This document shows, in pieces, positions 1 to 64,000 of a stretch of DNA of 64,000 nucleotides. The stretch lies in the NCBI RefSeq assembly GCF_000024345.1, contig NC_013729.1:4588001-4652000 (forward strand), written 5' to 3'. How positions within the stretch are numbered: the first letter of the stretch is position 1; each line of letters opens with the position of its first letter. This stretch comes from Kribbella flavida DSM 17836 (GTDB taxonomy: Bacteria > Actinomycetota > Actinomycetes > Propionibacteriales > Kribbellaceae). The notes beneath the pieces are model-generated. The model had not been told where the DNA came from, searched no databases, and was given only the letters and a program-made list of their open reading frames with translations. The position numbers were made by a program, and so were the translations under genes.

Positions 1-10
1 CGACCCTCGT

Positions 11-165
11 CTTCGGGTCGTCAGGCGATCCGCCTCAGATGTCGGCGACCCATCCTCAGCCGTCTTCGGGTCGTCAGGGCGACCCGACCCAGCTGTCGGC
101 GACCCATCCTCAGCCTCTTCAGGTCGTCAGGCGACCCGCCCTCAGATGTCGGCGACCCATCTCAG
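11..165. repeat. Three copies of a ~53-bp tandem repeat
   Basis: Units begin near 11, 64 and 117 and share the words CTTCGGGTCGTCAGG, GTCGGCGACCCATC and CTCAG. The third copy is diverged and shortened. The period is not a multiple of three and no convincing gene covers it, so it is read as intergenic repeat DNA running off the left edge of the window. It lies just downstream of the stop codon of the YciI-like gene. Confidence 0.6.
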
Positions 166-187
166 CTGATCAGGACGCCCCCCAAGC

Positions 188-580
188 TCAGCTGGTCGGC
201 GCGACGCCCTCGGGGTGGATCTCGACCGGCTGGTTCACCGGGCGACCGCCGGGGCCCGGCGTCAGGGAGATCTTGAGAGCGATCTCCAGCGCTCGCTGCT
301 CCGTGGCCACGTCCACCACCCAGTAGCCGGCGAGCACCTCCTTGGTCTCGCTGAACGGGCCGTCGGTGATGATCGGCTCGCCGTTCTCGTCCGCCTGCAG
401 GGTCTTCATGTGGTCGGGACCGGGCAGCCCGCGAACCTCGACCAGTTCGCCGGACTTCTGCAGCTCCTCGTTGAGGTCGTGCATGAAGTCGACCATCACC
501 TTGACGTCTTGCTCGGACCAGGTCTGGGGCATCGCGTCCCAGCGCTGCTTGGTCGCCTGCATCAACAGCACGTACTTCAT
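188..580 (-). CDS. YciI-family (DGPF domain) protein
   Basis: A 130-residue soluble protein. It opens with MKYVLLMQ and carries the TDGPFSETKEVLAGYW segment (about residues 72-87) typical of the DGPF/YCII fold, a ferredoxin-like dimeric domain whose biochemical role is mostly unknown. In actinobacteria such genes often sit beside an ECF sigma factor, but none is visible here. ATG start at 580 with a purine-rich AAGGAGCC upstream. A second, shorter paralogue lies at 32105-32446. The C-terminal tail is Pro/Gly-rich and runs up to the repeat array. Family assignment is firm; function is not. Confidence 0.9.
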   Translation of the reverse strand: MKYVLLMQATKQRWDAMPQTWSEQDVKVMVDFMHDLNEELQKSGELVEVRGLPGPDHMKTLQADENGEPIITDGPFSETKEVLAGYWVVDVATEQRALEIALKISLTPGPGGRPVNQPVEIHPEGVAPTS

Positions 581-702
581 CTCGGCTCCTTAGTGCTTCT
601 CGGCCGGCTTCGGCCCGGCCACCGCAAGCGCCATCTCGGCGCCTCCGTCAGCAACGTCGGAGCCGATTTCCCGTTCTCGACAGCCCACCCGATCCGCCCT
701 CC

Positions 703-834
703 TCAGAGCCACTGCTGCCGCAACGCCTGGGCGCCGGTCTGATCCCCGACCTCGCGAAGGCACCCCGCGCGCATCAGGTCGAGACAGCCCGCCTCGGCCT
801 CAACAGAGGCGCCCAGCGAGCGGAGTTGGTGCAT
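703..834 (-). CDS. Possible 43-residue small protein
   Basis: Within the 581-886 intergenic stretch, a minus-strand ATG at 834, preceded by AGGACGG, opens a 43-codon frame beginning MHQLRSLG and ending with a TGA at 703. Codon use is actinobacterial, and an in-frame TAG lies just before the start. It resembles no family I recognise and could be the tail of a decayed gene. The rest of 581-886 shows only the presumed promoter area of the YciI gene. Confidence 0.25.
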   Translation of the reverse strand: MHQLRSLGASVEAEAGCLDLMRAGCLREVGDQTGAQALRQQWL

Positions 835-886
835 CCGTCCTGTCTACCAGTTCACGGCCTGCCGGGTGTACGACTCAGCCGCACTC

Positions 887-1705
887 CTACTGCGAGCCCG
901 ACCTGCTCGCCGGAGTGAAGACGTACGGCGTGGTCGTCGTAACGGGCAGGAAGCCCAGCCGCTGCAGGATCGGCGAACTGTCGTCAGATGCGTCGACCTG
1001 CAAGTACCGGTGCCCGCGTTCGGCCGCCCGGGCGGCGCGGATCGCGACCAGCGCCTTGTAGATACCTCGGCCCCGCCACTCGGTGAGGGTCGACCCACCC
1101 CAGAGTCCGGTGAAGTCCGTGCCTGCCTGGTGCACGGCCCACGCGGCCGAGACCACACGGCCGTCGGCTTCCGCGACGTAGATGTCGGCCTGGCCGGACG
1201 CCTGCCGGCCGGCCAGGTCTCCGGCCAGCCACGACCAGTCCTCACCCCAGACCGTCGACTCCATCGCGGCGATCCGCTCGAAGTCGGCCTGCACGGTGGT
1301 TCGACGGATCGTCACCCCGTCGACCAGCTCGCGCCCGCTCAGCCGGGACGCGGTGATCGCGCTCTCTGCGATCAGGACCGTTTCCTGCTCCTCGGGGACG
1401 AAGCCGGCCGCAAGCAGCCGCTGAGGCAGATCCGCCGGCAGATCGTGACCGCGGGTCTTCCACTCGACCGCCTGCCCTTTCGCCGCGAAGTAGTCGCGCT
1501 GCCGGGCGATCAGCGCGTCCAGCTCGGGGCCGTCCAGACCGTCGAGAGAGCGGTAGCTCACGAATCCCCGGCTCGGGTACTCGACTCGCACCACTGGGCC
1601 GTCCAGGGACCTCGGAGCCTCGTCGGTCTCGCGGGCGCCCCGCAGTTGCTCGTCGTACGCCGCCAGCAGGACGGCCGTCAGCTCAGTTCGCGTCTCATCG
1701 GTCAC
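887..1705 (-). CDS. GNAT-family N-acetyltransferase
   Basis: About 272 residues. The GNAT fold is in the C-terminal half: a beta strand reading ADIYVAEADGRVVSAAWAV, then the acetyl-CoA loop LTEWRGRGIYKALVAIRAA (R/Q-x-x-G-x-G/A type), then a C-terminal segment ending in ILQRLGF. The N-terminal half looks like a diverged second GNAT-like domain, as in tandem GNAT proteins. A GTG at 1705 (VTDETRTEL) is preferred to the upstream ATG at 1753 because the intervening residues look non-homologous. Substrate unknown. It stands alone, with a repeat-rich stretch upstream. Confidence 0.85.
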   Translation of the reverse strand: MTDETRTELTAVLLAAYDEQLRGARETDEAPRSLDGPVVRVEYPSRGFVSYRSLDGLDGPELDALIARQRDYFAAKGQAVEWKTRGHDLPADLPQRLLAAGFVPEEQETVLIAESAITASRLSGRELVDGVTIRRTTVQADFERIAAMESTVWGEDWSWLAGDLAGRQASGQADIYVAEADGRVVSAAWAVHQAGTDFTGLWGGSTLTEWRGRGIYKALVAIRAARAAERGHRYLQVDASDDSSPILQRLGFLPVTTTTPYVFTPASRSGSQ

Positions 1706-1784
1706 GCACGGACTGTGGCACGCCGAAGCGACTCGGCGCACCCGGTTTCCCACCTCAGCGGGCGCCCGGATCCCCCCTCACTTC

Positions 1785-1990
1785 GCGGCCGAACTCGCGC
1801 GCGGACTTCCGCCGCAGCCCGCGCCCGAACTCGCACCCGGATCTGCCCCCAGTTCGCGGCGAACTCGCGCCCGGATTTCCGCATCAGCTCGCGCCCGAAC
1901 TCGCACCCGGAGTTCCGATTCAATTCGTGCCCGAACAGGTGCCGGGCTCCCGCCCCAGCTCGCGGCCGAACCCCCGTCTGAACCCCCGCC
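1785..1990. repeat. Degenerate ~20-30 bp repeats (CTCGCGCCCGAACTCGCACC-like)
   Basis: The words CTCGCGCCCGAACTCGCACC, GCGCCCGGATTTCCGC and close variants recur several times, giving Arg-rich open frames on both strands. No single frame looks like a conserved protein. The array lies upstream of the GNAT gene and overlaps the 3' part of a possible small gene at 1920-2141. Confidence 0.5.
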
Positions 1991-2141
1991 CGCGAACCAA
2001 GCGCGTCGACCAGGCTCGGCACCACGCGACCAGTGCCGCCGGTCCACGGCGCATCGTCGGTGCCGCGGCCTCGCTCTCGAAGGACTCACGCATCTGGTCA
2101 ACGGTGATGTTTCGCGCCACCAGCAAGCTCATCGGCTCCAT
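1920..2141 (-). CDS. Possible 73-residue hypothetical protein
   Basis: An ATG at 2141 has a good ribosome binding site (AAGGAG, six bases before the start) and encodes MEPMSLLVARNITVDQMRES, followed by an Arg/Gly-rich tail that runs into the degenerate repeat array. The first ~50 residues have normal actinobacterial codon use, which supports a real start. The C-terminus may have been created by repeat expansion. I do not recognise the family. The remaining 2142-2316 stretch holds nothing clear. Confidence 0.35.
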   Translation of the reverse strand: MEPMSLLVARNITVDQMRESFESEAAAPTMRRGPAALVAWCRAWSTRLVRGRGFRRGFGRELGREPGTCSGTN

Positions 2142-2316
2142 GGTCCGCTCCTTCACTCGGGCGCCCCTGGCGAGCGCCTTCACCGAGTACGTCGGACCCA
2201 ACCGCCGCTGCTGTACATCTCGACCGCGGGCTTCGAACCCAGCATCTTCACCGCGACCTTCCCAGCGAATGCTCGCCCAGCATCCGGCTGAACACCGGCG
2301 CAGCAACTCCGAAGCC

Positions 2317-2805
2317 CTAGGTCTCCGTCGCGTGCACAAGGTGCCGGAGCAACCGCTCCAACTGCTCCTGCTCTCCCTCACCCAGCACGTGAACCAGCCC
2401 CTGCTCCACCTTCTGGATCTCGCCGATTCCCTGCTCCCAGATCGCGCGACCCGCCGCGGTCAGCGTGGCGACGACCTTGCGACGGTCATCGGGATCGTGG
2501 CTGCGCGCGACGTAGCCCCGCCGCTCCAGCGCGTCCAGCCGATTCGTCAGGGCCGCCGGCGACATCCCGAGCTGTTTGGCGAGCTGACCCGGCGTCGCCC
2601 GGTACGGCGTACCGCCGCGGCGCAGCATGTGCAGGGTCTTGAACTCCCACCACTGCAGTCCGTACTCCGCCAGCACGGCGTCGCGATGCCGGTCCAAGTA
2701 CCGCGTGAGCACCTGGAGCCGAACCGCGATCCCCTCCACCCGGGCGTCGAAGTCGGGCACCTCTTGCGACCAGAGCGCGACATGGTCGTCCACGAAGTCC
2801 TTCAC
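2317..2805 (-). CDS. MarR-family transcriptional regulator
   Basis: 162 residues, the normal MarR length. The winged helix is visible: PGQLAKQLGMSPAALTNRLD (recognition helix, about residues 71-90), LERRGYVARSHDPDDRRKVV (wing, with the conserved DxRxxxV/L signature), then C-terminal dimerisation helices. GTG start at 2805. Divergent from the TPR gene at 2905, with an inverted repeat between them, so it probably represses itself and perhaps the neighbour. Effector unknown. Confidence 0.9.
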   Translation of the reverse strand: MKDFVDDHVALWSQEVPDFDARVEGIAVRLQVLTRYLDRHRDAVLAEYGLQWWEFKTLHMLRRGGTPYRATPGQLAKQLGMSPAALTNRLDALERRGYVARSHDPDDRRKVVATLTAAGRAIWEQGIGEIQKVEQGLVHVLGEGEQEQLERLLRHLVHATET

Positions 2806-2812
2806 GCGTCGA

Positions 2813-2859
2813 ATTGTTCAGCGACTGAAGATTAGTTGTCAAACCTTTCGATCTCGAAA
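2813..2859 (-). promoter_or_regulatory. Promoter and inverted repeat between MarR and TPR genes
   Basis: On the minus strand a consensus TTGACA (2842-2837) is followed 18 bases later by AACAAT (2818-2813), only 7 bases before the GTG at 2805, which suggests a leaderless transcript. TTTCGA (2846-2851) and TCGAAA (2854-2859) form an inverted repeat with a 2-base spacer just upstream of the -35, a plausible MarR operator. Confidence 0.45.
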
Positions 2860-2904
2860 TACCGTCGGCGGCACCACTTCAGCGATCGAAAGCGAGACCC
2901 AGCG

Positions 2905-3705
2905 ATGGCAGAGACAGCGCTCTCTCACGTTCTCACCGCGAGCTCCTTGCTCACCCGCGCGGGCCAGTGGGAGGCCGCGGCCGAGCTACTCCGGGCAACC
3001 CACGTCACCGACCCCGACGAGGACTTGCGCCTCAAGTTGGCGCTCGCCGAAGTGACCGTCGACCAGGATTTCGCCCAGCGCACGGACTACTCCGGCAGCG
3101 CCCTCACCGACCTGTCTGCTGCCCTCGCCGCGCAGTCCGACCCCGTGCCTCAGTGGGACGCCGCGATGTTGGCCCTGCGCAAGAGGTACTCCACCCACTT
3201 GTTCGCGACCTTCGACGGCGACTCCCCCGCGCCGGACAGTTCCGCAGTGGCCCAGCTCGCCGCTGAAGCCGAGCGTTTACAAGTGGAAGCCGCAGACGAC
3301 TCCCGCCGCAGCGCCGCGGCGTTCTACCGCGGCCTCATCGACGACAACCTACGCGGCCAACACGCCGACGCCTTCAAGCACTACACCGGCTCCCTCGCCC
3401 TGAGCGAGTCGGCCAACGACGACCTCCAGGCGTCGTACGCGTTCCGCGACCTGGGCGACCACGCCCACACCGCCGGCGACCTGACGCTGGCCCGGACCTA
3501 CTGGGAGCGCTCTACCGAGATCCGCCAGCGAGAGGGCCACCTCCTCGGCGCGCTTGCCCAGCAGGTCCTCCTGGCCACTCTCACCCGCGACGAGGGCAAC
3601 CCGACCGCGGCCAAGGCCATCGCCGCCGAGACCAACCGCTGGGCTCGCCAACTCAACCTGCACTACGTCGTCGCCCAGACCGCCGAACTCCTGCAGGAAA
3701 GCTGA
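2905..3705 (+). CDS. TPR-repeat protein of unknown role
   Basis: 266 residues from the ATG at 2905 (MAETALSHVL). Built of helical hairpins with TPR-like periodicity: AAELLRATHVTDPDEDLRLK near residues 27-46, AFYRGLIDDNLRGQHADAFK mid-protein, and ASYAFRDLGDHAHTAGDLTLARTYW-type repeats in the C-terminal half. No signal peptide or membrane segment, so probably a cytoplasmic protein-protein interaction scaffold. An earlier TTG in frame is unlikely. The first codons overlap an AGACAGCGCTCTCT palindrome (2912-2925) resembling the LacI-type operators found elsewhere in the window. Function not inferred. Confidence 0.8.
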   Translation: MAETALSHVLTASSLLTRAGQWEAAAELLRATHVTDPDEDLRLKLALAEVTVDQDFAQRTDYSGSALTDLSAALAAQSDPVPQWDAAMLALRKRYSTHLFATFDGDSPAPDSSAVAQLAAEAERLQVEAADDSRRSAAAFYRGLIDDNLRGQHADAFKHYTGSLALSESANDDLQASYAFRDLGDHAHTAGDLTLARTYWERSTEIRQREGHLLGALAQQVLLATLTRDEGNPTAAKAIAAETNRWARQLNLHYVVAQTAELLQES

Positions 3706-3773
3706 GCCCGTGGTTCACGCGGTCGATCAACTCGGCATCGTTCGACGGCCACCTCGTTGTCGGACGGCGGCGG

Positions 3774-4802
3774 TCAGGCGGAGTCGCGCAAGACCAGGTG
3801 GGGATCGAAGATCTTGCACACCGGTTCCGTGCCGGCGTGGGTGATCTGGTCGAGCAGGAGGCGCGACATCTCGGCGGCCATCTCCTCGAGGGGTTGGGCG
3901 ACGGTGGTGAGCCGGGGAGTCGAGGTGCTGGCGGGGGCACTGTCGTCGAACCCGATGACAGCTACGTCGGCGGGAACCGCGCGGCCGGCGTCCCGGAGGG
4001 CTCGGAGGGCGCCGGCCGCCATCAGGTCGTTGGCGGCGAAAACCCCGTCAAGGTCGGGGGTGCGAGCCAGCAGGTCGGCCATCGCCAGCTCACCGCTCTC
4101 CAACGTGAAGTTGCCGTACGCAACGGCAGCGTAGGGCTCGCCGTGCCGTGCCATCGCCTGACGGAAGCCCGAGAGCCGGTCCTGTGCGGCTGGTACGTCG
4201 ATGGGGCCGGCGATCGTGGCGACGCGCCGGCAGCCCCGAGCGACCAGACGGTCGGCGGCCAGGGCGGCGCCGACCTCGTGCGCCAGATCGACGTAGCTGA
4301 TCGGTGCGTGCAGCGCCGGACGGGCGAACAGCACGGCGGGCAGACCCGCGTCGACGAACAGGCCGGGCAGGGTGTCGTCGGCGTGGGTCGACACCAGCAA
4401 CGCCCCGTCCGCGTTGCCGCGGCGGACGTAGTCGACCGCTTCACCGCGCGCGGACTCGGAGTCGGCGAGCACGAGTGTGGGGTGAATGCCCTTCGTGCGC
4501 AGGTGCTTGACCACTCCCCCGGTGACGCGGCCGAAGAACGGGTCGCCGAAGACTTGTTCGGCAGAGCCGTCGGAGCCAGAGATGACCAGGGCGATGGAGC
4601 CTGCTTTGCGGCCGGCGAGCTGGCGGGCGGCGTTGTTGGGGCGGTAGCCGGTGGTGTCGACGGCGGCCATCACCTTCAGCCGCAGGGCGGCGTCGACGGT
4701 CGCGACGCCGTTGACCACTCGGGACACGGTCGCGCGCGACACACCGGCCACCCTGGCGACGTCTTCCAGGGTGGGCGTTCGGTGCTGCTTCCGCGGCCTC
4801 AT
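3774..4802 (-). CDS. LacI-family transcriptional regulator
   Basis: 342 residues. N-terminal LacI helix-turn-helix (LEDVARVAGVSRATVSRVVN, about residues 11-30) and hinge YRPNNAARQLAGRKAGSIAL, followed by a periplasmic-binding-protein-like sensor domain with GVFAANDLMAAGALRAL and VIGFDDSAPA motifs. ATG at 4802 chosen because it gives the usual family length; a GTG at 4808 is also possible. It is the next gene downstream of, and on the same strand as, the secreted hydrolase at 4963-7167. It is the obvious candidate to bind the palindromic operators at 7262-7275 and 7388-7401. Effector probably an oligosaccharide released by that hydrolase (inference). Confidence 0.93.
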   Translation of the reverse strand: MRPRKQHRTPTLEDVARVAGVSRATVSRVVNGVATVDAALRLKVMAAVDTTGYRPNNAARQLAGRKAGSIALVISGSDGSAEQVFGDPFFGRVTGGVVKHLRTKGIHPTLVLADSESARGEAVDYVRRGNADGALLVSTHADDTLPGLFVDAGLPAVLFARPALHAPISYVDLAHEVGAALAADRLVARGCRRVATIAGPIDVPAAQDRLSGFRQAMARHGEPYAAVAYGNFTLESGELAMADLLARTPDLDGVFAANDLMAAGALRALRDAGRAVPADVAVIGFDDSAPASTSTPRLTTVAQPLEEMAAEMSRLLLDQITHAGTEPVCKIFDPHLVLRDSA

Positions 4803-4920
4803 GGTCACGGATCGTATCTCTGTCAACGGCTCGGCCCCTGTCGTTTGTCCACAGCCTCCTGAGCGGAGGTTCGCGCTCCCGCTTCGGTGTCCGAGGCGCT
4901 CGGCACCGACTCGGAGCACT

Positions 4921-4954
4921 CGGTCCGGCGGCCCGCCCCCGGGCCGCCGGACCG
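4921..4954 (-). terminator. Strong hairpin terminator after the hydrolase gene
   Basis: A perfect 14-bp stem, CGGTCCGGCGGCCC at 4921-4934 pairing with 4941-4954, closes a 6-base loop just past the stop codon at 4963. No U-tract follows, as is usual in high-GC actinobacteria. It separates the hydrolase from lacI. Confidence 0.75.
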
Positions 4955-4962
4955 GGTTCAAG

Positions 4963-7167
4963 TCAGCGTCGGTAGACGCCGAACTCGTAGAGCGAGTAGC
5001 CGAAGCCGGTGCCTCGCTGGGTGCCGGTGAGGCGGACGTAGCGGCCGGAGCCGGCGACGCTGAGGTCGTCGACGTCACCGTTTCCGTCAGCTGTGCTGTA
5101 GAGCGCTCTCCAGGTGTTCCCGTCGTCCGAGACCTCGACCCGGTACGCCCGGGCGTACGCGCCTTCCCAGATCAGCTGGACGCGGTCGAAGGACGTCACC
5201 TGGCCGAGGTCCACCTGCAGCCACTGCGGGTCGGCCCAGTCGCTCGCCCAGCGGGTCGCGTTGTTCCCGTCGGTCACGTTCGACGGCGGGAACGGGGCGC
5301 CGTCGCCGACCTGCTGGTACGACGACGCGGTCACCGGCTTGCCGCGGGCAACGTTCGTGCCGGAGACCGGCGGCGCGACCACCCGGAACGAGCGGGTCTC
5401 GATCCCCACGTTGCCCTTGCCGTCGCGCACGTAGTCGTACAGCTTCCAGACCCCGAGGCGCTGCGGCACGGTCACCGTGAACGGCCCGGTGCCCGACGAC
5501 GGCGTGGTCACCAGGGAGCCGCTGTTGTCGATGTACTTGCCGCCGACCTTGAACTCGTGAGAGAGCGCGTCCCCGTCCGGATCGGTGACCGCGACGTCGA
5601 CCGTGATGGTGCTCCCGGCCGGTACGTCGGTGGTCCGGCTCAGCGTCATGTTGCTGATCACCGGCGGGGTGTTGCCACCCGAAGCGCCGCCGTACGCCTG
5701 CCGGATCGCGTAGTACGACAGCCGCTTCTCGCCGCCCGGGGCGATGTTGAACCACACGGCCCCGAAGTCGTTCTCGGTGCCGTAGTGGAACAGCGTGGCC
5801 CCGAGCGCGACCCCGGTGTGCCCGGTGACGCAGTTCCAGGCCCGCAGATACCCGTCGCGCTTCTGCACGTCGGTCGGCTCGTTCGGTACGCCGTTCACGT
5901 CGTTCGGCACCTCCCACTCGCCGGCCGGGCCGCCCTCGGTCAGGATGTACGGCTTGGTGTAGCCGCCGTTGATCCAGTCCTGCTTCACCTGGCAGACGTT
6001 GCCGTAGGAGTTCACCGCGAGCAGGTCGAGGTCCGGCGAGTACTGCTGGTAGTACGGCCAGGCACCGGTCCACGCGTCGGTCGAGGTCACCGGGTGGTTC
6101 GGGTCGATCGCGTGGATCGCCTTGGCGCCCTCGTTCACGAACCTGGCGTACGCGATCCGCTGCTGCTCGAGCTCGGCGCCGGAGTAGCAGTTCTGCAGCC
6201 CGAGGATCGACTCGTTGCCCACGTTCCACAGCAGCACGCCCGGGTGGTCCTTGTACTCCGTGGTCCAGCGGCGGATCTCGCCGAGCATCGTCTCCTTGTA
6301 CGCCGCGTCGGTGACGTAGTTGGCGCAGCCGCCGCTGCCGGGTCCACCACCAGGTTGGAGCCAGTAGCCGGCGACCACCCGCATCCCGTTGGCGGCCGCC
6401 GCGTCGAAGAGCGTCTTCGAACTGGCGTCGGTCCCCCAGGTACGCAGCGTATTGACGCCGATCGACCGCAACTGCGGCAGGTGCCGGCTCGCCTCCGTGA
6501 CCGGCGGCCCCCAGGTCAGACCCTTCACCTGGTACGGCGAACCGTTGACCAGCAGCTGCCAATTGCCCTGACTACCGGCGATTCGCACCGTGCCGTTGCC
6601 TGGCTGCGGTCCGTCGGAGCCCGGCGTACCGTGCACTTCGAACTCCCACAACGAGTAGCCGTAGCCGCCGACCCGTTGGGTACCGTAGAGCCGCACGTAG
6701 CGGCCTTTGCCGTTGACTGTCAGGGTTTCGGTGCCGCCCCGGCCGGTGGTCGTGCTGTAGATCGGGCTCCAGCTCCGGGCGTCGTCGGACACCTCGATCC
6801 GGTACGCCGTGGCGTGAGCAGCCTCCCAGCGCAGGACGACCTGGCTGACCGACGCGGCCGCGCCGAGATCCACTTGGAGCCACTGCGGATCGCTGAAGAC
6901 GCTGGACCACCGGGTGCCCGGATTGCCGTCCACCGCGGCCGATGCCGGCGTACCGGCTCCTTCCGAGGACGAGGCGGTGGCGGGTTTGCCTTGGGAGAGC
7001 AACGTTGCCGCCTGAGCGGGTGCCGCCTGCAGGACGACGTTGCCGAGCAGCAGCGTGGTCGCCGCGACGGTGGCGGCCAGCAACGATCGGCCGCGGCACC
7101 GGCGGGGACCAGCCCGGCGGGGACCAGCGCGGCGGTCGGTATGCCGGGGCGGGGTCGCGAGGTTCAT
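4963..7167 (-). CDS. Secreted GH2/GH5-like glycoside hydrolase with two F5/8C (CBM32-type) domains
   Basis: 734 residues with a long N-terminal signal peptide (Arg-rich to ~28, hydrophobic 29-45, cut near AQA-ATL at ~54). Domains: CBM32/discoidin-like 56-180 (RWSSVFSDPQWLQVDLG, YGYSLWEFEVHG); a (beta/alpha)8 barrel about 200-540 of the GH2 TIM-barrel type, with candidate acid/base Glu319 in WNVGNES and candidate nucleophile Glu411 in ILTEGGP; an Ig/PKD-like linker about 550-610; and a second CBM32 at about 620-734 that repeats the first. ATG at 7167 with AAGGAG nine bases upstream. Acts outside the cell on a beta-linked polysaccharide, not further identifiable. Controlled by the operator-promoter at 7262-7313. 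Confidence 0.85.
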   Translation of the reverse strand: MNLATPPRHTDRRAGPRRAGPRRCRGRSLLAATVAATTLLLGNVVLQAAPAQAATLLSQGKPATASSSEGAGTPASAAVDGNPGTRWSSVFSDPQWLQVDLGAAASVSQVVLRWEAAHATAYRIEVSDDARSWSPIYSTTTGRGGTETLTVNGKGRYVRLYGTQRVGGYGYSLWEFEVHGTPGSDGPQPGNGTVRIAGSQGNWQLLVNGSPYQVKGLTWGPPVTEASRHLPQLRSIGVNTLRTWGTDASSKTLFDAAAANGMRVVAGYWLQPGGGPGSGGCANYVTDAAYKETMLGEIRRWTTEYKDHPGVLLWNVGNESILGLQNCYSGAELEQQRIAYARFVNEGAKAIHAIDPNHPVTSTDAWTGAWPYYQQYSPDLDLLAVNSYGNVCQVKQDWINGGYTKPYILTEGGPAGEWEVPNDVNGVPNEPTDVQKRDGYLRAWNCVTGHTGVALGATLFHYGTENDFGAVWFNIAPGGEKRLSYYAIRQAYGGASGGNTPPVISNMTLSRTTDVPAGSTITVDVAVTDPDGDALSHEFKVGGKYIDNSGSLVTTPSSGTGPFTVTVPQRLGVWKLYDYVRDGKGNVGIETRSFRVVAPPVSGTNVARGKPVTASSYQQVGDGAPFPPSNVTDGNNATRWASDWADPQWLQVDLGQVTSFDRVQLIWEGAYARAYRVEVSDDGNTWRALYSTADGNGDVDDLSVAGSGRYVRLTGTQRGTGFGYSLYEFGVYRR

Positions 7168-7261
7168 GGGGTCGTACTCCTTCGCTGTGTGCGTGAAGGG
7201 CGGGACAGCACAGCGACCAGGACCCGGTGGCGGACCGGCCGGGAACAGGTGCGCGAGAGTC

Positions 7262-7313
7262 AGAGAGCGCTCTCTCGCGAACTGATCGTGCGGGCTGCGA
7301 AGGCTGCTGTCAA
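7262..7313 (-). promoter_or_regulatory. Promoter and LacI-type operator for the secreted hydrolase
   Basis: Minus-strand TTGACA (7313-7308), 17-base spacer, CACGAT -10 (7290-7285), then the perfect 14-bp palindrome AGAGAGCGCTCTCT at 7262-7275, which covers the expected +1 region. This is the textbook arrangement for steric repression by a LacI-family protein. Confidence 0.7.
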
Positions 7314-7353
7314 CGGCTCGATCACGCTCAGCGGTTCCGGAACCGGGCGGCTC

Positions 7354-7401
7354 TTGACAGCGCGCACAGCCGGATCGAGGCTGTCTCAGAGAGCGCTCTC
7401 C
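7354..7401 (+). promoter_or_regulatory. Promoter and LacI-type operator for the DUF1996 gene
   Basis: Plus-strand TTGACA (7354-7359) with a weak -10 (GAGGCT, 7377-7382) 17 bases on, immediately followed by AGAGAGCGCTCTCC (7388-7401), a near-perfect palindrome. Its centre is 126 bp from that of the operator at 7262-7275, about twelve helical turns, so one dimer-of-dimers could bridge both. Confidence 0.6.
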
Positions 7402-7465
7402 CGCGATGTCCACCGCGGGCTGCCCGATCCACCGCCCCGCGGAATCCCCCGACAGGAGGAGATCC

Positions 7466-8398
7466 GTGTTCACCAGAAGGAAGAAAGTCCTGCTCGCCGG
7501 CGGCACCGCCGCCCTCACCCTCAGTGCCTTGCTCACCGCCGGCCTCGGCTCGTCCGCTCAGGCCGACGACCTGGTCACCCACCGGGAGTTCCAGGTCAAC
7601 TGCACGGTCAACCACCGGGCCGGCGACGACCCGATCGTGTTCCCCAACCTGCCCGGCGCGTCGCACGACCACAGCTTCGTCGGCAACCGGACGACCAACG
7701 CCGCCACCACGCTCGACAGCCTCAAGGCGGCCGGCGCCTACGCGACCACCTGCCTCAACCCCGACGACCTGTCGGCGTACTGGTGGCCGACCATGTTCCG
7801 CGGCAACCAGCCCGTGAACCAGACCTGGCACCAGACCATCTACTACAAGTCCGGCATCCACGACTACCGTGCCGTCCGGCCGTTCCCGCCCGGCCTGCGG
7901 TACGTCGTCGGCAGCCCGACCGCGACCCAGGAGGACTTCCGCACCGCTCCCGGCGCCGTCGAGGGCTGGGAGTGCGGCGACTCAGCGCACAACTGGGACT
8001 TCCCGGCGAACTGCCCGGCCGGGACCCAGCTCAACATCCGCTACCAGGCTCCGAGCTGCTGGAACGGACGTGACCTCGACTCTCCCGACCACAAGAGCCA
8101 CATGGCGTACCCGGTGAACGGGTCCTGCCCCAGCAGTCATCCCAAACCGGTCCCGATGCTGGAGTTCAAGATCGCGTTCCCCGCGGACGGCAACGTCACC
8201 GACGTCCGGCTGGCGAGCGGACGGGGGTACACCTGGCACTACGACTTCTTCAACGCCTGGGACGAGCAGACGCTGGCGGCCCTGGTGAGCCACTGCATCA
8301 ACGGTGGCCTGCAGTGCAACTCGAAGGGCTTCGACCTCTACAAGCCCGAGCGCGGTCAGGTCCTCGGCGACAACTACCGGTTGCCCGGACGCCCCTGA
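7466..8398 (+). CDS. Secreted DUF1996-domain protein
   Basis: 310 residues from a GTG at 7466, with an excellent GGAGGAG site. Signal peptide with RRKK start, hydrophobic core and cleavage near AQA-DDL (about 28-31). The mature protein is one DUF1996 domain: VNCTVNHRAGDDPI, PGASHDHSFVGNRTTNA, LNPDDLSAYWWPTM, then Cys-rich segments WECGDS, NCPAGT, SCWNGRD and HCINGGLQC. Even spacing of Cys pairs suggests several disulfides, and the His/Asp/Asn cluster (HDHSF) could be catalytic or metal-binding. The domain is best known from fungi and has no established activity. Divergent from and apparently co-regulated with the secreted hydrolase, implying a role in extracellular polysaccharide breakdown (inference). 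Confidence 0.88.
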   Translation: MFTRRKKVLLAGGTAALTLSALLTAGLGSSAQADDLVTHREFQVNCTVNHRAGDDPIVFPNLPGASHDHSFVGNRTTNAATTLDSLKAAGAYATTCLNPDDLSAYWWPTMFRGNQPVNQTWHQTIYYKSGIHDYRAVRPFPPGLRYVVGSPTATQEDFRTAPGAVEGWECGDSAHNWDFPANCPAGTQLNIRYQAPSCWNGRDLDSPDHKSHMAYPVNGSCPSSHPKPVPMLEFKIAFPADGNVTDVRLASGRGYTWHYDFFNAWDEQTLAALVSHCINGGLQCNSKGFDLYKPERGQVLGDNYRLPGRP

Positions 8399-8401
8399 TC
8401 A

Positions 8402-8440
8402 CCTGTGGTGCCGGGTCCGGGCAGAACCCGGCACCACAGG
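8402..8440. terminator. Bidirectional hairpin between convergent genes
   Basis: A perfect 15-bp stem, CCTGTGGTGCCGGGT (8402-8416) with 8426-8440, and a 9-base loop. It sits three bases past the DUF1996 stop and nine before the convergent isomerase stop, so it can serve both. Confidence 0.8.
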
Positions 8441-8448
8441 AGTACCAC

Positions 8449-9450
8449 TCAGGAGGAGAACGCCGCGTCGAAGGAAGCCGACGGTGGGTCGAAGGCCAGC
8501 GACTTCACGAACTGCAGCGCCTCGGGGGCGCCGACCAGCCGGTCCATCCCGGCGTCCTCCCACTCGACCGAGATCGGGCCGTCGTACCCGATCGTGTTCA
8601 GCATCCGGAAGCACGCTTCCCACGGGACGTCGCCGTGCCCGGTGGAGACGAAGTCCCAGCCGCGCCGCGGGTCGCCCCAGGCCAGGTGCGAGCCCATCCG
8701 GCCGTTGCGGCCGTTGCCGACCTGGCGCTTCGCGTCCTTGCAGTCGACGTGGCAGATCCGGTCCTTGAAGTCCCACAGGAAGCCGACCGGGTCGAGGTCC
8801 TGCCAGACGAAGTGGCTCGGGTCCCAGTTCAGGCCGAACGCCTCGCGGTGGCCGATCGCCTCCAGCGTGCGTGTGGTCGACCAGTAGTCGTAGGCGATCT
8901 CCGACGGGTGCACCTCGTGCGCGAACTTCACCCCGACCTCGTCGAACACGTCGAGAATCGGGTTCCAGCGGTCGGCGAAGTCGGCGTACCCGGCGTCGAT
9001 CATCTCCGGCGGGACCGGCGGGAACATCGCGACGGTCTTCCAGATCGCCGAGCCGGTGAAGCCGACGACCACGTCGACGCCGAGCGCGCGGGCCGCCCGG
9101 GCGGTCGTCTGCATCTCCTCAGCCGCGCGCTGCCGGACGCCCTCGGCGTCGCCGTCGCCCCAGATGTGCGCGGGCAGGATCGCCTGGTGGCGCTGGTCGA
9201 TCGGGTCGTCGCAGACCGCCTGGCCGAGCAGGTGGTTCGAGATCGTCCAGACCTTGAGGTTGTACTTGTCGAGGATGTCGCGGCGGTTCTGCACGTAGGT
9301 GTCGTCCTCGGCGGCCTTGCGGACGTCGAGGTGGTCACCCCAGCAGGCGATCTCCAGGCCGTCGTAGCCCCAGTCGGCGGCCAGCCGGGCCACTTCCTCG
9401 AACGGGAGGTCGGCCCACTGGCCGGTGAACAGGGTGATCGGTCGAGCCAT
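8449..9450 (-). CDS. Sugar phosphate isomerase/epimerase (AP endonuclease 2-like TIM barrel)
   Basis: 333 residues, full length for the xylose-isomerase-like TIM barrel family that includes IolE/IolI and tagatose epimerases. Metal ligands recognisable from the fold: Glu in FAHEVHPSE, Asp in LNWDPSHF, His in ICHVDCKD and Glu in ISVEWEDAG. The N-terminal segment [17 protein letters not shown] is typical of enzymes acting on oxidised or epimerised sugars. ATG at 9450 preceded by AAGGAG. Separated from the upstream ThuA gene by 352 bases with a strong hairpin, so it probably has its own promoter. Likely converts an intermediate produced by the Gfo/Idh dehydrogenase nearby; exact substrate cannot be read. 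Confidence 0.88.
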
Positions 9451-9610
9451 GTCGTTCTACTCCTTCTTTCTGTACGGCGGTGAGGCGTGGCTGGGGCGGG
9501 CGGTCGAGGTTCAGTCAGGGAAAGCGGTGGGGCGGTCTGTCGGCCAGGAGCGTGTGGGGGCCGGGGTCTTCGAAGCGGTGCGGCCGGGGCTGGGCGGAAA
9601 GCTGCGGGGT

Positions 9611-9653
9611 GTCCCCGGCGCGCGGCCGGAGCGCTTGGCCGGGCGCCGGGGAC
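9611..9653 (-). terminator. Long composite hairpin after the ThuA-fusion gene
   Basis: GTCCCCGGCGC (9611-9621) pairs perfectly with 9643-9653, and inside it CGGCC (9623-9627) pairs with GGCCG (9637-9641) across a single G/G mismatch. It lies in the 352-base gap 9451-9802 that separates the ThuA fusion from the isomerase gene. Nothing else was recognised in that gap. Confidence 0.7.
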
Positions 9654-9802
9654 GAGGACCGGCGAACCGGTCCCCCGTCCACCGGGCGGGATCGCTGCGC
9701 GGTGGCCCGGGCGGGGCCGAACCACCCGGGAGGCACCGCGGTTCCTGCACGCCTCTCCGCGTCGGACAGGGCGCGATCTCGCTCGGCGACGTCTTCATCG
9801 GG

Positions 9803-12800
9803 TCACAGCTGCCGCTTCAGGTCCTGACCGACGGCGGTCAGCAGCGTCCGGGCCGGCACGTCCCGGACCGTTCGCGCCTGCGCCAGGAACAGGTCGAGAG
9901 CGAGCGCGGCGAGCGCGTCCCGGCCACGCCGCTGCTGCTGCTCGGCCAGTCCGAGCTGCACCTTCATCACCGTCGCGGTGCCGGCCGGCACCGTCCGGGC
10001 GACGCGGTACCGCTCGACCAGCTTGACCGCCTCGGCGTACGTCGCCACCACGGTGAACGGCACCTTGGTCACCGACGTGTTGCCGGCCTTGTCGGCAGCC
10101 GTCGCGGTCAACTCGTGCGCGCCGAGCCCGAGCGCGACCCCGTCCAGCGTGCCGCCGGCCGGGAGCGCTTTCCCGTCGACGGCCAGCGTCACGGAGGAAA
10201 CGCCGGAGAGCGCGTCCTCGGCGGTCGCGGAGACGCCGAGCACCGACGCCACCCCGAGCTTGCCGCCACTGGCCAGCCCGGTCACGGTGGTCCTCGGCGC
10301 GGTCCGGTCGATCTTGACCGTCACCGACTCGGCCGCCGACACGTTGCCCGCGGTGTCGCTGGCCCGCACCTGCAGCGTGTGCGTGCCATCCGTGGCCAGC
10401 CTCACCGGCGCCGTGTACTCCGACCAGTCGCCGGCACCGATCTTCTGCTCCAGGTAGACCTGCCCCGGCTGGTTGTCGGTCGCCATCGCCGTCGCGACGA
10501 CCGCGTCGGTCCACCAGCCGTTCAGGCCGGACGGCGCCGACGGGTTCACCGACAGGTTCACCTGCGGCGCCTGCGTGTCCCGGACCAGCTTGAAGTAGTC
10601 GAACTTCGCCGTCTTCGAGGCGACCTGGTCGGCGCCGAAGGCGTAGATGCCGAAGCTCGCCGACGCGAGCGCCGGATTGGTCACCGCCGGCAGCGCCGTC
10701 CAGACCAGCCCGTCCGCGCTGTACGACCCGGTGAACGTCGAACCGCTCTTGGCCAGCCGCAGGTACCAGACCCCCTGCGTGGGCGTCGGCGCGTTCGGCG
10801 CGGGCTGCACGATCGCGTTGTTCACCTCGCTGCGCAGCTCGATCCCCCGCGTCACCGCGGAGCCCGCAGCGTTGGTCGCGAGGTAGTCCAGCTTCACGTA
10901 GTTCGCGTCGTCGCCGTACACCAGCAGACCGGCCTGCTGGTACCGCTCGTCGAAGTCCGACCCGTCCACCTTGGTCTCGATCGTCCAGTCACCGTCGGGA
11001 GCCGGCTGCAGCAGCAGGTTCTTCGGGTTCGTGGCCGTGCCCTGGTAGATGTCGCCCTTGCTGGTGTCGATCTCGACCGCTCCCCCGGTCACCCGGTACG
11101 CCGCCGGATCGGGCCGTACGATCGCGGACCAGCGGCACGCGTCGAGCGCCGTACCGGTGAACTCGTCGTCCGGCGTCGGGGCCTCGGCGGTGTCGTCCGG
11201 CGTGATGCTGAAGTAGTCGAACGACGCCGACACCGGCAGCGCCTCGGTCCGGTTGGTCAACCCGAACAGCCCGATCCGGGGATTGCTGATCCCGGCCAGC
11301 TGCTTGGCCTCGGCCATCTCGGTGAAGGTCGCGCCGTCCGCGCTGTACGACGCCCGCAGGTTCGCCCCGTCGCTGGTGAACCGGACCCACACCGTGTCCG
11401 GGTACGCCGCGCCGAGGTTCGCCGTGTTCGAGGCGGCCACCTCGTTCGGCGCCCCGGCCTCCTCGCGGATGAACTGGAAGATCCGGTCCGCGGCCGACGG
11501 AGCACCGGTGGACCGTCCCTGCAGCACCATCTTGGCGTAGTTGTCGTCGTCGCCGTAGACGATCAACCCGGCCTGCTGATAGGCCAGCCGAGCCGGCAAC
11601 GTCAGCTTCGCGGTCGCCTGCCACGCTCCGGCCGGCAACGGCTGCAGCACGATGTTCGGCGTACCGGAGTTGCCGGTGCCGTAGATGTCGGTCGCCGTCA
11701 ACGGCAGCATGAGGTTGCCGCCCGCAACGGACATCTCCTGGTTGCCCCGGACAACCGAGCTCCAGCGCCCCGTGTCCAGCGTCGTCCCGTCGAACCCGTC
11801 GGACCGTCCGGTCAGGCAGGTCGGCGGGGCCGCCGAGTCGACCTTGACGACGATCTTCGCCGTGCCCTTGGCGCCGCGGGAGTCGGTCACCGTCACGGTC
11901 GCGGTGTGCGTACCCGCGGTCGTGTAGGTGTGGCTCGGGTTCGCGCCGGTGCCGGTCGCGCCGTCACCGAAGCTCCAGGCGTACGTCAGCGGGACGTCGC
12001 CCTCGGGATCGGTGGCCGACGAGGTGAAGTCGACCTTCAACGGAGCCTTGCCCTGGACAACGGCCGCGGAGGCCGTCACCACCGGACGCTGGTTCTCGGT
12101 CACCCCCTTGCCGATGAACTTCACCCAGTTGACGTTCAGCTGCCCGGTCGTCTTGACGAAGTACAGCTTGCCGGTGGTCAGCGAGGCGCCGCTGAGCGCC
12201 GAGGAGAAGTTGCCGTAGGTCTGCCAGGCGCCCGTCGCCGTCACCTGGATGGTCGCGATCACCGGCCCGTCGGTCGGCGAGCCCTGCCGGACCTGAACGG
12301 TCGCCCCGGCCTCGGGCGACGCGGCGCGCAGCTCGATCCGGTCGATCCCGGTGAGGTTGGTGGTCGTCCAGCTCCACCAGTCGCCGTCCTCGATGAAGCC
12401 GATGTTCTTGCCGCCGCCCGCGGTGTCGCCGGTGTCCTCGACCTGCACGCCCGGCGTCTCACCGGGTCCGCCGGTCTCGCTGAAGAACTCCGCCTCCCGC
12501 GTCTTCGGCTGCAGCTGCACCACCTTCTCGGTGGTGATCGCACCGGTGCCCGGGGCACCCTTGTCGGTGTACTTCACCGTGACGATGCCGAAGATGTTCG
12601 CGCCGACGTGCCCCTCGTCACCAGGCAACGGGAACGTGCCCTCACAGCCGCGGTACAACTCGTACCCGTGCGCGTGCTCGTCGTGGCCGAGCGCCGGCTG
12701 GGTGACCACGTCCTGGCAGTTCACCGTGCCGTCCTCGGGATCGGTGACGGTCACCTTGTAGCGGATCGTGTCGCCGAAGTCGAAGAAGCCGCCGTTCAGC

Positions 12801-15196
12801 GGCGCCTCGATGCTGATCGTCGGAGCGGTGTTGCCCGCGGTGATCGTCCGGTTGGACACCGCCGACCGTCCGTCGCTGTCGGTCACGGTCAGCCGGGCCG
12901 TGAACACGCCCGCCGAGGCATAGGTGTGGGTCGGCTTGGGGTCGGTCGAGTCGGTCGTGCCGTTGCCGTCGAAGTCCCACGCCAGCGTGATCGGCTGCCC
13001 GTCGGGATCGCGCGACCCGGTGCTGTCGAAGGCCACCGTCAGCGGCGCCGGCCCGGACGTCTTGTCGGTGCTGAACTGCGCGATCGGCGCCCGGTTGCCT
13101 TGCACGTAGTCGATCCGGTAGAGCCCGGAGTCGGCGTTGTTGCCACCGAACCCACTACCCCACTCGATCACGTAGAGCGCACCGTCCGGCCCGAACTGCA
13201 GCGCGTGCGGCCGGATGAAGTTCATCCCCTGCAGCATTCGGGACACGTCGGCGACCTTGCTGCGGTCGTCGTTCAGCTGGACCGAGAACAACCGGCTGTC
13301 GTTCCAGTCGGCGAACACGGCCTTGCCGTCGAAGTACTGCGGCCACTTGCGGTCGGAGTCACTGTCGGGGTCGAACTGGTACGCGCCACTGGTCATCGGC
13401 GCACCACTGCCACCGATCTCCGGCACCCCGGTCGTCGACTTGCCCATCCACAGCGCCGCCGGGATGGCCGCCGGCAGCTGGGTGATGCCGGTGTTGTTCG
13501 GCGAGTTGTTGACCGGCGCGTTGCAGTTGAACGCCGCACCCGACGTACCGGTGGCGAAGTCGTGGTCGTTGTACGGCGTGTTGTTGCCCACGCAGTAGGG
13601 CCAGCCGTAGAAGCCGGGCTTGTCCAGGATGTCCCACTCGACCCGGCCGTCCGGGCCGCGCGTCGGCGAGACCTGACCGGCGTCCGGCCCGTAGTCGGCG
13701 ACGAACAGGTGGTTCGTGGTCGGGTCGATGCCGATCCGGAACGGGTTGCGGAAGCCCATCGCGTAGATCTCCGGGCGGGTCTTCGCGGTGCCCGGCGCGA
13801 ACATGTTGCCGGCCGGGATCGTGTACGAGCCGTCGGCCTCGACGTGCACGCGCAGGATCTTGCCGTTCAGGTTGTTGCTGTTGGCGGAGCTGCGCTGGGC
13901 GTCCCACGGGGCCCGGCCGGCCCGCTCGTCCAGCGGCGAGTAGCCGTCGGAGTCGAACGGGTTGCTGTTGTCGCCGGTGGCAACGAACAGGTTGCCCTGG
14001 TTGTCGAACTCGAGCGCACCACCCGCGTGGCAGCACTGGTCCCGCTGGGTGTCCACCCGCAGGACCTGCTTCTCGCTGGCCAGGTCGAGCGTGTCACCGG
14101 TGAGCTTGAACCGCGACACCCGGTCGAACGCCTCGGTGCCGGCCGGTGAGTAGTACAGGTACAGGAAGCCGTTGCTGTCGAAGGCCGGGTCGAGCGCGAT
14201 GCCGAGCAGGCCGAACTCCTGGCCGGTGTAGACGTTCAGCGTGCCGGCGGTGACCACCGAGCCGTCGGTCTTCACGATCTTCACGGCACCGTTGCGGTCG
14301 ATGTAGAACACGCGGCCGTCACCAGCGATCGCGAGCTCCATCGGGTTCGACGTGTCGTCGTCCAGTGTGACCTTCTGGTAGCTGTCGCTCAGCGACGCCC
14401 CGCAGTCGGCCGGCTGCACACCCGCGGCGGTCTTGATGCCGCCGAGCAGGTGCTGGCGGAAGACCGGGTCGGCGAACGACTCGATCGTGTGCCCCATGCC
14501 GGTGTACCAGGCGCGGCCGCCGTCGTAGTCCTGGCACCACGCGATCGGGTGCTCGGCGCCCATGGTGCCGCCGGTGTACGACGACTCGTCCAGCGAGGCG
14601 AGCACGTGCACGCTGCCGCGCGGGTTGGACCGGTAGTTGTACCACTCGTCGGTCCGGTTCCAGGTGGTCGGCGCGTCCGCGGTCGACGGGTGCGCGTGGT
14701 CCTCCACCTTCACGTTCGCGTTCGGCGTACCGGGTGGGTGGCTGTCGAAGTACGAGCCGACCAGCTTGCCGTACCAGGGCCACGCGTACTCCGTGTCGGA
14801 GGCCGCGTGCACCCCGGCGTACCCGCCGCCGTTACGGATGTAACGCTCGAAGGCGGCCTGCTGGTCCGCGTTCAGCACGTCGCCGGTGGTCGACAGCCAG
14901 ATGACCACCTCGTACTTGGCCAGTTCGGCGTCGGTGAACATCGCCGCGTCCTCGGTCGCGGTGACCGTGAACCCGTTCGCCGTCGCCAGGTCCTTGATGG
15001 TCTGGATGCCGGCCGGGATCGAGTCGTGCCGGAAGCCGGCCGTCTTGCTGAAGATCAGCGCGTTGAAGGTTTCGTCGCCGTGCCCGGGATGGGCCCGCGC
15101 GGGGAGAGCACTGAGAGGTATCGCCAGGGCGGCGATCAGCGCCAGCACGACAGCGCGGATCACCGTGCCGTGCAGACGCCTGCGTAGCTGGTTCAT
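9803..15196 (-). CDS. Giant secreted ThuA / sugar dehydrogenase / PKD / CBM6 mosaic protein
   Basis: 1797 residues, signal peptide to about 36 (ARA-HPGHGDE). Modules in order: ThuA-like glutamine-amidotransferase fold, about 42-262 (FNALIFSKTAGFRHDSI, IWLSTTGDVL, GYAGVHAASD); glucose/sorbosone-dehydrogenase-type beta propeller, about 275-670 (GNLFVATGDNSNPFD, GFRNPFRIGIDP); PKD, about 690-775; an Ig-like metal-site-like segment; CBM6, about 890-1015 (FIEDGDWWSWTTTNL); second PKD; two concanavalin-like DUF1349-type domains, about 1115-1490; Ig-like repeats; and a helical C-terminal FIMAH-like tail. ATG at 15196 with GGAG. Probably binds and oxidises sugars at the cell surface, with substrate anchoring by the many accessory modules. 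ThuA is linked to trehalose/disaccharide oxidation in rhizobia; its role here is inference. Confidence 0.88.
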   Translation of the reverse strand: MNQLRRRLHGTVIRAVVLALIAALAIPLSALPARAHPGHGDETFNALIFSKTAGFRHDSIPAGIQTIKDLATANGFTVTATEDAAMFTDAELAKYEVVIWLSTTGDVLNADQQAAFERYIRNGGGYAGVHAASDTEYAWPWYGKLVGSYFDSHPPGTPNANVKVEDHAHPSTADAPTTWNRTDEWYNYRSNPRGSVHVLASLDESSYTGGTMGAEHPIAWCQDYDGGRAWYTGMGHTIESFADPVFRQHLLGGIKTAAGVQPADCGASLSDSYQKVTLDDDTSNPMELAIAGDGRVFYIDRNGAVKIVKTDGSVVTAGTLNVYTGQEFGLLGIALDPAFDSNGFLYLYYSPAGTEAFDRVSRFKLTGDTLDLASEKQVLRVDTQRDQCCHAGGALEFDNQGNLFVATGDNSNPFDSDGYSPLDERAGRAPWDAQRSSANSNNLNGKILRVHVEADGSYTIPAGNMFAPGTAKTRPEIYAMGFRNPFRIGIDPTTNHLFVADYGPDAGQVSPTRGPDGRVEWDILDKPGFYGWPYCVGNNTPYNDHDFATGTSGAAFNCNAPVNNSPNNTGITQLPAAIPAALWMGKSTTGVPEIGGSGAPMTSGAYQFDPDSDSDRKWPQYFDGKAVFADWNDSRLFSVQLNDDRSKVADVSRMLQGMNFIRPHALQFGPDGALYVIEWGSGFGGNNADSGLYRIDYVQGNRAPIAQFSTDKTSGPAPLTVAFDSTGSRDPDGQPITLAWDFDGNGTTDSTDPKPTHTYASAGVFTARLTVTDSDGRSAVSNRTITAGNTAPTISIEAPLNGGFFDFGDTIRYKVTVTDPEDGTVNCQDVVTQPALGHDEHAHGYELYRGCEGTFPLPGDEGHVGANIFGIVTVKYTDKGAPGTGAITTEKVVQLQPKTREAEFFSETGGPGETPGVQVEDTGDTAGGGKNIGFIEDGDWWSWTTTNLTGIDRIELRAASPEAGATVQVRQGSPTDGPVIATIQVTATGAWQTYGNFSSALSGASLTTGKLYFVKTTGQLNVNWVKFIGKGVTENQRPVVTASAAVVQGKAPLKVDFTSSATDPEGDVPLTYAWSFGDGATGTGANPSHTYTTAGTHTATVTVTDSRGAKGTAKIVVKVDSAAPPTCLTGRSDGFDGTTLDTGRWSSVVRGNQEMSVAGGNLMLPLTATDIYGTGNSGTPNIVLQPLPAGAWQATAKLTLPARLAYQQAGLIVYGDDDNYAKMVLQGRSTGAPSAADRIFQFIREEAGAPNEVAASNTANLGAAYPDTVWVRFTSDGANLRASYSADGATFTEMAEAKQLAGISNPRIGLFGLTNRTEALPVSASFDYFSITPDDTAEAPTPDDEFTGTALDACRWSAIVRPDPAAYRVTGGAVEIDTSKGDIYQGTATNPKNLLLQPAPDGDWTIETKVDGSDFDERYQQAGLLVYGDDANYVKLDYLATNAAGSAVTRGIELRSEVNNAIVQPAPNAPTPTQGVWYLRLAKSGSTFTGSYSADGLVWTALPAVTNPALASASFGIYAFGADQVASKTAKFDYFKLVRDTQAPQVNLSVNPSAPSGLNGWWTDAVVATAMATDNQPGQVYLEQKIGAGDWSEYTAPVRLATDGTHTLQVRASDTAGNVSAAESVTVKIDRTAPRTTVTGLASGGKLGVASVLGVSATAEDALSGVSSVTLAVDGKALPAGGTLDGVALGLGAHELTATAADKAGNTSVTKVPFTVVATYAEAVKLVERYRVARTVPAGTATVMKVQLGLAEQQQRRGRDALAALALDLFLAQARTVRDVPARTLLTAVGQDLKRQL

Positions 15197-15239
15197 GGGG
15201 AGCTCCTCATGGGTCGGATAAGGTGCGCGCTCCATCGGT

Positions 15240-15263
15240 GCCAGGGCGGGTCCCTGGCTTTTT
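15240..15263. terminator. Hairpin with T-tract between xylA and the ThuA fusion
   Basis: GCCAGGG (15240-15246) and CCCTGGC (15252-15258) form a 7-bp stem followed on the plus strand by TTTTT (15259-15263). The T-tract faces antisense transcription. Read from the minus strand the same stem lies 60 bases past the xylA stop and could end that mRNA too. Confidence 0.55.
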
Positions 15264-15325
15264 CGGCCCTGGTGGTGCTGTTCAGCTACTGCGGTCCCGT
15301 GCTCTGCCCCGCGCGGGAGGTGTGG

Positions 15326-16486
15326 TTATCGAATACCCAGCAGGTGATCCATCGCGAGCTGGTCGAGCCGCTCGAACCCGAGGCCCCGCTGAGCCAGCGC
15401 GTCCGGGTCGTACGACGCCTTGCGCAGGTCGTCGAGCGACTCCCCCGCGCCGAGCGTCGGCTCGGACAGGTCGGCCACCCGCGCCGCGGCGAGGGCCTCG
15501 GCGACCTCCGGGTCGGCCCGGAACGCGGCCACCTTCTCCCGCAGGACCAGGTAGTTGCGCATGCAGCCGCGCGCGGTCTCCCAGACGCCGTCCAGGTCCT
15601 CGGTGCGCGGCGGCTTGTAGTCGAAGTGCACGTACCCGTCGTACCCGGGCCGGCCCTGCGAGCCCTGCAGCACGTCCACAGTCCAGAACGCCTCCCGCAG
15701 GTTGCCGGCGCCGAAGCGCAGGTCCTGGTCGAACCGCGGCCCGTGCTGCCCGTTCAGGTCGATGTGGAACAGCTTGCCGTGCCACAGCGCCTGGGCGATG
15801 CCGTGGGCGTAGTTCAGCCCCGCCATCTGCTCGTGCCCGACCTCGGGGTTGATGCCGACCAGCTCGGGGTGCTCCAGGTCGTTGATGAACGCGATCGCGT
15901 GCCCGATCGTCGGCAGCAAGATGTCGCCGCGCGGCTCGTTCGGCTTCGGCTCCAGTGCGAACCGCAGGTCGTAGCCCTGCTCGCGCACGTACGTCGTGAG
16001 CAGGTCCATCGACTCCTTGTACCGGTCCAGCGCGGCGCCGACGTCCTTGGAACCGCCCGACTCCGAGCCCTCCCGGCCGCCCCACAGCACGTACGTCGTC
16101 GCGCCCAGCTCGGCGGCCAGGTCGACGTTGCGCAGCACCTTCGCGAGCGCGTACCGGCGGACGTCGCGGTCGTTCGCGGTCAGGCCGCCGTCCTTGAACA
16201 CCGGGTGGGCGAACAGGTTCGTGGTGGCCATCTCGACCACCATCCCGGTGTCGGCCAGCGCCTTGGTGAACCGCTCGAGCACCTGCCGGCGCTGCGCGTC
16301 GTCCGGGACCAGGTCGTCGTCGTGGAACGAGATCGCGGCGGCACCCAGCTCGGCCAGCTTCTCCACCGCCAGCACCGGGTCGAGCGGCGCGCGGACCGCC
16401 GTACCGAAGACGTCGACGCCTTCCCAGCCGACCGTCCACAAGCCGAAGGAGAACTTGTCGGCCTTGCTCGGGGTAAAACCGGTCAT
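15326..16486 (-). CDS. xylA: Xylose isomerase
   Basis: 386 residues, the length of class I actinobacterial D-xylose (glucose) isomerases; it interconverts D-xylose and D-xylulose with two divalent metals. Signature residues: His55/Asp58 in ISFHDDDL, the Glu-x-Lys metal/catalytic segment [10 protein letters not shown] (about 179-188), Glu in [12 protein letters not shown], the metal cluster in [20 protein letters not shown], and the terminal Asp in [12 protein letters not shown] at 16486 with GGGAGG. That Shine-Dalgarno sequence is part of a potential hairpin (16492-16546). No xylulokinase gene lies in the window, so flux to the pentose phosphate pathway must use a remote xylB, or the enzyme serves another aldose. 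Confidence 0.95.
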
Positions 16487-16491
16487 GAGGC

Positions 16492-16546
16492 CTCCCGACC
16501 TGGACTGAGGAGCGAAGCGACTGGAGTGACGAGGGAAGGTCGGGAG
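16492..16546 (-). promoter_or_regulatory. Hairpin that could hide the xylA ribosome binding site
   Basis: In the transcript, CTCCCGACC (from 16546-16538) can pair perfectly with GGTCGGGAG (from 16500-16492), and the second arm contains most of the xylA Shine-Dalgarno sequence. The loop is 37 bases. This could uncouple xylA translation from the upstream transport operon. The rest of the 106-base gap to the Gfo/Idh stop shows nothing further. Confidence 0.4.
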
Positions 16547-16592
16547 TTGAGCCTCACGGCCCGCCGTGCCGGAGGCGCGGCAATATGCACTG

Positions 16593-17756
16593 TCATTCGG
16601 GGATCTCCTGCCATTGTCGGGAGGTCGAGCTGGTCTCGACGGCGGCCAGCACACGCTGGACCTGCAGGCCGTCGGCGAACGACGGCTCAGGGTCCTTGCC
16701 TTCGGCAATCGCCGTGACCAGGTCGACCACTTGGTGGGTGAAGCCGTGCTCGTAGCCGAGCAGGTGACCCGGCGGCCACCAGCCGGCGACGTACGGGTGC
16801 ACCGGCTCGGTCGCCAGGATGCGCCGGAACCCGGCCGTCTCCGGGTCCTCGGTCGCGTCGTAGAAGTGCAGCAGGTTCATGTCCTCGAAGTCGAACGCCA
16901 AGCTGCCCTTCGAGCCGTTGATCTCGATCCGGATCGCGTTCTTGCGGCCGGTCGCGAACCGGGTCGCCTCGAAGACGCCGAGTGCACCGCCGCGGAAGGT
17001 GGCGAGGAACACCGCGGCGTCGTCCACGGTGACCGGACCGCGCTCGGCGCTCGCCGTACCGGACAGGCCGCTGTGCGCCTCGGGCTTGGGACGCTCCTTG
17101 ACGAACGTCTCGAGCCGGCCACTCACCTCGGCGATCCGGTCCCCGGTGATGAACTGGGTCAGGTCGACGATGTGCGCGCCGATGTCGCCGAGCGCGCCGG
17201 AGCCGGCCTTGTCCTTGTCCAGCCGCCACGACAGTGGCGCCTCGGGGTCCGCGATCCAGTCCTGCAGGTACTGCGCCCGGACGTGCCGGACGGTACCGAT
17301 CTTGCCGTCGGCCACCAGTTTGCGGGCCAGCGCGATCGCCGGGACTCGCCGGTAGGTGAACCCGACCATCGACCTGATCCCGCCGGCCGCCGCCTTCGCC
17401 GCCGCGGCGGCCATCGCCTCGGCCTCCGCGACGGTGTTGGCCAGCGGCTTCTCGCACAGCACGTGCTTGCCGGCCTCGAGCGCGGCGATCGCGATCTCGG
17501 CGTGGCTGTCGCCCGGCGTACAGACGTCGACCAGCTGGACGTCGTCACGCTCGAGCAGCGTGCGCCAGTCGGTCTCGGTGGTGCTCCAGCCGAGCTTGCC
17601 GGCGGCCGCTCGCACCGCCTCGGCGTCGCGGCCGCACAGCACGTTCAGGTCCGGGTGCAGCGGCAGGTCGAAAAAGCGCGGCGCGCTGCGCCAGGCCTGG
17701 GAGTGGGCCGCGCCCATGAAGGCGTACCCGATCAGGCCGATGCCCAGGTTCGTCAT
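16593..17756 (-). CDS. Gfo/Idh/MocA-family NAD(P)-dependent oxidoreductase
   Basis: 387 residues. N-terminal Rossmann fold starting [19 protein letters not shown] (G-x-G-x-x-G variant, about 6-14), the EKP nucleotide/substrate motif in [16 protein letters not shown] (about 98), and the C-terminal alpha/beta domain with [14 protein letters not shown], where the His-x-x-Asp pair is the usual catalytic/substrate segment. Members oxidise C1 or C3 of sugars and inositols. ATG at 17756. It lies 33 bases downstream of the transporter binding-protein gene on the same strand, hence probably the last gene of that operon before xylA, acting on the imported sugar. Confidence 0.92.
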
Positions 17757-17789
17757 CCGGTCTTTGCTCCTCAGCTCTCGCGGTACCGA

Positions 17790-18845
17790 TCAGCTCTCGA
17801 AGGCGGTCGGCAGGTACTGGTCGACGTTGTCCTTGGTGACGACCGGGGCGTACAGCTGCACGGTGCGCGGGACCTCGACCTCCACCAGGTCGCCGAGGGC
17901 CTTCTTCTGCACCAGCAGCCGGGCCAGCCGGACGCCGTCCGCGCCCTGCGTGGACGGGTAGATGACGGTCGCCCGCATCAGCGTGTTGCCGGCCTTGATG
18001 TCACGCATCACGTTCGCCGAGCCGGCGCCGCCGACGACGAAGAACTCCTTGCGGCCGGAGTTCTTGATCGCCGCCATCACGCCGACGCCCTGGTCGTCGT
18101 CGTGGTTCCAGAGCGCGTCGATCTTCGGAGCGGCCTGCAGCAGGTTGGCGGCGGCCTTCTCACCGGACTCGACGGTGAACTCCGCGGCGACCCGGTTGCT
18201 GACCTTCAGACCGCAGTCGGCCAGCGCCTCCTTGAAGCCCTGGCTGCGGGCCTGGGTCAGCGGCAGCGAGTCGATGCCGGCGATCTCGGCGATCACCGCG
18301 TCCTTCTTGCCCTTCATCTCCTGGCAGATGTAGGTGCCGGCCGACACCCCCATGCCCTTGTTGTCGCCGAGCACCGTGGTGCGGGCGGCGAAGTTGCTGC
18401 TGAACTCGCGGTCGACGTTGACCACCGTGATGCCGGCCTCCATCGCCTTGACCGCGACCGCGGTGAGCGCGGCGCCGTCGAACGGCAGCAGCACGATCGC
18501 GTCGACCTTCTGGTTGATGAAGGTCTCCACCTGGCTGATCTGCTGGTTCACGTCGTTGGTGCCCTCGGCGACGACCAGCTCCACGTCGCTGAACTTCTTC
18601 GCCTCGGCCTGGGTGGCCTTGGTGATGGCGGCCATCCAGCCGTGGTCGGCGGCCGGCGCGGAGAAGCCGATCCGGACCTTCTGGCCCGGCGCGTCGTTGC
18701 TGCCGCCGCCGGCCGCCGCCTGGGTGGTGTTGCTGTCGGAGGTCTTCTCGGCCTCCGGGGTGTTGCTGGTGCAGGCGATCAGCGCCAGCGAGCTCAGGCC
18801 GGCGATACCGGCGACCTTCAGGAACCGGACGGGTCGTGCGGACAT
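17790..18845 (-). CDS. CUT2-type sugar ABC transporter substrate-binding lipoprotein
   Basis: 351 residues. Lipoprotein signal with lipobox LIAC (Cys25), then a Ser/Asn-rich linker and a type I periplasmic binding fold: VRIGFSAPAADHGWMAAITKATQAEA, DAIVLLPFDGAALT and VVNVDREFSS, which are characteristic of RbsB/XylF-like proteins for pentoses, hexoses or inositol. DALWNHDDDQGVGVMAAI is the ligand-contact loop near the second hinge. ATG at 18845 with GGAGG. It follows the permease gene by 47 bases. Exposed on the outer face of the membrane, delivering sugar to the permease encoded upstream. Confidence 0.93.
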   Translation of the reverse strand: MSARPVRFLKVAGIAGLSSLALIACTSNTPEAEKTSDSNTTQAAAGGGSNDAPGQKVRIGFSAPAADHGWMAAITKATQAEAKKFSDVELVVAEGTNDVNQQISQVETFINQKVDAIVLLPFDGAALTAVAVKAMEAGITVVNVDREFSSNFAARTTVLGDNKGMGVSAGTYICQEMKGKKDAVIAEIAGIDSLPLTQARSQGFKEALADCGLKVSNRVAAEFTVESGEKAAANLLQAAPKIDALWNHDDDQGVGVMAAIKNSGRKEFFVVGGAGSANVMRDIKAGNTLMRATVIYPSTQGADGVRLARLLVQKKALGDLVEVEVPRTVQLYAPVVTKDNVDQYLPTAFES

Positions 18846-18892
18846 GCTGTCCTCCAAATGTGCTGCTTGTTCTACAGGGGTTGGTGCGACGG

Positions 18893-20191
18893 CTAGGAAC
18901 TGGTGGCGCGGGCGGCCAGGCGTTGCTGGAGGAGGACCGCGATCACGATGATCAGGCCCTTCGCCACCGACTGGGCGGACAGGCTCAGGTTGTTGAGGGT
19001 GAAGACGTTGTTCAGGGTGGTGAAGATGAGCACGCCGAACACGGTGCCGACGATCGTGCCGCGGCCGCCGGACAGCAGCGTGCCGCCGATCACCACCGCC
19101 GCGATCGCGTCCAGCTCGTACAGCACGCCGTGGGTGGAGGTGCCCGTGGTGGTGCGGGCCATCAGCATCACCGCGGCGATGCCGCAGCACACTCCCAGCA
19201 GCACGTAGAGCGCGACGGTGTGCCGCTGGACCTTGATGCCGGCCAGCCGGGCCGCCTCGGCGTTGCCGCCGACCGCGAAGGTCCGGCGGCCGAAGGTGGT
19301 CCGGTTCAGCAGCACCCAGCCCAGCGCCGCGACGAGCACGAACATCCAGACCAGCACCGGAACGCCGATCAGCGAGCCGCCGAAGACGTCGCTGAACGAG
19401 TTGACGGTGATGATCTGGGTCCGGCGGTCGGAGATGATCTCGGCCAGGCCGCGGGCGGCGGCCAGCATCGCCAGCGTCGCGATGAACGGCACGATCTTGC
19501 CGTAGGCAACGAGCACGCCGTTGACCAGGCCGCAGGCGGCGCCGACCAGCAGGGCGGTGCTGACCATGAAGATCACGCCGTAGTCGAGCGCCATCTGCTG
19601 GGTGGCCAGGGTGGTCGCCCAGACCGAGGCGAGGGCGAGGATCGCGCCGACCGACAGGTCGATGCCGCCGCCGGTGATGACGAAGGTCATACCGACACTG
19701 ACCACACCGATCACCGCGGCGGCCCGCAGAATCGTCAGCAGGTTGGCTCCGGTGGCGAACGTGTCGCCGGCGGTTGCGACGCCCACGATGCAGAGCAGCA
19801 CCAGCGCCACCAAGAGTCCGACGTTGCGCCCGATCCCGCCGGAGAACAACCCCAGTCCGCCGGTACGCCGCGGCGCTGCCGGCTGGGTCGTGGTCGTCTG
19901 CCCGGAGGCGGTCGCTGACGCGGTCGCTCCGTCGAGGGCCTGGGCCGGGAGTCCGTCCCGCGGCCCCTGGGCCGCCTGCGCCGGCAACCCGGCGCCGAGC
20001 GGCGAAGCCGGAGCCTCGGCGCCCGCCCGGCGGCCGGGCGATCCCGCGCCGGCCGCTTCCTTCGAGACCCCTCCCGCCGCCGGCGCGCCGCCTGGCGTCG
20101 CGCCGGTGGTGCTGGGGACGGAGTCCTGGACGGGGGACTTTCCGTTCGGTCCCTCGGGGGTTGTTCCTGGTCGTGCGACTTCCTCGCCCAT
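18893..20191 (-). CDS. CUT2-type sugar ABC transporter permease
   Basis: 432 residues. The first ~110 residues are a Pro/Ala/Gly-rich low-complexity cytoplasmic extension; the canonical RbsC/XylH permease begins near NVGLLVALVLLCIVG. Around ten membrane segments follow, with the signature ITGGGIDLSVGAILALASV and the cytoplasmic coupling loop FAVGGNAEAARLAGI that contacts the ATPase. ATG at 20191 overlaps the TGA of the ATPase gene (TGATG), with GGAAGGAAG upstream, indicating translational coupling. The long N-terminal extension is unusual; the family normally has 20-30 residues there. Confidence 0.92.
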   Translation of the reverse strand: MGEEVARPGTTPEGPNGKSPVQDSVPSTTGATPGGAPAAGGVSKEAAGAGSPGRRAGAEAPASPLGAGLPAQAAQGPRDGLPAQALDGATASATASGQTTTTQPAAPRRTGGLGLFSGGIGRNVGLLVALVLLCIVGVATAGDTFATGANLLTILRAAAVIGVVSVGMTFVITGGGIDLSVGAILALASVWATTLATQQMALDYGVIFMVSTALLVGAACGLVNGVLVAYGKIVPFIATLAMLAAARGLAEIISDRRTQIITVNSFSDVFGGSLIGVPVLVWMFVLVAALGWVLLNRTTFGRRTFAVGGNAEAARLAGIKVQRHTVALYVLLGVCCGIAAVMLMARTTTGTSTHGVLYELDAIAAVVIGGTLLSGGRGTIVGTVFGVLIFTTLNNVFTLNNLSLSAQSVAKGLIIVIAVLLQQRLAARATSS

Positions 20192-21834
20192 CACACGGCA
20201 CTTCCTTCCATCACCAGGTCGAGGACCCGGTGTTCGTCGATGTCCTGCGCGGGTCCGGTGTGCACGGCCCGCCCCTCCCGCATCACCACGACCCGGTCGG
20301 CCAGACCGAGCACTTCCTCGACCTCGCTGGAGACCAGCACGATCGCGACCCCGTTCGCCGCCAGCTTGCGGATCAGCGCGTAGATCTCCGAGCGCGCGCC
20401 GACGTCGACGCCCCGGGTCGGCTCGTCGAGCAGCAGCACCCGGCAGTCCCGGAGCAGCCAGCGCGCCAGCACGACCTTCTGCTGGTTGCCGCCGGACAGG
20501 TTGCGCACCGGGTGGTCGACTCCGGCCGGCCGGACGTCCAGCGCCTTGGTCAGTTCCTCGGCGGCCGTGCGCTCGGCGTGCCCGTTGAGCCATCCCGCGC
20601 TCGCGAACCGCTGCATGCTGGAGACCGTGATGTTCTTGTAGACCGCTTCGTCCAGCAGCAGCGCCTGGCTCTTGCGCTCCTCCGGCGCCAGACCGACACC
20701 GGCCTTCACCGCCGCCTGGACCCGGCCGGGCCTCAGCTCGACCCCGTCGACCTTGACCGTTCCGGTCGCCGGTCGCCGGGCGCCGTACACGGTCTCCAGT
20801 ACTTCGGACCGGCCGGAGCCGACCAGTCCGGTCAGGCCGAGGATCTCGCCGGCCCGGACCGCGAACCCGATGTCGGCGAACTCGCGCGGCCGGGACAGGC
20901 CGGTCACCTCGAGCACGGTCTTCGCGTCGCCCGGGACCGCCGCGCGCGGCGGGAACACGTACTCGATCGAGCGGCCGGTCATCAGGCGGATCAGCTCGGA
21001 GGTCGGCGTCTCGCGCGCGTCCAGGCCGGTCGCGACGGTCGCACCGTCCTTGAGCACGGTGACCCGGTCGCCGATCTCGCGGATCTCCTCGAGCCGGTGC
21101 GAGATGTAGATGACCGCGACGCCGCGAGCGGTCAGGTCGCGGATCACCCGGAACAGGTTGCTCACCTCTTCGGGGTCGAGCACCGCCGACGGCTCGTCCA
21201 TCACGATCAGCTGAGCGTCACGAGAAAGCGCTCTCGCCATGCTCACCACCTGCTGGCCCGCGGCCGGCAGCAGACCGACCGCGCGGCCGACCGGGATCTC
21301 GCCGTGACCGAGGCCGGTCAGCAGCTCGCGGGCCCGCACGTTCGTCTCGTGCCGGCGCGTCATGCCGAACCGGGCCGGCTCGTGACCGAGGAACACGTTC
21401 TCGGCGACGGTCAGGTCCGGCACCAGGTCGAGCTCCTGGTAGATCGCCGCGATCCCCAGGTCGATCGCCGCGGTCGGGCTGTTCAGCGCGACCTCGTTGC
21501 CGTTGACGATGATCGTGCCCTGGTCCGGCTGGTGCGCGCCGGTCAGCACCCTGATCAGCGTCGACTTGCCGGCGCCGTTCTGGCCCAGCAGGCAGTGCAC
21601 CTCGCCCCGCCGGACGTCCAGGTCCACGCCGTCCAGCGCCCGCACTCCCGGAAACTGCTTGACGATGCCCGTCATTCGCAGCAACTCGCCGTCCACCCCA
21701 TCACCCCTTCCACTGGCCCCACCCACGTCGTCCACCCGCACGTCTCGGCGAGCAGCCCCGCTCCCCGCGTTTCCCGGCACATCGGCGTTCGGCGCGTTCG
21801 CCGGACGGCCGGAAGGCTTGTCCTGGTCGTTCAC
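20191..21834 (-). CDS. CUT2-type sugar ABC transporter ATP-binding protein (two NBDs)
   Basis: 547 residues with two nucleotide-binding domains, as in RbsA/XylG. NBD1: Walker A GQNGAGKST, degenerate signature LLPAAGQQVVSMARAL, Walker B LIVMDEPSAVLD. NBD2: ILGLTGLVGSGRSEV (degenerate Walker A typical of the family), full signature NLSGGNQQKVVLARWL, Walker B VLLLDEPTRGVD. GTG start at 21834 overlaps the stop of the upstream ROK gene (GTGA), giving a ~45-residue hydrophilic N-terminal extension rich in Gly/Asp. A later start near LLRMTGIVKQF cannot be excluded. Energises uptake through the permease encoded next. Confidence 0.93.
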   Translation of the reverse strand: MNDQDKPSGRPANAPNADVPGNAGSGAARRDVRVDDVGGASGRGDGVDGELLRMTGIVKQFPGVRALDGVDLDVRRGEVHCLLGQNGAGKSTLIRVLTGAHQPDQGTIIVNGNEVALNSPTAAIDLGIAAIYQELDLVPDLTVAENVFLGHEPARFGMTRRHETNVRARELLTGLGHGEIPVGRAVGLLPAAGQQVVSMARALSRDAQLIVMDEPSAVLDPEEVSNLFRVIRDLTARGVAVIYISHRLEEIREIGDRVTVLKDGATVATGLDARETPTSELIRLMTGRSIEYVFPPRAAVPGDAKTVLEVTGLSRPREFADIGFAVRAGEILGLTGLVGSGRSEVLETVYGARRPATGTVKVDGVELRPGRVQAAVKAGVGLAPEERKSQALLLDEAVYKNITVSSMQRFASAGWLNGHAERTAAEELTKALDVRPAGVDHPVRNLSGGNQQKVVLARWLLRDCRVLLLDEPTRGVDVGARSEIYALIRKLAANGVAIVLVSSEVEEVLGLADRVVVMREGRAVHTGPAQDIDEHRVLDLVMEGSAV

Positions 21835-23105
21835 TGGGCGACTCCGGTGGCGTCGCGGCCGATCAGGGTCGGGTCGAGGAAGACCTGGTCCAGCGAGATC
21901 AGCGCCCCACCGCGGACCGCCGCCGTGAACCCGAGCTCCGACTGCACCACCCGGCACCCGCCACCGTCCGGCGCGATGACCCGATCGCGGATCGCGCTCT
22001 CCAGCGGTTCCTTCAGCCACGGACCGAGCACCGCGAAGTACCCGCCGAGCACCAGCGCGTTCGGGTTCAGGATGTTCACCAGGATCGCGCCGCCGATGCC
22101 CAGCCACGTCCCGACATCGGCGAGCGCGCGCAGCGTCCGCGCCTCGCCGGCCTCGGCCCGCCGGGTGATCTCGGCCAGCCGCTGCTCCACGTCGAGCGAC
22201 GGATCGCGAACCGGGTCATCAGGGTCGGTCGCCTTGTTCAGCAACGCCGTCAGACCGACAACCGTCTCCCAGCACCCGGTCCGGCCACAGCCGCAGATCC
22301 CACCGGCCGGAGCGACCGGCATGTGCCCGACCTCGCCGCTGAACCCGTGCCCACCAGGCAGCAGATGGCCCCCCGCGACCATCCCGCCACCGACACCGAC
22401 CGCGCCCGTCAGCAGCACGATGTCCTCGGCTTTGCCGTCGGTGTCCTTGCGCAGCTCGGTGTACGCCGCGAGCGCCGCCAGGTTGGCCTCGTTGTCCACC
22501 CGCACCGGGTACGCCGGTGCGTCGAGCCGCTCCTGCATCAGGTCGACGATCGGCAGCTCCGCCCACCCCAGGTTCGGCGCGAGCCGCAAGGAACCGGTCG
22601 TGCTCTGCACCAGGCCAGGAACCGCGAGCGTGACCCCGGCGGCCTCGCCGCCGCGGGCTTCGACGACCCGCACAGCCCCGCTGATCAGCTCCGCCAGCTG
22701 GTCGAGCGTCGTGCCGGGATCGAGGTGAGCGACGTCGAGCGGTACGCGCCGTTCGGTGACGATCTCGCCGCCGAGGTCGAGCGCGGTGACGGCGAGGTAG
22801 TCGACGTTGATCTCGGCGCCGACTCCGCAGACAGCGCTGCCGTCGAGCTCGACCAGCTGCCCCGGCCGTCCGAGGGCTCCTCGCTCGGACTCGGCCCGGC
22901 CCTCACGGAGCAGGCCACGGTCGACCAGCTCGGCGACCAGACTGGAGACGGTGGCCTTGTTCAGGCCGGTCTCGGCGGCGATCCGGGCGCGGGAACGGGG
23001 ACCGGCAGCCCGCACGTGCCGCAGCACGACGGACAAGTTGTTGCGGCGCAGCGAGACGTGGTCCGCAGCGACCACACCACCGCCTGCCCGCCCTTCGGTC
23101 AGCAT
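21831..23105 (-). CDS. ROK-family transcriptional regulator of the sugar transport operon
   Basis: 424 residues from the ATG at 23105 (a GTG at 23117 also has a good site). N-terminal winged helix-turn-helix (RIAAETGLNKATVSSLVAEL, about 40-60), then a sugar-kinase-like ROK domain with GVGAEINVDYLAVTALDLGG, the DNEANLAA sugar-binding segment and the zinc motif GICGCGRTGCWET. First gene of the operon; its stop overlaps the start of the ATPase gene, so autoregulation is likely. A 13-bp-arm inverted repeat matching XylR/ROK operators lies at 23189-23217, 84 bases upstream. Likely senses the imported sugar, xylose being the simplest guess given xylA. Confidence 0.92.
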   Translation of the reverse strand: MLTEGRAGGGVVAADHVSLRRNNLSVVLRHVRAAGPRSRARIAAETGLNKATVSSLVAELVDRGLLREGRAESERGALGRPGQLVELDGSAVCGVGAEINVDYLAVTALDLGGEIVTERRVPLDVAHLDPGTTLDQLAELISGAVRVVEARGGEAAGVTLAVPGLVQSTTGSLRLAPNLGWAELPIVDLMQERLDAPAYPVRVDNEANLAALAAYTELRKDTDGKAEDIVLLTGAVGVGGGMVAGGHLLPGGHGFSGEVGHMPVAPAGGICGCGRTGCWETVVGLTALLNKATDPDDPVRDPSLDVEQRLAEITRRAEAGEARTLRALADVGTWLGIGGAILVNILNPNALVLGGYFAVLGPWLKEPLESAIRDRVIAPDGGGCRVVQSELGFTAAVRGGALISLDQVFLDPTLIGRDATGVAQ

Positions 23106-23188
23106 GAGGCTCCCCACCCCCTTCTCCCCCGACAGGAGAACGGCCCGCGTTCACGCACCCCGACGAGCGTGTGTGATGGCGGTCACAG

Positions 23189-23217
23189 ACTTTGTCTGTT
23201 GAGCCAACAAACTAAGT
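23189..23217 (-). promoter_or_regulatory. ROK-type operator upstream of the transport operon
   Basis: ACTTTGTCTGTTG (23189-23201) and CAACAAACTAAGT (23205-23217) form an inverted repeat with 11 of 13 matches around a 3-base spacer. The half-site TTAGTTTGTTG is the form known for XylR/ROK regulators in Gram-positive bacteria. Confidence 0.65.
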
Positions 23218-23286
23218 AGCAGCTCACGCGGCGTCAAGATGTCGCGCCCACATTTTTTCCGAGCACCGCAAGATCGTCAGAACGGC

Positions 23287-23321
23287 AGAGAGCGCTCCCT
23301 GGCAGTCAGGGAGCGCTCCCT
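23287..23321. promoter_or_regulatory. Twin palindromic LacI-type operators, 21 bp apart
   Basis: AGAGAGCGCTCCCT (23287-23300) and the perfect palindrome AGGGAGCGCTCCCT (23308-23321; 16 bp perfect with the flanking C/G) have centres 21 bp apart, two helical turns, so two dimers would bind on the same DNA face. They lie between the ROK operon and the GH71/99-like gene. Confidence 0.65.
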
Positions 23322-23375
23322 GTGCGAACCGAGTCGAATTCTTGCGAGCTTTCCTCGAAGTCTTGCGATCAACCC

Positions 23376-23404
23376 TTGCGGGCCGAAGCGACCGTTTGTA
23401 CGCT
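23376..23404 (+). promoter_or_regulatory. Promoter of the GH71/GH99-like gene
   Basis: TTGCGG (23376-23381), exactly 17 bases, TACGCT (23399-23404), with the ATG 47 bases beyond. Three copies of CTTGCG at roughly 13-21 bp spacing precede and overlap the -35. Confidence 0.5.
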
Positions 23405-23450
23405 CGGCGCCACTCTCCGCAGTCCTGTCCGCCCATCCAGGAGCCTGCAC

Positions 23451-24992
23451 ATGGCACTCACACGACGTACTTTTCTGGCCGCGTCCGCGGCCGGCGCCGC
23501 CACCGCGGCCACCGGCGCCTCGGTCGGAGGCGCGCTGACCGCTTCTGCCACGACGGCAACACCGGTGGCGAGCCCTCCCGGCGACGTGGTCGGCAAGATC
23601 ACCGTGGGCTACCAGGGCTGGTTCGCCTGCGCCGGGGACGGTGCCCCGATCAACGGCTGGTGGCACTGGAGCAACAACTGGGGCCAGCCGCCGTCGCCGA
23701 CCAACAACGCACTCGGCAGCTGGCCGGACGTCCGCGACTACACAAGGACCTACCAGACGGCGTACTCGAACCTCGGCAACGGCCAGCCTGCCAAGCTGTT
23801 CTCGTCGTACGACCAGCAAACGGTGAACACGCACTTCCAGTGGATGCAGCAGCACGGCTGCGACACCGCGGCTCTGCAGCGGTTCAACCCATTCGGCGGC
23901 GAGGGGCCGACCCGCGACGCGATGGCGGTCAAGGTGCGCCAGGCCGCCGAACAGTACGGCCGGAAGTTCTACATCATGTACGACGCCACCGGCTGGCAGA
24001 ACATGCAGTCGGAGATGAAGCAGGACTGGACCAGCAAGATGAGCGCGTACACGGCCTCACCGGCGTACGCGCGGCAGAACGGGAAACCGGTCGTCTGCAT
24101 CTGGGGCTTCGGGTTCAACGAGGGAAACAAGACCTGGCCCGCAGCGGTCTGCCTGGACGTGGTCAACTGGTTCAAGAGCCAGGGCTGCTACGTGATCGGC
24201 GGCGTGCCGACGCACTGGCGACGCGGCGTCGAGGACTCGCGCCCCGGCTACCTGGACGTCTACCACGCCTTCAACATGCTCTCCCCGTGGATGGTCGGGC
24301 GGATCACCGACCTCGCCGGCGCGGACCACTTCTACGACAACGTCTATCTGCAGGACCAGGCCGACTGCAACGCCCACGGCATCGACTACCAGCCGTGCGT
24401 GATCCCCGGCGACCTGCAGTCCGGACACCGCCGGCACGGGGATCTGATGTGGCGGCAGTTCTACAACCTGAAGCGGGTCGGCGTGCAGGGTTTGTACATC
24501 TCGATGTTCGACGAGTACAACGAGGGCAACCAGATCGCCAAGACCGCGGAGAGCGCGGCCTGGGTTCCGCAGGGATCGGGGATCCGGGCGCTCGACGAGG
24601 ACGGCACCGCCTGCTCCGCGGACTACTACTTGCGGCTCACCAACGACGGCGGGCGCATGTTCAAGGGTCAGCTCGCGCTCACCCCGAACCGGCCGACCCC
24701 GCCGATGCCGGCCCAGGGCACCGGCGGCGTGATCTTCTACGAGCACGTCGACTACGGCGGCACCCCGGGACAGCCGCTTGCCAAGGGCAACTACACCCGC
24801 GCCCAGCTGCAGGCCGCCGGCGTCCAGGACAACTGGGCGTCGTCGGTCCGGATCCCGTCCGGCTGGACGGTCACCGCGTACTCCGAGGACAACTTCGGCG
24901 GCCAGTCCTGGACCTGGACGGCGAACACCGCGAACTTCACCACCCTGTCACCCAACGCCAACGACCACCTGACCTCCTGCCGCATCCAGTGA
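23451..24992 (+). CDS. Tat-exported GH71/GH99-like glycosidase with beta/gamma-crystallin-like tail
   Basis: 513 residues. The Tat signal (LTRRTFLAASAAGAATAA) is followed by a TIM-barrel domain, about 45-410: VGYQGWFACAGDGAPINGWWHW, KLFSSYDQQTVNTHFQWMQQHG, KFYIMYDATGWQ, GLYISMFDEYNEGNQI. The acidic residues in MYDATGW and MFDEYNEG are where GH71/GH99-like enzymes carry catalytic or substrate carboxylates. Residues about 430-513 form a beta/gamma-crystallin-like fold (VIFYEHVDYGG, TAYSEDNFGGQSWTW), usually calcium- or glycan-binding. ATG at 23451 with AGGAG. Often annotated as xylosidase/arabinosidase in actinobacteria, but I see no direct proof of that. Divergent from the sugar uptake operon, fitting a supplier of its substrate. 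Confidence 0.82.
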   Translation: MALTRRTFLAASAAGAATAATGASVGGALTASATTATPVASPPGDVVGKITVGYQGWFACAGDGAPINGWWHWSNNWGQPPSPTNNALGSWPDVRDYTRTYQTAYSNLGNGQPAKLFSSYDQQTVNTHFQWMQQHGCDTAALQRFNPFGGEGPTRDAMAVKVRQAAEQYGRKFYIMYDATGWQNMQSEMKQDWTSKMSAYTASPAYARQNGKPVVCIWGFGFNEGNKTWPAAVCLDVVNWFKSQGCYVIGGVPTHWRRGVEDSRPGYLDVYHAFNMLSPWMVGRITDLAGADHFYDNVYLQDQADCNAHGIDYQPCVIPGDLQSGHRRHGDLMWRQFYNLKRVGVQGLYISMFDEYNEGNQIAKTAESAAWVPQGSGIRALDEDGTACSADYYLRLTNDGGRMFKGQLALTPNRPTPPMPAQGTGGVIFYEHVDYGGTPGQPLAKGNYTRAQLQAAGVQDNWASSVRIPSGWTVTAYSEDNFGGQSWTWTANTANFTTLSPNANDHLTSCRIQ

Positions 24993-25010
24993 TTCCTGAC
25001 ACCGCCTGAA

Positions 25011-25053
25011 GAGCTGATCGAGCAGCACCGGATCATCGTTGCTCGATCAGCTC
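25011..25053. terminator. Bidirectional hairpin between convergent genes
   Basis: GAGCTGATCGAGCA (25011-25024) pairs perfectly over 14 bp with 25040-25053 around a 15-base loop, just past the hydrolase stop and seven bases before the convergent response-regulator stop. Confidence 0.8.
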
Positions 25054-25059
25054 ACCTGG

Positions 25060-25728
25060 TCAGCGGATGTGCGGATCGCGAGGGCGGACGAGTCCGGTGT
25101 CGTAGGCGATGATGGTCGCCTGCACGCGGTCCCGGGCGTCGAGCTTGCTCAGCAGCGCGTTCACATGGGTTTTCACGGTGCCGGTCGCCACGCCGAGTTC
25201 GTCGCCGATCTCGGCGTTGCTGCGACCTGCGGCCAGCAGCGCCAGGACTTCGCGCTCGCGCGGGGTGAGTCGGTCGAGGGTCTGGCTTGTTCCCGGCGTG
25301 GGGGCTGCTTGGGCGAAGGCATGGATCAGCCGGCGGGTCACCGTCGGCGCCAGCATCCCGTCGCCGGCCGCGATGACCCGGATGGCGGTCAGCAGGTCTT
25401 CGGGTCGGGCGTCCTTGAGCAGGAACCCGGACGCGCCGGACCTCAGCGCCTCGTACACGTAGGCGTCGAGGTCGAAGGTGGTGAGCACGAGCACGCGTGG
25501 CCGGTCCCCGCGACCGGTGATCAGCCGGGTTGCCGAGAGGCCGTCCAGACCGGGCATGCGGATGTCCATCAGCACCACGTCGGGATCGAGCTCGCCCGCC
25601 AGGGACACCGCCGTCGTGCCGTCACCTGCCTGGCCGACGACGGTCAGGTCAGGCTCCGCGTTCACGATCGCGGCGAACCCCGCGCGGACCACCACCTGAT
25701 CGTCGGCCACCAGCACCCGGACAGCCAT
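25060..25728 (-). CDS. NarL/LuxR-type response regulator
   Basis: 222 residues. Receiver domain 1-120 with acidic pair near Asp9/Asp10, phospho-acceptor Asp55 in VVLMDIRMPG, Thr in VLTTFD and Lys in FLLKDARP. C-terminal LuxR-type helix-turn-helix (LTPREREVLALLAAGRSNAEIGDELGVATGTVKTHV). ATG at 25728 overlaps the TGA of the kinase gene by one base (TGATG), so the two are translationally coupled partners. A direct repeat at 27751-27804, upstream of both the kinase and the divergent CPBP gene, is a good candidate target. Confidence 0.95.
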   Translation of the reverse strand: MAVRVLVADDQVVVRAGFAAIVNAEPDLTVVGQAGDGTTAVSLAGELDPDVVLMDIRMPGLDGLSATRLITGRGDRPRVLVLTTFDLDAYVYEALRSGASGFLLKDARPEDLLTAIRVIAAGDGMLAPTVTRRLIHAFAQAAPTPGTSQTLDRLTPREREVLALLAAGRSNAEIGDELGVATGTVKTHVNALLSKLDARDRVQATIIAYDTGLVRPRDPHIR

Positions 25729-27728
25729 CAGCTGGTCCTCCCGGTCAGGTGCGGGGACAGGGGTGCCGGCGCGCTGCTGTCGTACAACGAGTCCAGCAGT
25801 TCCCGCATTGCCATCAGCGCCGCCCTCGCTTCGGTGATCACGCCGTCCAGACATCCTGCTTCCGCCAACCCGATCATCCGGCTCGTCCGGGTCAGGACAC
25901 TGTCGTGCAGCCCCGCGGCGACTCGTTGGCGCTCGGTGTGGACCGCGGCCACGGCGGCCCGTACCTCCTCGGAAAGTGCTTCGTCGGCGTCGTCGAGGCC
26001 GGAATACCTTCGCCGGCGCACGGCGCGCCCGGCTGCCCAGCACCCCAGCAGCGGGACCAGCACGGCCAGAGCCACCAGCACGCTCAGGAAGACCCCGTAC
26101 CCCACGTCGCCCGGCTCGCCCTCGAGGGGAGCGACGACTTCGATCGCTCCCATCGCGACGCCGAAGCCCCCTGCCGAGATGACCGCCGACAACCACGTTC
26201 GGCGGGAAGGACCGCCGTACAGGCCGACGGCGTAGACCGCGGCTGCATGTGCGCCGACGACGAACAGCGCGCCCAGGTCGAACGTGGCCGGCAGCACACC
26301 CGGGCCCATCAGCACCGGCCACAGCCAGCCGGCCGCGACGACGCCTCCCAGCGTGCCCCACGGCCGGTCCCGCCGCCCGAGCAAAGCCAGTCCCGGAATC
26401 AGCGTCAGCAGCAACCCAAGGCTCGTCACAGCTGCCCGATCCGCGGGGCGCTCGTCGGCGAGCGCCGTGAGCACCGCATCGGCCGGTGGAACGACGGCAG
26501 CGAGCGCGATGCCCGTATCGATCGCCCACCGCTTCAGCCGCGCGCCCACCGGGGGCGGTGGCCGGAACGGCGGCATCTGCGCGGACGAGGGCTCGGGAGC
26601 GGCCGGACCACTGTCCCCGCGGACGGTCGCCCGAACTCGCCAGCCACCGTCAGGGCCGGGGCCTGCGGTGAGAGTGCCACCGGCTGCCGCGGCTCGCTCA
26701 GTCATTCCTGCGACCCCACGGCCACTTCCCTGCCGGATGATCGGGATCGCCGCGCCCCGGCCGTTCTCGACCAGCACCACGATCCAGTCGCCTTCTCGCC
26801 GTACGTCGACTCGCACGGCGGCGCCCGGCGCGTACCGCAAGGTGTTGGTGAGCGATTCCCGCACGATCCCGAAGACGGCTCCCGCGGCCGGTCCGGAGAA
26901 CTCCGGGTCGATGTCGACCCGGACCTGCTGCCCCAGTCGCTCGAAGGCCCGAGCGAGCTCGGCGATCCGTCCGGCCGGCGGCTCGGCCTGCTCACGTTCG
27001 CCCGTTTCCAGCACGGCAACCAGCCGGCGCAACGCTGTCAGGGTCTCCCGCCCGGTCTTCGCGGCGAAGGTCAGCGCTTCGCCGGCCAGCTCAGGTTGGC
27101 GGTCGCTCAGCCGCTGTGCCGCGCTGCTGCTGACAACGATCGAGGTGAGGTGGTGGGCACTGACGTCGTGCAGGTCGCGAGCGAGTCGCCGACGCTCGAT
27201 GGCAGCCGCGTCGCGCGCTCGTTCCGCGATGGCCTGTGCGCGTCTCACCGCTTCGGCCCGCCTGGCCTTGCCTCGGCGGCGTTTCCCGCCCAAGCCGCCG
27301 ATGCAGGCGTACACGATCAGGTTGCTGACGGCACTGACAACCAGGTCCTCGCGACCGAAGACGCCGAAGGCAACCACGCTCTGCACCACGATGAGGACGG
27401 TGACCGCGCGCCAGGTGATCGCCCCGCGGCACCGGACCGCAACGGAGTACAAGGCGACCGTCTCGGCCGGTAGCGGGCCCACGCTGTCCGGCGAAGTGGC
27501 GAGCTGACCGAGGACCGTCACCAGCGTCACCACGCACAGCGTCACCACGGGCGCACGTCGCCGGAAGCCCAAAGCGGCAGCAGCCACGACCGTCGCAGCG
27601 TCAGCCGCAGCGTACTCGGCGCGGCTCAGTTGGGCCTCTTCGGCGGCCACGATCGCGTGGAACACCGCCACGTATCCTGCGGCCAGCAGGACCGGCAGCA
27701 GCCAGTTGCGCACGTGTTCCCTCACCAC
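25728..27728 (-). CDS. Double-module NarL-type sensor histidine kinase
   Basis: 666 residues, far longer than the usual 380-430. Residues 1-145: about four membrane segments; 165-240: HisKA_3 with phospho-acceptor His187 (RRRLARDLHDVSAHH); 280-370: HATPase with N-box RESLTNTLRYA and G-box GSGRGVAGMTER. After a Pro-rich linker, residues about 400-565 contain a second set of around five membrane segments, and 585-650 a second HisKA_3-like helix pair with His608 (RQRVAAGLHDSVLTR) but no second ATPase domain before the stop. The second module may be a decoy, a sensor accessory, or a substrate phosphorylated in trans by the first. ATG at 27728. Confidence 0.88.
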   Translation of the reverse strand: MVREHVRNWLLPVLLAAGYVAVFHAIVAAEEAQLSRAEYAAADAATVVAAAALGFRRRAPVVTLCVVTLVTVLGQLATSPDSVGPLPAETVALYSVAVRCRGAITWRAVTVLIVVQSVVAFGVFGREDLVVSAVSNLIVYACIGGLGGKRRRGKARRAEAVRRAQAIAERARDAAAIERRRLARDLHDVSAHHLTSIVVSSSAAQRLSDRQPELAGEALTFAAKTGRETLTALRRLVAVLETGEREQAEPPAGRIAELARAFERLGQQVRVDIDPEFSGPAAGAVFGIVRESLTNTLRYAPGAAVRVDVRREGDWIVVLVENGRGAAIPIIRQGSGRGVAGMTERAAAAGGTLTAGPGPDGGWRVRATVRGDSGPAAPEPSSAQMPPFRPPPPVGARLKRWAIDTGIALAAVVPPADAVLTALADERPADRAAVTSLGLLLTLIPGLALLGRRDRPWGTLGGVVAAGWLWPVLMGPGVLPATFDLGALFVVGAHAAAVYAVGLYGGPSRRTWLSAVISAGGFGVAMGAIEVVAPLEGEPGDVGYGVFLSVLVALAVLVPLLGCWAAGRAVRRRRYSGLDDADEALSEEVRAAVAAVHTERQRVAAGLHDSVLTRTSRMIGLAEAGCLDGVITEARAALMAMRELLDSLYDSSAPAPLSPHLTGRTS

Positions 27729-27748
27729 CGAAGCATAAGAGGATGCGT

Positions 27749-27804
27749 GTCTCTACCCAGCGATAGAGACGCCCACCGTCCGCCCTCTACCCAGCGACAG
27801 AGAC
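27749..27804. promoter_or_regulatory. Two direct repeats, each an inverted repeat, between divergent genes
   Basis: CTCTACCCAGCGA occurs at 27751 and again 34 bp on at 27785. Each copy is bracketed by GTCTCTA/TAGAGAC-type arms (27749-27770 perfect; 27785-27804 partial). It is positioned to control both the kinase/regulator operon and the CPBP protease gene, so it is the best binding-site candidate for the NarL-type regulator. Confidence 0.5.
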
Positions 27805-27859
27805 GCGGGTCGCTCTGCGGACTGACGCCAAAGACGGCGAGGGTCGACAGGCTGAAGCC

Positions 27860-28870
27860 ATGACGCTGAAGCACCCGCTAGAACCGCTCGCCTACCAGCG
27901 GCTCGCCTGGATCACCGGTCGGCACCGCTGGTGGCGGCCCTTGACCGGAACCGTGGTCCTGCTGGTCCTGATGGCTGTCGCGACGACAGCGACCTACGAA
28001 GCGGGCGTGCTCGTCGCCAAGGCGCGCGGCATCCCGTTTGACGCGGACGGATGGCCGTTGCTCGGCGAGGTCGGCGAGGTGACCGTCGATCTGCTCGCTG
28101 TGGCGGTGTGGCTCCCAGCAGTCGCCTTGACCGTCCGCTGGATTCAGCAGCGGCCCTGGGGATCGGTCTCTTCGGTGGCCGGCCGGATTCGGTGGGGCTG
28201 GCTCGGTCGATGCCTGGCGATCGCCGCACCGACCGTCGTGGTGGCGCTGGTCTGCGGTGGCGCCTTGTCCTCGCTCACCGATCCGGGCGTGCCGCCGGAC
28301 GACGAGGCCGGTTGGGTGGGCGGGAGGACGTTCCTGGCGGGCCTGGCGGTGATCATCCTCCTCGTCCCGTTGCAGGCTGCTGCCGAGGAGTACGTGTTCC
28401 GGGGCTGGTTGCTGCAGGCAACCGGTGCGTTCTTACGGTCACCCTGGCTCGTGCTGGCGCCGCAGGCGGCGCTGTTCGCAGCGGCCCATGGCTGGGGTAC
28501 TCCGTGGGGATTCGCCGACCTTGCCGCGTACGGGGCGCTGACCGGTTGGCTCACGATCCGTACCGGCGGATTGGAGGCGGCCATCGCCCTGCACGTGGTG
28601 ACCAACCTCATTCCGATGAGCGCGGCAGCCTCCTTCGTCGGCGGACTGGCCTCCGACGAGACCGCGGCCGACATGCCCTGGTCCATGGCCGTGGCCGACG
28701 TGATCGCGTGCTGCCTCTACGCCGCGGTGATTCTGCGCCTCGCGCGGCGTCGGAAGCTTGCCACGCATCACCTTCCTCCGCAGGGCCCGGCTGACGACTC
28801 GCATCGACCGTGGGGCGGAGCGGCTACCTACCCGCCGGTGGAAGCTGCAGCCGGTCGTCAACCTGCGTAG
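27860..28870 (+). CDS. CPBP-family intramembrane glutamic endopeptidase (ABI/Rce1-like)
   Basis: 336 residues with about eight membrane segments. Catalytic motifs of the CPBP/Rce1 superfamily are in place: Glu176-Glu177 and Arg181 in AAEEYVFRGW, His210 in FAAAHGWG, and His245/Asn249 in ALHVVTNL. ATG at 27860. In bacteria such proteins modify or degrade membrane peptides and are often linked with bacteriocin self-immunity. Here it is divergent from a two-component system with a shared repeated element, so it may respond to envelope stress (inference). The C-terminal ~40 residues are hydrophilic and Pro-rich. Confidence 0.9.
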   Translation: MTLKHPLEPLAYQRLAWITGRHRWWRPLTGTVVLLVLMAVATTATYEAGVLVAKARGIPFDADGWPLLGEVGEVTVDLLAVAVWLPAVALTVRWIQQRPWGSVSSVAGRIRWGWLGRCLAIAAPTVVVALVCGGALSSLTDPGVPPDDEAGWVGGRTFLAGLAVIILLVPLQAAAEEYVFRGWLLQATGAFLRSPWLVLAPQAALFAAAHGWGTPWGFADLAAYGALTGWLTIRTGGLEAAIALHVVTNLIPMSAAASFVGGLASDETAADMPWSMAVADVIACCLYAAVILRLARRRKLATHHLPPQGPADDSHRPWGGAATYPPVEAAAGRQPA

Positions 28871-28903
28871 CTGCCGGTCCACCGGCCTGGCCTTCTTCCG
28901 GGT

Positions 28904-29941
28904 TCAGAGCACCTCGAGGCTGTCGGTGGCCAGGGTGATGACTGCGCCGTCCAGGTGGAGGCGGCAGGCGATCGCGTGTCCGGCGCAGGCGAACATCGCC
29001 GGGCCGGCGACGTCGACCACCTTGTACGCAACCGGTTGCGTACAAGGCTCTGCCGGCGCGACCTGCTCCTGGTGACAGCCGAGAACGTGGCAGCTCGCTG
29101 CCTCGCCCACGTTCACCAGGGTGAGACCGTGGTCGGGGCAGACTCCCCACGTCACACCGCAGACCTGCCCCTCACTGGCTGCCAGGCGGATCAAGTCGCC
29201 CGCGGTCGACTGCAGTTCGCTGGCCAGCGCGCGGAACGTGTCGGCGGCCTCGTCGAGATCGCGCCGAAGCTGCCGGGACGCCACCGACTCGGGCAATCCC
29301 TGGGTGGCCGCGAGCAGGTCCTCGGAGAGCGCTTTCGCGGCGAGGGCGATCTCGTCCACCCGGACCGGCGTACCGAAGCCTGCCGTCCGCGGGTGCGGGG
29401 GCACCTGGCGCATGGTCGAACCCGCTGACACTTGATCACGCCAGTCGCCAGAGGTCCGCGTCTCCGGGCTCGGAGAGCGCTCCCCCGTGTTCTGGGCGTC
29501 GGCGTCGGTGAGTTGGACGGTGGAATTCTGAGCCTGGTCGTCACCGGTGGAATCCTGGGCCCGGTCGTCGCCGGCGGACTCACCAGAACCGCCCGCGGCC
29601 TTACCGCCACCGATCGGAGTCCGCCGCCCGGTCACCCGGGTAGGCACCTCGTGGCCCGGCGCAGCTGGGGCCGGAGGGTTCTTGACCGCCCCGACCTGCG
29701 GACTGCCGGGAGTTTCAGGGCTGTGTGCTTGCGAAGCGTTCATGCCTACCTGTGGGTTCGTGCTGAGGTGGCCGTTGTCTTCAGCCTCACCTTGAGCGTC
29801 CTGCGTGGGGCGGGGCGCTTCCGCGTCCTGTCCCGGCTTGTCCGTGTCCTGGGCGTCCGTTCCGCTCGGCCAGTGCGACCTTTCGGTGTCTGCGCGGTTC
29901 GCCCGCTTGACTCTCACCATTCGCCCGCCCCCTGATGACAT
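28904..29941 (-). CDS. Hypothetical protein: disordered N-terminus, Cys/His-rich C-terminus
   Basis: 345 residues if it starts at the ATG at 29941 (SD GGGGAG within a hairpin); a GTG at 29998 and an ATG nearer MVRVKRANR are alternatives. Residues ~20-190 are rich in Asp, Gln, Pro, Thr and Ser with no hydrophobic core and are probably disordered. About 195-260 is helical (EIALAAKALSEDLLAATQGL, ADTFRALASELQS). The C-terminal ~80 residues carry a CGVTWGVCPDHG, SCHVLGCHQE, PCTQ and CAGHAIACRLH array that looks like a zinc-binding module. No membrane segment. Unknown family. The C-terminal coding region contains a perfect 28-bp DNA palindrome. Confidence 0.75.
   Translation of the reverse strand: MSSGGGRMVRVKRANRADTERSHWPSGTDAQDTDKPGQDAEAPRPTQDAQGEAEDNGHLSTNPQVGMNASQAHSPETPGSPQVGAVKNPPAPAAPGHEVPTRVTGRRTPIGGGKAAGGSGESAGDDRAQDSTGDDQAQNSTVQLTDADAQNTGERSPSPETRTSGDWRDQVSAGSTMRQVPPHPRTAGFGTPVRVDEIALAAKALSEDLLAATQGLPESVASRQLRRDLDEAADTFRALASELQSTAGDLIRLAASEGQVCGVTWGVCPDHGLTLVNVGEAASCHVLGCHQEQVAPAEPCTQPVAYKVVDVAGPAMFACAGHAIACRLHLDGAVITLATDSLEVL
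29020..29047. repeat. Perfect 28-bp palindrome inside a coding sequence
   Basis: The half CCTTGTACGCAACC (29020-29033) is followed directly by its exact reverse complement (29034-29047) with no spacer. It lies in the codons for PCTQPVAYKVV near the end of the hypothetical gene. It could be a protein-binding site or a cruciform; nothing nearby explains it. Confidence 0.85.
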
Positions 29942-29945
29942 GTCT

Positions 29946-29978
29946 CCCCGGTGGCCGATGGTGTCATGCCCACCGGGG
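29946..29978 (-). promoter_or_regulatory. Hairpin overlapping the ribosome binding site of the hypothetical gene
   Basis: CCCCGGTGG (29946-29954) and CCACCGGGG (29970-29978) form a perfect 9-bp stem with a 15-base loop. In the minus-strand mRNA the downstream arm ends in the GGGG of the Shine-Dalgarno sequence, five bases from the ATG at 29941. The remaining 29979-30227 region shows no gene. Confidence 0.4.
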
Positions 29979-30227
29979 GTGCGACCAGAGGAAGTCACCG
30001 AGCGTCACACAGGGCTGACCTTGTCTTGCACACAGCAACGGCCCCAGCCGGTGAACTCGCCCGGAAATCCGCGCCCACACCCACCTCGTCCAACCCGCTA
30101 TCTGCCCGCCGTAGTCCCCGACGAACCACACCACCGGCATTTCCCAACACGCCCTTAACACTTGCCGTCGGGACGTGTCGGTAACTACACGGAGCGAAGC
30201 CGTGCTGCTCCGAGGAAAAAATCTTCG

Positions 30228-30256
30228 TGACGAGTTACATCGAGAATCGATACAAT
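30228..30256 (+). promoter_or_regulatory. Leaderless promoter and inverted repeat of the marR-epoxide hydrolase operon
   Basis: TGACGA (30228-30233), 17 bases, TACAAT (30251-30256), then only seven bases to the GTG at 30264. ATCGA (30239-30243) and TCGAT (30247-30251) form an inverted repeat touching the -10, a likely autorepression site. Confidence 0.5.
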
Positions 30257-30263
30257 TGCGCGC

Positions 30264-30710
30264 GTGACCGAGCCGACACTCGAACTGGACGAACTGACGA
30301 CGGCGATCGAGGACTTCATCACGCTCTTCATCCGGCTGCCCTCGGTCCGCAGACTGAGCTTCTCCAGCCTCTCGGTGCTGCACACGCTGGCCCGGCGCGG
30401 GCCGCTGAGGCTGACCGACCTGACCGCCACCGAGCAGTTGAAGCAGCCGGCGCTCACCAGCCTGGTCGCGAAGCTCGAGCGCGACGGCCTGGTGTCCCGA
30501 GCGCCGGATCCGAGCGACGGGCGAGCCGTGCTGCTGTCTCTGACCGCCGCGGGACAGCAGATCGTCGATGCCCGCCGGGCGAGCCGGGTGGAGCGGCTCG
30601 GACAGCTCGTGGACCGGCTGAGCACCGAAGAACGCGCGATCTTGACCGACTCCGTCCAGGTGCTGAAGCGGCTGACCGAGGTCGCCGCCGACGACCACCA
30701 GACCGATTGA
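30264..30710 (+). CDS. MarR-family transcriptional regulator
   Basis: 148 residues. Winged-helix signatures: LTDLTATEQLKQPALTSLVAKLERDGLVSRAPDPSDGRAVLLSLT (about 50-95), with the DxR wing, framed by dimerisation helices (AIEDFITLFIRL; RVERLGQLVDRLSTEERAIL). GTG at 30264 immediately after a -10 box. Seven bases separate its stop from the epoxide hydrolase ATG, so the two form one operon; it probably responds to the hydrolase substrate or a related aromatic/lipophilic compound. Confidence 0.92.
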   Translation: MTEPTLELDELTTAIEDFITLFIRLPSVRRLSFSSLSVLHTLARRGPLRLTDLTATEQLKQPALTSLVAKLERDGLVSRAPDPSDGRAVLLSLTAAGQQIVDARRASRVERLGQLVDRLSTEERAILTDSVQVLKRLTEVAADDHQTD

Positions 30711-30717
30711 GGGGCCC

Positions 30718-31959
30718 ATGGCAACCAATTCCTTCCCGCTCGACCCGGCGCCGCTACACGTTCCGGACGAGGTGCTCGACGATCTCCGGCGCCGGCTGAC
30801 CGCGACCAAATGGCCGCTGGACGTCGGTAACGCCGACGGCCACTACGGCGTACGGCGTACTGATCTGCAGGACCTTGTCGCGTACTGGGCCGACGGGTAC
30901 GACTGGCGGGCCGCAGAGAGCGCGATCAACGCGTACGAGAACTACCGCGTCGAGGTCGACGGCGTACCGGTGCACTTCGTCCGCAAGCCGGGAGTCGGGC
31001 CCAACCCGGTGCCGCTGATCCTGAGCCATGGTTGGCCGTGGACCTTTTGGCACTGGGCGAAGGTGATCGACCGGCTCGCCGACCCGGCGGCGTACGGGGG
31101 TGATCCGGCCGACGCGTTCGACGTGATCGTGCCTTCGCTGCCCGGCTTCGGCTTCTCCACGCCACTCGCCGACCGGCCGGACATGAACTTCTGGAAGATC
31201 GCCGACGTGTGGCACGAGCTGATGACCGGTGTGCTCGGGTACGACAAGTACGCCGCGGCCGGGTGCGACGTGGGCGCGTTGGTGACCGGACAGCTGGGCC
31301 ACAAGTACGCGGACGAGCTCTACGCGATCCACATCGGGTCGGCGCTGAAGCTGACGTTCTTCGAAGGTGAGCGCGCCTGGGACTTCAGCGGCGGGCGCCC
31401 GATCCCGGACGAGCTGCCGGACGACGTGAGGGCACGGATTCTCGAGCTGGACAAGCGGTTCGCGGTCCACCTCGCCGCGCACATGCTGGCGCCGTCGACG
31501 CTCGGCTACGGGCTGGCCGATTCGCCGACCGGCATGCTCGCCTGGATGCTGGAACGCTGGACGAAGTGGTCCGACAACGGCGGAAACGTGGAGAGCGTGT
31601 TCTCGAAGGACGACCTGCTCACGCACGCGACGATCTACTGGGCCGGCAACGCGATCGACACCTCGATCCGTACCTATGCCAACAACAACCGCTATCCGTG
31701 GACCCCGTCGCACGACCGGTGGCCGGTGGTCGAGGCTCCGACCGGCATCACGTTCGTGAGCTACGAGAACCCGCCGGGCGTCACGACGTCCGAGCAGCGC
31801 GTGCAGAACTTCCTCGAGAGCGACCGAGCGGCCTGGTACAACCACGTCAACATCGCCTGCCACGACCGCGGCGGCCACTTCATCCCCTGGGAGATTCCCG
31901 CCGAGTGGACCACCGACCTCCGCAACACGATGCGCCCGTACCGGCCGAGCGAGCACTGA
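30718..31959 (+). CDS. Epoxide hydrolase (alpha/beta hydrolase with EHN domain)
   Basis: 413 residues, matching the microsomal-type epoxide hydrolase family. The N-terminal EHN domain (FPLDPAPLHVPDEVLDDLRRRLTATKWP) precedes the alpha/beta hydrolase core with the oxyanion motif HGWP (104-107), nucleophile Asp184 in AGCDVGALV, the cap domain (about 215-330) and the catalytic His near 391 in RGGHFIPWE. It hydrolyses epoxides to diols through a covalent aspartyl ester. No signal peptide, so cytoplasmic. ATG at 30718. Co-transcribed with the upstream MarR gene; a terminator follows. Confidence 0.92.
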   Translation: MATNSFPLDPAPLHVPDEVLDDLRRRLTATKWPLDVGNADGHYGVRRTDLQDLVAYWADGYDWRAAESAINAYENYRVEVDGVPVHFVRKPGVGPNPVPLILSHGWPWTFWHWAKVIDRLADPAAYGGDPADAFDVIVPSLPGFGFSTPLADRPDMNFWKIADVWHELMTGVLGYDKYAAAGCDVGALVTGQLGHKYADELYAIHIGSALKLTFFEGERAWDFSGGRPIPDELPDDVRARILELDKRFAVHLAAHMLAPSTLGYGLADSPTGMLAWMLERWTKWSDNGGNVESVFSKDDLLTHATIYWAGNAIDTSIRTYANNNRYPWTPSHDRWPVVEAPTGITFVSYENPPGVTTSEQRVQNFLESDRAAWYNHVNIACHDRGGHFIPWEIPAEWTTDLRNTMRPYRPSEH

Positions 31960-31969
31960 CCCGCCGAGC

Positions 31970-32010
31970 CCGTACTGCGAACGAGCCGGCGCAACTCGCT
32001 CGCAGTACGG
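31970..32010 (+). terminator. Hairpin terminator after the epoxide hydrolase
   Basis: A 16-bp stem with one mismatch: CCGTACTGCGAACGAG (31970-31985) pairs with 31995-32010 around a 9-base loop, eleven bases past the stop. It also lies downstream of the convergent YciI gene. Confidence 0.8.
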
Positions 32011-32104
32011 CTCAGTCACTCCCCGGCATCACGCCGCAGGGAGCACCGGCCGGCCGATACCGGCCGGACGCCCCGGGTTGTTCAGGAGTGCGGCGCGACC
32101 GCCG

Positions 32105-32446
32105 CTATCCGGCGATCTCGCGCACGGCGCGGATCTCGACCATGCCGATCTCGGCGACCGGATGCTTGGCTGCGATCTCGATCGCCTCGTCCAGGTCGCG
32201 GCACTCGATCAGGTCGTAGCCGCCCATCTGCTCCTTCGCCTCCGCGAACGGCCCGTCGGTCGTCACCACCCGGCCGTCGCGCCGGCTCACGCCAGTCGCC
32301 TCGGACGCCGGCCGCAGCGCGTCGCCGTGCAGCCGGACACCGCGCGCGGTCATCTCCTCCACCCACGCCTCCGTCGCCGCGATCATCTCCGCCGGCACCG
32401 GCCCGTCGAAGTCCCGATCCGGCCGGATCAGCAGCATGTACTTCAT
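32105..32446 (-). CDS. YciI-family (DGPF domain) protein
   Basis: 113 residues: MKYMLLIRPDRDFDGPVP at the start and TTDGPFAEAKEQMGGYDLIEC (about 67-87) place it firmly in the DGPF/YCII family, with ECRDLDEAIEIAAKHP after it. Start ATG at 32446 with AGGAGAACG. Second such protein in the window; it shares the TDGPF core with the one at 188-580 but little else. No sigma-factor gene adjoins it. Cytoplasmic; function unknown. Confidence 0.92.
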   Translation of the reverse strand: MKYMLLIRPDRDFDGPVPAEMIAATEAWVEEMTARGVRLHGDALRPASEATGVSRRDGRVVTTDGPFAEAKEQMGGYDLIECRDLDEAIEIAAKHPVAEIGMVEIRAVREIAG

Positions 32447-32601
32447 CGTTCTCCTCTCACCGGGCTCGCCCCGAGCGGGCGTTCCGGCCGGGACGTCGAG
32501 GCAAAATTGCAGCTCTTGACATCCGGACGTCGGCGAACCTGTCGGATGCCTCTGACATACTCCCGCCCAGAATGTCACTCTGAGACCCTTGGGGGGGTCC
32601 C

Positions 32602-35451
32602 GTGTTGCCCATCCGCCCGTCCCACCTGCTCAAAATCGGCCTACCAGCCGCCCTGGTAGCCGCCGGTCTGGCCACGATCACCGGCTCCTCGGTGTCCGCG
32701 GCCGAGCCCAAGCCTTTCTACAACGCCTTCCCGGTTCCCGGCCGGTCCGCGCCGGCAGCCGCCGAGGTCGAGGCGTACGACCCGCACTCGGTGCTGGTGA
32801 AGTTCTCGCCCAAGGCGAGCAAGTCCGCCCGAGCGAACGTCCTTGCCAAGCACAACAGCCGGCAGGCGGCCGCGCCCGTCACCGGTGACTACGCCACGGT
32901 CACCAGCAACGCGGCCGCCCCTGAGCTGCTCAAGAAGCTGAAGGCCGAGTCGAGCGTCGAGCTTGCCTCGCTCAACTACATCCGCAAGTCGGCGGCAACG
33001 CCGAACGACGAGTACTACGGCGTCGACCAGAAGTACTTGTCGACGATCCGGATGCCGGAGGCCTGGAACCTCTCCAAGTCCGCCGGCACCCAGACCGTCG
33101 CCGTTCTGGACACCGGTGTCGACGGCGGCCACCCGGAACTCGCGGGCCGGGTGTACACCGGGTACAACGCGCTCAACCCGAAGGCGTCGGCCAACGACGA
33201 CGAGGGCCACGGCACGATGGTCGCCGGCATCATCGCCGCGAACACCAACAACGGCCGCGGTGTGGCCGGCGTCGCCTGGAACGCCCGAATCCTGCCGGTC
33301 AAGGTCCTCAACGCCGAGGGTTCCGGCAGCGACTCCAGCGTCGTCGCGGGAATCAACTGGGCGGCGTCGCACGGCGCCCGGGTGATCAACATGTCGCTGG
33401 GCGGACGCAGCTACAACCCGGTGATGCACGACGCGGTCAAGAAGGCGGTTGCCAAGGGCATCGTCGTGGTCGCCGCCTCGGGCAACGAGTACGACAGTGT
33501 CCCGGAGTACCCGGCCGCGTTCCCGGAGACGATCTCGGTCGGCGCCACCGACAACAACGGCGCGCTGACCACGTTCAGCTCGTGGGGCGACTCGGTCGAC
33601 CTCACCGCGCCGGGCTGGAACATCCTCTCCACCGGTCCTCGGGCGTTGCTCGAGCCGGAATACCTGCCGTACCTCGGTGGCAGCGGCACCTCGTTCTCCG
33701 CGCCGATGGTCGCGGGCGTCGCGGCGATGCTGCGCAACAAGTACCCCAGCTGGACGCCCGCGCAGATCGAGGCGCGGCTCAAGTCCACGGCCCGGGACGC
33801 GGGTCCCCGGGGCATCGACCCGTACTACGGCGCCGGCGTGCTCGACGCCGCCAACGCCCTCGGCGCCACCTGGGCACCGGAGTTCTGGGCGGCCGGCCCG
33901 GACGGCAACGACCTGCCGGTCCGCGCCACCGCGATGACGACCTCGACCACGGGCGCGATCGGCACGGAAGGCGACGAGGACTGGTACTCGGTCCAGTCGT
34001 CCGCACCGCGGAACGTCACCGTCACCGTGAGCCCTCCTGGCTACGACCCGCGGAACCGCACGCAGAACCTGGACCCGATGCTGTCGGTGTACGACGCCCA
34101 GTTGCGGCTGATCGGTTTCAGCGACGCAGGCGACAAGGAGGCCGAGAAGGTGACGTTGACGCTGCCCGCGGGCCGCGCGTACCTCAAGGTCGCGAACTAC
34201 AACGGCTCTCGCGACAGCCGGCCGTACTCGCTGGCAGTGGCGGGAACCTCGACCGGCGGCAGCGCGGTCGGCCAGCGCGTTTGGTTGCGTGATTCGGCAC
34301 CTGCGAACCTGACCGGCGGTGTCCCGCAGAACTACCGGCCCTCGGTGGCCTTCGAGCGGCCGTTCGCCACCGCGAGCATGGGCGGGATCAAGCTGCTGCA
34401 CGGCAAGACCGGCGCGACGATCGCGGCGACGACGGCGTACGAGGCAGACACCAACCGCGTCACGATCGCTCCGACCAGCCCGCTGCAGGACAACACGCCG
34501 TACCGGATCTCCGTGCGCGGCGTGAAGGACACCAGTGGGGCGACGATGCCCGGAAGCCACCACATCGCCTTCCGGACCGTCGACGTCGCGCCGGCGCCGA
34601 TCACCAACTTCACCGTGACCGGTCAGTACGGCTCGGCGGGGATGAAGTGGACGTTGCCGGGCATCACCGACCTCGACCAGGTCGTCGTCCGGCGCAACGC
34701 CGGCACCACCCCGCCGAGCGCCCCGAACACGGGCACCGCGGCGTACGGCGGTCAGGCGTCGAGCGCGACGGCGACGGGGCTGGCCAACGCGACCAGCTAC
34801 GCGTTCCGTGCGTGGGTGAAGGACCGCAGCGGCAAGTGGAGCTCGTCGGTCACAGCCAATCTGACCGGGACCTACACCAGCCTGTCGGCCAACGCCACCG
34901 CGCTGAACTTCGGCGGCAAGGTCACGCTCAGCGGTAGCGCCGTCCGCGTCGACACGAAGGCGCCGCTGGCCGGCGTACCGGTCTCGCTCTACGGCCGGAA
35001 CAAGAACAGCTCGACCTGGCGTGAGATCACTCGGGTCGCGACCAGCGCCACCGGTCAGTACAGCGTGAGTTACCAGCCGACGTACTCGACGGTGTTCGCC
35101 TGGGGCTACAACGGTTCGGCGACGCTGCTCGGTTCGCGGACCGGCAACTGGACGGTCGACGTCCGTCCGACGATCACCGCGAACCTGTCGGCGACGTCGA
35201 TCAAGCTGGGCGCCTCGACCACCTTCTACGGCTACGTCCGCCCGCAGCACGCCGGCTCCTCGGTCTACCTGCAGCGCTCCACGGGCTCGACCTGGACCAC
35301 CATCACGTCCACCAAGCTGAACTCCACGGGCAACTACGCCTTCTCCATCAAGCCGACCGCCCGTGCCGGCTACACCTACCGCGTCGTCTTCCAAAGCGAC
35401 GGCGACCACGCCACCGGCGTCAGCCCGGCCAAGAGCTTCACGGTCAGCTGA
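32602..35451 (+). CDS. Secreted S8 family serine protease (subtilase) with C-terminal Ig/FnIII-like modules
   Basis: 949 residues from a GTG at 32602 (GGGGGG ahead). Signal peptide to about 33 (VSA-AEPK). An inhibitor-like propeptide follows to about 130, then the subtilisin domain with catalytic Asp170 (AVLDTGVDGGHP), His203 (DDEGHGTMVAG), oxyanion Asn295 (AASGNEYD) and Ser364 (GGSGTSFSAPMVAG). Residues about 430-550 are a PPC-like domain, 555-660 an SbsA Ig-like domain (TPYRISVRGVKDTSG), 665-760 FnIII-like, and 760-949 two Ig-like repeats with TLSGSAVRVDTKAPLAGVPV and TTFYGYVRPQHAGS segments. Secreted endopeptidase. A TTGACA at 32516-32521 may be its -35. A terminator follows at 35466. Confidence 0.93.
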   Translation: MLPIRPSHLLKIGLPAALVAAGLATITGSSVSAAEPKPFYNAFPVPGRSAPAAAEVEAYDPHSVLVKFSPKASKSARANVLAKHNSRQAAAPVTGDYATVTSNAAAPELLKKLKAESSVELASLNYIRKSAATPNDEYYGVDQKYLSTIRMPEAWNLSKSAGTQTVAVLDTGVDGGHPELAGRVYTGYNALNPKASANDDEGHGTMVAGIIAANTNNGRGVAGVAWNARILPVKVLNAEGSGSDSSVVAGINWAASHGARVINMSLGGRSYNPVMHDAVKKAVAKGIVVVAASGNEYDSVPEYPAAFPETISVGATDNNGALTTFSSWGDSVDLTAPGWNILSTGPRALLEPEYLPYLGGSGTSFSAPMVAGVAAMLRNKYPSWTPAQIEARLKSTARDAGPRGIDPYYGAGVLDAANALGATWAPEFWAAGPDGNDLPVRATAMTTSTTGAIGTEGDEDWYSVQSSAPRNVTVTVSPPGYDPRNRTQNLDPMLSVYDAQLRLIGFSDAGDKEAEKVTLTLPAGRAYLKVANYNGSRDSRPYSLAVAGTSTGGSAVGQRVWLRDSAPANLTGGVPQNYRPSVAFERPFATASMGGIKLLHGKTGATIAATTAYEADTNRVTIAPTSPLQDNTPYRISVRGVKDTSGATMPGSHHIAFRTVDVAPAPITNFTVTGQYGSAGMKWTLPGITDLDQVVVRRNAGTTPPSAPNTGTAAYGGQASSATATGLANATSYAFRAWVKDRSGKWSSSVTANLTGTYTSLSANATALNFGGKVTLSGSAVRVDTKAPLAGVPVSLYGRNKNSSTWREITRVATSATGQYSVSYQPTYSTVFAWGYNGSATLLGSRTGNWTVDVRPTITANLSATSIKLGASTTFYGYVRPQHAGSSVYLQRSTGSTWTTITSTKLNSTGNYAFSIKPTARAGYTYRVVFQSDGDHATGVSPAKSFTVS

Positions 35452-35465
35452 TCTGGTCTCACTTC

Positions 35466-35505
35466 ACGGCCCCTGTCCCCGTCCGCCGACGAGGGCAGGG
35501 GCCGT
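35466..35505 (+). terminator. Hairpin terminator after the subtilase
   Basis: ACGGCCCCTG (35466-35475) pairs perfectly with CAGGGGCCGT (35496-35505), extended by CCC/GGG after a one-base bulge. It lies 14 bases past the stop. Confidence 0.75.
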
Positions 35506-35540
35506 TCGCGTTGAGAGCCGCAGCCCCAGTTCGTCGGAGT

Positions 35541-37025
35541 TCAAGGAGCGTAGTGCTGGACTGCGCCGTCGGTTGGGTCGGTGAGGGTGTGGGCTATGGC
35601 GCGGGCTTCGGTGAGGATCTCTGGTAGGTCGACGGTGGTGAGGGTGCGGTTGCGGACTACCACCTCGCCGTCTACCACGACGTGGACTACGTCGGTGGGG
35701 CGGACCGAGTACACGAGCGCGGCCAAGGGGTTGTGGAGGGGCTGGTTATGGGGTGCGGAGAGGTCGAGGAGGGTGATGTCGGCTCGGCGGCCTGGCTCGA
35801 GGGCGCCGGTTCGGGTGGGGTGGCCTGCTGCGGTGGCGCCGCCTCGGGTGGCTAGGCGGAGGGTGTCGGAGAGGGGCATCCACTCGGCGTCTTGTTCTCG
35901 GTGCTTCTGGGTGAGGGCGACGAGGCGGAGGGACTCCCAGACGTCGAGAGTGTTGTGGACGGCGGCGCCGTCGGTGCCGATGCCGATGCCGATACCGGCG
36001 GACTGGAGTTCGCGGATAGGGGTGGTGGAGTCCATCGCGAGCTTGAGGTAGACCTTGGGGCAGCAGGCGATGGACGTGTGGGGAGCGTGCGGCTGAAGGA
36101 CGGGAAGGTCCGTCGGCAGGATGCCGCAGCCGTGGGCTATCAGGGTGCCTGTGTCCAGGACGCCCGTTCGGTCGAGGATTTCGATCGGGGTGGCGCCGTG
36201 GCGGCGCTGGGACGAGCGGGTCTGGTCGAGGGTCTCGGCGGCGTGGAGGTGGATGCGGAATTCTTCGGCGCGAGCTATCTCGGCCGTGCGTTCGAGGTCC
36301 TCGTCGGAGACGGTGTAGGGCGCGTGGGGACCGAGGCTTGCCGTGATCCGCGGAGGCCGGCCGCCGGCGGGCTCGATGCCGAGGGCTCGAATCTGCCGCG
36401 CGGTGTCGAACGCCGCTTCGCGGGCTTCGGAGCCGGTGGAGGAGAAGAAGGTGGGGGCCAGGTCGGCGCGGATGCCGGTCTCTAGCGCGGCGAGGGCGAT
36501 CTGGTCGGCGTGGAAGTAGTGGTCGACGAAGGTGGTGACGCCGGCCAGCAACATCTCGGCGCAAGCGAGGCGGGCGCCGGCCCGAACGCGTGCGGGCGTC
36601 AGGTTCATCTCCATCGGCCAGATCTTCTGGTTGAACCAGGCGTCGATCGGGACGTCCTCGGCGGCACCACGCATCATCACCATCGGGCTGTGGGTATGGG
36701 AGTTCGTCAAGCCCGGGACGGCGAGCAGACCGTGGGCGTCGAGGATCTCCGGCTGACTCGCGTCAGGCACGCCGGGCGGCGCCGCGGCGCTCGAAGGGTG
36801 CGTCGCCAGGGTGGGGGTCGGCCCCACAGCGGCCTGCCCGAACCTCTCGGGAGGTGCCGATCGCTGGTCTCGGAACGCTCGGGCCGACGGCGGGACGGTG
36901 CCCGAGGGTGTGATCGAAACGATCTCGCCGTCGATCACCAGGATGTCCTGGGCCTCGTCGACGCGACACTCCTCTGTTTCAGGAACGACGAGGAGCGAGC
37001 AGTTGCGGATGAGTAGGCGTGACAC
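35541..37025 (-). CDS. Metal-dependent amidohydrolase (ATZ/TRZ, SAH/8-oxoguanine deaminase-like)
   Basis: 494 residues. Amidohydrolase ligands: HTH in GLTNSHTHSPMVMMRG, His in IHLHAAETLDQT, His in IAHGCG and Asp in GIGTDGAAVHN, with the N- and C-terminal beta-sandwich pieces (LLIRNCSLLVVP, GRRADITLLDLSA). Family members deaminate or dechlorinate purine-, pyrimidine- or triazine-like rings. Residues about 53-95 form an unusual Pro/Ala-rich insertion between the first sandwich strands and the barrel. GTG at 37025 with GGAGG. Codon use and local composition differ visibly from the neighbours (many gtg/ggg triplets, wordy G-runs), so a separate history is possible. Substrate not determinable. Confidence 0.9.
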   Translation of the reverse strand: MSRLLIRNCSLLVVPETEECRVDEAQDILVIDGEIVSITPSGTVPPSARAFRDQRSAPPERFGQAAVGPTPTLATHPSSAAAPPGVPDASQPEILDAHGLLAVPGLTNSHTHSPMVMMRGAAEDVPIDAWFNQKIWPMEMNLTPARVRAGARLACAEMLLAGVTTFVDHYFHADQIALAALETGIRADLAPTFFSSTGSEAREAAFDTARQIRALGIEPAGGRPPRITASLGPHAPYTVSDEDLERTAEIARAEEFRIHLHAAETLDQTRSSQRRHGATPIEILDRTGVLDTGTLIAHGCGILPTDLPVLQPHAPHTSIACCPKVYLKLAMDSTTPIRELQSAGIGIGIGTDGAAVHNTLDVWESLRLVALTQKHREQDAEWMPLSDTLRLATRGGATAAGHPTRTGALEPGRRADITLLDLSAPHNQPLHNPLAALVYSVRPTDVVHVVVDGEVVVRNRTLTTVDLPEILTEARAIAHTLTDPTDGAVQHYAP

Positions 37026-37165
37026 GCGTCCTCCCTCTTGGCTCGAAGTAGCAGTTTCGCTCAGCTACGGGGCAGCCCGCCCGGGTCAGAACAACCCCCT
37101 GCGTAACAGGGGTCCCAGGGGTTTCAACTCGTCCTGAATCTGGGCAAGAGGTCCGACCGCCAGGG

Positions 37166-37193
37166 GAACATATGTTCGAATCTGGGGTACTGT
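37166..37193 (+). promoter_or_regulatory. LexA (SOS) box and -10 of the alkB-like gene
   Basis: GAAC-ATAT-GTTC at 37166-37177 is a perfect match to the actinobacterial/Gram-positive LexA core, followed by CGAA. A TACTGT -10 (37188-37193) comes next, six bases before the ATG at 37200. The box occupies the -35 region, so LexA would block polymerase. Confidence 0.75.
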
Positions 37194-37199
37194 GGCGTC

Positions 37200-37844
37200 A
37201 TGGGTGCTGACCTCCAAGCGTCCTTGTTGGATGCCTTCGCTGATCCGGAGCTCGGTTCGCTGAGCGCGATCCAGCGGGCCGAACTGAGCCACGGCGCATG
37301 GATCGACGTGCTGCCGGGGTGGTTGTCCGGTGCCGACCAGGTGTACGAGCGACTGGCGGCGGACGTGCCGTGGCGTGAGGAACGCCGGCAGATGTACGAC
37401 CGGGTGGTCGACGTACCGCGACTGCTGTGCTTCTACGGCGAGAGCGACACGTTGCCCTTGCCGATCCTGGAGGAGGCGCGCGATCTCCTCAGCGAGCACT
37501 ACACCGAGGAGCTGGGCGAGCCGTTCCGTACGGCGGGGTTGTGCTTCTACCGCGACGGGCGCGACAGCGTCGCCTGGCACGGAGATCGGCTGGGTCGCGG
37601 CAACGCCGAGGACACGATGGTGGCGATTCTGTCTGTCGGCGAGCCGCGGATCCTGGCCCTGCGCCCCCGGCCGGGATCGCTGAGCGGGCCGGTGAGCTCG
37701 ACGATCCGGTACCCGCTCGGGCACGGGGACCTGATCGTGATGGGTGGTTCGTGCCAGCGCACGTGGGAGCATGCGATTCCCAAGGCGTCGGGCCGGGTCG
37801 GGCCGCGGATCAGTATCCAGTTCCGCCCGCGCGGGGTGCGCTGA
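37200..37844 (+). CDS. AlkB-like Fe(II)/2-oxoglutarate dioxygenase (alkylated nucleic acid repair)
   Basis: 214 residues. Jelly-roll Fe(II)/2OG core with iron ligands His127 and Asp129 (SVAWHGDRLG) and His191 (TWEHAIPK), and 2-oxoglutarate/substrate arginines Arg203 and Arg209 in GPRISIQFRP. LLCFYGES and GLCFYRDGRDSV match the substrate-lid strands of bacterial AlkB homologues. The enzyme oxidatively removes 1-methyladenine/3-methylcytosine-type damage from DNA or RNA. ATG at 37200 immediately downstream of a LexA-box promoter, so it should be SOS-induced, unlike E. coli alkB, which belongs to the Ada regulon. Between 37026 and 37165 there is only a small CCCCTG/CAGGGG hairpin. Confidence 0.93.
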   Translation: MGADLQASLLDAFADPELGSLSAIQRAELSHGAWIDVLPGWLSGADQVYERLAADVPWREERRQMYDRVVDVPRLLCFYGESDTLPLPILEEARDLLSEHYTEELGEPFRTAGLCFYRDGRDSVAWHGDRLGRGNAEDTMVAILSVGEPRILALRPRPGSLSGPVSSTIRYPLGHGDLIVMGGSCQRTWEHAIPKASGRVGPRISIQFRPRGVR

Positions 37845-37902
37845 GTCGGACGGCGGCCAGGGCAGATCAGTCATCAGGCACGCTCCCTGCAGGGGTGAGT
37901 GG

Positions 37903-38385
37903 TCAGGCGACAGAGGACAGGCCGGGTCTCGTCGAGGCAGTGGCCGGGTCGGCAACCACCTCCAGCGCCGGATCGGCCGGCAGGACCGCATCGCGCGAGG
38001 CGATGTAGAAGCCGAGAAGCCGCACGCCGGTCGTCCGGCAGACTCGGGCAGCGGCCTCGGCCCACTCGCGGTCGTCATCGGAGATCGCGGCCGGTCCCGG
38101 TCGGCTCAGCGCGAGCATGAGCGCACCGCCGGGATAGACCTGAAGCGGCCGGACCACCGGCCTGAGCGCCGCAGCGAGCTGTGGCGGCCGATGCTCGTCG
38201 AGCAGTTCGCACAGGTCGATCACGACCGCGCCGCGAAAGCAGTCCTGCTCGTCGCAGATGAAGAGGGTGAGAGCGCCACGGCGGCGATCGCCCGCAGTGC
38301 AGTAGAGGTCCACGACGTCGGCAGCGATCAGTACGTCGGACAGCGGGCGTCGGCGCCAGTCCTTGGGAAGGTCGGTGAAGGTCAT
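37903..38385 (-). CDS. Conserved actinobacterial protein of unknown function
   Basis: 160 residues, soluble, starting MTFTDLPKDWRRRPLSDVL. Alternating beta strands and helices are visible: RRGALTLFICDEQDCF, GAVVIDLCELL, GGALMLALSRPGP, DDREWAEAAARVC, GVRLLGFYIASRDAVL. I have seen this layout in short actinobacterial hypothetical proteins that precede or follow DNA-metabolism genes, but cannot name a function. ATG at 38385, divergent from the MFS gene and convergent with alkB. Confidence 0.8.
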   Translation of the reverse strand: MTFTDLPKDWRRRPLSDVLIAADVVDLYCTAGDRRRGALTLFICDEQDCFRGAVVIDLCELLDEHRPPQLAAALRPVVRPLQVYPGGALMLALSRPGPAAISDDDREWAEAAARVCRTTGVRLLGFYIASRDAVLPADPALEVVADPATASTRPGLSSVA

Positions 38386-38505
38386 ATCTAGAAGGTGCCG
38401 TCATTCCCTCCGCGTTCGAGCGTTGTCCACAGACATTAATTGGCCCATTTTGTCAGGCGCGTAATGGACCTGCCTGCTGGGCCGCTACGCTTCTAGCCTC
38501 GAAGC

Positions 38506-39771
38506 ATGACGACCACAGAGCGTGCCACGAAGCTGTTGCCGCCGGCCGGCGCACCGAGAAACCTCGCCTTGGCCCAGCTGGCGAACTCCATCGGCGACGG
38601 AGCCTTCATCGTCACGTCGGCCCTGTTCTTCACCCGGGTCGTCGGCCTGTCCACCGCTCAGGTGGGCCTTGGGCTGACGATCGCCTGGCTGGTCGGCTTC
38701 CTGACCGGGGTCCCGCTCGGCCATCTGGCCGATCGCAACGGTCCGCGCGGCGTCGCGATCCTGCTGGCCGTGTCCACCGCGCTGTCGGTCGGCTCGTTCC
38801 TCGTCGTCCGCAGCTTCCCGCTGTTCCTGATCGCCGCGATCGCCTACGCCAGCAGCCAGACCGGCCTCACGGCCGCCCGCCAAGCACTGCTGGCAGGCCT
38901 TGTCTCGCCGACCGAGCGCACGCGAATCCGGGCGTTCCTGCAAGCCACCGTGAACGCGGGGCTCGCCGTGGGTGCCGCACTCGGCGGCGTTGCGCTCCAC
39001 TTCGACACCAAGACGGCGTACCTGGCGGTGTTCACGATCGACGCGGTCAGCTTCCTGATCGCGGCGGCGCTGATCCACCGCGTCCCGCCGGTCGCCGCCG
39101 TACGAATCGCCAGAGCGGGCGAGCCCCGGCTCGCGGTGCTCCGCGACCGCCCGTACGCCGTACTGACGTTGCTGAACGCGGTGATGCTCATGTTCATGCC
39201 GCTGCTCAGCCTGGTCGCTCCGCTGTGGATCGTGGAGCGCACCAACGCGCCCGGCTGGGTGGTCGCCTCCCTGCTGGTCATCAACACGCTCGGCGTCACG
39301 CTGTTCCAGGTGCGCATCGCCCGCAGCGTCACGAACCTCCGCACGGCGACGCGCTCGGTCCGGTTCGCCGGGGTCGCCATGCTGACCGCGTGCGGGGTGT
39401 TCGCACTGTCGGCGATCGGCATGGCCCCCGCGGTCACGGCCGTCGTCCTTGCCGCGGCAGCCGCGTTGCTCACCTTCGGCGAGATGAAGCTCGCATCCGG
39501 TGCGTGGGAGATCAGCTTCGGTCTCGCCCCGGCGGAGCAGCAGGGCCAGTACCAGGGGTTCTTCGGCACGGGCCCTGCCATTGCCCGGATGTTGGGCCCG
39601 GCGCTGCTGACCACACTTGTGCTCGGTTGGGGTGCGGCCGGCTGGATGGTGGTCGGTGCACTGTTCCTGGGGACCAGTTGTGTGACTGGTCCCGCCGTAC
39701 GATGGGCCGCACGGACTCGGTCCGCCAGCAAGGCGGATCAGCCGACGCTGGTAGAGGAGTACGCCGCCTGA
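38506..39771 (+). CDS. MFS transporter
   Basis: 421 residues with twelve predicted membrane segments. The intracellular loop 2 signature of MFS drug/solute carriers is GVPLGHLADRNGPRGVAIL (about 67-85). ASSQTGLTAARQALLAGLV in TM4-5 and a central loop around 190-215 separate the two six-helix halves; FFGTGPAIARMLGPALLT lies in TM11. ATG at 38506. The last base of its TGA is the first base of the next ATG, so the flavoprotein gene is translationally coupled. Substrate unknown; a proton-driven efflux pump is the default guess. Confidence 0.92.
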   Translation: MTTTERATKLLPPAGAPRNLALAQLANSIGDGAFIVTSALFFTRVVGLSTAQVGLGLTIAWLVGFLTGVPLGHLADRNGPRGVAILLAVSTALSVGSFLVVRSFPLFLIAAIAYASSQTGLTAARQALLAGLVSPTERTRIRAFLQATVNAGLAVGAALGGVALHFDTKTAYLAVFTIDAVSFLIAAALIHRVPPVAAVRIARAGEPRLAVLRDRPYAVLTLLNAVMLMFMPLLSLVAPLWIVERTNAPGWVVASLLVINTLGVTLFQVRIARSVTNLRTATRSVRFAGVAMLTACGVFALSAIGMAPAVTAVVLAAAAALLTFGEMKLASGAWEISFGLAPAEQQGQYQGFFGTGPAIARMLGPALLTTLVLGWGAAGWMVVGALFLGTSCVTGPAVRWAARTRSASKADQPTLVEEYAA

Positions 39772-40409
39772 TGGAGATTCCCGGCCTGGTCGAGATCACT
39801 AGCTATGCCGAACTGCGGGAGCTGGTACCCGAGCCACTGGCCCACGCCGCCGACAAGACCCGCAAGGAGCTGCACGAGCTCGACAAGCAGTGGCTCGCCG
39901 CCTCGCCGTTCTGCCTGGTCGCCACCTCGGCCGCCGACGGCAGCTGCGACGTCTCGCCCAAGGGCGACCCGGCCGGCTTCACCAAAGTGCTCGACGACAG
40001 CACCATCGCCATCCCCGAGCGCACGGGCAACCGTCGCATCGACGGCTTCCAGAACATTCTCAGCAACCCCCAGGTCGGCCTGATCTTCCTGATCCCGGGC
40101 CGGGGCGAGACGCTGCGCATCAACGGGCGCGCGCGGATCGTCCGGGAGGCTCCGTTCTTCGACGACATGGTGGTGAAGGGCAACCGTCCGCAGCTGGCCC
40201 TGCTGGTGGAGATCGAGGAGATCTTCCACCACTGCTCGAAGGCCTTCCTGCGGTCGAAGCTGTGGAAGGCCGAGACCTGGCAGCCGGACGCGGTACCCAG
40301 CCGGGCGAAGATCGCCAAGACGCTGGACCGGCCGAACGACGACTTGGCCGAGCTGGAGGAATACTACGGGCCGAAGTACGAGACCGGGATCTACAACGGC
40401 AGGTACTGA
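39771..40409 (+). CDS. Pyridoxamine 5'-phosphate oxidase-like FMN-binding protein
   Basis: 212 residues in the split-barrel flavin family (MSMEG_1061-like subgroup). FMN-contacting segments: FCLVATSAADGSCDVSPKGDPAGF (about 43-66), STIAIPERTGNRRIDGFQNIL and VGLIFLIPGRGETLRINGRARIV, with the Arg/Asn pair binding the FMN phosphate. IFHHCSKAFLRSKLW in the C-terminal part is typical of this subgroup. Likely a reductase or oxidase using FMN or F420. ATG at 39771 overlaps the MFS stop (TGATGG). Operon with the MFS transporter suggests modification of the compound it exports or imports. Confidence 0.9.
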   Translation: MEIPGLVEITSYAELRELVPEPLAHAADKTRKELHELDKQWLAASPFCLVATSAADGSCDVSPKGDPAGFTKVLDDSTIAIPERTGNRRIDGFQNILSNPQVGLIFLIPGRGETLRINGRARIVREAPFFDDMVVKGNRPQLALLVEIEEIFHHCSKAFLRSKLWKAETWQPDAVPSRAKIAKTLDRPNDDLAELEEYYGPKYETGIYNGRY

Positions 40410-40487
40410 GGTACTCCGTCAGGCGCAGACCCCGGTACGCCGTGGCGGCGATGACAGGTGGTCGCCACGGGCCCTACCGTTCTCAGA

Positions 40488-41615
40488 GTGAGCACTACTG
40501 CGCCGACCGGTCAGTCCCAGGTGAAGCGAATCGCTTTGCCTGCGATCATCTCGGTTCTGGCCGTCTTCGGTTCGTTCGCCGCGTCCCGTGGTCAGGAGGA
40601 CCGGCGGGCGGCCGACTGGTTCATGGTCACCCTCGTCCTGATCGGCTCCGTGTCGCTCTACTGGCTGCGGACCAAGCCGGTCGTGGTGGTGTGGACGACA
40701 GCGCTCTCGACGCTGGTCTACATGCTGAGGGAGTACGCGTACGGCGCGGTGATCTTCAGCTTCGCCATCGCCGTGTTCGTGGCCATCCGGATGGGTCACC
40801 GGGTGGCCGGCTGGTCCGCGCTCGTCGCTCTGTACTGCGGGCACGTGCTGGGACGCCTCGTGCTCGGCACCAACGACCAGAGCGTCTACCAGGTCCTCCT
40901 GGTCGGCACGCTGTTCTGCGTACTCGGCTTCCTGGCTGAGCTGTTCCGCAGTCACCGGGAGCGGGTGCTGGCAGCTCAGCGCACCCGGGAGGAGGAGGAA
41001 CTGCGCCGCGCCGGTGAGGAGCGTCTCCGGATCGCGCAGGAGCTGCACGACGTCGTGGCGCACCACATCTCGCTCATCAACGTCCAGGCGTCGTCAGCGC
41101 TGCACCTGGTCGATCGGCAGCCGGAGCAGGCAGCTCCTGCTCTTGCCGCGATCAAGGACGCGAGCAAGGAAGCGCTGGTCGAACTACGGTCGATTGTCGG
41201 CATCCTGCGGCAGACGGACGAGTCGGCACCGCGGCAACCGGTCGCCGGACTCGAGCGGCTGGAGCATCTGATCACCGGCACGTCCAGGGCTGGGCTCGAG
41301 GTGCACACGATCGTGCACGGCGATCCGCGGCCGTTGCCGACGGGGTTGGACCGCGCGGCGTTCCGGATCATCCAGGAGTCGCTGACGAACATCGTCCGGC
41401 ACGCGAAGGCCAGTGCGGCGACGGTACGCATCCAGTACGGCGAGGAGGCGTTGGTGCTGCAGGTGGACGACGACGGGGAGTCGCTGACCGGTCCGCCGCA
41501 GGAGGGCAACGGGATCATCGGCATGCGCGAGCGTGCCACCGCGCTGGGCGGCACGCTCACCGCGAGCCGGACTCCGACCGGGAGCCTCCGGATCGTGGCA
41601 CAGCTACCGCTGTAG
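40488..41615 (+). CDS. Sensor histidine kinase, NarL-type, without adjacent regulator
   Basis: 375 residues from a GTG at 40488, seven bases after a TACCGT -10 (leaderless). About five or six membrane segments in residues 15-155, a coiled-coil linker (RSHRERVLAAQRTREEEELRRAGEERLRIAQ), HisKA_3 with His187 (QELHDVVAHHISLI), and HATPase with N-box IIQESLTNIVRHAK and G-box GNGIIGMRERATALGG. Complete and probably active. No response regulator gene follows; the unpaired regulator at 47323 is the nearest candidate partner. Two hairpins close the transcript. Confidence 0.92.
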   Translation: MSTTAPTGQSQVKRIALPAIISVLAVFGSFAASRGQEDRRAADWFMVTLVLIGSVSLYWLRTKPVVVVWTTALSTLVYMLREYAYGAVIFSFAIAVFVAIRMGHRVAGWSALVALYCGHVLGRLVLGTNDQSVYQVLLVGTLFCVLGFLAELFRSHRERVLAAQRTREEEELRRAGEERLRIAQELHDVVAHHISLINVQASSALHLVDRQPEQAAPALAAIKDASKEALVELRSIVGILRQTDESAPRQPVAGLERLEHLITGTSRAGLEVHTIVHGDPRPLPTGLDRAAFRIIQESLTNIVRHAKASAATVRIQYGEEALVLQVDDDGESLTGPPQEGNGIIGMRERATALGGTLTASRTPTGSLRIVAQLPL

Positions 41616-41644
41616 TGGTAGCTGCATCCAGTACGGCGTACTGG
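41601..41644. terminator. Double hairpin between convergent kinase and lldD genes
   Basis: CAGCTACC (41601-41608) with GGTAGCTG (41617-41624), then CCAGTAC (41628-41634) with GTACTGG (41638-41644). Both stems are perfect, and they overlap the kinase stop and abut the lldD stop. Confidence 0.65.
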
Positions 41645-41645
41645 G

Positions 41646-42857
41646 TCAGGGCAGGCGAACGTGGGACGGGTTGAGTGCGTCCACGCTCGGAACGCCGAGC
41701 AGAGCCATCGTGCGCCGGATCTCCTTGGTGAGGATGTCGGTGGCGCGTTCGACTCCGCGTTGGCCGCCCGCCATCAGCCCGTACAGGTATGCCCGGCCGA
41801 CCAGGCACGCGTCCGCGCCCAACGCCAGCGCTGCGACGATGTCCGCGCCGGTCATGATGCCGGTGTCGAGGTAGACCTCCGCGTCGGTGCCCACCGCCTC
41901 GCGCACGTCGGGCAGGATGCGCAGTGGCGTTGGTGCGCGGTCCAGCTGGCGGCCGCCGTGGTTGGAGAGCACGATCGCGTCGGCGCCGGCGTCGACCACC
42001 CGGCGAGCGTCTTCAACGGTCTGGATGCCCTTGACGATCAGTGGTCCGTCCCAGATCGAGCGGAGCCAGTTGAAGTCGTCGATGGTCATCGTCGGGTCGA
42101 ACAACTGGTCCAGGAGCTCTGCAACTGTGCCGTCCCAGCTCGACAGCGACGCGAAGGTCAATGGCCGAGTGGTCAGCAGGTTGGCCCACCAAGCAGGGTG
42201 CAGTGAGGCGTCCAGCACGGTCTTGGCGGTGAGCGACGGCGGGATGGTGAAGCCGTTCCGTACGTCGCGCAGGCGCGCGCCCGCGACCGGGACGTCGACG
42301 GTCAGCATCAGCGCCTCGTACCCGGCGGCTGCGGACCGCTTGACCAGGTCCTCCCCCGCGTCGCGGTCCTTCCACACGTACAGCTGGAACCACTTGCGCG
42401 CGTCGGGGCCGGCCGCGGCGACGTCCTCGATCGACGTCGTGCCCATGGTGGAGAGCGCGTACGGGATGCCGGCCTGCTGGGCGACCTTGACGACCGCGCT
42501 CTCGCCCTCGTGGTTCATCATCCGGGTGAAGCCGGTCGGCGCGAACGCGAACGGCAGCTCGGACCGCTTGCCCAGGATGTTCGTGCCCAGGTCGATCTCG
42601 GACACGTTGCGCAGGATCGACGGCTGCAGCTCCATCTCCGCGAACAGGCGGCGCGACCGCTGCAGGCTGATCTCGGACTCGGCCGCGCCGTCGGTGTAGT
42701 CGAACACCGAGCGCGGCGTACGGCGCTTGGCGATCGCACGCAGGTCCGCGATGGTGAGCGCTTTCTCCAGCCGGCGGTCGGTCGGGTTCAGCGTGACCGG
42801 CTTGGGGCGGAGCAGTGGCTTCAGCTCGGACCAGCGCGGCATCTGGCGTTCAGTCAT
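41646..42857 (-). CDS. lldD: FMN-dependent L-lactate dehydrogenase / alpha-hydroxy-acid oxidase
   Basis: 403 residues. FMN-dependent alpha-hydroxy-acid dehydrogenase barrel: FDYTDGAAESEISLQRSR near the N-terminus, FAPTGFTRMMNHEGE and STMGTTSIEDVA (FMN phosphate and Tyr/Ser contacts), QLYVWKDRD, TVDVPVAGARLRDVRNGF, and the catalytic His/Arg pair in LSNHGGRQLDRAPTPL, followed by YLDTGIMTGADIVAALALGADACLVGR. Oxidises L-lactate to pyruvate at the membrane, feeding the quinone pool. ATG at 42857. Divergent from a GntR/FadR regulator with two operators between them, the standard lldD-lldR layout. Confidence 0.94.
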   Translation of the reverse strand: MTERQMPRWSELKPLLRPKPVTLNPTDRRLEKALTIADLRAIAKRRTPRSVFDYTDGAAESEISLQRSRRLFAEMELQPSILRNVSEIDLGTNILGKRSELPFAFAPTGFTRMMNHEGESAVVKVAQQAGIPYALSTMGTTSIEDVAAAGPDARKWFQLYVWKDRDAGEDLVKRSAAAGYEALMLTVDVPVAGARLRDVRNGFTIPPSLTAKTVLDASLHPAWWANLLTTRPLTFASLSSWDGTVAELLDQLFDPTMTIDDFNWLRSIWDGPLIVKGIQTVEDARRVVDAGADAIVLSNHGGRQLDRAPTPLRILPDVREAVGTDAEVYLDTGIMTGADIVAALALGADACLVGRAYLYGLMAGGQRGVERATDILTKEIRRTMALLGVPSVDALNPSHVRLP

Positions 42858-42895
42858 CGGGACCTTCCTGGAACGACGCGGACGGGCTGGTTCCG

Positions 42896-42944
42896 CTGTG
42901 GTCGGACCACAGCATAGCTTGTGGTCCGACCACACAGCTAGACT
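42896..42944. promoter_or_regulatory. Two palindromic GntR/FadR operators between lldD and lldR
   Basis: CTGTGGTCGGACCACAG (42896-42912, perfect around a central G) and TGTGGTCCGACCACA (42920-42934, perfect around a central C) share the core TGGTCnGACCA and have centres 23 bp apart. TAGACT (42939-42944), six bases before the GTG at 42951, is the likely -10 of the regulator gene. Confidence 0.8.
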
Positions 42945-42950
42945 TTGGCT

Positions 42951-43685
42951 GTGAAGAACTACGAGCTGGTCCTCCAGCAGGTCGAGGCGGACCTGGCCGC
43001 CGGGCGTTTGCGGCTGGGCGGGAGATTGCCCGGGGAGCGCTCTCTGGCTGAGCAGCTCGGGATCAGCCGGCCGTCGGTACGCGAGGCGGTACGCGTGCTC
43101 GAGGCGCTCGGGGTGGTGCGGACAGCAACCGGGTCGGGCCCGGAAGCCGGGGCCGTGATCGTGGCGGAGCCGTCCGCACCGCTGACCGCGCTGTTGCGGT
43201 TGCACTTGGCAACCAGTCACCTGCCGATGCACGACATTGTGCAGACCCGTGTGCTGCTGGAGTCGTGGGCCGCACGCGAAGCCGCCGGGCAGTTCGCGGC
43301 GCAGGGCGCGGCCGATGGCGATGGCGCGCTGGCCGGCAAGCTGCGCGATGCTGAAGAGTTGCTGGGGCGGATGGATATGGAGGGGTTGTCGCCCGAGGAG
43401 TTCCACTTGCTGGATGCGGAGTTCCACGTGGCGCTCGCGGGGCTGGCCGGGAACGTGTTGGTCGCGGCGGTGATGAGTTCGTTGCGGTCGGCGATTCACG
43501 GGTACGTGCTGGCCGCGGTGCCGAACTTGCCCGACTGGGACGCAACGGCGGTTGGGCTTCGGGCTGAGCACCACGGGATCGTGGCGGCGATTCGCTCAGG
43601 GCAGGCGGATGCTGCGGCTCGGCTCGTGACGGATCACATCGAGGGGTTCTACCGGGCCGCGCGGCTGTCCTCGCCAGCCTGGTGA
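42951..43685 (+). CDS. lldR: GntR-family (FadR/FCD) regulator, probable LldR
   Basis: 244 residues from the GTG at 42951 (a TTG at 42945 is the alternative). N-terminal winged helix with the GntR signature LPGERSLAEQLGISRPSVREAVRVLEALGVV (about 24-54), and C-terminal FCD helical domain with metal/ligand residues in ETFHLLDAEFHVALAGLAG-like and AEHHGIVAAIRSGQADAAARLVTDHI segments. Divergent from lldD, with which it shares two palindromes; it is expected to release DNA on binding L-lactate. Leaderless start. Gene symbol assigned from context. Confidence 0.88.
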   Translation: MKNYELVLQQVEADLAAGRLRLGGRLPGERSLAEQLGISRPSVREAVRVLEALGVVRTATGSGPEAGAVIVAEPSAPLTALLRLHLATSHLPMHDIVQTRVLLESWAAREAAGQFAAQGAADGDGALAGKLRDAEELLGRMDMEGLSPEEFHLLDAEFHVALAGLAGNVLVAAVMSSLRSAIHGYVLAAVPNLPDWDATAVGLRAEHHGIVAAIRSGQADAAARLVTDHIEGFYRAARLSSPAW

Positions 43686-43710
43686 GAGCCGTTTCCCCTC
43701 TCAGAGAGCG

Positions 43711-44274
43711 CTATCTCGTAGCTGATCCCGCGATGAACGGGATCGGCAGCAGGCCGGGCATCGTGAAGTGCTCGATGTCGACGGAGGTGAAGCCTGCGGC
43801 GCGGAGGGCGGTTTCGATGTCGCGGGTCGGATCGCAGCCGCGGTCGAACCGTCGGGTGAACGGGGCAGCGACACGCTGCAACCTCCGCAGCCAGGCGCCC
43901 CCGGCCGCACCGACGTGCTCGAAGAAGACGAAACGTCCGCCGGGGCGCAGGACGCGACGGAGCTCGGTCAGAACGACGGTGAGGTCGTCCACCGAGCACA
44001 GGACGACGGTCGAGAGAGCCCCGTCGACGCTGGCGTCCGGCAAGGGGATCTGTTCGGCGTTGCCGTCGATGATTCGCCGCTTGCCTGCCGGCCCGACTCC
44101 CGATCGAGTGAGCGCGGCGCGGTCGCGGGGGTTGGGCTCCAGGCCGATCCAGGTGACGTCGTCGCGGAGGTAGGCGAAATTGGCGCCGGTCCCGGCACCG
44201 ATCTCCAGTACCTCGCCCGAGAGGGATCCGATCAGGCGCCGTTTCGCCTCTGGGTAGCCGCTCCAGCTCGCCAT
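43711..44274 (-). CDS. Class I SAM-dependent methyltransferase
   Basis: 187 residues, short but complete. Motif I VLEIGAGTGANFAYL (about 22-36), acidic end of strand 2 in IGLEPNP, motif II-like IPLPDASVDGALSTVVLCSV and post-motif LRRVLRPGGRFVFFEHV, as in methyltransferase domain 11 (UbiE/COQ5-like) proteins. ATG at 44274 with AAAGGG; an upstream in-frame ATG would add ten residues. Substrate unknown. Convergent with lldR; an AGAGAGCGCTATCT sequence spans its stop codon. Confidence 0.9.
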   Translation of the reverse strand: MASWSGYPEAKRRLIGSLSGEVLEIGAGTGANFAYLRDDVTWIGLEPNPRDRAALTRSGVGPAGKRRIIDGNAEQIPLPDASVDGALSTVVLCSVDDLTVVLTELRRVLRPGGRFVFFEHVGAAGGAWLRRLQRVAAPFTRRFDRGCDPTRDIETALRAAGFTSVDIEHFTMPGLLPIPFIAGSATR

Positions 44275-44318
44275 GTCCGTACCCTTTCCGCGAACGGCCA
44301 TCGTAGGTCGGCCCGGTG

Positions 44319-44753
44319 TCACGGTTCGCGGCGCTCGGTGGCAGAGAGCGCGGTCCGGCGGAGGCCGAGGATCACGACCGCGCCGACGACCAGGTGCAGG
44401 AGCGCCAGGCCGAGCTTGGAGCCGATGCCGATGCCGCCGGTCAGCGGACTGCCGAGGGACAGGACGCAGGCGATGACCGCGACGACGGTCCACGGCTTGC
44501 GGGCATTGGCGGTACGTCGTTCGAGCAGCGCGAGCAGCCCCCAGCCGGCGAAGGCCATGGCTGTGGCGGCAACGAAGACGGAGACACCGCTGACCTGGAT
44601 GGTGGCGGATCCCTGCTTGGCCTGGAAGTCGACTCCGGCGAGCGGTCCGAGGATCGCCCAGGTGGCCAGTGCGGCCGCGGACGTCACGGCCACGACAGCC
44701 AGTCGGCGACGGCCTGCGACTCGGACGATGGGCTTGTTCTTCGTGATGGTCAT
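44319..44753 (-). CDS. DUF6069-family integral membrane protein
   Basis: 144 residues with four membrane helices (AVVAVTSAAALATWAIL; VSVFVAATAMAFAGWGLLALL; TVVAVIACVLSLGSPL; GLALLHLVVGAVVILGL), the pattern of the actinobacterial DUF6069 family. Cytoplasmic basic N-terminus (KNKPIVRVAGRRR). ATG at 44753. Its 5' leader contains a perfect 9-bp hairpin, GTGCCGGCC (44775-44783) with 44792-44800. Role unknown; it lies 44 bases upstream of the methyltransferase gene on the same strand and may be co-transcribed. The rest of 44801-45000 holds only the kinase promoter. Confidence 0.8.
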   Translation of the reverse strand: MTITKNKPIVRVAGRRRLAVVAVTSAAALATWAILGPLAGVDFQAKQGSATIQVSGVSVFVAATAMAFAGWGLLALLERRTANARKPWTVVAVIACVLSLGSPLTGGIGIGSKLGLALLHLVVGAVVILGLRRTALSATERREP

Positions 44754-45000
44754 CTTGCAGCACCTTCCGTCGGGGTGCCGGCCTGGTGTTCGGCCGGCAC
44801 GTGGGTGTCAGCAGGTCGTGGACTCGATGGCCGAGGTGACCGCCGCACTGCGGTCCGCTTGCCGGCTGACTGCTCCAGCGTCACGGGAGAGCGCGTTCTC
44901 GGGCATCGGCCGCGCGGCTGCACCGCCCCGGCCGGAAGTCGGCCCGGGTTCGACTTTGGTCGGTAGCCGAGGTCTCGAGCGCCGACCTAGGCTCACCGCC

Positions 45001-46152
45001 ATGGATGCGACCTGCACCGCCCCGCCACGGCGGCGGCTCGCCGACGTGCTGGCGGTCAGCGTGATCGGTCTGTTTTCCGCCGCCACGATCGTTGGGCGGC
45101 AGTCCAGCCATGGTGAGAGCGATTGGCTCATCTTCGACGTGGTGGTCGGCATCGTTGCCGCCGGCTTGATCCTGCCGCTCGGCCGGCGGCCGGTGCCGTC
45201 GGCCCTGGTACTGGCCGCGCTCTCCACGCTCTCCCCCGCCGCGACCCCGCCGTCCACCATCGGCACGCTCACGGTGGCTCAGCGGCGTCCGCTGCGCATC
45301 GCGATACTGATCGCGCTCGCCGGAGTGGCTGGTCACCTGGTGCAGCGTCTGTTGAGACCCGTCGAGGGACTGAGCCTGCCGTGGTACGCCGTGCTGGACG
45401 TCGCCGTGCATGCCGCGTTGCTCGGTTGGGGCCAGTGGACACAGGCTCGGCGGGCCTTGGTCGGCTCGTTGCGAGAACGCGCTCTCCGGGCGGAGAACGA
45501 GCAGGGTCGCCGGGTCGCGGAGGCGCGCATGCTGGAGCGCACCAAGATGGCGCGGGAGATGCATGACGTACTCGCGCACCGGCTGTCGCTGCTGGCGACG
45601 TATGCGGGGGCGCTGGAGTACCGGCCCGACTCGTCGCCGGAGAAGCTGGCGCAGGCTGCCGGGGTGATCCGGGTCGGCGTGCATCAGGCTCTGGATGAGT
45701 TGCGCGAGGTGATCAGCGTGCTGCGCGACGGGGAGATCGAGGAGATGCCGGGCGGACGACCGCAGCCGACGTTCGAGGATTTGGCCGCGCTGGTCGAGGA
45801 ATCGCGTGAGGCGGGGACCGACGTCCGGTACGAGACGAGCGTCGGTCCGGTGGACTCGTTGCCGCCAGCAACCGGGCGTACGGCGTACCGGGTGGTGCAG
45901 GAGGGACTGACGAATGCGCGGAAGCATGCGGACGGGCAGCCGGTGAGGTTGGTGGTGCGCGGGCGGCCGGGTGACGGGCTGCGGATCGAGCTGACGAATC
46001 CTCGGAGTGACGGGGTGCCGCTGGCGCCAGGGAGCGGGACAGGGCTGGTGGGGTTGACGGAGCGCGTGCAGTTGGCCGGTGGGACGCTCGATCACGGGGT
46101 CACGGCGAGCGGCGAGTTCCGGTTGCACGCGGCGTTGCCGTGGCCGGGTTGA
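45001..46152 (+). CDS. Sensor histidine kinase, NarL-type
   Basis: 383 residues. Four to five membrane helices in 15-145, coiled-coil linker (RRALVGSLRERALRAENEQG), HisKA_3 with His188 (KMAREMHDVLAHRLSLL), HATPase with N-box VVQEGLTNARKHAD and G-box GSGTGLVGLTERVQLAGG. ATG at 45001, seven bases after a TAGGCT box (44988-44993), suggesting a leaderless mRNA. Its response regulator is the next gene at 46403, 250 bases on. Together with the ABC transporter at 48334-50086 this resembles the antibiotic- or envelope-stress modules of actinobacteria (inference). Confidence 0.93.
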   Translation: MDATCTAPPRRRLADVLAVSVIGLFSAATIVGRQSSHGESDWLIFDVVVGIVAAGLILPLGRRPVPSALVLAALSTLSPAATPPSTIGTLTVAQRRPLRIAILIALAGVAGHLVQRLLRPVEGLSLPWYAVLDVAVHAALLGWGQWTQARRALVGSLRERALRAENEQGRRVAEARMLERTKMAREMHDVLAHRLSLLATYAGALEYRPDSSPEKLAQAAGVIRVGVHQALDELREVISVLRDGEIEEMPGGRPQPTFEDLAALVEESREAGTDVRYETSVGPVDSLPPATGRTAYRVVQEGLTNARKHADGQPVRLVVRGRPGDGLRIELTNPRSDGVPLAPGSGTGLVGLTERVQLAGGTLDHGVTASGEFRLHAALPWPG

Positions 46153-46379
46153 GGTGCGGTGCCGAGCCGGTAGTCGCGCCGGCCGCGGTTGGCGAGCGAT
46201 GGCGGGCGTCGGTGACCTGGTCGGGCACGTGGGAGTGACGGGGAGCGCGATCTGCGCGGGTAACTGGAGTCGCCGGACCGGCGGGGGCGGCCGGGTGCGG
46301 CTCAGTTCACGGGCGACCCGGTGCGGCAGGCGGCGCGGGTGACGGGGTGGCGCGGGGTGGCGTAGTTACGGTGGCGGGC

Positions 46380-46406
46380 ATGGGTTTGCTTGGGGTGACC
46401 GGGTGA
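46380..46406 (+). CDS. Possible 8-codon leader peptide
   Basis: ATG at 46380 encodes MGLLGVTG and ends with a TGA at 46404-46406 that overlaps the GTG start of the response regulator (GTGA). This arrangement would couple regulator translation to the leader. No independent support. The rest of 46153-46402 is G-rich with no gene seen. Confidence 0.2.
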   Translation: MGLLGVTG

Positions 46407-47062
46407 GTGACGATGCGCCGATCCGGGTGCTGGTGGTGGACGACGACGCGCTGGTCCGGGCCAGTCTGGAGATGATGCTGGACGGGGCGCACGGGATCGC
46501 GGTGGTCGGGCAGGCGGCTGACGGGGACGAGGTGCCGGCGGCGGTCGACGCGCACTTCCCTGACCTGGTGCTGATGGACCTGCGCATGCCGCGGGTGGAC
46601 GGGATTGTGGCGACGCGGCGCGTGCGGGCGCGGAAGAACCCGCCGGAGGTGGTCGTGCTGACGACGTTCGACACCGACGAGAACGTGCTGCACGCCTTGC
46701 GGGCGGGGGCCAGCGGGTTCTTGCTGAAGGACACTCCCCCGGCCCAGATCGTGGAGGCGGTGCGGCGCGTGGCTGCTGGGGATCCGATCCTGTCGCCGGC
46801 GATCACCCGGCGGCTGATGGAGCGAGCGGCGACGCAGGCGGACGCACACACGCAGGCTCAGGAAGCGCTCTCTCGGTTGAGTCCGCGCGAGTACGACGTG
46901 ATGCTGGCGGTGGCACGTGGAAAGGCGAACGCGGAGATCGCGGCCGAGCTGTTCATGAGCGTGGCGACGGTGAAGGCGCACATCTCGCACATCCTCACCA
47001 AGCTGGAGGTCAGCAACCGGACCCAGATCGCCCTGCTGGCGCACGACGCCGGGCTCGCCTGA
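46403..47062 (+). CDS. NarL/LuxR-type response regulator
   Basis: 219 residues. Receiver domain with acidic triad Asp13-15, phospho-acceptor Asp59 (LVLMDLRMPRVDG), Thr in VLTTFDTDENV and Lys in FLLKDTPP. C-terminal LuxR-type helix-turn-helix (LSPREYDVMLAVARGKANAEIAAELFMSVATVKAHISHI), with Tyr in the usual second-Glu position of REREV. GTG at 46403. Partner of the kinase encoded upstream. 47063-47322 is a 260-base gap without a convincing gene. Confidence 0.93.
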   Translation: MSDDAPIRVLVVDDDALVRASLEMMLDGAHGIAVVGQAADGDEVPAAVDAHFPDLVLMDLRMPRVDGIVATRRVRARKNPPEVVVLTTFDTDENVLHALRAGASGFLLKDTPPAQIVEAVRRVAAGDPILSPAITRRLMERAATQADAHTQAQEALSRLSPREYDVMLAVARGKANAEIAAELFMSVATVKAHISHILTKLEVSNRTQIALLAHDAGLA

Positions 47063-47322
47063 GGTCGATCCCTCCCCGCTGACGTCGAGGCGCTGGAGCG
47101 AGTGCGGGTTCGACCGGACGCCGGGTGCTTGTGGCGGGCTGGTCCGGGAGTCTCCGCCGCCGTTCGGCGCGCCAGCCGGCGGACGTGCAGTACTCGTCGC
47201 CGTGCATGGTCGAGCGAATCAGGGACATCGCCTTCTCGCCCGCTGCCAGTCGGGCCGGCGCGGTCTGCACGGCGACTCCCGGGCTATCGGGAACTGAGCT
47301 GGCAGTGCTCTAGCGTGGGCGC

Positions 47323-47988
47323 ATGATTCGGGTGTTGCTGGCGGATGACCAGGCGTTGGTACGGGCCGGGTTCCGGTCGTTGCTGAACGCCGAGGACGAC
47401 ATCACGGTGATCGGTGAGGTGTCCGACGGCGCCCAGGCGGTCGAGGTCGCGCGAGCCGAGAAGCCGGACGTCGTACTGATGGACATCCGGATGCCGGGCA
47501 CGGACGGGTTGGAGGCGACGCGGCAGATCGGGGCCGAGGAAGCGCTCTCCGATGTTCACGTCGTGATCCTGACGACGTTCGACCTGGACGAGTACGTGTT
47601 CGAGGCGCTGCGGGTCGGTGCCAGCGGATTCCTGGTCAAGGACACCGAGCCGGTTGAGTTGCTGCAGGCGGTGCGCGTGGTTGCGCGGGGTGATGCGTTG
47701 CTGTCGCCTGGGGTGACGCGGCGGTTGGTGGCGGAGTTCGCGACGCGGAGCCGGCAGCCGCACGCGAGCAAGGAACTGGATGTGCTGACCGAGCGGGAGC
47801 GCGAAATCGTCGCGCTGGTCGGCGAAGGGTTGTCGAACGACGAGATCGCGGCCCGGCTGGTGCTGAGCCCGGCGACGGCGAAGACTCACGTCAGCCGGGC
47901 GATGGTGAAGCTCGGGGTGCGGGACAGGGCGCAACTGGTCGTGGTCGCCTACCAGACCGGATTGGTGCGGCCAGGCTGGCTGGGCTGA
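47323..47988 (+). CDS. NarL/LuxR-type response regulator without adjacent kinase
   Basis: 221 residues. Receiver with Asp8/Asp9, phospho-acceptor Asp54 (VVLMDIRMPGTDG), Thr in ILTTFDLDEYV and Lys in FLVKDTEP; C-terminal helix-turn-helix LTEREREIVALVGEGLSNDEIAARLVLSPATAKTHVSRAM. ATG at 47323, six bases after TAGCGT (47311-47316), so probably leaderless and separately transcribed from the regulator upstream. Either it shares the kinase at 45001 or pairs with the lone kinase at 40488. The ABC transporter genes downstream are natural targets. Confidence 0.92.
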   Translation: MIRVLLADDQALVRAGFRSLLNAEDDITVIGEVSDGAQAVEVARAEKPDVVLMDIRMPGTDGLEATRQIGAEEALSDVHVVILTTFDLDEYVFEALRVGASGFLVKDTEPVELLQAVRVVARGDALLSPGVTRRLVAEFATRSRQPHASKELDVLTEREREIVALVGEGLSNDEIAARLVLSPATAKTHVSRAMVKLGVRDRAQLVVVAYQTGLVRPGWLG

Positions 47989-48333
47989 CCGCCGCACTGA
48001 ACGATTGGGTGGCGTCTCATCCCGAAACCCCGCACCAGGACCGCCACCCACTCCGCCGCGTCGGCGGGCTCCCGGCATTTCTGCGGTTGGTGGCCGCCGG
48101 GCGCTTTCTACGGATCGCCCCGGGCGCCTACCGCACCCGATCGATCAGCGCATCGCTCTGGTCCCGGGTATCGGTGGCCGCCGCGCGCCTTCATGGGTCA
48201 TGCCCCGGCCGCTTCTCCGATCGGTGGCCGTCCGCTAGGCGGTCCATCGGCAGCAGGTACTCCCCTGGCGGTAGTTCGGGTGACTCCTGCTGGGCGACGC
48301 GGGAGCAGAGGCCGAGGCGGCACTGTCAGGGGT
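47989..48333 (+). other. Gap with a possible decayed AbiEi-like antitoxin fragment
   Basis: No intact gene. One frame from about 48009 reads FLRLVAAGRFLRIAPGAYRT and then LWSRVSVAAARLHG, which resembles the winged-helix G-x-L-x-R-x-x-x-G-x-Y motif of AbiEi-type antitoxins, but it then loses similarity. Treated as a possible remnant only. The ABC gene promoter must lie in the last ~60 bases. Confidence 0.2.
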
Positions 48334-49251
48334 ATGAACATGACAGCTGCTCCGCCGGTTCAGGTGCAGGGCCTGACCAAACGTTACGGCGAAACCCTGG
48401 CAGTCGATGGTGTCGATCTGATCGTTCGGCCGGGTGAGGTGTACGGGTTCCTCGGGCCGAACGGGGCCGGCAAGACCACGACCTTGCGCATCCTGACCGG
48501 GCTGATCGCGCCGACGAGTGGCAGGGTCGAGGTGCTCGGCGGGTCGCCGGGACAGGCACAGGTGCTGGCGCGGACCGGGTCGATGATCGAGTCGCCCGCC
48601 TTCTACCCGTACCTGTCCGGCCTGGACAACCTGCGGCTGCTCGCCGAGTACGCCGAAGTGCCGCGTACCCGGGTTCGTGAGGTGCTCGAGCTGGTGGATC
48701 TCGCCGGTCGGGCGAAGGACCGGTTCTCGACCTACTCGCTCGGCATGAAGCAGCGGCTCGGGGTCGCGGCGGCGTTGCTCAAGGACCCGGAGCTGGTGAT
48801 CCTCGACGAACCGACCAACGGGCTGGATCCGGCCGGGATGCGGGACATGCGCCGGCTGATCCGCGAGCTCGGCTCCGAGGGACGAACCGTGGTGCTGTCC
48901 AGCCATCTGCTGGGCGAGGTCCAGCAGGTCTGCGATCGGGTCGGCATCATCAACGGCGGCCGGATGGTCGCCGAGCACGACGTCGAGGAGCTGCGTGGTC
49001 AGCAGGAGCTGGTGATCCGGGCGAGACCGCTGGAGAGCGCTCACTCGGTTCTCCGGGAGGTTCTCGGCGCGGAGGCTGTGCACCTGTACGACGACACGGT
49101 GCGCGCGAAGGTCGCGCCGGACCGGGCGGCCGAGCTCAACCGGCTGCTGGTCGAAGCCGGCATCGCGGTGTCGGAGCTGCGCAGTACGGAGAGAGCGCTC
49201 GAGGACGTCTTCTTCGAGCTGACGACGGAGGAGAAGACTAATGCTGGGTAG
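48334..49251 (+). CDS. ABC transporter ATP-binding protein
   Basis: 305 residues. Walker A GPNGAGKTTTLRIL (about 41), Q-loop region IESPAFYPYLSGLDNL, signature YSLGMKQRLGVAAALL, Walker B LVILDEPTNGLD, H-loop LSSHLLGEVQQV, then a C-terminal extension (RARPLESAHSVLREVL...) typical of DrrA/CcmA-like exporter ATPases. ATG at 48334, or 48340. It overlaps the permease gene by 11 bases, so translation is coupled. Likely an exporter of a lipid, peptide or antibiotic under control of the neighbouring response regulators. Confidence 0.93.
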   Translation: MNMTAAPPVQVQGLTKRYGETLAVDGVDLIVRPGEVYGFLGPNGAGKTTTLRILTGLIAPTSGRVEVLGGSPGQAQVLARTGSMIESPAFYPYLSGLDNLRLLAEYAEVPRTRVREVLELVDLAGRAKDRFSTYSLGMKQRLGVAAALLKDPELVILDEPTNGLDPAGMRDMRRLIRELGSEGRTVVLSSHLLGEVQQVCDRVGIINGGRMVAEHDVEELRGQQELVIRARPLESAHSVLREVLGAEAVHLYDDTVRAKVAPDRAAELNRLLVEAGIAVSELRSTERALEDVFFELTTEEKTNAG

Positions 49252-50086
49252 CTATCGAGCCGAGTTGCTCAAGCTGCGCAAGCGATCGGCCGTCTGGGTG
49301 CTGTTCGGCGCCGGGCTCGTGCTCAGCCTCATCTTCGGCTACCTGTTGCCCTACCTCGGCTACGTCACCGGGGACGACAATCCGCAGACCGACGGCGTCC
49401 CGCGTTCGGAGGTCCTGCGCGGGATGCTGCCGGAGCGCGTGCTGGACAACACGATCGGCGGGTTCCCGGTGTTCGCGGGAGCGCTCTCCCTGGTTCTCGG
49501 CGCGATCGTGATCGGAGCGGAGTACACCTGGGGCACGTTGAAGACCGTACTGACCCAGCGGCCCGGTCGGATCTCTGTGCTGGGTGGACAGCTCCTCGGC
49601 CTGTTCACGATGCTCGCCGTCTGGGTGCTGGGAATCTTCGCCGCCTCTGCGCTGTGCAGCATCGGCGTCGCGGCGGCCGAGAACGGGACGATGAACTGGC
49701 CCGGGCCGTTCGACATTCTCCAGGGGTTGGCCGGCGGATGGTTGGTGCTGGCGATGTGGTGCCTGGCCGGGGCGGTGCTGGCCGTTGCCTTCCGCAACGT
49801 CGCACTGCCGATCGGCCTCGGCGTGGTCTGGATCCTCGGTGTCGAGGCGCTGCTGGCGGGTGTGGCGAGCAGCCTGCTGCCGGACCTGGAGGTGCTGTCG
49901 GACGCGTTGCCCGGGGCCAACGCCGGCGCGCTGGTGTTCAGCGTGACCGGGATGGTCGCCGCCGATGCGCCGCCGGGCGTCCGCGACGCGGTCGGCGGAG
50001 ATCGCGCTCTCCTGACGTTGCTCGCCTACAGCCTGGTCTTCATCGTCCTGGCGGCGCTGACCACCCGCCGACGCGACATCGTGTGA
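49241..50086 (+). CDS. ABC transporter permease (ABC-2 type)
   Basis: 281 residues, six membrane helices, beginning MLGSYRAELLKLRKRSAVWVLF, the amphipathic start of ABC-2 permeases of the NatB/BcrB type. A large extracellular loop (about 40-75, TGDDNPQTDGVPRSEVLRGM) separates TM1 and TM2. The segment IGAEYTWGTLKTVLTQRPGR is the cytoplasmic coupling helix (E-x-x-x-G-T/x-K-T-x-L). ATG at 49241 inside the end of the ATPase gene. Partner of the ATPase. Confidence 0.92.
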   Translation: MLGSYRAELLKLRKRSAVWVLFGAGLVLSLIFGYLLPYLGYVTGDDNPQTDGVPRSEVLRGMLPERVLDNTIGGFPVFAGALSLVLGAIVIGAEYTWGTLKTVLTQRPGRISVLGGQLLGLFTMLAVWVLGIFAASALCSIGVAAAENGTMNWPGPFDILQGLAGGWLVLAMWCLAGAVLAVAFRNVALPIGLGVVWILGVEALLAGVASSLLPDLEVLSDALPGANAGALVFSVTGMVAADAPPGVRDAVGGDRALLTLLAYSLVFIVLAALTTRRRDIV

Positions 50087-50095
50087 GAGGGCAGG

Positions 50096-51136
50096 ATGGG
50101 CGAGGTGACGATGCCTCTGGAGCCCCGCGGTACGGGGACAGCGCTGGTCGTGCACGCCCATCCGGACGACGAGGTGTTCGCAACCGGTGCGGCGACGCTG
50201 GCCTTGGGCCACGCCGGGTGGCGCGTCGTACTGCGGATCGCAACGGGTGGGGAGGCTGCCGAGCACCCCGCAGTTGGGGAGACGGAGGCACGGCGGCTAC
50301 GTCTCGCGAAGCTCTCGCGTTCCTGCGAGTTGCTCACTATCGCGGAGTACGACTGGCTGACCGAACCGGGACAGTGGGTCGATCGCGGCGGCGCTCAGGC
50401 AGGAACGCTGGCTCGGGCGCAGCGGTCGGACGTGGTCGACGCCGTACGCCAGGCGTTGGCCGAGGTGCGTCCGGCGTTGGTGCTGACGGTCGGAAGCGAC
50501 GGGCTGACCGGGCACCCGGATCACGTCGCGATGAGTGCGGCTGTCCGGGAGGCCGTGAGGTCTGACAAGGCGATCAGCGGATCGACGTACGGGGCTCGGG
50601 TGAGAGCTGCTGATGTTGCCGCAGCGCATGCGGAGCTCGCGCGGCTTCTTGCACCAGCAGCGTCGGAGCCGGAGCTGCAGATCGGCTCGGGTCGGATGGT
50701 CGGGGCCGGCGCTGAGATCGCGCTTACCGAGATCGGCCTGGATCAGAGTGGGCGTGCTGCAGCCACAGCAGACGTAGCGGGCAGCTGGATCGAGGAGCGG
50801 CGCCGGGCGGCGCTCGATGTCTACGAGTCCGGGCTGGGCACGCGCCCGCTCGCCGACGTGGTCGCCGGGCGACGGCGGCAACGTCGACCGCCGGGTGATC
50901 GCCACCTCGCGCTCACGGAGTCGGTCGCCGAGCAGGGGCGACTCGCCGACTTGGTTGCCGAGCAGGGACGGCTCCCCGACCTGATCGCCCAGGAGGGACC
51001 GCTCCCCGACCTGATCGCCCAGGAGGGATCGCCCCCCGACGTCGCCCAGGGCCGGAGACGGCTCGGGGACTCGGTGATCCTCCGAGCCGTCTTCGACCTC
51101 GCCGGCTGGCAGCGGGACTTCTTCGAGCTCCTCTAG
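50096..51136 (+). CDS. PIG-L family deacetylase with internal 10-residue repeats
   Basis: 346 residues, longer than the ~240-300 typical. Zinc motif HAHPDDE (20-26) and the second motif GHPDH (about 142-146) identify an N-acetylglucosaminyl-phosphatidylinositol/mycothiol-type LmbE deacetylase. Residues about 277-315 are four imperfect decapeptide repeats (VAEQGRLADL, VAEQGRLPDL, IAQEGPLPDL, IAQEGSPPD) inserted before the C-terminal segment. ATG at 50096 with AGGGCAGG; a later ATG at 50111 is possible. Its TAG shares CTAG with the stop of the convergent GH125 gene. Substrate unknown. Nine bases after the permease gene, hence likely the last gene of that operon. Confidence 0.9.
   Translation: MGEVTMPLEPRGTGTALVVHAHPDDEVFATGAATLALGHAGWRVVLRIATGGEAAEHPAVGETEARRLRLAKLSRSCELLTIAEYDWLTEPGQWVDRGGAQAGTLARAQRSDVVDAVRQALAEVRPALVLTVGSDGLTGHPDHVAMSAAVREAVRSDKAISGSTYGARVRAADVAAAHAELARLLAPAASEPELQIGSGRMVGAGAEIALTEIGLDQSGRAAATADVAGSWIEERRRAALDVYESGLGTRPLADVVAGRRRQRRPPGDRHLALTESVAEQGRLADLVAEQGRLPDLIAQEGPLPDLIAQEGSPPDVAQGRRRLGDSVILRAVFDLAGWQRDFFELL
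50924..51040 (+). repeat. 30-bp in-frame tandem repeat in the PIG-L gene
   Basis: Units start at 50924, 50954, 50984 and 51014 (the last 27 bp). Each begins GTC/ATC-GCC and contains GAGCAGGG or GAGGGA and CCCGAC. Copy number may vary between strains. Confidence 0.8.
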
Positions 51137-52404
51137 AGGCGGCGGCCGGCGTGAGCCAGAGCCAGTTCGCAGAACATGGCGTTGGCCCAGGAGAACCACT
51201 CACGGGTGTACTTCGTCGGGTCGTCGACGTGGAAGCCCTCGTGCATCTGACCGGTGCCGCCGGTGGTGTCGCGAAGCAGTTCGAGCAGGTGCTGGCGTTC
51301 CTCGGCCGACGTGCTGGTCAGGCCCTGCACGGCGAGCGCGATCGGCCAGACGTAGCCGGGCGGGGTGTGCGGGCTGCCGATTCCCGCCGCGTGCGTTCCG
51401 CTGTAGTAGAACGGGTTCTCCGGGCTGAGCAGCAGCTTGCGGGTCGCCAGGTACGTCGGGTCGTCGGGGGCGGCGTACCCGGTGAGCGGAAGGGAGAGCA
51501 GGCTGGGCATGTTCGCGTCGTCCATCAGCAACCGCTCCCCCGCGCCGTCCACCTCGTAGGCGTAGACCCGCCCGAACGTCGGGTGGTCGACGGTGCCGTG
51601 CTGGGCGATCCCGTCGTCGATGCCGGCCCGCAGGTCCTTCGCCCGCGCCGCCAGCGCCGGGTCGCCGAGCAGCTCGGTCGCGATCGCCTCGAGGTAGCCG
51701 AGCACCACCGACGCGAACATGTTGCCGGGCACGTTGTACCCGTGCTGGGTCGCGTCGTCGCTGGGCCGGAAAGCGCTCCACGACATTCCCGTCGGCTTCG
51801 TCCACCGGCCGCGTCCCTCCCGGACCAGCGTGTCGGTCACCGGCTCACCGTGCCGCTCGAACCGGTACGGCGACCGGGCCTCGTGGTCGAGCTCGACGGT
51901 CCACAGCTCGAGGATCGCGTTCGCCGCGGTGGTGAAGCGCTCGTCGATGACGTCGGCGCGCCCGGTGATCCGCCACAGCCGGTAGGCCAGCTCGATCGGG
52001 TAGCACAGCGAGTCGATCTCGTACTTGCGTTCCCACACCCACGGCGACATCTCGGTCAGGTCGCTGGTGTGGCCGGCGCCGTTGGGCTCGCGGTTGAAGG
52101 CGTTGGCGTACGGGTCGATGGCGACGTACTCCAACTGCCGGTGCAGTACGCCGATCAGCACGTCCTGCAGCGCCGGGTCGTCGGCGCAGAGCACCAGGTA
52201 CGGCCGCAGTTGTGCGGCCGAGTCGCGCAGCCACATCGCCGGGATGTCGCCGGTCAGCACGAACGTCGTACCGTCCGGGAGCCGTTCGGCGACGGCCGGC
52301 AGGTTCTCCGCCATCGACTGCTGGAACATGGACGCGATCACCGGGTCACCGGTCGCGCGGTGGACCTCCTCGGTGGCGCGGGCCAGCACGTCGGGGTCGA
52401 TCAT
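51133..52404 (-). CDS. GH125 family exo-alpha-1,6-mannosidase-like glycoside hydrolase
   Basis: 423 residues, the usual length for GH125 (formerly DUF1237), an (alpha/alpha)6 barrel. Signatures: TFVLTGDIPAMWLRDSAAQLRPYL (about 45-68), FNREPNGAGHTSDLTEMSPWVWERKYEIDSLCYP, TGMSWSAFRPSDDATQHGYNVPGNMF and GTHAAGIGSPHTPPGYVWPIAL near the C-terminus; the invariant Asp and Glu of these blocks include the inverting acid/base pair of the family. No signal peptide, so it acts on imported mannosides. ATG at 52404 with AAAGGTG; 14 bases after the ROK gene. A GGAGCGCTC palindrome (52454-52467) lies just upstream, inside rok. Confidence 0.92.
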   Translation of the reverse strand: MIDPDVLARATEEVHRATGDPVIASMFQQSMAENLPAVAERLPDGTTFVLTGDIPAMWLRDSAAQLRPYLVLCADDPALQDVLIGVLHRQLEYVAIDPYANAFNREPNGAGHTSDLTEMSPWVWERKYEIDSLCYPIELAYRLWRITGRADVIDERFTTAANAILELWTVELDHEARSPYRFERHGEPVTDTLVREGRGRWTKPTGMSWSAFRPSDDATQHGYNVPGNMFASVVLGYLEAIATELLGDPALAARAKDLRAGIDDGIAQHGTVDHPTFGRVYAYEVDGAGERLLMDDANMPSLLSLPLTGYAAPDDPTYLATRKLLLSPENPFYYSGTHAAGIGSPHTPPGYVWPIALAVQGLTSTSAEERQHLLELLRDTTGGTGQMHEGFHVDDPTKYTREWFSWANAMFCELALAHAGRRL

Positions 52405-52418
52405 CAACACATCACCTT

Positions 52419-53729
52419 TCAGCGGGACAGGGCGGAACTCGCACGAGAACCGGAGGGAGCGCTCTCCGAGGCCGGTCCGAGCAGCAGCACGGACGGGTTC
52501 GGCGAGAACGTGTGGTCGAGCACCAGGCTGGCCGCACCGACCGCGCCGACGTCGGCGCCGAGCGCGGTCCCGGTGACGGTGAAGGGGTGCACGGAGCGGA
52601 CCAGAAAGCGCTCTTCCAGCGTTTCCCGGATCGCGTCGCCGAAGAACGGAGCCAGCCGGTCCCAGTGCGGGCCGCCGAACACCACCCGCTCCAGGTCGAG
52701 CAAGTTCGCGATGTCCTCGACCACCTTGGCGATTCGCTCCGCCAGCGCGGTGACGATCTCGCGAGCCGCCCCCGGCCCGCCGGTGGCCGCCGTGCACAAC
52801 GCGGTGAAGGCCACGTCGACGGCGTGCCGGTCGTCCAAGTCGATGCCCCGGGCAACCACGCCGGCGTCGACGGCCTGCTGGACCAGGTAGCGCGGCCGAC
52901 TGCTCTCTCCCACGCACCCGCGGCGGCCGCAGAAGCAGAGCGGGCCCTCGGGATCGACGATCACGTGCCCGATCTCGCCGACGTTGCTGGACGAGCCGCG
53001 GACGACCTCGTCGCCGATCACCAGGCCGGCGCCGATCCCGGTTCCTAGGTAGAAGAAGACGAAGCTGCCGCGGCCGTTCGGACCGCCGGCCCACTTCTCC
53101 GCGGAGGCAGCGGCCGTGACGTCCTTGTCCAGCAGGACCGGCAATCCGGTCCGGTCCCGCAGCGCGTCGCGCAGCGGAACCAGGTGCCAGGCGGTCAGGT
53201 TCGGCGGGTCGACGACCACACCGCGGTCGACGTCGATGGGGCCGGGCGCGGCGATGCCGACGCCGACCACGCGTTGCCGCGGTACGCCCGCCTCGGCGAT
53301 CACGTCCTCGACGGTCGCCGCGATGCCGGCGATCAGCACGTCCGGCCCGTCGGCCGCAGGCGTCTGGGCTCGGCGCCGCGCGATCACCTGACCGGTCAGG
53401 TCGAGCAGCACCACGGTGACGACAGCGGGGTCGAGGTGCACGCCCACGGCGTACTGGCCGGTGGGTTCGAGCTCGAGCAGGGTGCGTGGTTTCCCCAGGC
53501 CGGCGCTCTTCTGCCGGCCGGCCTCACGGACCAGGCCGGCATCGAGCAACCGGCGGGTGATGTTGGAGATGGCCTGCCCCGAGAGACCGGTTGCCGCGGC
53601 CAGTTCGACCCGGCTCAGCCGCTGCTCGGCGCGCCGGATCGCGTCCAGCACCACGGTGTCGTTGAACCCGCCGACCCGGTCCAGATTCGTTCCCCGGCGT
53701 ACGACAGCCTGCGGCTGTTCCGCGCTCAC
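52419..53729 (-). CDS. ROK-family transcriptional regulator of the GH36/GH125 operon
   Basis: 436 residues. Helix-turn-helix RVELAAATGLSGQAISNITRRLLDAGLV (about 40-67), then the ROK kinase-like domain: YAVGVHLDPAVVTVVLLDLTG, PVLLDKDVTAAASAEKW, FFYLGTGIGAGLVIGDEV and the zinc motif LCFCGRRGCVGE. A GTG at 53729 (or 53732) follows GGGGGA. It sits between the GH36-like and GH125 genes on the same strand with 30- and 14-base gaps, so the three form one operon. An inverted repeat at 55467-55483 near the operon promoter is a possible operator. Confidence 0.92.
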   Translation of the reverse strand: MSAEQPQAVVRRGTNLDRVGGFNDTVVLDAIRRAEQRLSRVELAAATGLSGQAISNITRRLLDAGLVREAGRQKSAGLGKPRTLLELEPTGQYAVGVHLDPAVVTVVLLDLTGQVIARRRAQTPAADGPDVLIAGIAATVEDVIAEAGVPRQRVVGVGIAAPGPIDVDRGVVVDPPNLTAWHLVPLRDALRDRTGLPVLLDKDVTAAASAEKWAGGPNGRGSFVFFYLGTGIGAGLVIGDEVVRGSSSNVGEIGHVIVDPEGPLCFCGRRGCVGESSRPRYLVQQAVDAGVVARGIDLDDRHAVDVAFTALCTAATGGPGAAREIVTALAERIAKVVEDIANLLDLERVVFGGPHWDRLAPFFGDAIRETLEERFLVRSVHPFTVTGTALGADVGAVGAASLVLDHTFSPNPSVLLLGPASESAPSGSRASSALSR

Positions 53730-53759
53730 CACTCCCCCTGTCCTCGCACCACGCGCCCG

Positions 53760-55355
53760 CTAGCCGGAGGCTGGGTCCGCGCCCCACGGCAGCGACCAGT
53801 CGTAGTGCACGGTGCCACTGCCGGTACGCCAGGTGTTCGGCGTCGTGTTCTCCAGCCAGTCCAGCGGTTCGATGGTGTCACCGCCACTGAGCGCCAACCG
53901 TATACCGTCGGCAAGCTCGCGATCGGTCCGTTCGGTGCGGGCCGCCGGGTCCACGGAAACGAAGAGAGCGCTTCCTGAACGGGCCACCAGATCCAGGAAA
54001 CTCTGGTTCAGCTCCCACGGGGTCTGCGGAGTGCACGGGACGCAGTCGGCGTCGAGCGTGAAGAACCGCCGGTGCTGCGGCAGCCGGAAGGCCAGCGAGT
54101 TCACACCCATCTTGCGGGTCCGCTCCCAGTCCCGGCCGGAGGTGTCGTCTCCGGTCCGCTGCACGTCGACCAGGCCGGCGGCCAGATGGCCGACGGTGTT
54201 GCAGCCGATCAGTACGACGTCCTCGGCGGCGGCCCGGATCACCTGGTAGAAGTCGAGCACAATCTCCGCGGTCGTCCGGGTCGGGTCGTGGAACTGCCAG
54301 CCGGAGTCCGTCAGCCGCGCACCCATCGCCGGACCGAACCGGCCGAAGACGTCGTACGTGCTGAAGTCGTGCTTGACCAGTTCGAAGCCCCAGGAACGGA
54401 ATCGCTGCAGGTCCGCCCGGACCAGGTCGAGCACCTCCGGGTACGTCGGGTCGAGCGCGCGGCCGGTTCCGTCGGCGCGGCCGGGACGCGCCCAGGGACC
54501 GCTCTCCCGGGACAGCAACGGACGGAACCAGAGACCCGGCCGGGCGCCGAGCTGCTTGATCGCGGCCGCGGTGCCGGCGAGATCGTCGAAGAGACCCGGG
54601 ATCCCGCTCTCCCACGGTCCGCCGGAGGCGTTGCCGCCCGGGTTCCAGCCGTCGTCGACGACGCTGAACGGCTTGACCGGGTGCCCGTCGGCGAGCTCGA
54701 CGATCGTGGCCGCATCCTGCAGAACGGCCTTCTCGTCGAAGCCCTCGCCGTACGCGTAGTACCAGTTGTTGGCGCCGACGACCGGGCCGATCTCCGCCTG
54801 GACCGGCAGGTGCGAGCTCATCGCCTCGACGGCGGCGCCCAAGGTCTGCCAAGGAGTGCCCGCGTCTTCGAACTGCCGGACGACGGCGACCTCGAGCCGG
54901 CGACCGCCGAGCTCGGTGGGTCCGCCGCCGTTGCGGAGATCCAGCCAGAGCGTGACGCCAGTTCGGTCGACGGTCCACGAGCAGAAGGCGGCCGGTTGCA
55001 CGTCGACGCCCATGCCGGTGGTGGCGCCGGTCTGCTGATCGTGAGCCAGCCAGTACCACGGGAGGAAGCGGTCGGGCTGGACGTGGCGCCACTGAAGATC
55101 GCCGTAAGAGCGCTCCCAGGCGTCGCCGAGAATCAGAGCACGCTCGGGGAGCTGCTGATCCCACCGCAGCGCCACGCGGGAGATGCCGCCGGTTGCGGTG
55201 ACGGTGATCTCGCCGGGGGCGCCGGTCGACGCAGCAGGGCCGTCCGACCAGCTGACCACGGCCTGATCGGTCGCCCAGCGGTGGCCGTTGGGTGCCGCAG
55301 CCGTCAGAACGTCGGTTGGGCCGACCTGCACGAACACCTTGCTGGGTTCTCTCAC
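53760..55355 (-). CDS. GH36-like (clan GH-D) alpha-glycosidase
   Basis: 531 residues from a GTG at 55355 (AGGAG eight bases upstream). N-terminal beta-sandwich (about 1-190), then the (beta/alpha)8 barrel: GANNWYYAYGEGFDEKAV, FSVVDDGWNPGG, ARPGLWFRPLLSRESG, the candidate nucleophile Asp in FELVKHDFST (K-x-D motif of GH27/GH36) and the candidate acid/base Asp in VQRTGDDTSGRDW. A small C-terminal beta domain closes the protein. Clan GH-D enzymes are alpha-galactosidases or alpha-N-acetylgalactosaminidases. No signal peptide, so intracellular. Operon leader, with a strong promoter at 55456-55484. Confidence 0.85.
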   Translation of the reverse strand: MREPSKVFVQVGPTDVLTAAAPNGHRWATDQAVVSWSDGPAASTGAPGEITVTATGGISRVALRWDQQLPERALILGDAWERSYGDLQWRHVQPDRFLPWYWLAHDQQTGATTGMGVDVQPAAFCSWTVDRTGVTLWLDLRNGGGPTELGGRRLEVAVVRQFEDAGTPWQTLGAAVEAMSSHLPVQAEIGPVVGANNWYYAYGEGFDEKAVLQDAATIVELADGHPVKPFSVVDDGWNPGGNASGGPWESGIPGLFDDLAGTAAAIKQLGARPGLWFRPLLSRESGPWARPGRADGTGRALDPTYPEVLDLVRADLQRFRSWGFELVKHDFSTYDVFGRFGPAMGARLTDSGWQFHDPTRTTAEIVLDFYQVIRAAAEDVVLIGCNTVGHLAAGLVDVQRTGDDTSGRDWERTRKMGVNSLAFRLPQHRRFFTLDADCVPCTPQTPWELNQSFLDLVARSGSALFVSVDPAARTERTDRELADGIRLALSGGDTIEPLDWLENTTPNTWRTGSGTVHYDWSLPWGADPASG

Positions 55356-55455
55356 TCCGCGTACTCCTGCTTCCGACGACGAGATGAGGCGCACCAGAGC
55401 AGTACGTGGGCGGACCTGACCCGGTGGAGGAGGGCGCGCGTGAATAACTCCACGG

Positions 55456-55520
55456 ACTTTAGTTAGTGACCTCAGGGAGGTCAAGGAGCGTTGACGACCG
55501 ACGCCGCAGTGCGGTAGACA
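55456..55520. promoter_or_regulatory. Divergent promoters with inverted-repeat operator
   Basis: Minus strand: TTGACC (55484-55479), 17 bases, TAAAGT (55461-55456), driving the GH36-ROK-GH125 operon. TGACCTC (55467-55473) and GAGGTCA (55477-55483) form a perfect inverted repeat across the -35 and spacer. Plus strand: TTGACG (55491-55496) and TAGACA (55515-55520) in front of the Gfo/Idh gene. Confidence 0.6.
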
Positions 55521-55566
55521 AGGCGAACCGCATCTTCGGAAAACGCTTCCCGCCCTGGAGGACCGC

Positions 55567-56664
55567 ATGCCGCCGTACCGAGTTGCGATCGTCGGGACCG
55601 GGGGCATCGCCTCCGCTCATGCCGAGGCACTGAGCGCCGCTCAGGGCACGACCGGTCTCGCCCGCGTCGAACTGGTCGCGGCGGTGGACGTCGACCTCAG
55701 TCGGGCCGAGGCGTTTGCGAAGACGTGGTCGATGCCGGTCGCCGGCACCACGCTGACCGACGTACTCGCCGCTGAGCCGATCGACCTCGTTCACATCTGT
55801 ACGCCGCCCGGCAGCCACGTCGCTCTCGCTGCTGAGGCGCTGGCGGCCGGGGCAACGGCAGTGGTCGAGAAGCCGATCGCGGTTTCCCTGGCCGCGGTGG
55901 ACGAACTGCTCGCCGCGGAGACCGAGGCGCCGGGGTCAGTGGCCGTGATCTCGCAGCACCGGTTCGGGTCGGGCGCGCTGCGGCTGCGCGGGATCGTCGA
56001 GGCCGGAGCGTTCGGGCGGCCGCTGATCGCGACCTGTCACACGCAGTGGTACCGGGACGCGGCGTACTTCGCGGTGCCGTGGCGCGGGTCGTTCGAGGTC
56101 GAGGGTGGCGGGCCGACGATGGGCCACGGCATTCACCAGATGGACCTGCTGCTCGCGACGCTCGGCGAGTGGTCCGAGGTCACCGCGATCGCGGCGCGGA
56201 CCTCGCGCGAGACCGGGACCGAGGACGTGTCGATGGCGCTGGTCCGGTTCGAGTCCGACGTGCTGGCGAGCGTGGTGAACTCGGTGGTGTCGCCGCGGGA
56301 GGTGTCGTCGCTGCGGTTCGACTTCGAGCACGCGACGGTGGAACTGGAACACCTGTACGGGTACAGCGACAACGACTTCACGGTGACGGGCGCTCCCGGG
56401 TTCGAGGACGAGGTCGCCGCCGCATGGGCCGTCGGGCCGGCAGGTCGGCCGAGTAGTCACGGCGCGCAGGTGAGCTCCGTACTGGATGCGCTGGATGCCG
56501 GCGAGACGCCGCCGGTGCCGTTGCGGACCGCGCGGGCGACGCTCGAATTGGTGGCGGCGATCTACCGGTCGGCGTTCACGCGTCGTCCGGTACTGCGGGG
56601 CGAGATCTCCGCCGACGACCCCTTCACGCAGCGCATGGATGGGAACGGCGCTCCCTGGGCGTGA
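55567..56664 (+). CDS. Gfo/Idh/MocA-family NAD(P)-dependent oxidoreductase
   Basis: 365 residues. Rossmann start VAIVGTGGIASAHAEAL (G-x-G-G-x-A), VHICTPPGSHVALAAEALAAG, the EKP motif in AVVEKPIAVSLAAVDELL (about 96), and GPTMGHGIHQMDLLLATLGEW, where His-x-x-Asp is the catalytic-region pair. ATG at 55567 with GGAGG. Divergent from the GH36/ROK/GH125 operon over a shared operator region, suggesting it oxidises the released monosaccharide. Related in fold to the protein at 16593-17756 but clearly a different subgroup. Confidence 0.92.
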   Translation: MPPYRVAIVGTGGIASAHAEALSAAQGTTGLARVELVAAVDVDLSRAEAFAKTWSMPVAGTTLTDVLAAEPIDLVHICTPPGSHVALAAEALAAGATAVVEKPIAVSLAAVDELLAAETEAPGSVAVISQHRFGSGALRLRGIVEAGAFGRPLIATCHTQWYRDAAYFAVPWRGSFEVEGGGPTMGHGIHQMDLLLATLGEWSEVTAIAARTSRETGTEDVSMALVRFESDVLASVVNSVVSPREVSSLRFDFEHATVELEHLYGYSDNDFTVTGAPGFEDEVAAAWAVGPAGRPSSHGAQVSSVLDALDAGETPPVPLRTARATLELVAAIYRSAFTRRPVLRGEISADDPFTQRMDGNGAPWA

Positions 56665-56719
56665 GACGCAAGTCCTGAGTCGCCGGCCTTGACCGTGACC
56701 CCGCGTCGGCGCGTGACGG

Positions 56720-57910
56720 TCAGCGGGCCAAGTGCTCGATGGCGTCGACGAGGCGGTCGACGTCCGACTGGTTGGTGTACGGGGCGAGGCCGGCCCGGAC
56801 CGCGCCAGTGTCACCGAGGCCGAGATGGCGGGAGGTCTCCAAAGCGTAGAACGAGCCGGAGGGCGCGTTCACGTTGCGGTCGGCGAGGCGGGCGGAGACG
56901 TCGCGCGATTCCCACCCGTCGAGGGAGAACAGCAGCGTCGGCGTACGGTGGCCGGCTTTGCCGTAGAGCGTGAGGCCGTCGATCGCGCTCAGGCGGGACT
57001 CGAGGTCGGCGCGCAGGGCGTCCTCGTGCGCCTCGACCAGCGAGAGAGAGCTCAGCAACCGCTCTCTGCGGTTCTCGCCCGTTCCCCCGAGACCGGCGAT
57101 GAAGTCGACCGCCGCCGTCGTACCGGCGAGTTGCTCGTACGGGAGCGTGCCGAGCTCGAACCGCTCGGGCACGGCGTCACTGGACGGGAGCAACTTGTCC
57201 GGGCGAAGGTTTTCCAGCAGCTCGGGCGATGCCGCGAGCACGCCGCAGTGCGGACCGAAGAACTTGTACGGCGAGCAGGCGTAGAAGTCGGCGATGCTCG
57301 CGTCCACCGGGGCGTGGGCGGTGAGGTGCACGCCGTCGACGTACAGGAGGGCGCCGGCCGCGTGGACCTTCGGTGCGATCGCGGCGAGGTCCGGGCGGGT
57401 GCCGAGCAGGTTCGACGCGGCGGTGACGGCGACGAGCTTTGTACGGTCGGAAAGCAACGGGGTGAGGTCGTCGAGCTCGGTGGTCTTCGGGTCGAAGTCG
57501 AGCCAGCGGACGGTTGCGCCGACGGCTTCGGCGGCCTGGACCCAGGGGCGGACGTTCGCGTCGTGGTCGAGGCGGGTGACGACGATCTCGTCGCCCGGGC
57601 CCCAGTTCTTGGCGAGCGTGCGGGAGAAGTCGTACGTCAGCTGGGTCATGCTGCGGCCGAAGACGATGCCGGCGGGATCGGCGTTCAGCAGGTCGGCCAT
57701 CGCCTGGCGGGCGCCGAGCACGATGCCGTCGGCTCGGCGCTCGGCGGGCGTCAGCTGGCCGCGGTTCGCGAGAGCGGAGGTCATCGTGCGCGCGATCGTG
57801 TCGGCCACGACCTGGGGGGTCTGCGAACCACCCGGTCCGTCGAAGTGCGCCGCCCCTTCGGCCAGAGCCGGGAACTGCTTGCGCACCATGTCCACGTCGA
57901 AGTCAGGCAT
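56720..57910 (-). CDS. Class V aminotransferase fold, cysteine-desulfurase-like protein
   Basis: 396 residues. PLP fold type I: HFDGPGGSQTPQVV, FGRSMTQLTYDFSRTLAKNW, TRLDHDANVRPW, LYVDGVHLTAHAPVD (Asp192 and His195 stacking PLP) and the Schiff-base Lys216 in CSPYKFFGPHCGVL. In SufS/IscS-type desulfurases a conserved Cys lies on a flexible loop near the C-terminus; here the equivalent APSGSFYALETSRHLG has none, so true desulfurase activity is doubtful, as in the TIGR01976-type subgroup. ATG at 57910. Convergent with the Gfo/Idh gene; no Suf/Isc partners nearby. Confidence 0.9.
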   Translation of the reverse strand: MPDFDVDMVRKQFPALAEGAAHFDGPGGSQTPQVVADTIARTMTSALANRGQLTPAERRADGIVLGARQAMADLLNADPAGIVFGRSMTQLTYDFSRTLAKNWGPGDEIVVTRLDHDANVRPWVQAAEAVGATVRWLDFDPKTTELDDLTPLLSDRTKLVAVTAASNLLGTRPDLAAIAPKVHAAGALLYVDGVHLTAHAPVDASIADFYACSPYKFFGPHCGVLAASPELLENLRPDKLLPSSDAVPERFELGTLPYEQLAGTTAAVDFIAGLGGTGENRRERLLSSLSLVEAHEDALRADLESRLSAIDGLTLYGKAGHRTPTLLFSLDGWESRDVSARLADRNVNAPSGSFYALETSRHLGLGDTGAVRAGLAPYTNQSDVDRLVDAIEHLAR

Positions 57911-58097
57911 ACGCCCATCCTCTCTCCCCGGCGGTGAAGAGGGAGTGGGTGCGGCGCGGCAGTGGGTCGGGGCTGGGAGCGCGGGTGTTTGGACCAGCCG
58001 TCGCGGCCGCCGCGGCGTACGGCGAGCAGGTGGCGACTGGCGGGGCTCATCCTTTGGGCGTCGCGGGTTGCGCGGGGCGGGCCCGGGCCGGCTCCGA

Positions 58098-58184
58098 CAT
58101 TTGAAGGGATATCCCCCGGGCGAGTGGGTTCTACCTCCGTACTCCGCTGAAAACCCACCAAACGGCGGCATATCCCCTCAAATG
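58098..58184. repeat. Nested inverted-repeat element of 87 bp
   Basis: Outer arms CATTTGAAGGGATAT (58098-58112) and ATATCCCCTCAAATG (58170-58184) match 14 of 15. Inner arms GTGGGTT (58124-58130) and AACCCAC (58152-58158) are perfect. It lies in the 57911-58328 gap, which has no gene. It could be a structured RNA, a miniature mobile element or a regulator site. Confidence 0.6.
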
Positions 58185-58328
58185 GGTCAAGGGCGGACCG
58201 ACGCACCAGCTGGCGGGCGGCCTCGAACGGGCGGACGCGCTCAGGGCGGGGGTGGTCTCCGACGGGCGGAGGGCCGGAGAACCAGGCGCGGCGTCCCCAG
58301 CAGAACCTTGCCTGCGGTCGCCAGACGG

Positions 58329-58716
58329 TCAGGGGCGGGGGCCGCCGCGGTCGTCGTAGGCGCGGCGGGACTGCTCGACCGTGGGGAGGTGCTCGGTGGC
58401 CCAGTCGGCGAGGGTGGCGAAGAGCGGGGCCAGGGTGAGGCCGAAGGCGCTGATCTCGTACTCAACGCGAGGCGGGACCTCGGCGTGGTACGTGCGCTCG
58501 ATCAGGCCGTCACGCTCCAACTGGCGGAGCCGCTGGGTGAGGACCTTCGGGCTGATGGTGGTGATGCGGCGTTCCAGCTCGACGAAGCGCTGGCGCCCGT
58601 ACTCTTTGAGCGTCCACAGGATCGGCGTGGTCCAGCGGCTGAACAATGTCGACGACCGGCGCGATCGGGCACGCCAACTCGGGCGCGACCTGGCGGGCGG
58701 ACGTGGCGTCGATCAC
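58329..58716 (-). pseudogene. HxlR-family regulator with an apparent -1 frameshift
   Basis: The frame opened by the GTG at 58716 (AAGGGG ahead) reads VIDATSARQVAPELACPIAPVVDIV and then goes off family. The next frame, entered near 58646, continues FSRWTTPILWTLKEYGRQRF, ELERRITTISPKVLTQRLRQLERDGL and RVEYEISAFGLTLAPLF, exactly the HxlR winged helix including its recognition helix and wing. Inserting one base in GACATTGTTCAGC restores CPIAPVVDIVFSRWTTPIL. So this is either a recent loss-of-function deletion or a sequence error. If the frame is restored the protein is ~128 residues, the normal HxlR length. Divergent from the NmrA-like gene, its probable target. Confidence 0.75.
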
Positions 58717-58809
58717 GGAATCCCCTTCTGTCGATACTTTCTCCTAGGTACCTACTATCACCACGACAGTAACGTCGCTGCCCAGTCCCCGAAGAACTGG
58801 AGCAGCGAA

Positions 58810-59613
58810 GTGATCGTGATAACCGGCGCTACCGGCAACATCGGCCGTTCCCTCGTGCAGGCCCTTGTCACCGCGGGCGAGCCGGCGACGGCCGTTTCCC
58901 GCAAGGAAGCGGCCTTTCCCGCCGGCGTCCGCCACCAGAGGACGGACTTCACCGAACCTGGCAGCCTCGACCTGACCGGTGCCAAGGCCCTCTTTCTTGT
59001 CCCGCCCGGCGGTTGGTACGACGCGGCCGGCATCCTCGAAGCCGCGCGCGCAAACGGCGTACGGCGGGTCGTCCTGGTGTCCTCCCAGGGCGTCGGGACC
59101 AAGCGTCACCCGGCGATTCTCGAACAGGCCGTACAGGACTCCGGCCTGGAGTGGACCGTACTGCGGCCCTCCGGCTTCCACAGCAACACCTTCGCGTGGA
59201 GCCAGTCGGTCAGGGAGCAGCGGCTGGTCGAGGCCCCGTTCGGCGACATCTCGCTGCCGGCGATCGACCCGGGCGACATCGCGGACGTGGCCGCAACCGC
59301 TCTCTGCGATCCCGGCCATGCCGGCAAGACGTGGGAACTGACCGGCCCTGCGCCGATTTCGCCGCGGCAGCAGAGCCAGGTGATCGCCGCAGCTTTGGGC
59401 GAGCCGGTGCGATTCGCCGAGCTCAGCCGGGAAGAGGCGCGCGTGCGCCTGCTCCGCTTCATGCCAGAGCACGTTGCGGACAGCACGCTCGGCATTCTCG
59501 GCAGTCCGACCGCGGCCGAGCAGCAGGTCAGCGCCGACGTGGAGCGCGTTCTCGGCCGTCCCGCCCGCCCGTACGCCGACTGGGTCGCGCGGAACATCGC
59601 TGCCTTTCGCTGA
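58810..59613 (+). CDS. NmrA/HSCARG-like NAD(P)-binding oxidoreductase or redox sensor
   Basis: 267 residues. N-terminal nucleotide motif VITGATGNIGRSLVQAL (G-x-x-G-x-x-G), FLVPPGGWYDAAGILEAARANGVRRVVLVSS, and LEWTVLRPSGFHSN, which replaces the classical SDR Tyr-x-x-x-Lys pair, as in atypical SDR a5/NmrA proteins. DIADVAATALCDPGHAGKTWELTGP is the C-terminal domain motif. GTG at 58810 with GGAG. Usual partner of HxlR-type redox/quinone-responsive regulators (for example the ytfG/qorB and hxlR pairs). Probably a quinone or aldehyde response protein. Confidence 0.88.
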   Translation: MIVITGATGNIGRSLVQALVTAGEPATAVSRKEAAFPAGVRHQRTDFTEPGSLDLTGAKALFLVPPGGWYDAAGILEAARANGVRRVVLVSSQGVGTKRHPAILEQAVQDSGLEWTVLRPSGFHSNTFAWSQSVREQRLVEAPFGDISLPAIDPGDIADVAATALCDPGHAGKTWELTGPAPISPRQQSQVIAAALGEPVRFAELSREEARVRLLRFMPEHVADSTLGILGSPTAAEQQVSADVERVLGRPARPYADWVARNIAAFR

Positions 59614-59795
59614 TCCAGGGACCAGTGCCGCTGTCCTCGGCCCAACTGACCGGCTCGACCGCGGCGAACGCCGGGATGGGGACGGCGGGACGTGGGACGG
59701 GGGACGGCGGTTACGGCGGGACGGGGACGGCGGGGACGGCGGACGCCGCTCGGTGGACCGGCGGGGACGGCAGGACGGGCGGGGGACGGCAGATC

Positions 59796-60059
59796 GCGGA
59801 CGGCAGGACGGGCGGGGACGGCAGGACCGCGGACGGCAGGACGGGCGGGGACGGCAGGACCGCGGACGGCAGGACGGGCGGGGACGGCAGGACCGCGGAC
59901 GGCAGGACGGGCGGGGACGGCAGGCCCGCGGACGGCAGGACGGGCGGGGACGGCAGGACCGCGGACGGCAGGACGGGCGGGGACGGCAGGCCCGCGGACG
60001 GCAGGACGGGCGGGGACGGCAGGACCGCGGACGGCAGGACGGGCGGGGACGGCAGGACG
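59796..60059. repeat. 33-bp minisatellite, eight full units
   Basis: Eight consecutive 33-bp units start at 59796, 59829, 59862, 59895, 59928, 59961, 59994 and 60027. They are nearly identical, with a single A/C variation (GCAGGACCGC versus GCAGGCCCGC). After 60059 the array breaks down into GGCAGGACG 9-bp subunits, and degenerate GGGACGG runs precede it from about 59680. It lies between the NmrA-like and EamA genes; all frames through it are open but none looks like a gene. Confidence 0.9.
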
Positions 60060-60209
60060 GCAGGACGGCAGGACGGCAGGACGGGCGGGACAGCAGGCCG
60101 GCGGGAGCCACGCCGGGGGGACGGCGGAACCGGCGGCACGACACTGACGGTTGTCAGCAGTTGCCCAATTGCGGGCAGGATGCGGAAATTGTCGGCGAAG
60201 TACTGCAGG

Positions 60210-61187
60210 ATGTCAGGAGTGAGCACGCTGACGACTCCTGACAAGCCCCCGGTGCGCGCCTGGCTTCCGACCATGATGACGCTGGCCGCGATCTGGGGCT
60301 GCAGTTTTCTCTTCATCTCCGTCGGGGTGCGCGAGCTGCATCCGCTGTACCTCGCGCTCGGGCGGGTGCTGGCCGGGTCCGCGGTGCTGGTGGCCTTCCT
60401 GGTGATCAAGCGCGAGTCGTTGCCGCGCGAGCCGCGGATCTGGGCGCACACGTTCGTGCTGGGCGCGATCGGTTCGGCGATCCCGTGGACGCTGTTCGGG
60501 TACGGCGAGCAGCGCGTTCCTTCGCTGCTGGCCGGGATCTGGAACGGCATCACCCCGCTGATCGTGCTGCCGGTCGCGGTGCTGGTGTTCCGGACCGAGA
60601 AGTTCACCGTGCAGCGGGTGATCGGTCTGCTGGTCGGGTTCGTCGGGATGATGGTCGTGCTCGGCGCCTGGAACCTCCAGGGTGGCGCCGATCTGACCGG
60701 CCAGATCCTGTGCATGGCCGCGGCCGTGTTCTACGGGATCGCGGTGCCGTACCAGAAGCGATTCGTGGCCGGCAGCAAGCTGTCCGGGACCGCGCTCTCC
60801 GCAGGTCTGTTGCTGTGCGCAACCGTGCAGCTCGCGATCGTCGCGCCGATCGCCACCGGTGAGGCGCCGCCGATGCCGTGGACGCTGTCGCCGGAGGTGA
60901 TCGGCAGCGTGCTGGCGCTGGGCGGTCTGGGCAGCGGGGTCGCGTTCGTGCTGAGCATGCGCAACATCCGGCTGATCGGCGCCAGTATGTCGTCGATGGT
61001 GACCTACCTGATGCCGATCTTCGCGATCGCCGTCGGCGTGCTGGTGCTGGACGAGCACCTGACCTGGTACCAGCCGGTCGGCGCACTGGTCGTGCTCACC
61101 GGGGTCGCGGTGTCCCAGGGCATCCTGCGCCGCCCTGTCCGGGCGAGCAAGAAATCCCTCGAGCCCGCCGCCGCGCCAGTCCCGTAA
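60210..61187 (+). CDS. EamA-family (DMT) transporter
   Basis: 325 residues with ten membrane helices in two EamA repeats (about 20-150 and 165-305). Repeat signatures: MTLAAIWGCSFLFISVGVRELHPLYLALGRVLAGS and the second-half QILCMAAAVFYGIAVPYQKRF, ending VTYLMPIFAIAVGVLVLDEHLTWYQPVGALVVLTGVAVSQ. ATG at 60210; a GTG at 60219 or an ATG at 60180 are alternatives. Likely exports amino acids, nucleosides or other small metabolites. Preceded by the minisatellite, which separates it from the NmrA-like gene. Confidence 0.9.
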   Translation: MSGVSTLTTPDKPPVRAWLPTMMTLAAIWGCSFLFISVGVRELHPLYLALGRVLAGSAVLVAFLVIKRESLPREPRIWAHTFVLGAIGSAIPWTLFGYGEQRVPSLLAGIWNGITPLIVLPVAVLVFRTEKFTVQRVIGLLVGFVGMMVVLGAWNLQGGADLTGQILCMAAAVFYGIAVPYQKRFVAGSKLSGTALSAGLLLCATVQLAIVAPIATGEAPPMPWTLSPEVIGSVLALGGLGSGVAFVLSMRNIRLIGASMSSMVTYLMPIFAIAVGVLVLDEHLTWYQPVGALVVLTGVAVSQGILRRPVRASKKSLEPAAAPVP

Positions 61188-61227
61188 GCAAGCCCCGCAG
61201 TGCCGGCGCCCTGGCGTGCCGGCGTTC

Positions 61228-61880
61228 CGCCGGAGATCGCGCTCTCCCCCGTTCTCGACGCGAGCAGCCGGTCAAGCGGCGCCCGACCGCAGCGCGGGCC
61301 GCGTAGAAGTCCCACCGTGAGCGCGTTCCGCGCTGCGGACGTGCGGGCCTGCGGGTGTACGCGCCTTCCGGCAATCCGCCGGGGATCGCGCTCTCCGGCG
61401 TTCCGGCCTCCGGTGTACGGGGCGTGCTGGCGTTCCGGCGTACGCGCGTGCCGGCGTTCGGGTGTACGCGCGTGCGGGTGTTCCGGTGTACGCGCGCGCC
61501 GGCATCCGGGTGTACGCGTGCCAGCGTTCCGATGTACGCGCGTGCGGGCGTTCCGATGTACGCGCGTACGGGCCTTCCGGTGTACGCACGTGCGGGCGTT
61601 CCGGTGTACGGGACTTCCGGCAATCCGCCGGGAATCGCGCTCTCCGGCGTTCCGGCCTTCCGATATACGCGCTGCGGGCGTTCCGGTGTACGCGCGGATC
61701 GCGCTCTCCGGCGTTCCGGCCTCCGATGTACGCGCTGCGGGCGTTCCGGCGTACGCGCGTGCCAGCCTTCCGGCGTACCCGCGTGCGCCTCCTTCCGGCG
61801 TTCCCGCCTTCCAGCGTTCCACCCGAGATCGCGCTCTCCCCCGTCCTCGGCCGAGCGGCCGATCAGGCAGCGCCGACCGG
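61228..61880. repeat. 24-bp minisatellite flanked by ~60-bp direct repeats
   Basis: Regular units of 24 bp (TGTACGCGCGTGCGGGCGTT-type) begin at 61439, 61463, 61487, 61533, 61557 and 61581, with a 22-bp copy at 61511; degenerate copies extend over 61360-61810 and are mixed with longer units containing ATCGCGCTCTCCGGCGTTCC. The edges (61230-61289 and 61820-61879) are imperfect copies of one sequence with shared words GAGATCGCGCTCTCCCCCGT and CAGCCGG/CGGCCGA-TCAxGCxGCGCC. No gene recognised between 61188 and 61885. Confidence 0.8.
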
Positions 61881-61885
61881 CAACG

Positions 61886-62881
61886 TCAGGAGCGTCTGAG
61901 GTTGGGCACGGCGGCGACCACGACCGCGACGAGCGCCAGCAGCGTCCCCGCGACCACCGGGAGCGTGACGTCCTTGTCCGCCGCGGGCAGGAACAGATCG
62001 AGCAGCAGGCTCGCAATGAGTTGGCCGGCGATCGTGCCGAGGCCCAGCACGAACACCCCCACCACCCGAACCACCGAAGCCGCCGCGCTGATGAAGATCA
62101 CGCCGCACGCACCGCCGAGGTACAGCCAGGGCTCGCTGGGCAGCGGGTTCGGCGTCCCGCGTACTGCCAGGTCGACGAGGAAGACGATCAGCAGCGCGGT
62201 GGTGCCGACGACGAAGTTGATCACGCCTGCCGCGACCGCGCCGTACGCGTCGGGCGACGCCGTCCGCGCGACCCGCCCGTTGATCGCCTGCTGGACCGCC
62301 GTGCCGACGCCGGCCAGTGCCGGCAGGATCGCGAGCAACAGGCCGGACGGGTGGTTCAGGCGGTCGGAGACCGCGAGCACGACCGCGAGCAGGGCGACGA
62401 TCGCGCCGACCACCCGCAGCGTCGTGTACGGCTGAGGGCCGGCCGGGCCGAAGCCGAGCCGATCCACCACCAGGCTGCTCACGGCCTGCCCGGCCACCAC
62501 CGCGACGGTGAACACCGCGACCCCGATGACCGCCACGGTGATCGACTGGGTCGCCACCAGGAACGCGCCGGCGATGCCGCCGATGCACTGCCACCAGCGC
62601 AACCCGCCGCCGGCGCCGGTGGACGGCGTACGGACGGTGCGCCAGACGTTGCCGAGCGACTGCCGGATCCGGGGCACGACCGCCGCCGCGACCAGCAGGA
62701 TCACCAGCCCGGAGCCGAACGAGATCAGCGCGGCCGGGATCCCGTCGCCGAGCCGGTTGCCGAGATCACCGTTCAGCCGGGACTGGATCGCGACCAGCAT
62801 GCCGATGCCGAAGGCCGCGGCCAGCCCGATGATCTGGTGCTGCTGGGCGCTGCGGACGGGGCGGGAGTCGGTCGTGGTCAC
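61886..62881 (-). CDS. DMT-superfamily transporter (YdcZ/EamE-like)
   Basis: 331 residues from a GTG at 62881, or 347 from an ATG at 62929. Ten membrane helices arranged as two five-helix YdcZ-type repeats: IIGLAAAFGIGMLVAIQSRLNGDLG with PAALISFGSGLVILLVAAAVV, and LLLAILPALAGVGTAVQQAINGRVA with YGAVAAGVINFVVGTTALLIVFLVDL. The Q-x-x-x-N-G motif (IQSRLNG, VQQAINGR) appears once in each half, which is characteristic. Substrate unknown. A CATGAT box six bases before the GTG would make it leaderless. Unrelated in subgroup to the EamA protein nearby. Confidence 0.87.
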   Translation of the reverse strand: MTTTDSRPVRSAQQHQIIGLAAAFGIGMLVAIQSRLNGDLGNRLGDGIPAALISFGSGLVILLVAAAVVPRIRQSLGNVWRTVRTPSTGAGGGLRWWQCIGGIAGAFLVATQSITVAVIGVAVFTVAVVAGQAVSSLVVDRLGFGPAGPQPYTTLRVVGAIVALLAVVLAVSDRLNHPSGLLLAILPALAGVGTAVQQAINGRVARTASPDAYGAVAAGVINFVVGTTALLIVFLVDLAVRGTPNPLPSEPWLYLGGACGVIFISAAASVVRVVGVFVLGLGTIAGQLIASLLLDLFLPAADKDVTLPVVAGTLLALVAVVVAAVPNLRRS

Positions 62882-62938
62882 CCCTCCATCATGACCGTCG
62901 GGCGTCACGCGCCTGACACCGGTCCGCATCCTGACCCA

Positions 62939-64000
62939 TCAGGTCCGCCGGATCAGCGCCAGGTACATCGCGTCGGTGCCGTGCACGTGCGGCCACAACT
63001 GCACATCCGGCCCGTCCCCCAGCGACGGCACGCCGGGCAGCAGCGCCCGCGCATCCTCGAGCACCGCGTCGGGCCGTCGAGCCAGCACCGCGTCGACCAC
63101 AGCGCGGGTCTCCCCCGGATGCGGCGAGCACGTCACATAGGCGACAACGCCGCCCGGCCGCACCGAAGTGATCGCCGACGCCAGCAACGCCTCCTGCAAC
63201 GGCCGAAGCCCTTCCACGTCCTCCGGCGTACGCCGCCACCGGGCCTCCGGGCGACGCCGCAACGCACCGAGACCGCTGCACGGCACGTCGGCCAGCACCC
63301 GGTCGTACCAGCCGCTCGGCCAGGTCGGCTTCGTGCCGTCACCGATCAGCACCTGGTGATCGCCCGGGATCGCCCGCAGGTTGGACCGGACCAGCTCGGC
63401 CCGGTGCTTCTGCGGCTCGACGGCGGTCAGCACGGCCTCACGCTGGTTGGCCAGCGCAGCGAGCAGCGCGGACTTCCCGCCCGGGCCGGCGCAAAGGTCG
63501 AGCCACTTCGCGTCGCTGCCGTCGAGCGGGGCCGAGGCCAGGGCTGCGGCGACCAGCTGAGAGCCCTCATCCTGCACTCCCGCACGACCGGTCGCGACGG
63601 CCTGGATCCGCCCGGGATCGCCACCGCCCTGCAGAATCGCCGCGTACGGCGACCAGCGGGCGCGGGTGGCACCGGCCTCGACCAGCTCGTCCAGGTCGGA
63701 CAGCCCAGGACGCGCCACCAACGTCACCTTCGGCGGCTCGTTGTCGGCGTCCAGCAGATCCTCGACGGACTCCGCGTCCAGCACCTCGGCGAAGGCCTCG
63801 ACGACCCAGCGCGGGTGCGCCTTCGCGATCGCCAGATAGCCGCCCGGGTCTTCGTCGGGCTTCGGCGCGACCGTCGCGATCCACTGGTCGAGCGTCCGCT
63901 GGCTGATCTTGCGCAGCACCGCGTTCACCAGGCCGCTGCGGCTCTGACCGACCTCGGCCCGGGTCAGGGTGACCATCTCGTTGACCGCCGCGTACGAGTC
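62939..64000 (-). CDS. rsmB: RsmB/NOP-type rRNA m5C methyltransferase (3' part, truncated by window edge)
   Basis: 354 residues are visible; the gene runs past the right edge, which cuts off roughly the N-terminal 100. The visible part starts with the end of the NusB-like RNA-binding domain (DSYAAVNEMVTLTRAEV, LVNAVLRKISQR), then the Rossmann methyltransferase domain: WLDLCAGPGGKSALLAALA (SAM motif I), LIGDGTKPTWP, catalytic-loop Cys in DVPCSGLGALRRRPEARWR and the nucleophilic Cys in YVTCSPHPGETRAVV. Methylates a cytosine in 16S rRNA (C967 in E. coli). In actinobacteria it usually lies beside fmt and rpe. Confidence 0.93.
   Translation of the reverse strand, partial: DSYAAVNEMVTLTRAEVGQSRSGLVNAVLRKISQRTLDQWIATVAPKPDEDPGGYLAIAKAHPRWVVEAFAEVLDAESVEDLLDADNEPPKVTLVARPGLSDLDELVEAGATRARWSPYAAILQGGGDPGRIQAVATGRAGVQDEGSQLVAAALASAPLDGSDAKWLDLCAGPGGKSALLAALANQREAVLTAVEPQKHRAELVRSNLRAIPGDHQVLIGDGTKPTWPSGWYDRVLADVPCSGLGALRRRPEARWRRTPEDVEGLRPLQEALLASAITSVRPGGVVAYVTCSPHPGETRAVVDAVLARRPDAVLEDARALLPGVPSLGDGPDVQLWPHVHGTDAMYLALIRRT

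Follow-up and report, generated by a model that had tools for sequence, protein, structure and literature searches.

The window, a 64,000-nucleotide stretch of the Kribbella flavida DSM 17836 chromosome, contains an intergenic region from which two promoters point away from each other into genes for two secreted proteins, a carbohydrate-active hydrolase and a protein with the domain DUF1996 (Table 1). A gene for a LacI-family repressor lies downstream of the hydrolase gene. Downstream of the DUF1996 gene, a xylose isomerase-like TIM-barrel gene (8449-9450) is 93–96% identical and located nearby in four relatives, and positions 9803-15235 encode an 1810-residue protein composed of ThuA, glucose/sorbosone dehydrogenase, PKD, CBM6, two concanavalin-like stretches (GH43_C2/DUF1349) and a bacterial Ig-like domain.

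Table 1. Features of the divergent control region and the genes it connects. Positions are those of the window unless another locus is given.
Feature	Position	Strand	Remarks
LacI-family repressor, recognition helix GVSRATVSRVVNG	3774-4802	-	Pfam LacI and Peripla_BP_3
Secreted CBM32-GH158-CBM32 enzyme, predicted endo-β-1,3-glucanase	4963-7167	-	sequence and predicted structure
C-terminal CBM32	4969-5361	-	Pfam and alignment of relatives
GH158 catalytic TIM barrel	5683-6591	-	9oro and 6pal matches; Foldseek
N-terminal CBM32	6628-6996	-	resembles Paenibacillus IK-5 chitosan-binding modules (see text)
Operator 1, AGAGAGCGCTCTCT	7262-7275		just beyond the GH158 promoter, downstream side
-10-like box CACGAT, GH158 promoter	7285-7290	-	17-bp spacer from -35; weak consensus
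-35 box TTGACA, GH158 promoter	7308-7313	-	exact in 31/31 loci
-35 box TTGACA, DUF1996 promoter	7354-7359	+	exact in 31/31 loci
-10-like box GAGGCT, DUF1996 promoter	7377-7382	+	17-bp spacer from -35; weak consensus
Operator 2, AGAGAGCGCTCTCC	7388-7401		just beyond the DUF1996 promoter, downstream side
Secreted DUF1996 protein	7466-8398	+	PF09362, E 1.3e-47; GTG start, AGGAGG ribosome site
DUF1996 domain	7628-8260	+	invariant residues in alignment of 35 relatives
Second DUF1996 locus: lacI divergent from CBM32-CBM32-GH16, then CBM32-DUF1996	L122:6638-10857

The hydrolase gene starts with an ATG at 7167 behind a GAAGGAG ribosome site and encodes a signal peptide, as judged from the sequence. 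The initial annotation had described the enzyme as GH2-like. A Pfam GH2_C match exists but is weak, and it is superseded by sequence and fold matches to GH158, a β-1,3-glucanase family. Phmmer searches against PDB sequences recovered GH158(Pro) (9oro, E 8e-35) and BuGH158 (6pal, E 1e-22), and GH158 structures were the best Foldseek matches (target TM 0.85) to an AlphaFold model of the protein (pLDDT 84.7), aligning with both its barrel and the Ig-like domain that follows. The signature of clan GH-A is present, with WNVGNE324 after strand 4 and TE416 after strand 7, and the N323-E324 acid/base pair and the nucleophile E416, which have counterparts in BuGH158 and GH158(Pro), are invariant in 28 sequences (numbering of window:4963-7182:-). 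BuGH158 is an endo-β-1,3-glucanase with tested catalytic residues (PMC7157763); compared with it and GH158(Pro), the window enzyme is ~22–28% identical, carries two flanking CBM32 modules, and has a predicted activity. Assignment to GH158 in place of GH2 narrows the substrate to β-1,3-glucan, which we regard as the probable target. The N-terminal CBM32 is ~50% identical to chitosan-binding modules of the Paenibacillus IK-5 chitosanase/glucanase, a level of identity from which its specificity cannot be read. Fungal walls typically combine β-1,3-glucan and chitosan, from which we infer a fungal-wall substrate.

Direct reading of the intergenic sequence bears out the layout that had been described earlier: two TTGACA boxes, each followed by a 17-bp spacer, and two palindromes of 14 bp with a central CG, whose centers are 126 bp apart. 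Both -10 boxes are weak, matching no more than NANNNT, and scanning with strict sigma-70 criteria returned 0 promoters, so that the promoter claim rests on conservation. Exact matches to RGAGAGCGCTCTCY occur three times in the whole 7.58-Mb single-contig genome, two of them being operators 1 and 2. Looser copies are unusually common in the region (40 in the window at ≤3 mismatches versus 3.7 in shuffles, mostly inside genes), which makes the evidence from this single genome weaker than it looks. Comparison with relatives settles the question, confirming that the divergent arrangement is real beyond chance. The comparison covers a sample of 31 loci, the window plus 30 relatives with divergent genes from Kribbella and Pseudonocardiales (Kribbella, Umezawaea, Actinophytocola, Amycolatopsis, Saccharothrix, Lentzea and genera akin to them). 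All 30 relatives, or 31/31 with the window, possess a pair of palindromes and, toward either gene, a TTGACA box without mismatch; in all 30 each palindrome is located just beyond its TTGACA box.

The same sample bears on how the two operators might work together. According to the initial annotation, one LacI-family repressor could loop the region over close to twelve helical turns. In such a mechanism, a single LacI tetramer would bridge both operators and repress both promoters together. The 126 bp in the window genome do correspond to 12.0 turns, and LacI proteins of other systems are known to loop DNA. Across the 31 loci, however, the distance between operators takes 19 distinct values from 88 to 146 bp, and conserved helical phasing was looked for in these loci and not found (resultant length 0.27, or 0.21 for the distinct distances). 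Far better kept is the spacing between an operator and the -35 box of its promoter: from -35 start to operator start it measures 32–36 bp on the DUF1996 side in 29/31 loci, and on the GH side the operator follows the -35 start by 38–44 bp. A required loop is therefore not supported, and we consider bridging of this kind unlikely. The near-fixed spacings fit independent blocking, with, apparently, a separate operator for each promoter.

Both a helix-turn-helix and a sugar-binding domain were identified by Pfam in the product of the adjacent lacI gene. Its SRATVSR helix occurs in 3 of the 48 LacI proteins of the genome, and 49 of 64 related lacI genes from DUF1996 loci are themselves preceded by the operator found in the window; among these 64, the operator is absent in front of the Kribbella copies. 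For LacI-family regulators, an operator at their own promoter is a common but not a universal trait. The helix and the operators together make the adjacent LacI the likely regulator of both promoters. Another LacI protein of the genome, for example of the CebR/CelR type, could in principle control the region instead, as two more proteins with the SRATVSR helix are encoded and the CelR operator TGGGAGCGCTCCCA resembles the operator of the window. Several genera, moreover, keep both operators without an adjoining lacI, so the repressor has to work from another location in some cases. Against such control stand the exact co-occurrence of the adjacent lacI with the cassette in Kribbella (see below) and the operators that its relatives carry at their own genes, and we rate it as improbable.

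To gauge how firmly the genes belong together, we examined 80 loci that were picked by DUF1996 similarity alone and thus represent the nearest relatives of the query rather than the whole DUF1996 family. GH158 lies within reach in 65/80, LacI is encoded in 62/80, and CBM32 in 79/80, in 45 of them immediately ahead of DUF1996 in the same orientation, probably fused to it. GH55 is found in 21/80 and GH16 in 3/80 loci, and GH3 is common among the neighbors. These counts agree with the earlier proposal that DUF1996 accompanies a CBM32-bearing polysaccharidase. As the arrangement varies by lineage, being divergent, on the same strand, or a few kb apart, the association goes beyond synteny by descent. 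The sets of Kribbella genomes that contain lacI (≥66% identity), GH158 and an intact DUF1996 gene are identical, each comprising the same 8 of the 21, for which the chance probability is 1/C(21,8) = 5e-6 if phylogeny is ignored; one further genome contains only a broken DUF1996 remnant. The gene pair is thus clearly conserved in relatives. Of the strict co-regulation that had been claimed, co-regulation through the adjacent LacI is very probable, the qualifier "strict" being a reading from sequence. We hold with high confidence that lacI, GH158 and DUF1996 constitute a cassette under shared control.

The abundance of looser palindromes raises the possibility that they are mainly a motif of a chromosome domain and that the two sites described here have no special regulatory role. 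In favor of this, 67 palindromes like RGAGAGCGCTCTCY (≤2 mismatches) crowd into 132 kb of chromosome with sharp boundaries, the window among them (genome 4.560–4.692 Mb); most of the 20-kb pieces sampled elsewhere contain almost none, with further rich stretches at 3.34–3.36, 3.60–3.70 and ~3.75–3.94 Mb. Around 85% of the enriched palindromes are inside genes. Genes of the window contain 30 sites at ≤3 mismatches, compared with 2.6 (max 5) after synonymous-codon shuffling, and the word AGAGAGCG occurs 37 times where 0.3 are expected. All sites in this genome with ≤1 mismatch to AGAGAGCGCTCTCT are located at 2.6–5.0 Mb, an interval surrounding the point near 3.7 Mb where the GC skew switches. 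Among Kribbella genomes, counts at ≤1 mismatch are two-peaked, with 21–101 sites in 10/19 and 4–7 in 9/19. We rejected lacI or DUF1996 as the cause of the scatter because high- and low-count genomes do not match the presence of the system, and likewise a single repeated peptide or reading frame, since the intragenic sites occur in all three phases. No tRNA gene was found in the window and two were found in the stretches scanned, at 4.53 and 4.68 Mb, which do not by themselves show an integrated element.

At 23287-23321 of the window, two palindromes, AGAGAGCGCTCCCT and AGGGAGCGCTCCCT, lie side by side at a distance of 21 bp, just upstream of a gene without Pfam match (23322-24992); palindrome AGAGAGCGCTATCT (43703-43716) lies between divergent genes for an FMN-dependent dehydrogenase and a histidine kinase; and GTAGAGCGCTCTCC (5098-5111), ~300 bp ahead of lacI, falls inside the GH158 gene at its 3' end. 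The last is identical in four other Kribbella species, which may simply reflect a conserved peptide.

Several observations set the two promoter sites apart from this background. Exact sites number only three, all at promoters of β-1,3-glucanase-family or DUF1996 genes; both sites are kept in families without scatter in their 12.9-kb loci; and the lacI-GH158-DUF1996 trio is present in two Kribbella genomes (G002, G011) with just 5–6 sites per genome. For these reasons the regulatory interpretation stands despite the scatter, and we regard a mere domain motif as highly improbable.

The third exact copy of RGAGAGCGCTCTCY, at genome position 3936327, lies 34 bp downstream of where a TTGACA box starts. 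The gene behind it encodes a secreted CBM32-GH55 protein that matches structures of SacteLam55A at 4.5e-196, an exo-β-1,3-glucosidase (PMC10637969). This promoter also bears GGGAACGTTCCC, of which the genome contains exactly two exact copies. The other copy is located between a second lacI gene and a GH16-DUF1996 operon, where GGGAGCGTTCCC and GGGAACGTTCCC are found at a distance of 135 bp from each other, next to mirror-image TTGACA boxes. In this second locus, a CBM32-GH16 gene, with a catalytic part similar to endo-β-1,3-glucanases at 7e-65, precedes the DUF1996 gene, in which the domain is fused to CBM32; a weakly matching TIM-barrel gene of the xylose isomerase-like family is found beside the lacI gene of the locus. 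The GH55 promoter appears to integrate two repressors. As predicted before the search, the double-site promoter exists in exactly the six Kribbella genomes that have both DUF1996 loci, and CBM32-GH55 lies behind it in 6/6. In three relatives, GH55 is encoded beside lacI-GH158-DUF1996. One Kribbella genome has a second double-site promoter (L229, G004:C1:4275777), located before a protein with a distant GH16-like match at 30% identity.

These targets distinguish the system from the CelR/CebR cellulose regulons of actinobacteria. The two have in common the LacI family, the central AGCGCT palindrome, and control of secreted polysaccharidases, but the operator of the window differs from TGGGAGCGCTCCCA at two positions per half-site and its targets belong to β-1,3-glucanase families rather than to cellulases. 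With operator RGAGAGCGCTCTCY instead of TGGGAGCGCTCCCA and with GH158, GH55 and DUF1996 as targets, we rejected membership in a CelR/CebR regulon. A survey of cellulose systems noted sites of the GGAGAGCGCTCTCC class in other actinobacteria (Sros_3721-3725 and Caci genes) upstream of genes for LacI, CBM32, GH3 and possible GH16 β-1,3-glucanases (PMC3377646). They belong to the same palindrome class and have LacI, CBM32, GH3 and possible GH16 genes as neighbors; in the relevant section of that survey, DUF1996 is unnamed and no glucan regulon is proposed.

The DUF1996 protein of the window has a Sec-type signal peptide, judged by eye, and matches PF09362 over model positions 1–237 with 163 bits (cut-off 27); its nearest named relatives are from Kribbella strains and show 81–92% identity in DUF1996. 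Invariant in 35 relatives are D55, H67-x-H69, D101, Y105-W106, D208-H209-x-x-H212, H258-x-D260 and several cysteines, and these residues are retained in the second DUF1996 paralogue of the genome, which is 46% identical. Also present is the published fungal signature D-x4-P-x5-6-H-x-H-x3-G ... D-x-S-x-YW-x-P ... CP ... H-x-D-x3-GW, with A264 replacing G and three variable spacers slightly outside the published ranges. Fungal DUF1996 proteins share with their bacterial counterparts the Pfam domain, most signature residues, and fusions to carbohydrate-binding or WSC domains; they differ in having been studied as vacuolar/stress proteins, with a role in polysaccharide degradation only suggested (PMC4738358, PMC7679414).

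Whether DUF1996 acts as an enzyme is, on this evidence, an evenly balanced question. The invariant H67, H69, H209, H212, H258, D260, D55 and D101 of the bacterial relatives resemble an active or metal site, and a good part of this His/Asp cluster recurs in the published fungal motif. Somewhat short of even odds, in our estimate, is the alternative that DUF1996 is non-enzymatic and that, secreted and co-expressed with the glucanase, it binds glycans, loosens walls or protects against stress. Such a role would agree with the study of fungal members as stress and wall-integrity proteins (PMC4738358, PMC9148135) and with the structural searches: a fold search of the PDB with a confident AF2 model (mean pLDDT 83.7) gave nothing at E≤0.001 (TM ~0.1), and a sequence search of the PDB gave 0 matches up to E 10. 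The frequent fusion to CBM32 here, or to CBM1, CBM6 or WSC in fungi (PMC7679414), suits an enzyme and an accessory domain alike.

Taken together, the region is quite likely the control region of a LacI-repressed β-1,3-glucan utilization cassette, most likely directed at the fungal cell wall. The adjacent LacI would occupy two separate operators, one at the start site of each divergent promoter or directly behind it, and thereby block the GH158 and DUF1996 promoters until released, probably by a small β-1,3-gluco-oligosaccharide. The secreted GH158 enzyme, anchored by its CBM32 modules, would then cut β-1,3-glucan, with the secreted DUF1996 protein presumably acting on the same wall material. 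Elsewhere in the genome, the window-type operator would also control the CBM32-GH55 enzyme, and a second LacI circuit using GGGAACGTTCCC would govern GH16 and the CBM32-DUF1996 fusion while sharing the GH55 promoter. The β(1,3)-glucan utilization locus of Bacteroides, with GH16_3, GH158 and GH3 (PMC7157763), is similar in its overlapping set of enzyme families, GH16 and GH158 with GH3 added in related loci, and in placing them under one inducible control. It relies, however, on a hybrid two-component sensor where LacI repression is predicted here, and the actinobacterial cassette lacks SusC/D and adds GH55 and DUF1996.

As a tentative proposal, with chances a little below even, DUF1996 may define a new family of carbohydrate-active enzymes whose fold is not yet in the PDB, acting on fungal-wall β-1,3-glucan or glucan-chitosan, common to fungus-digesting bacteria and fungi, and deployed in bacteria by a two-repressor β-1,3-glucan regulon. 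DUF1996 is a domain of fungi and actinobacteria annotated without a function, and neighborhood, domain fusion, shared operators and exact co-occurrence now tie it to the GH158, GH16 and GH55 families, which provides a concrete substrate class to test. The data outline a LacI-controlled β-1,3-glucan regulon in actinobacteria, and the retention of this set-up across many soil actinobacteria points to a part for DUF1996 in the digestion of β-1,3-glucan, for example that of fungal cell walls.
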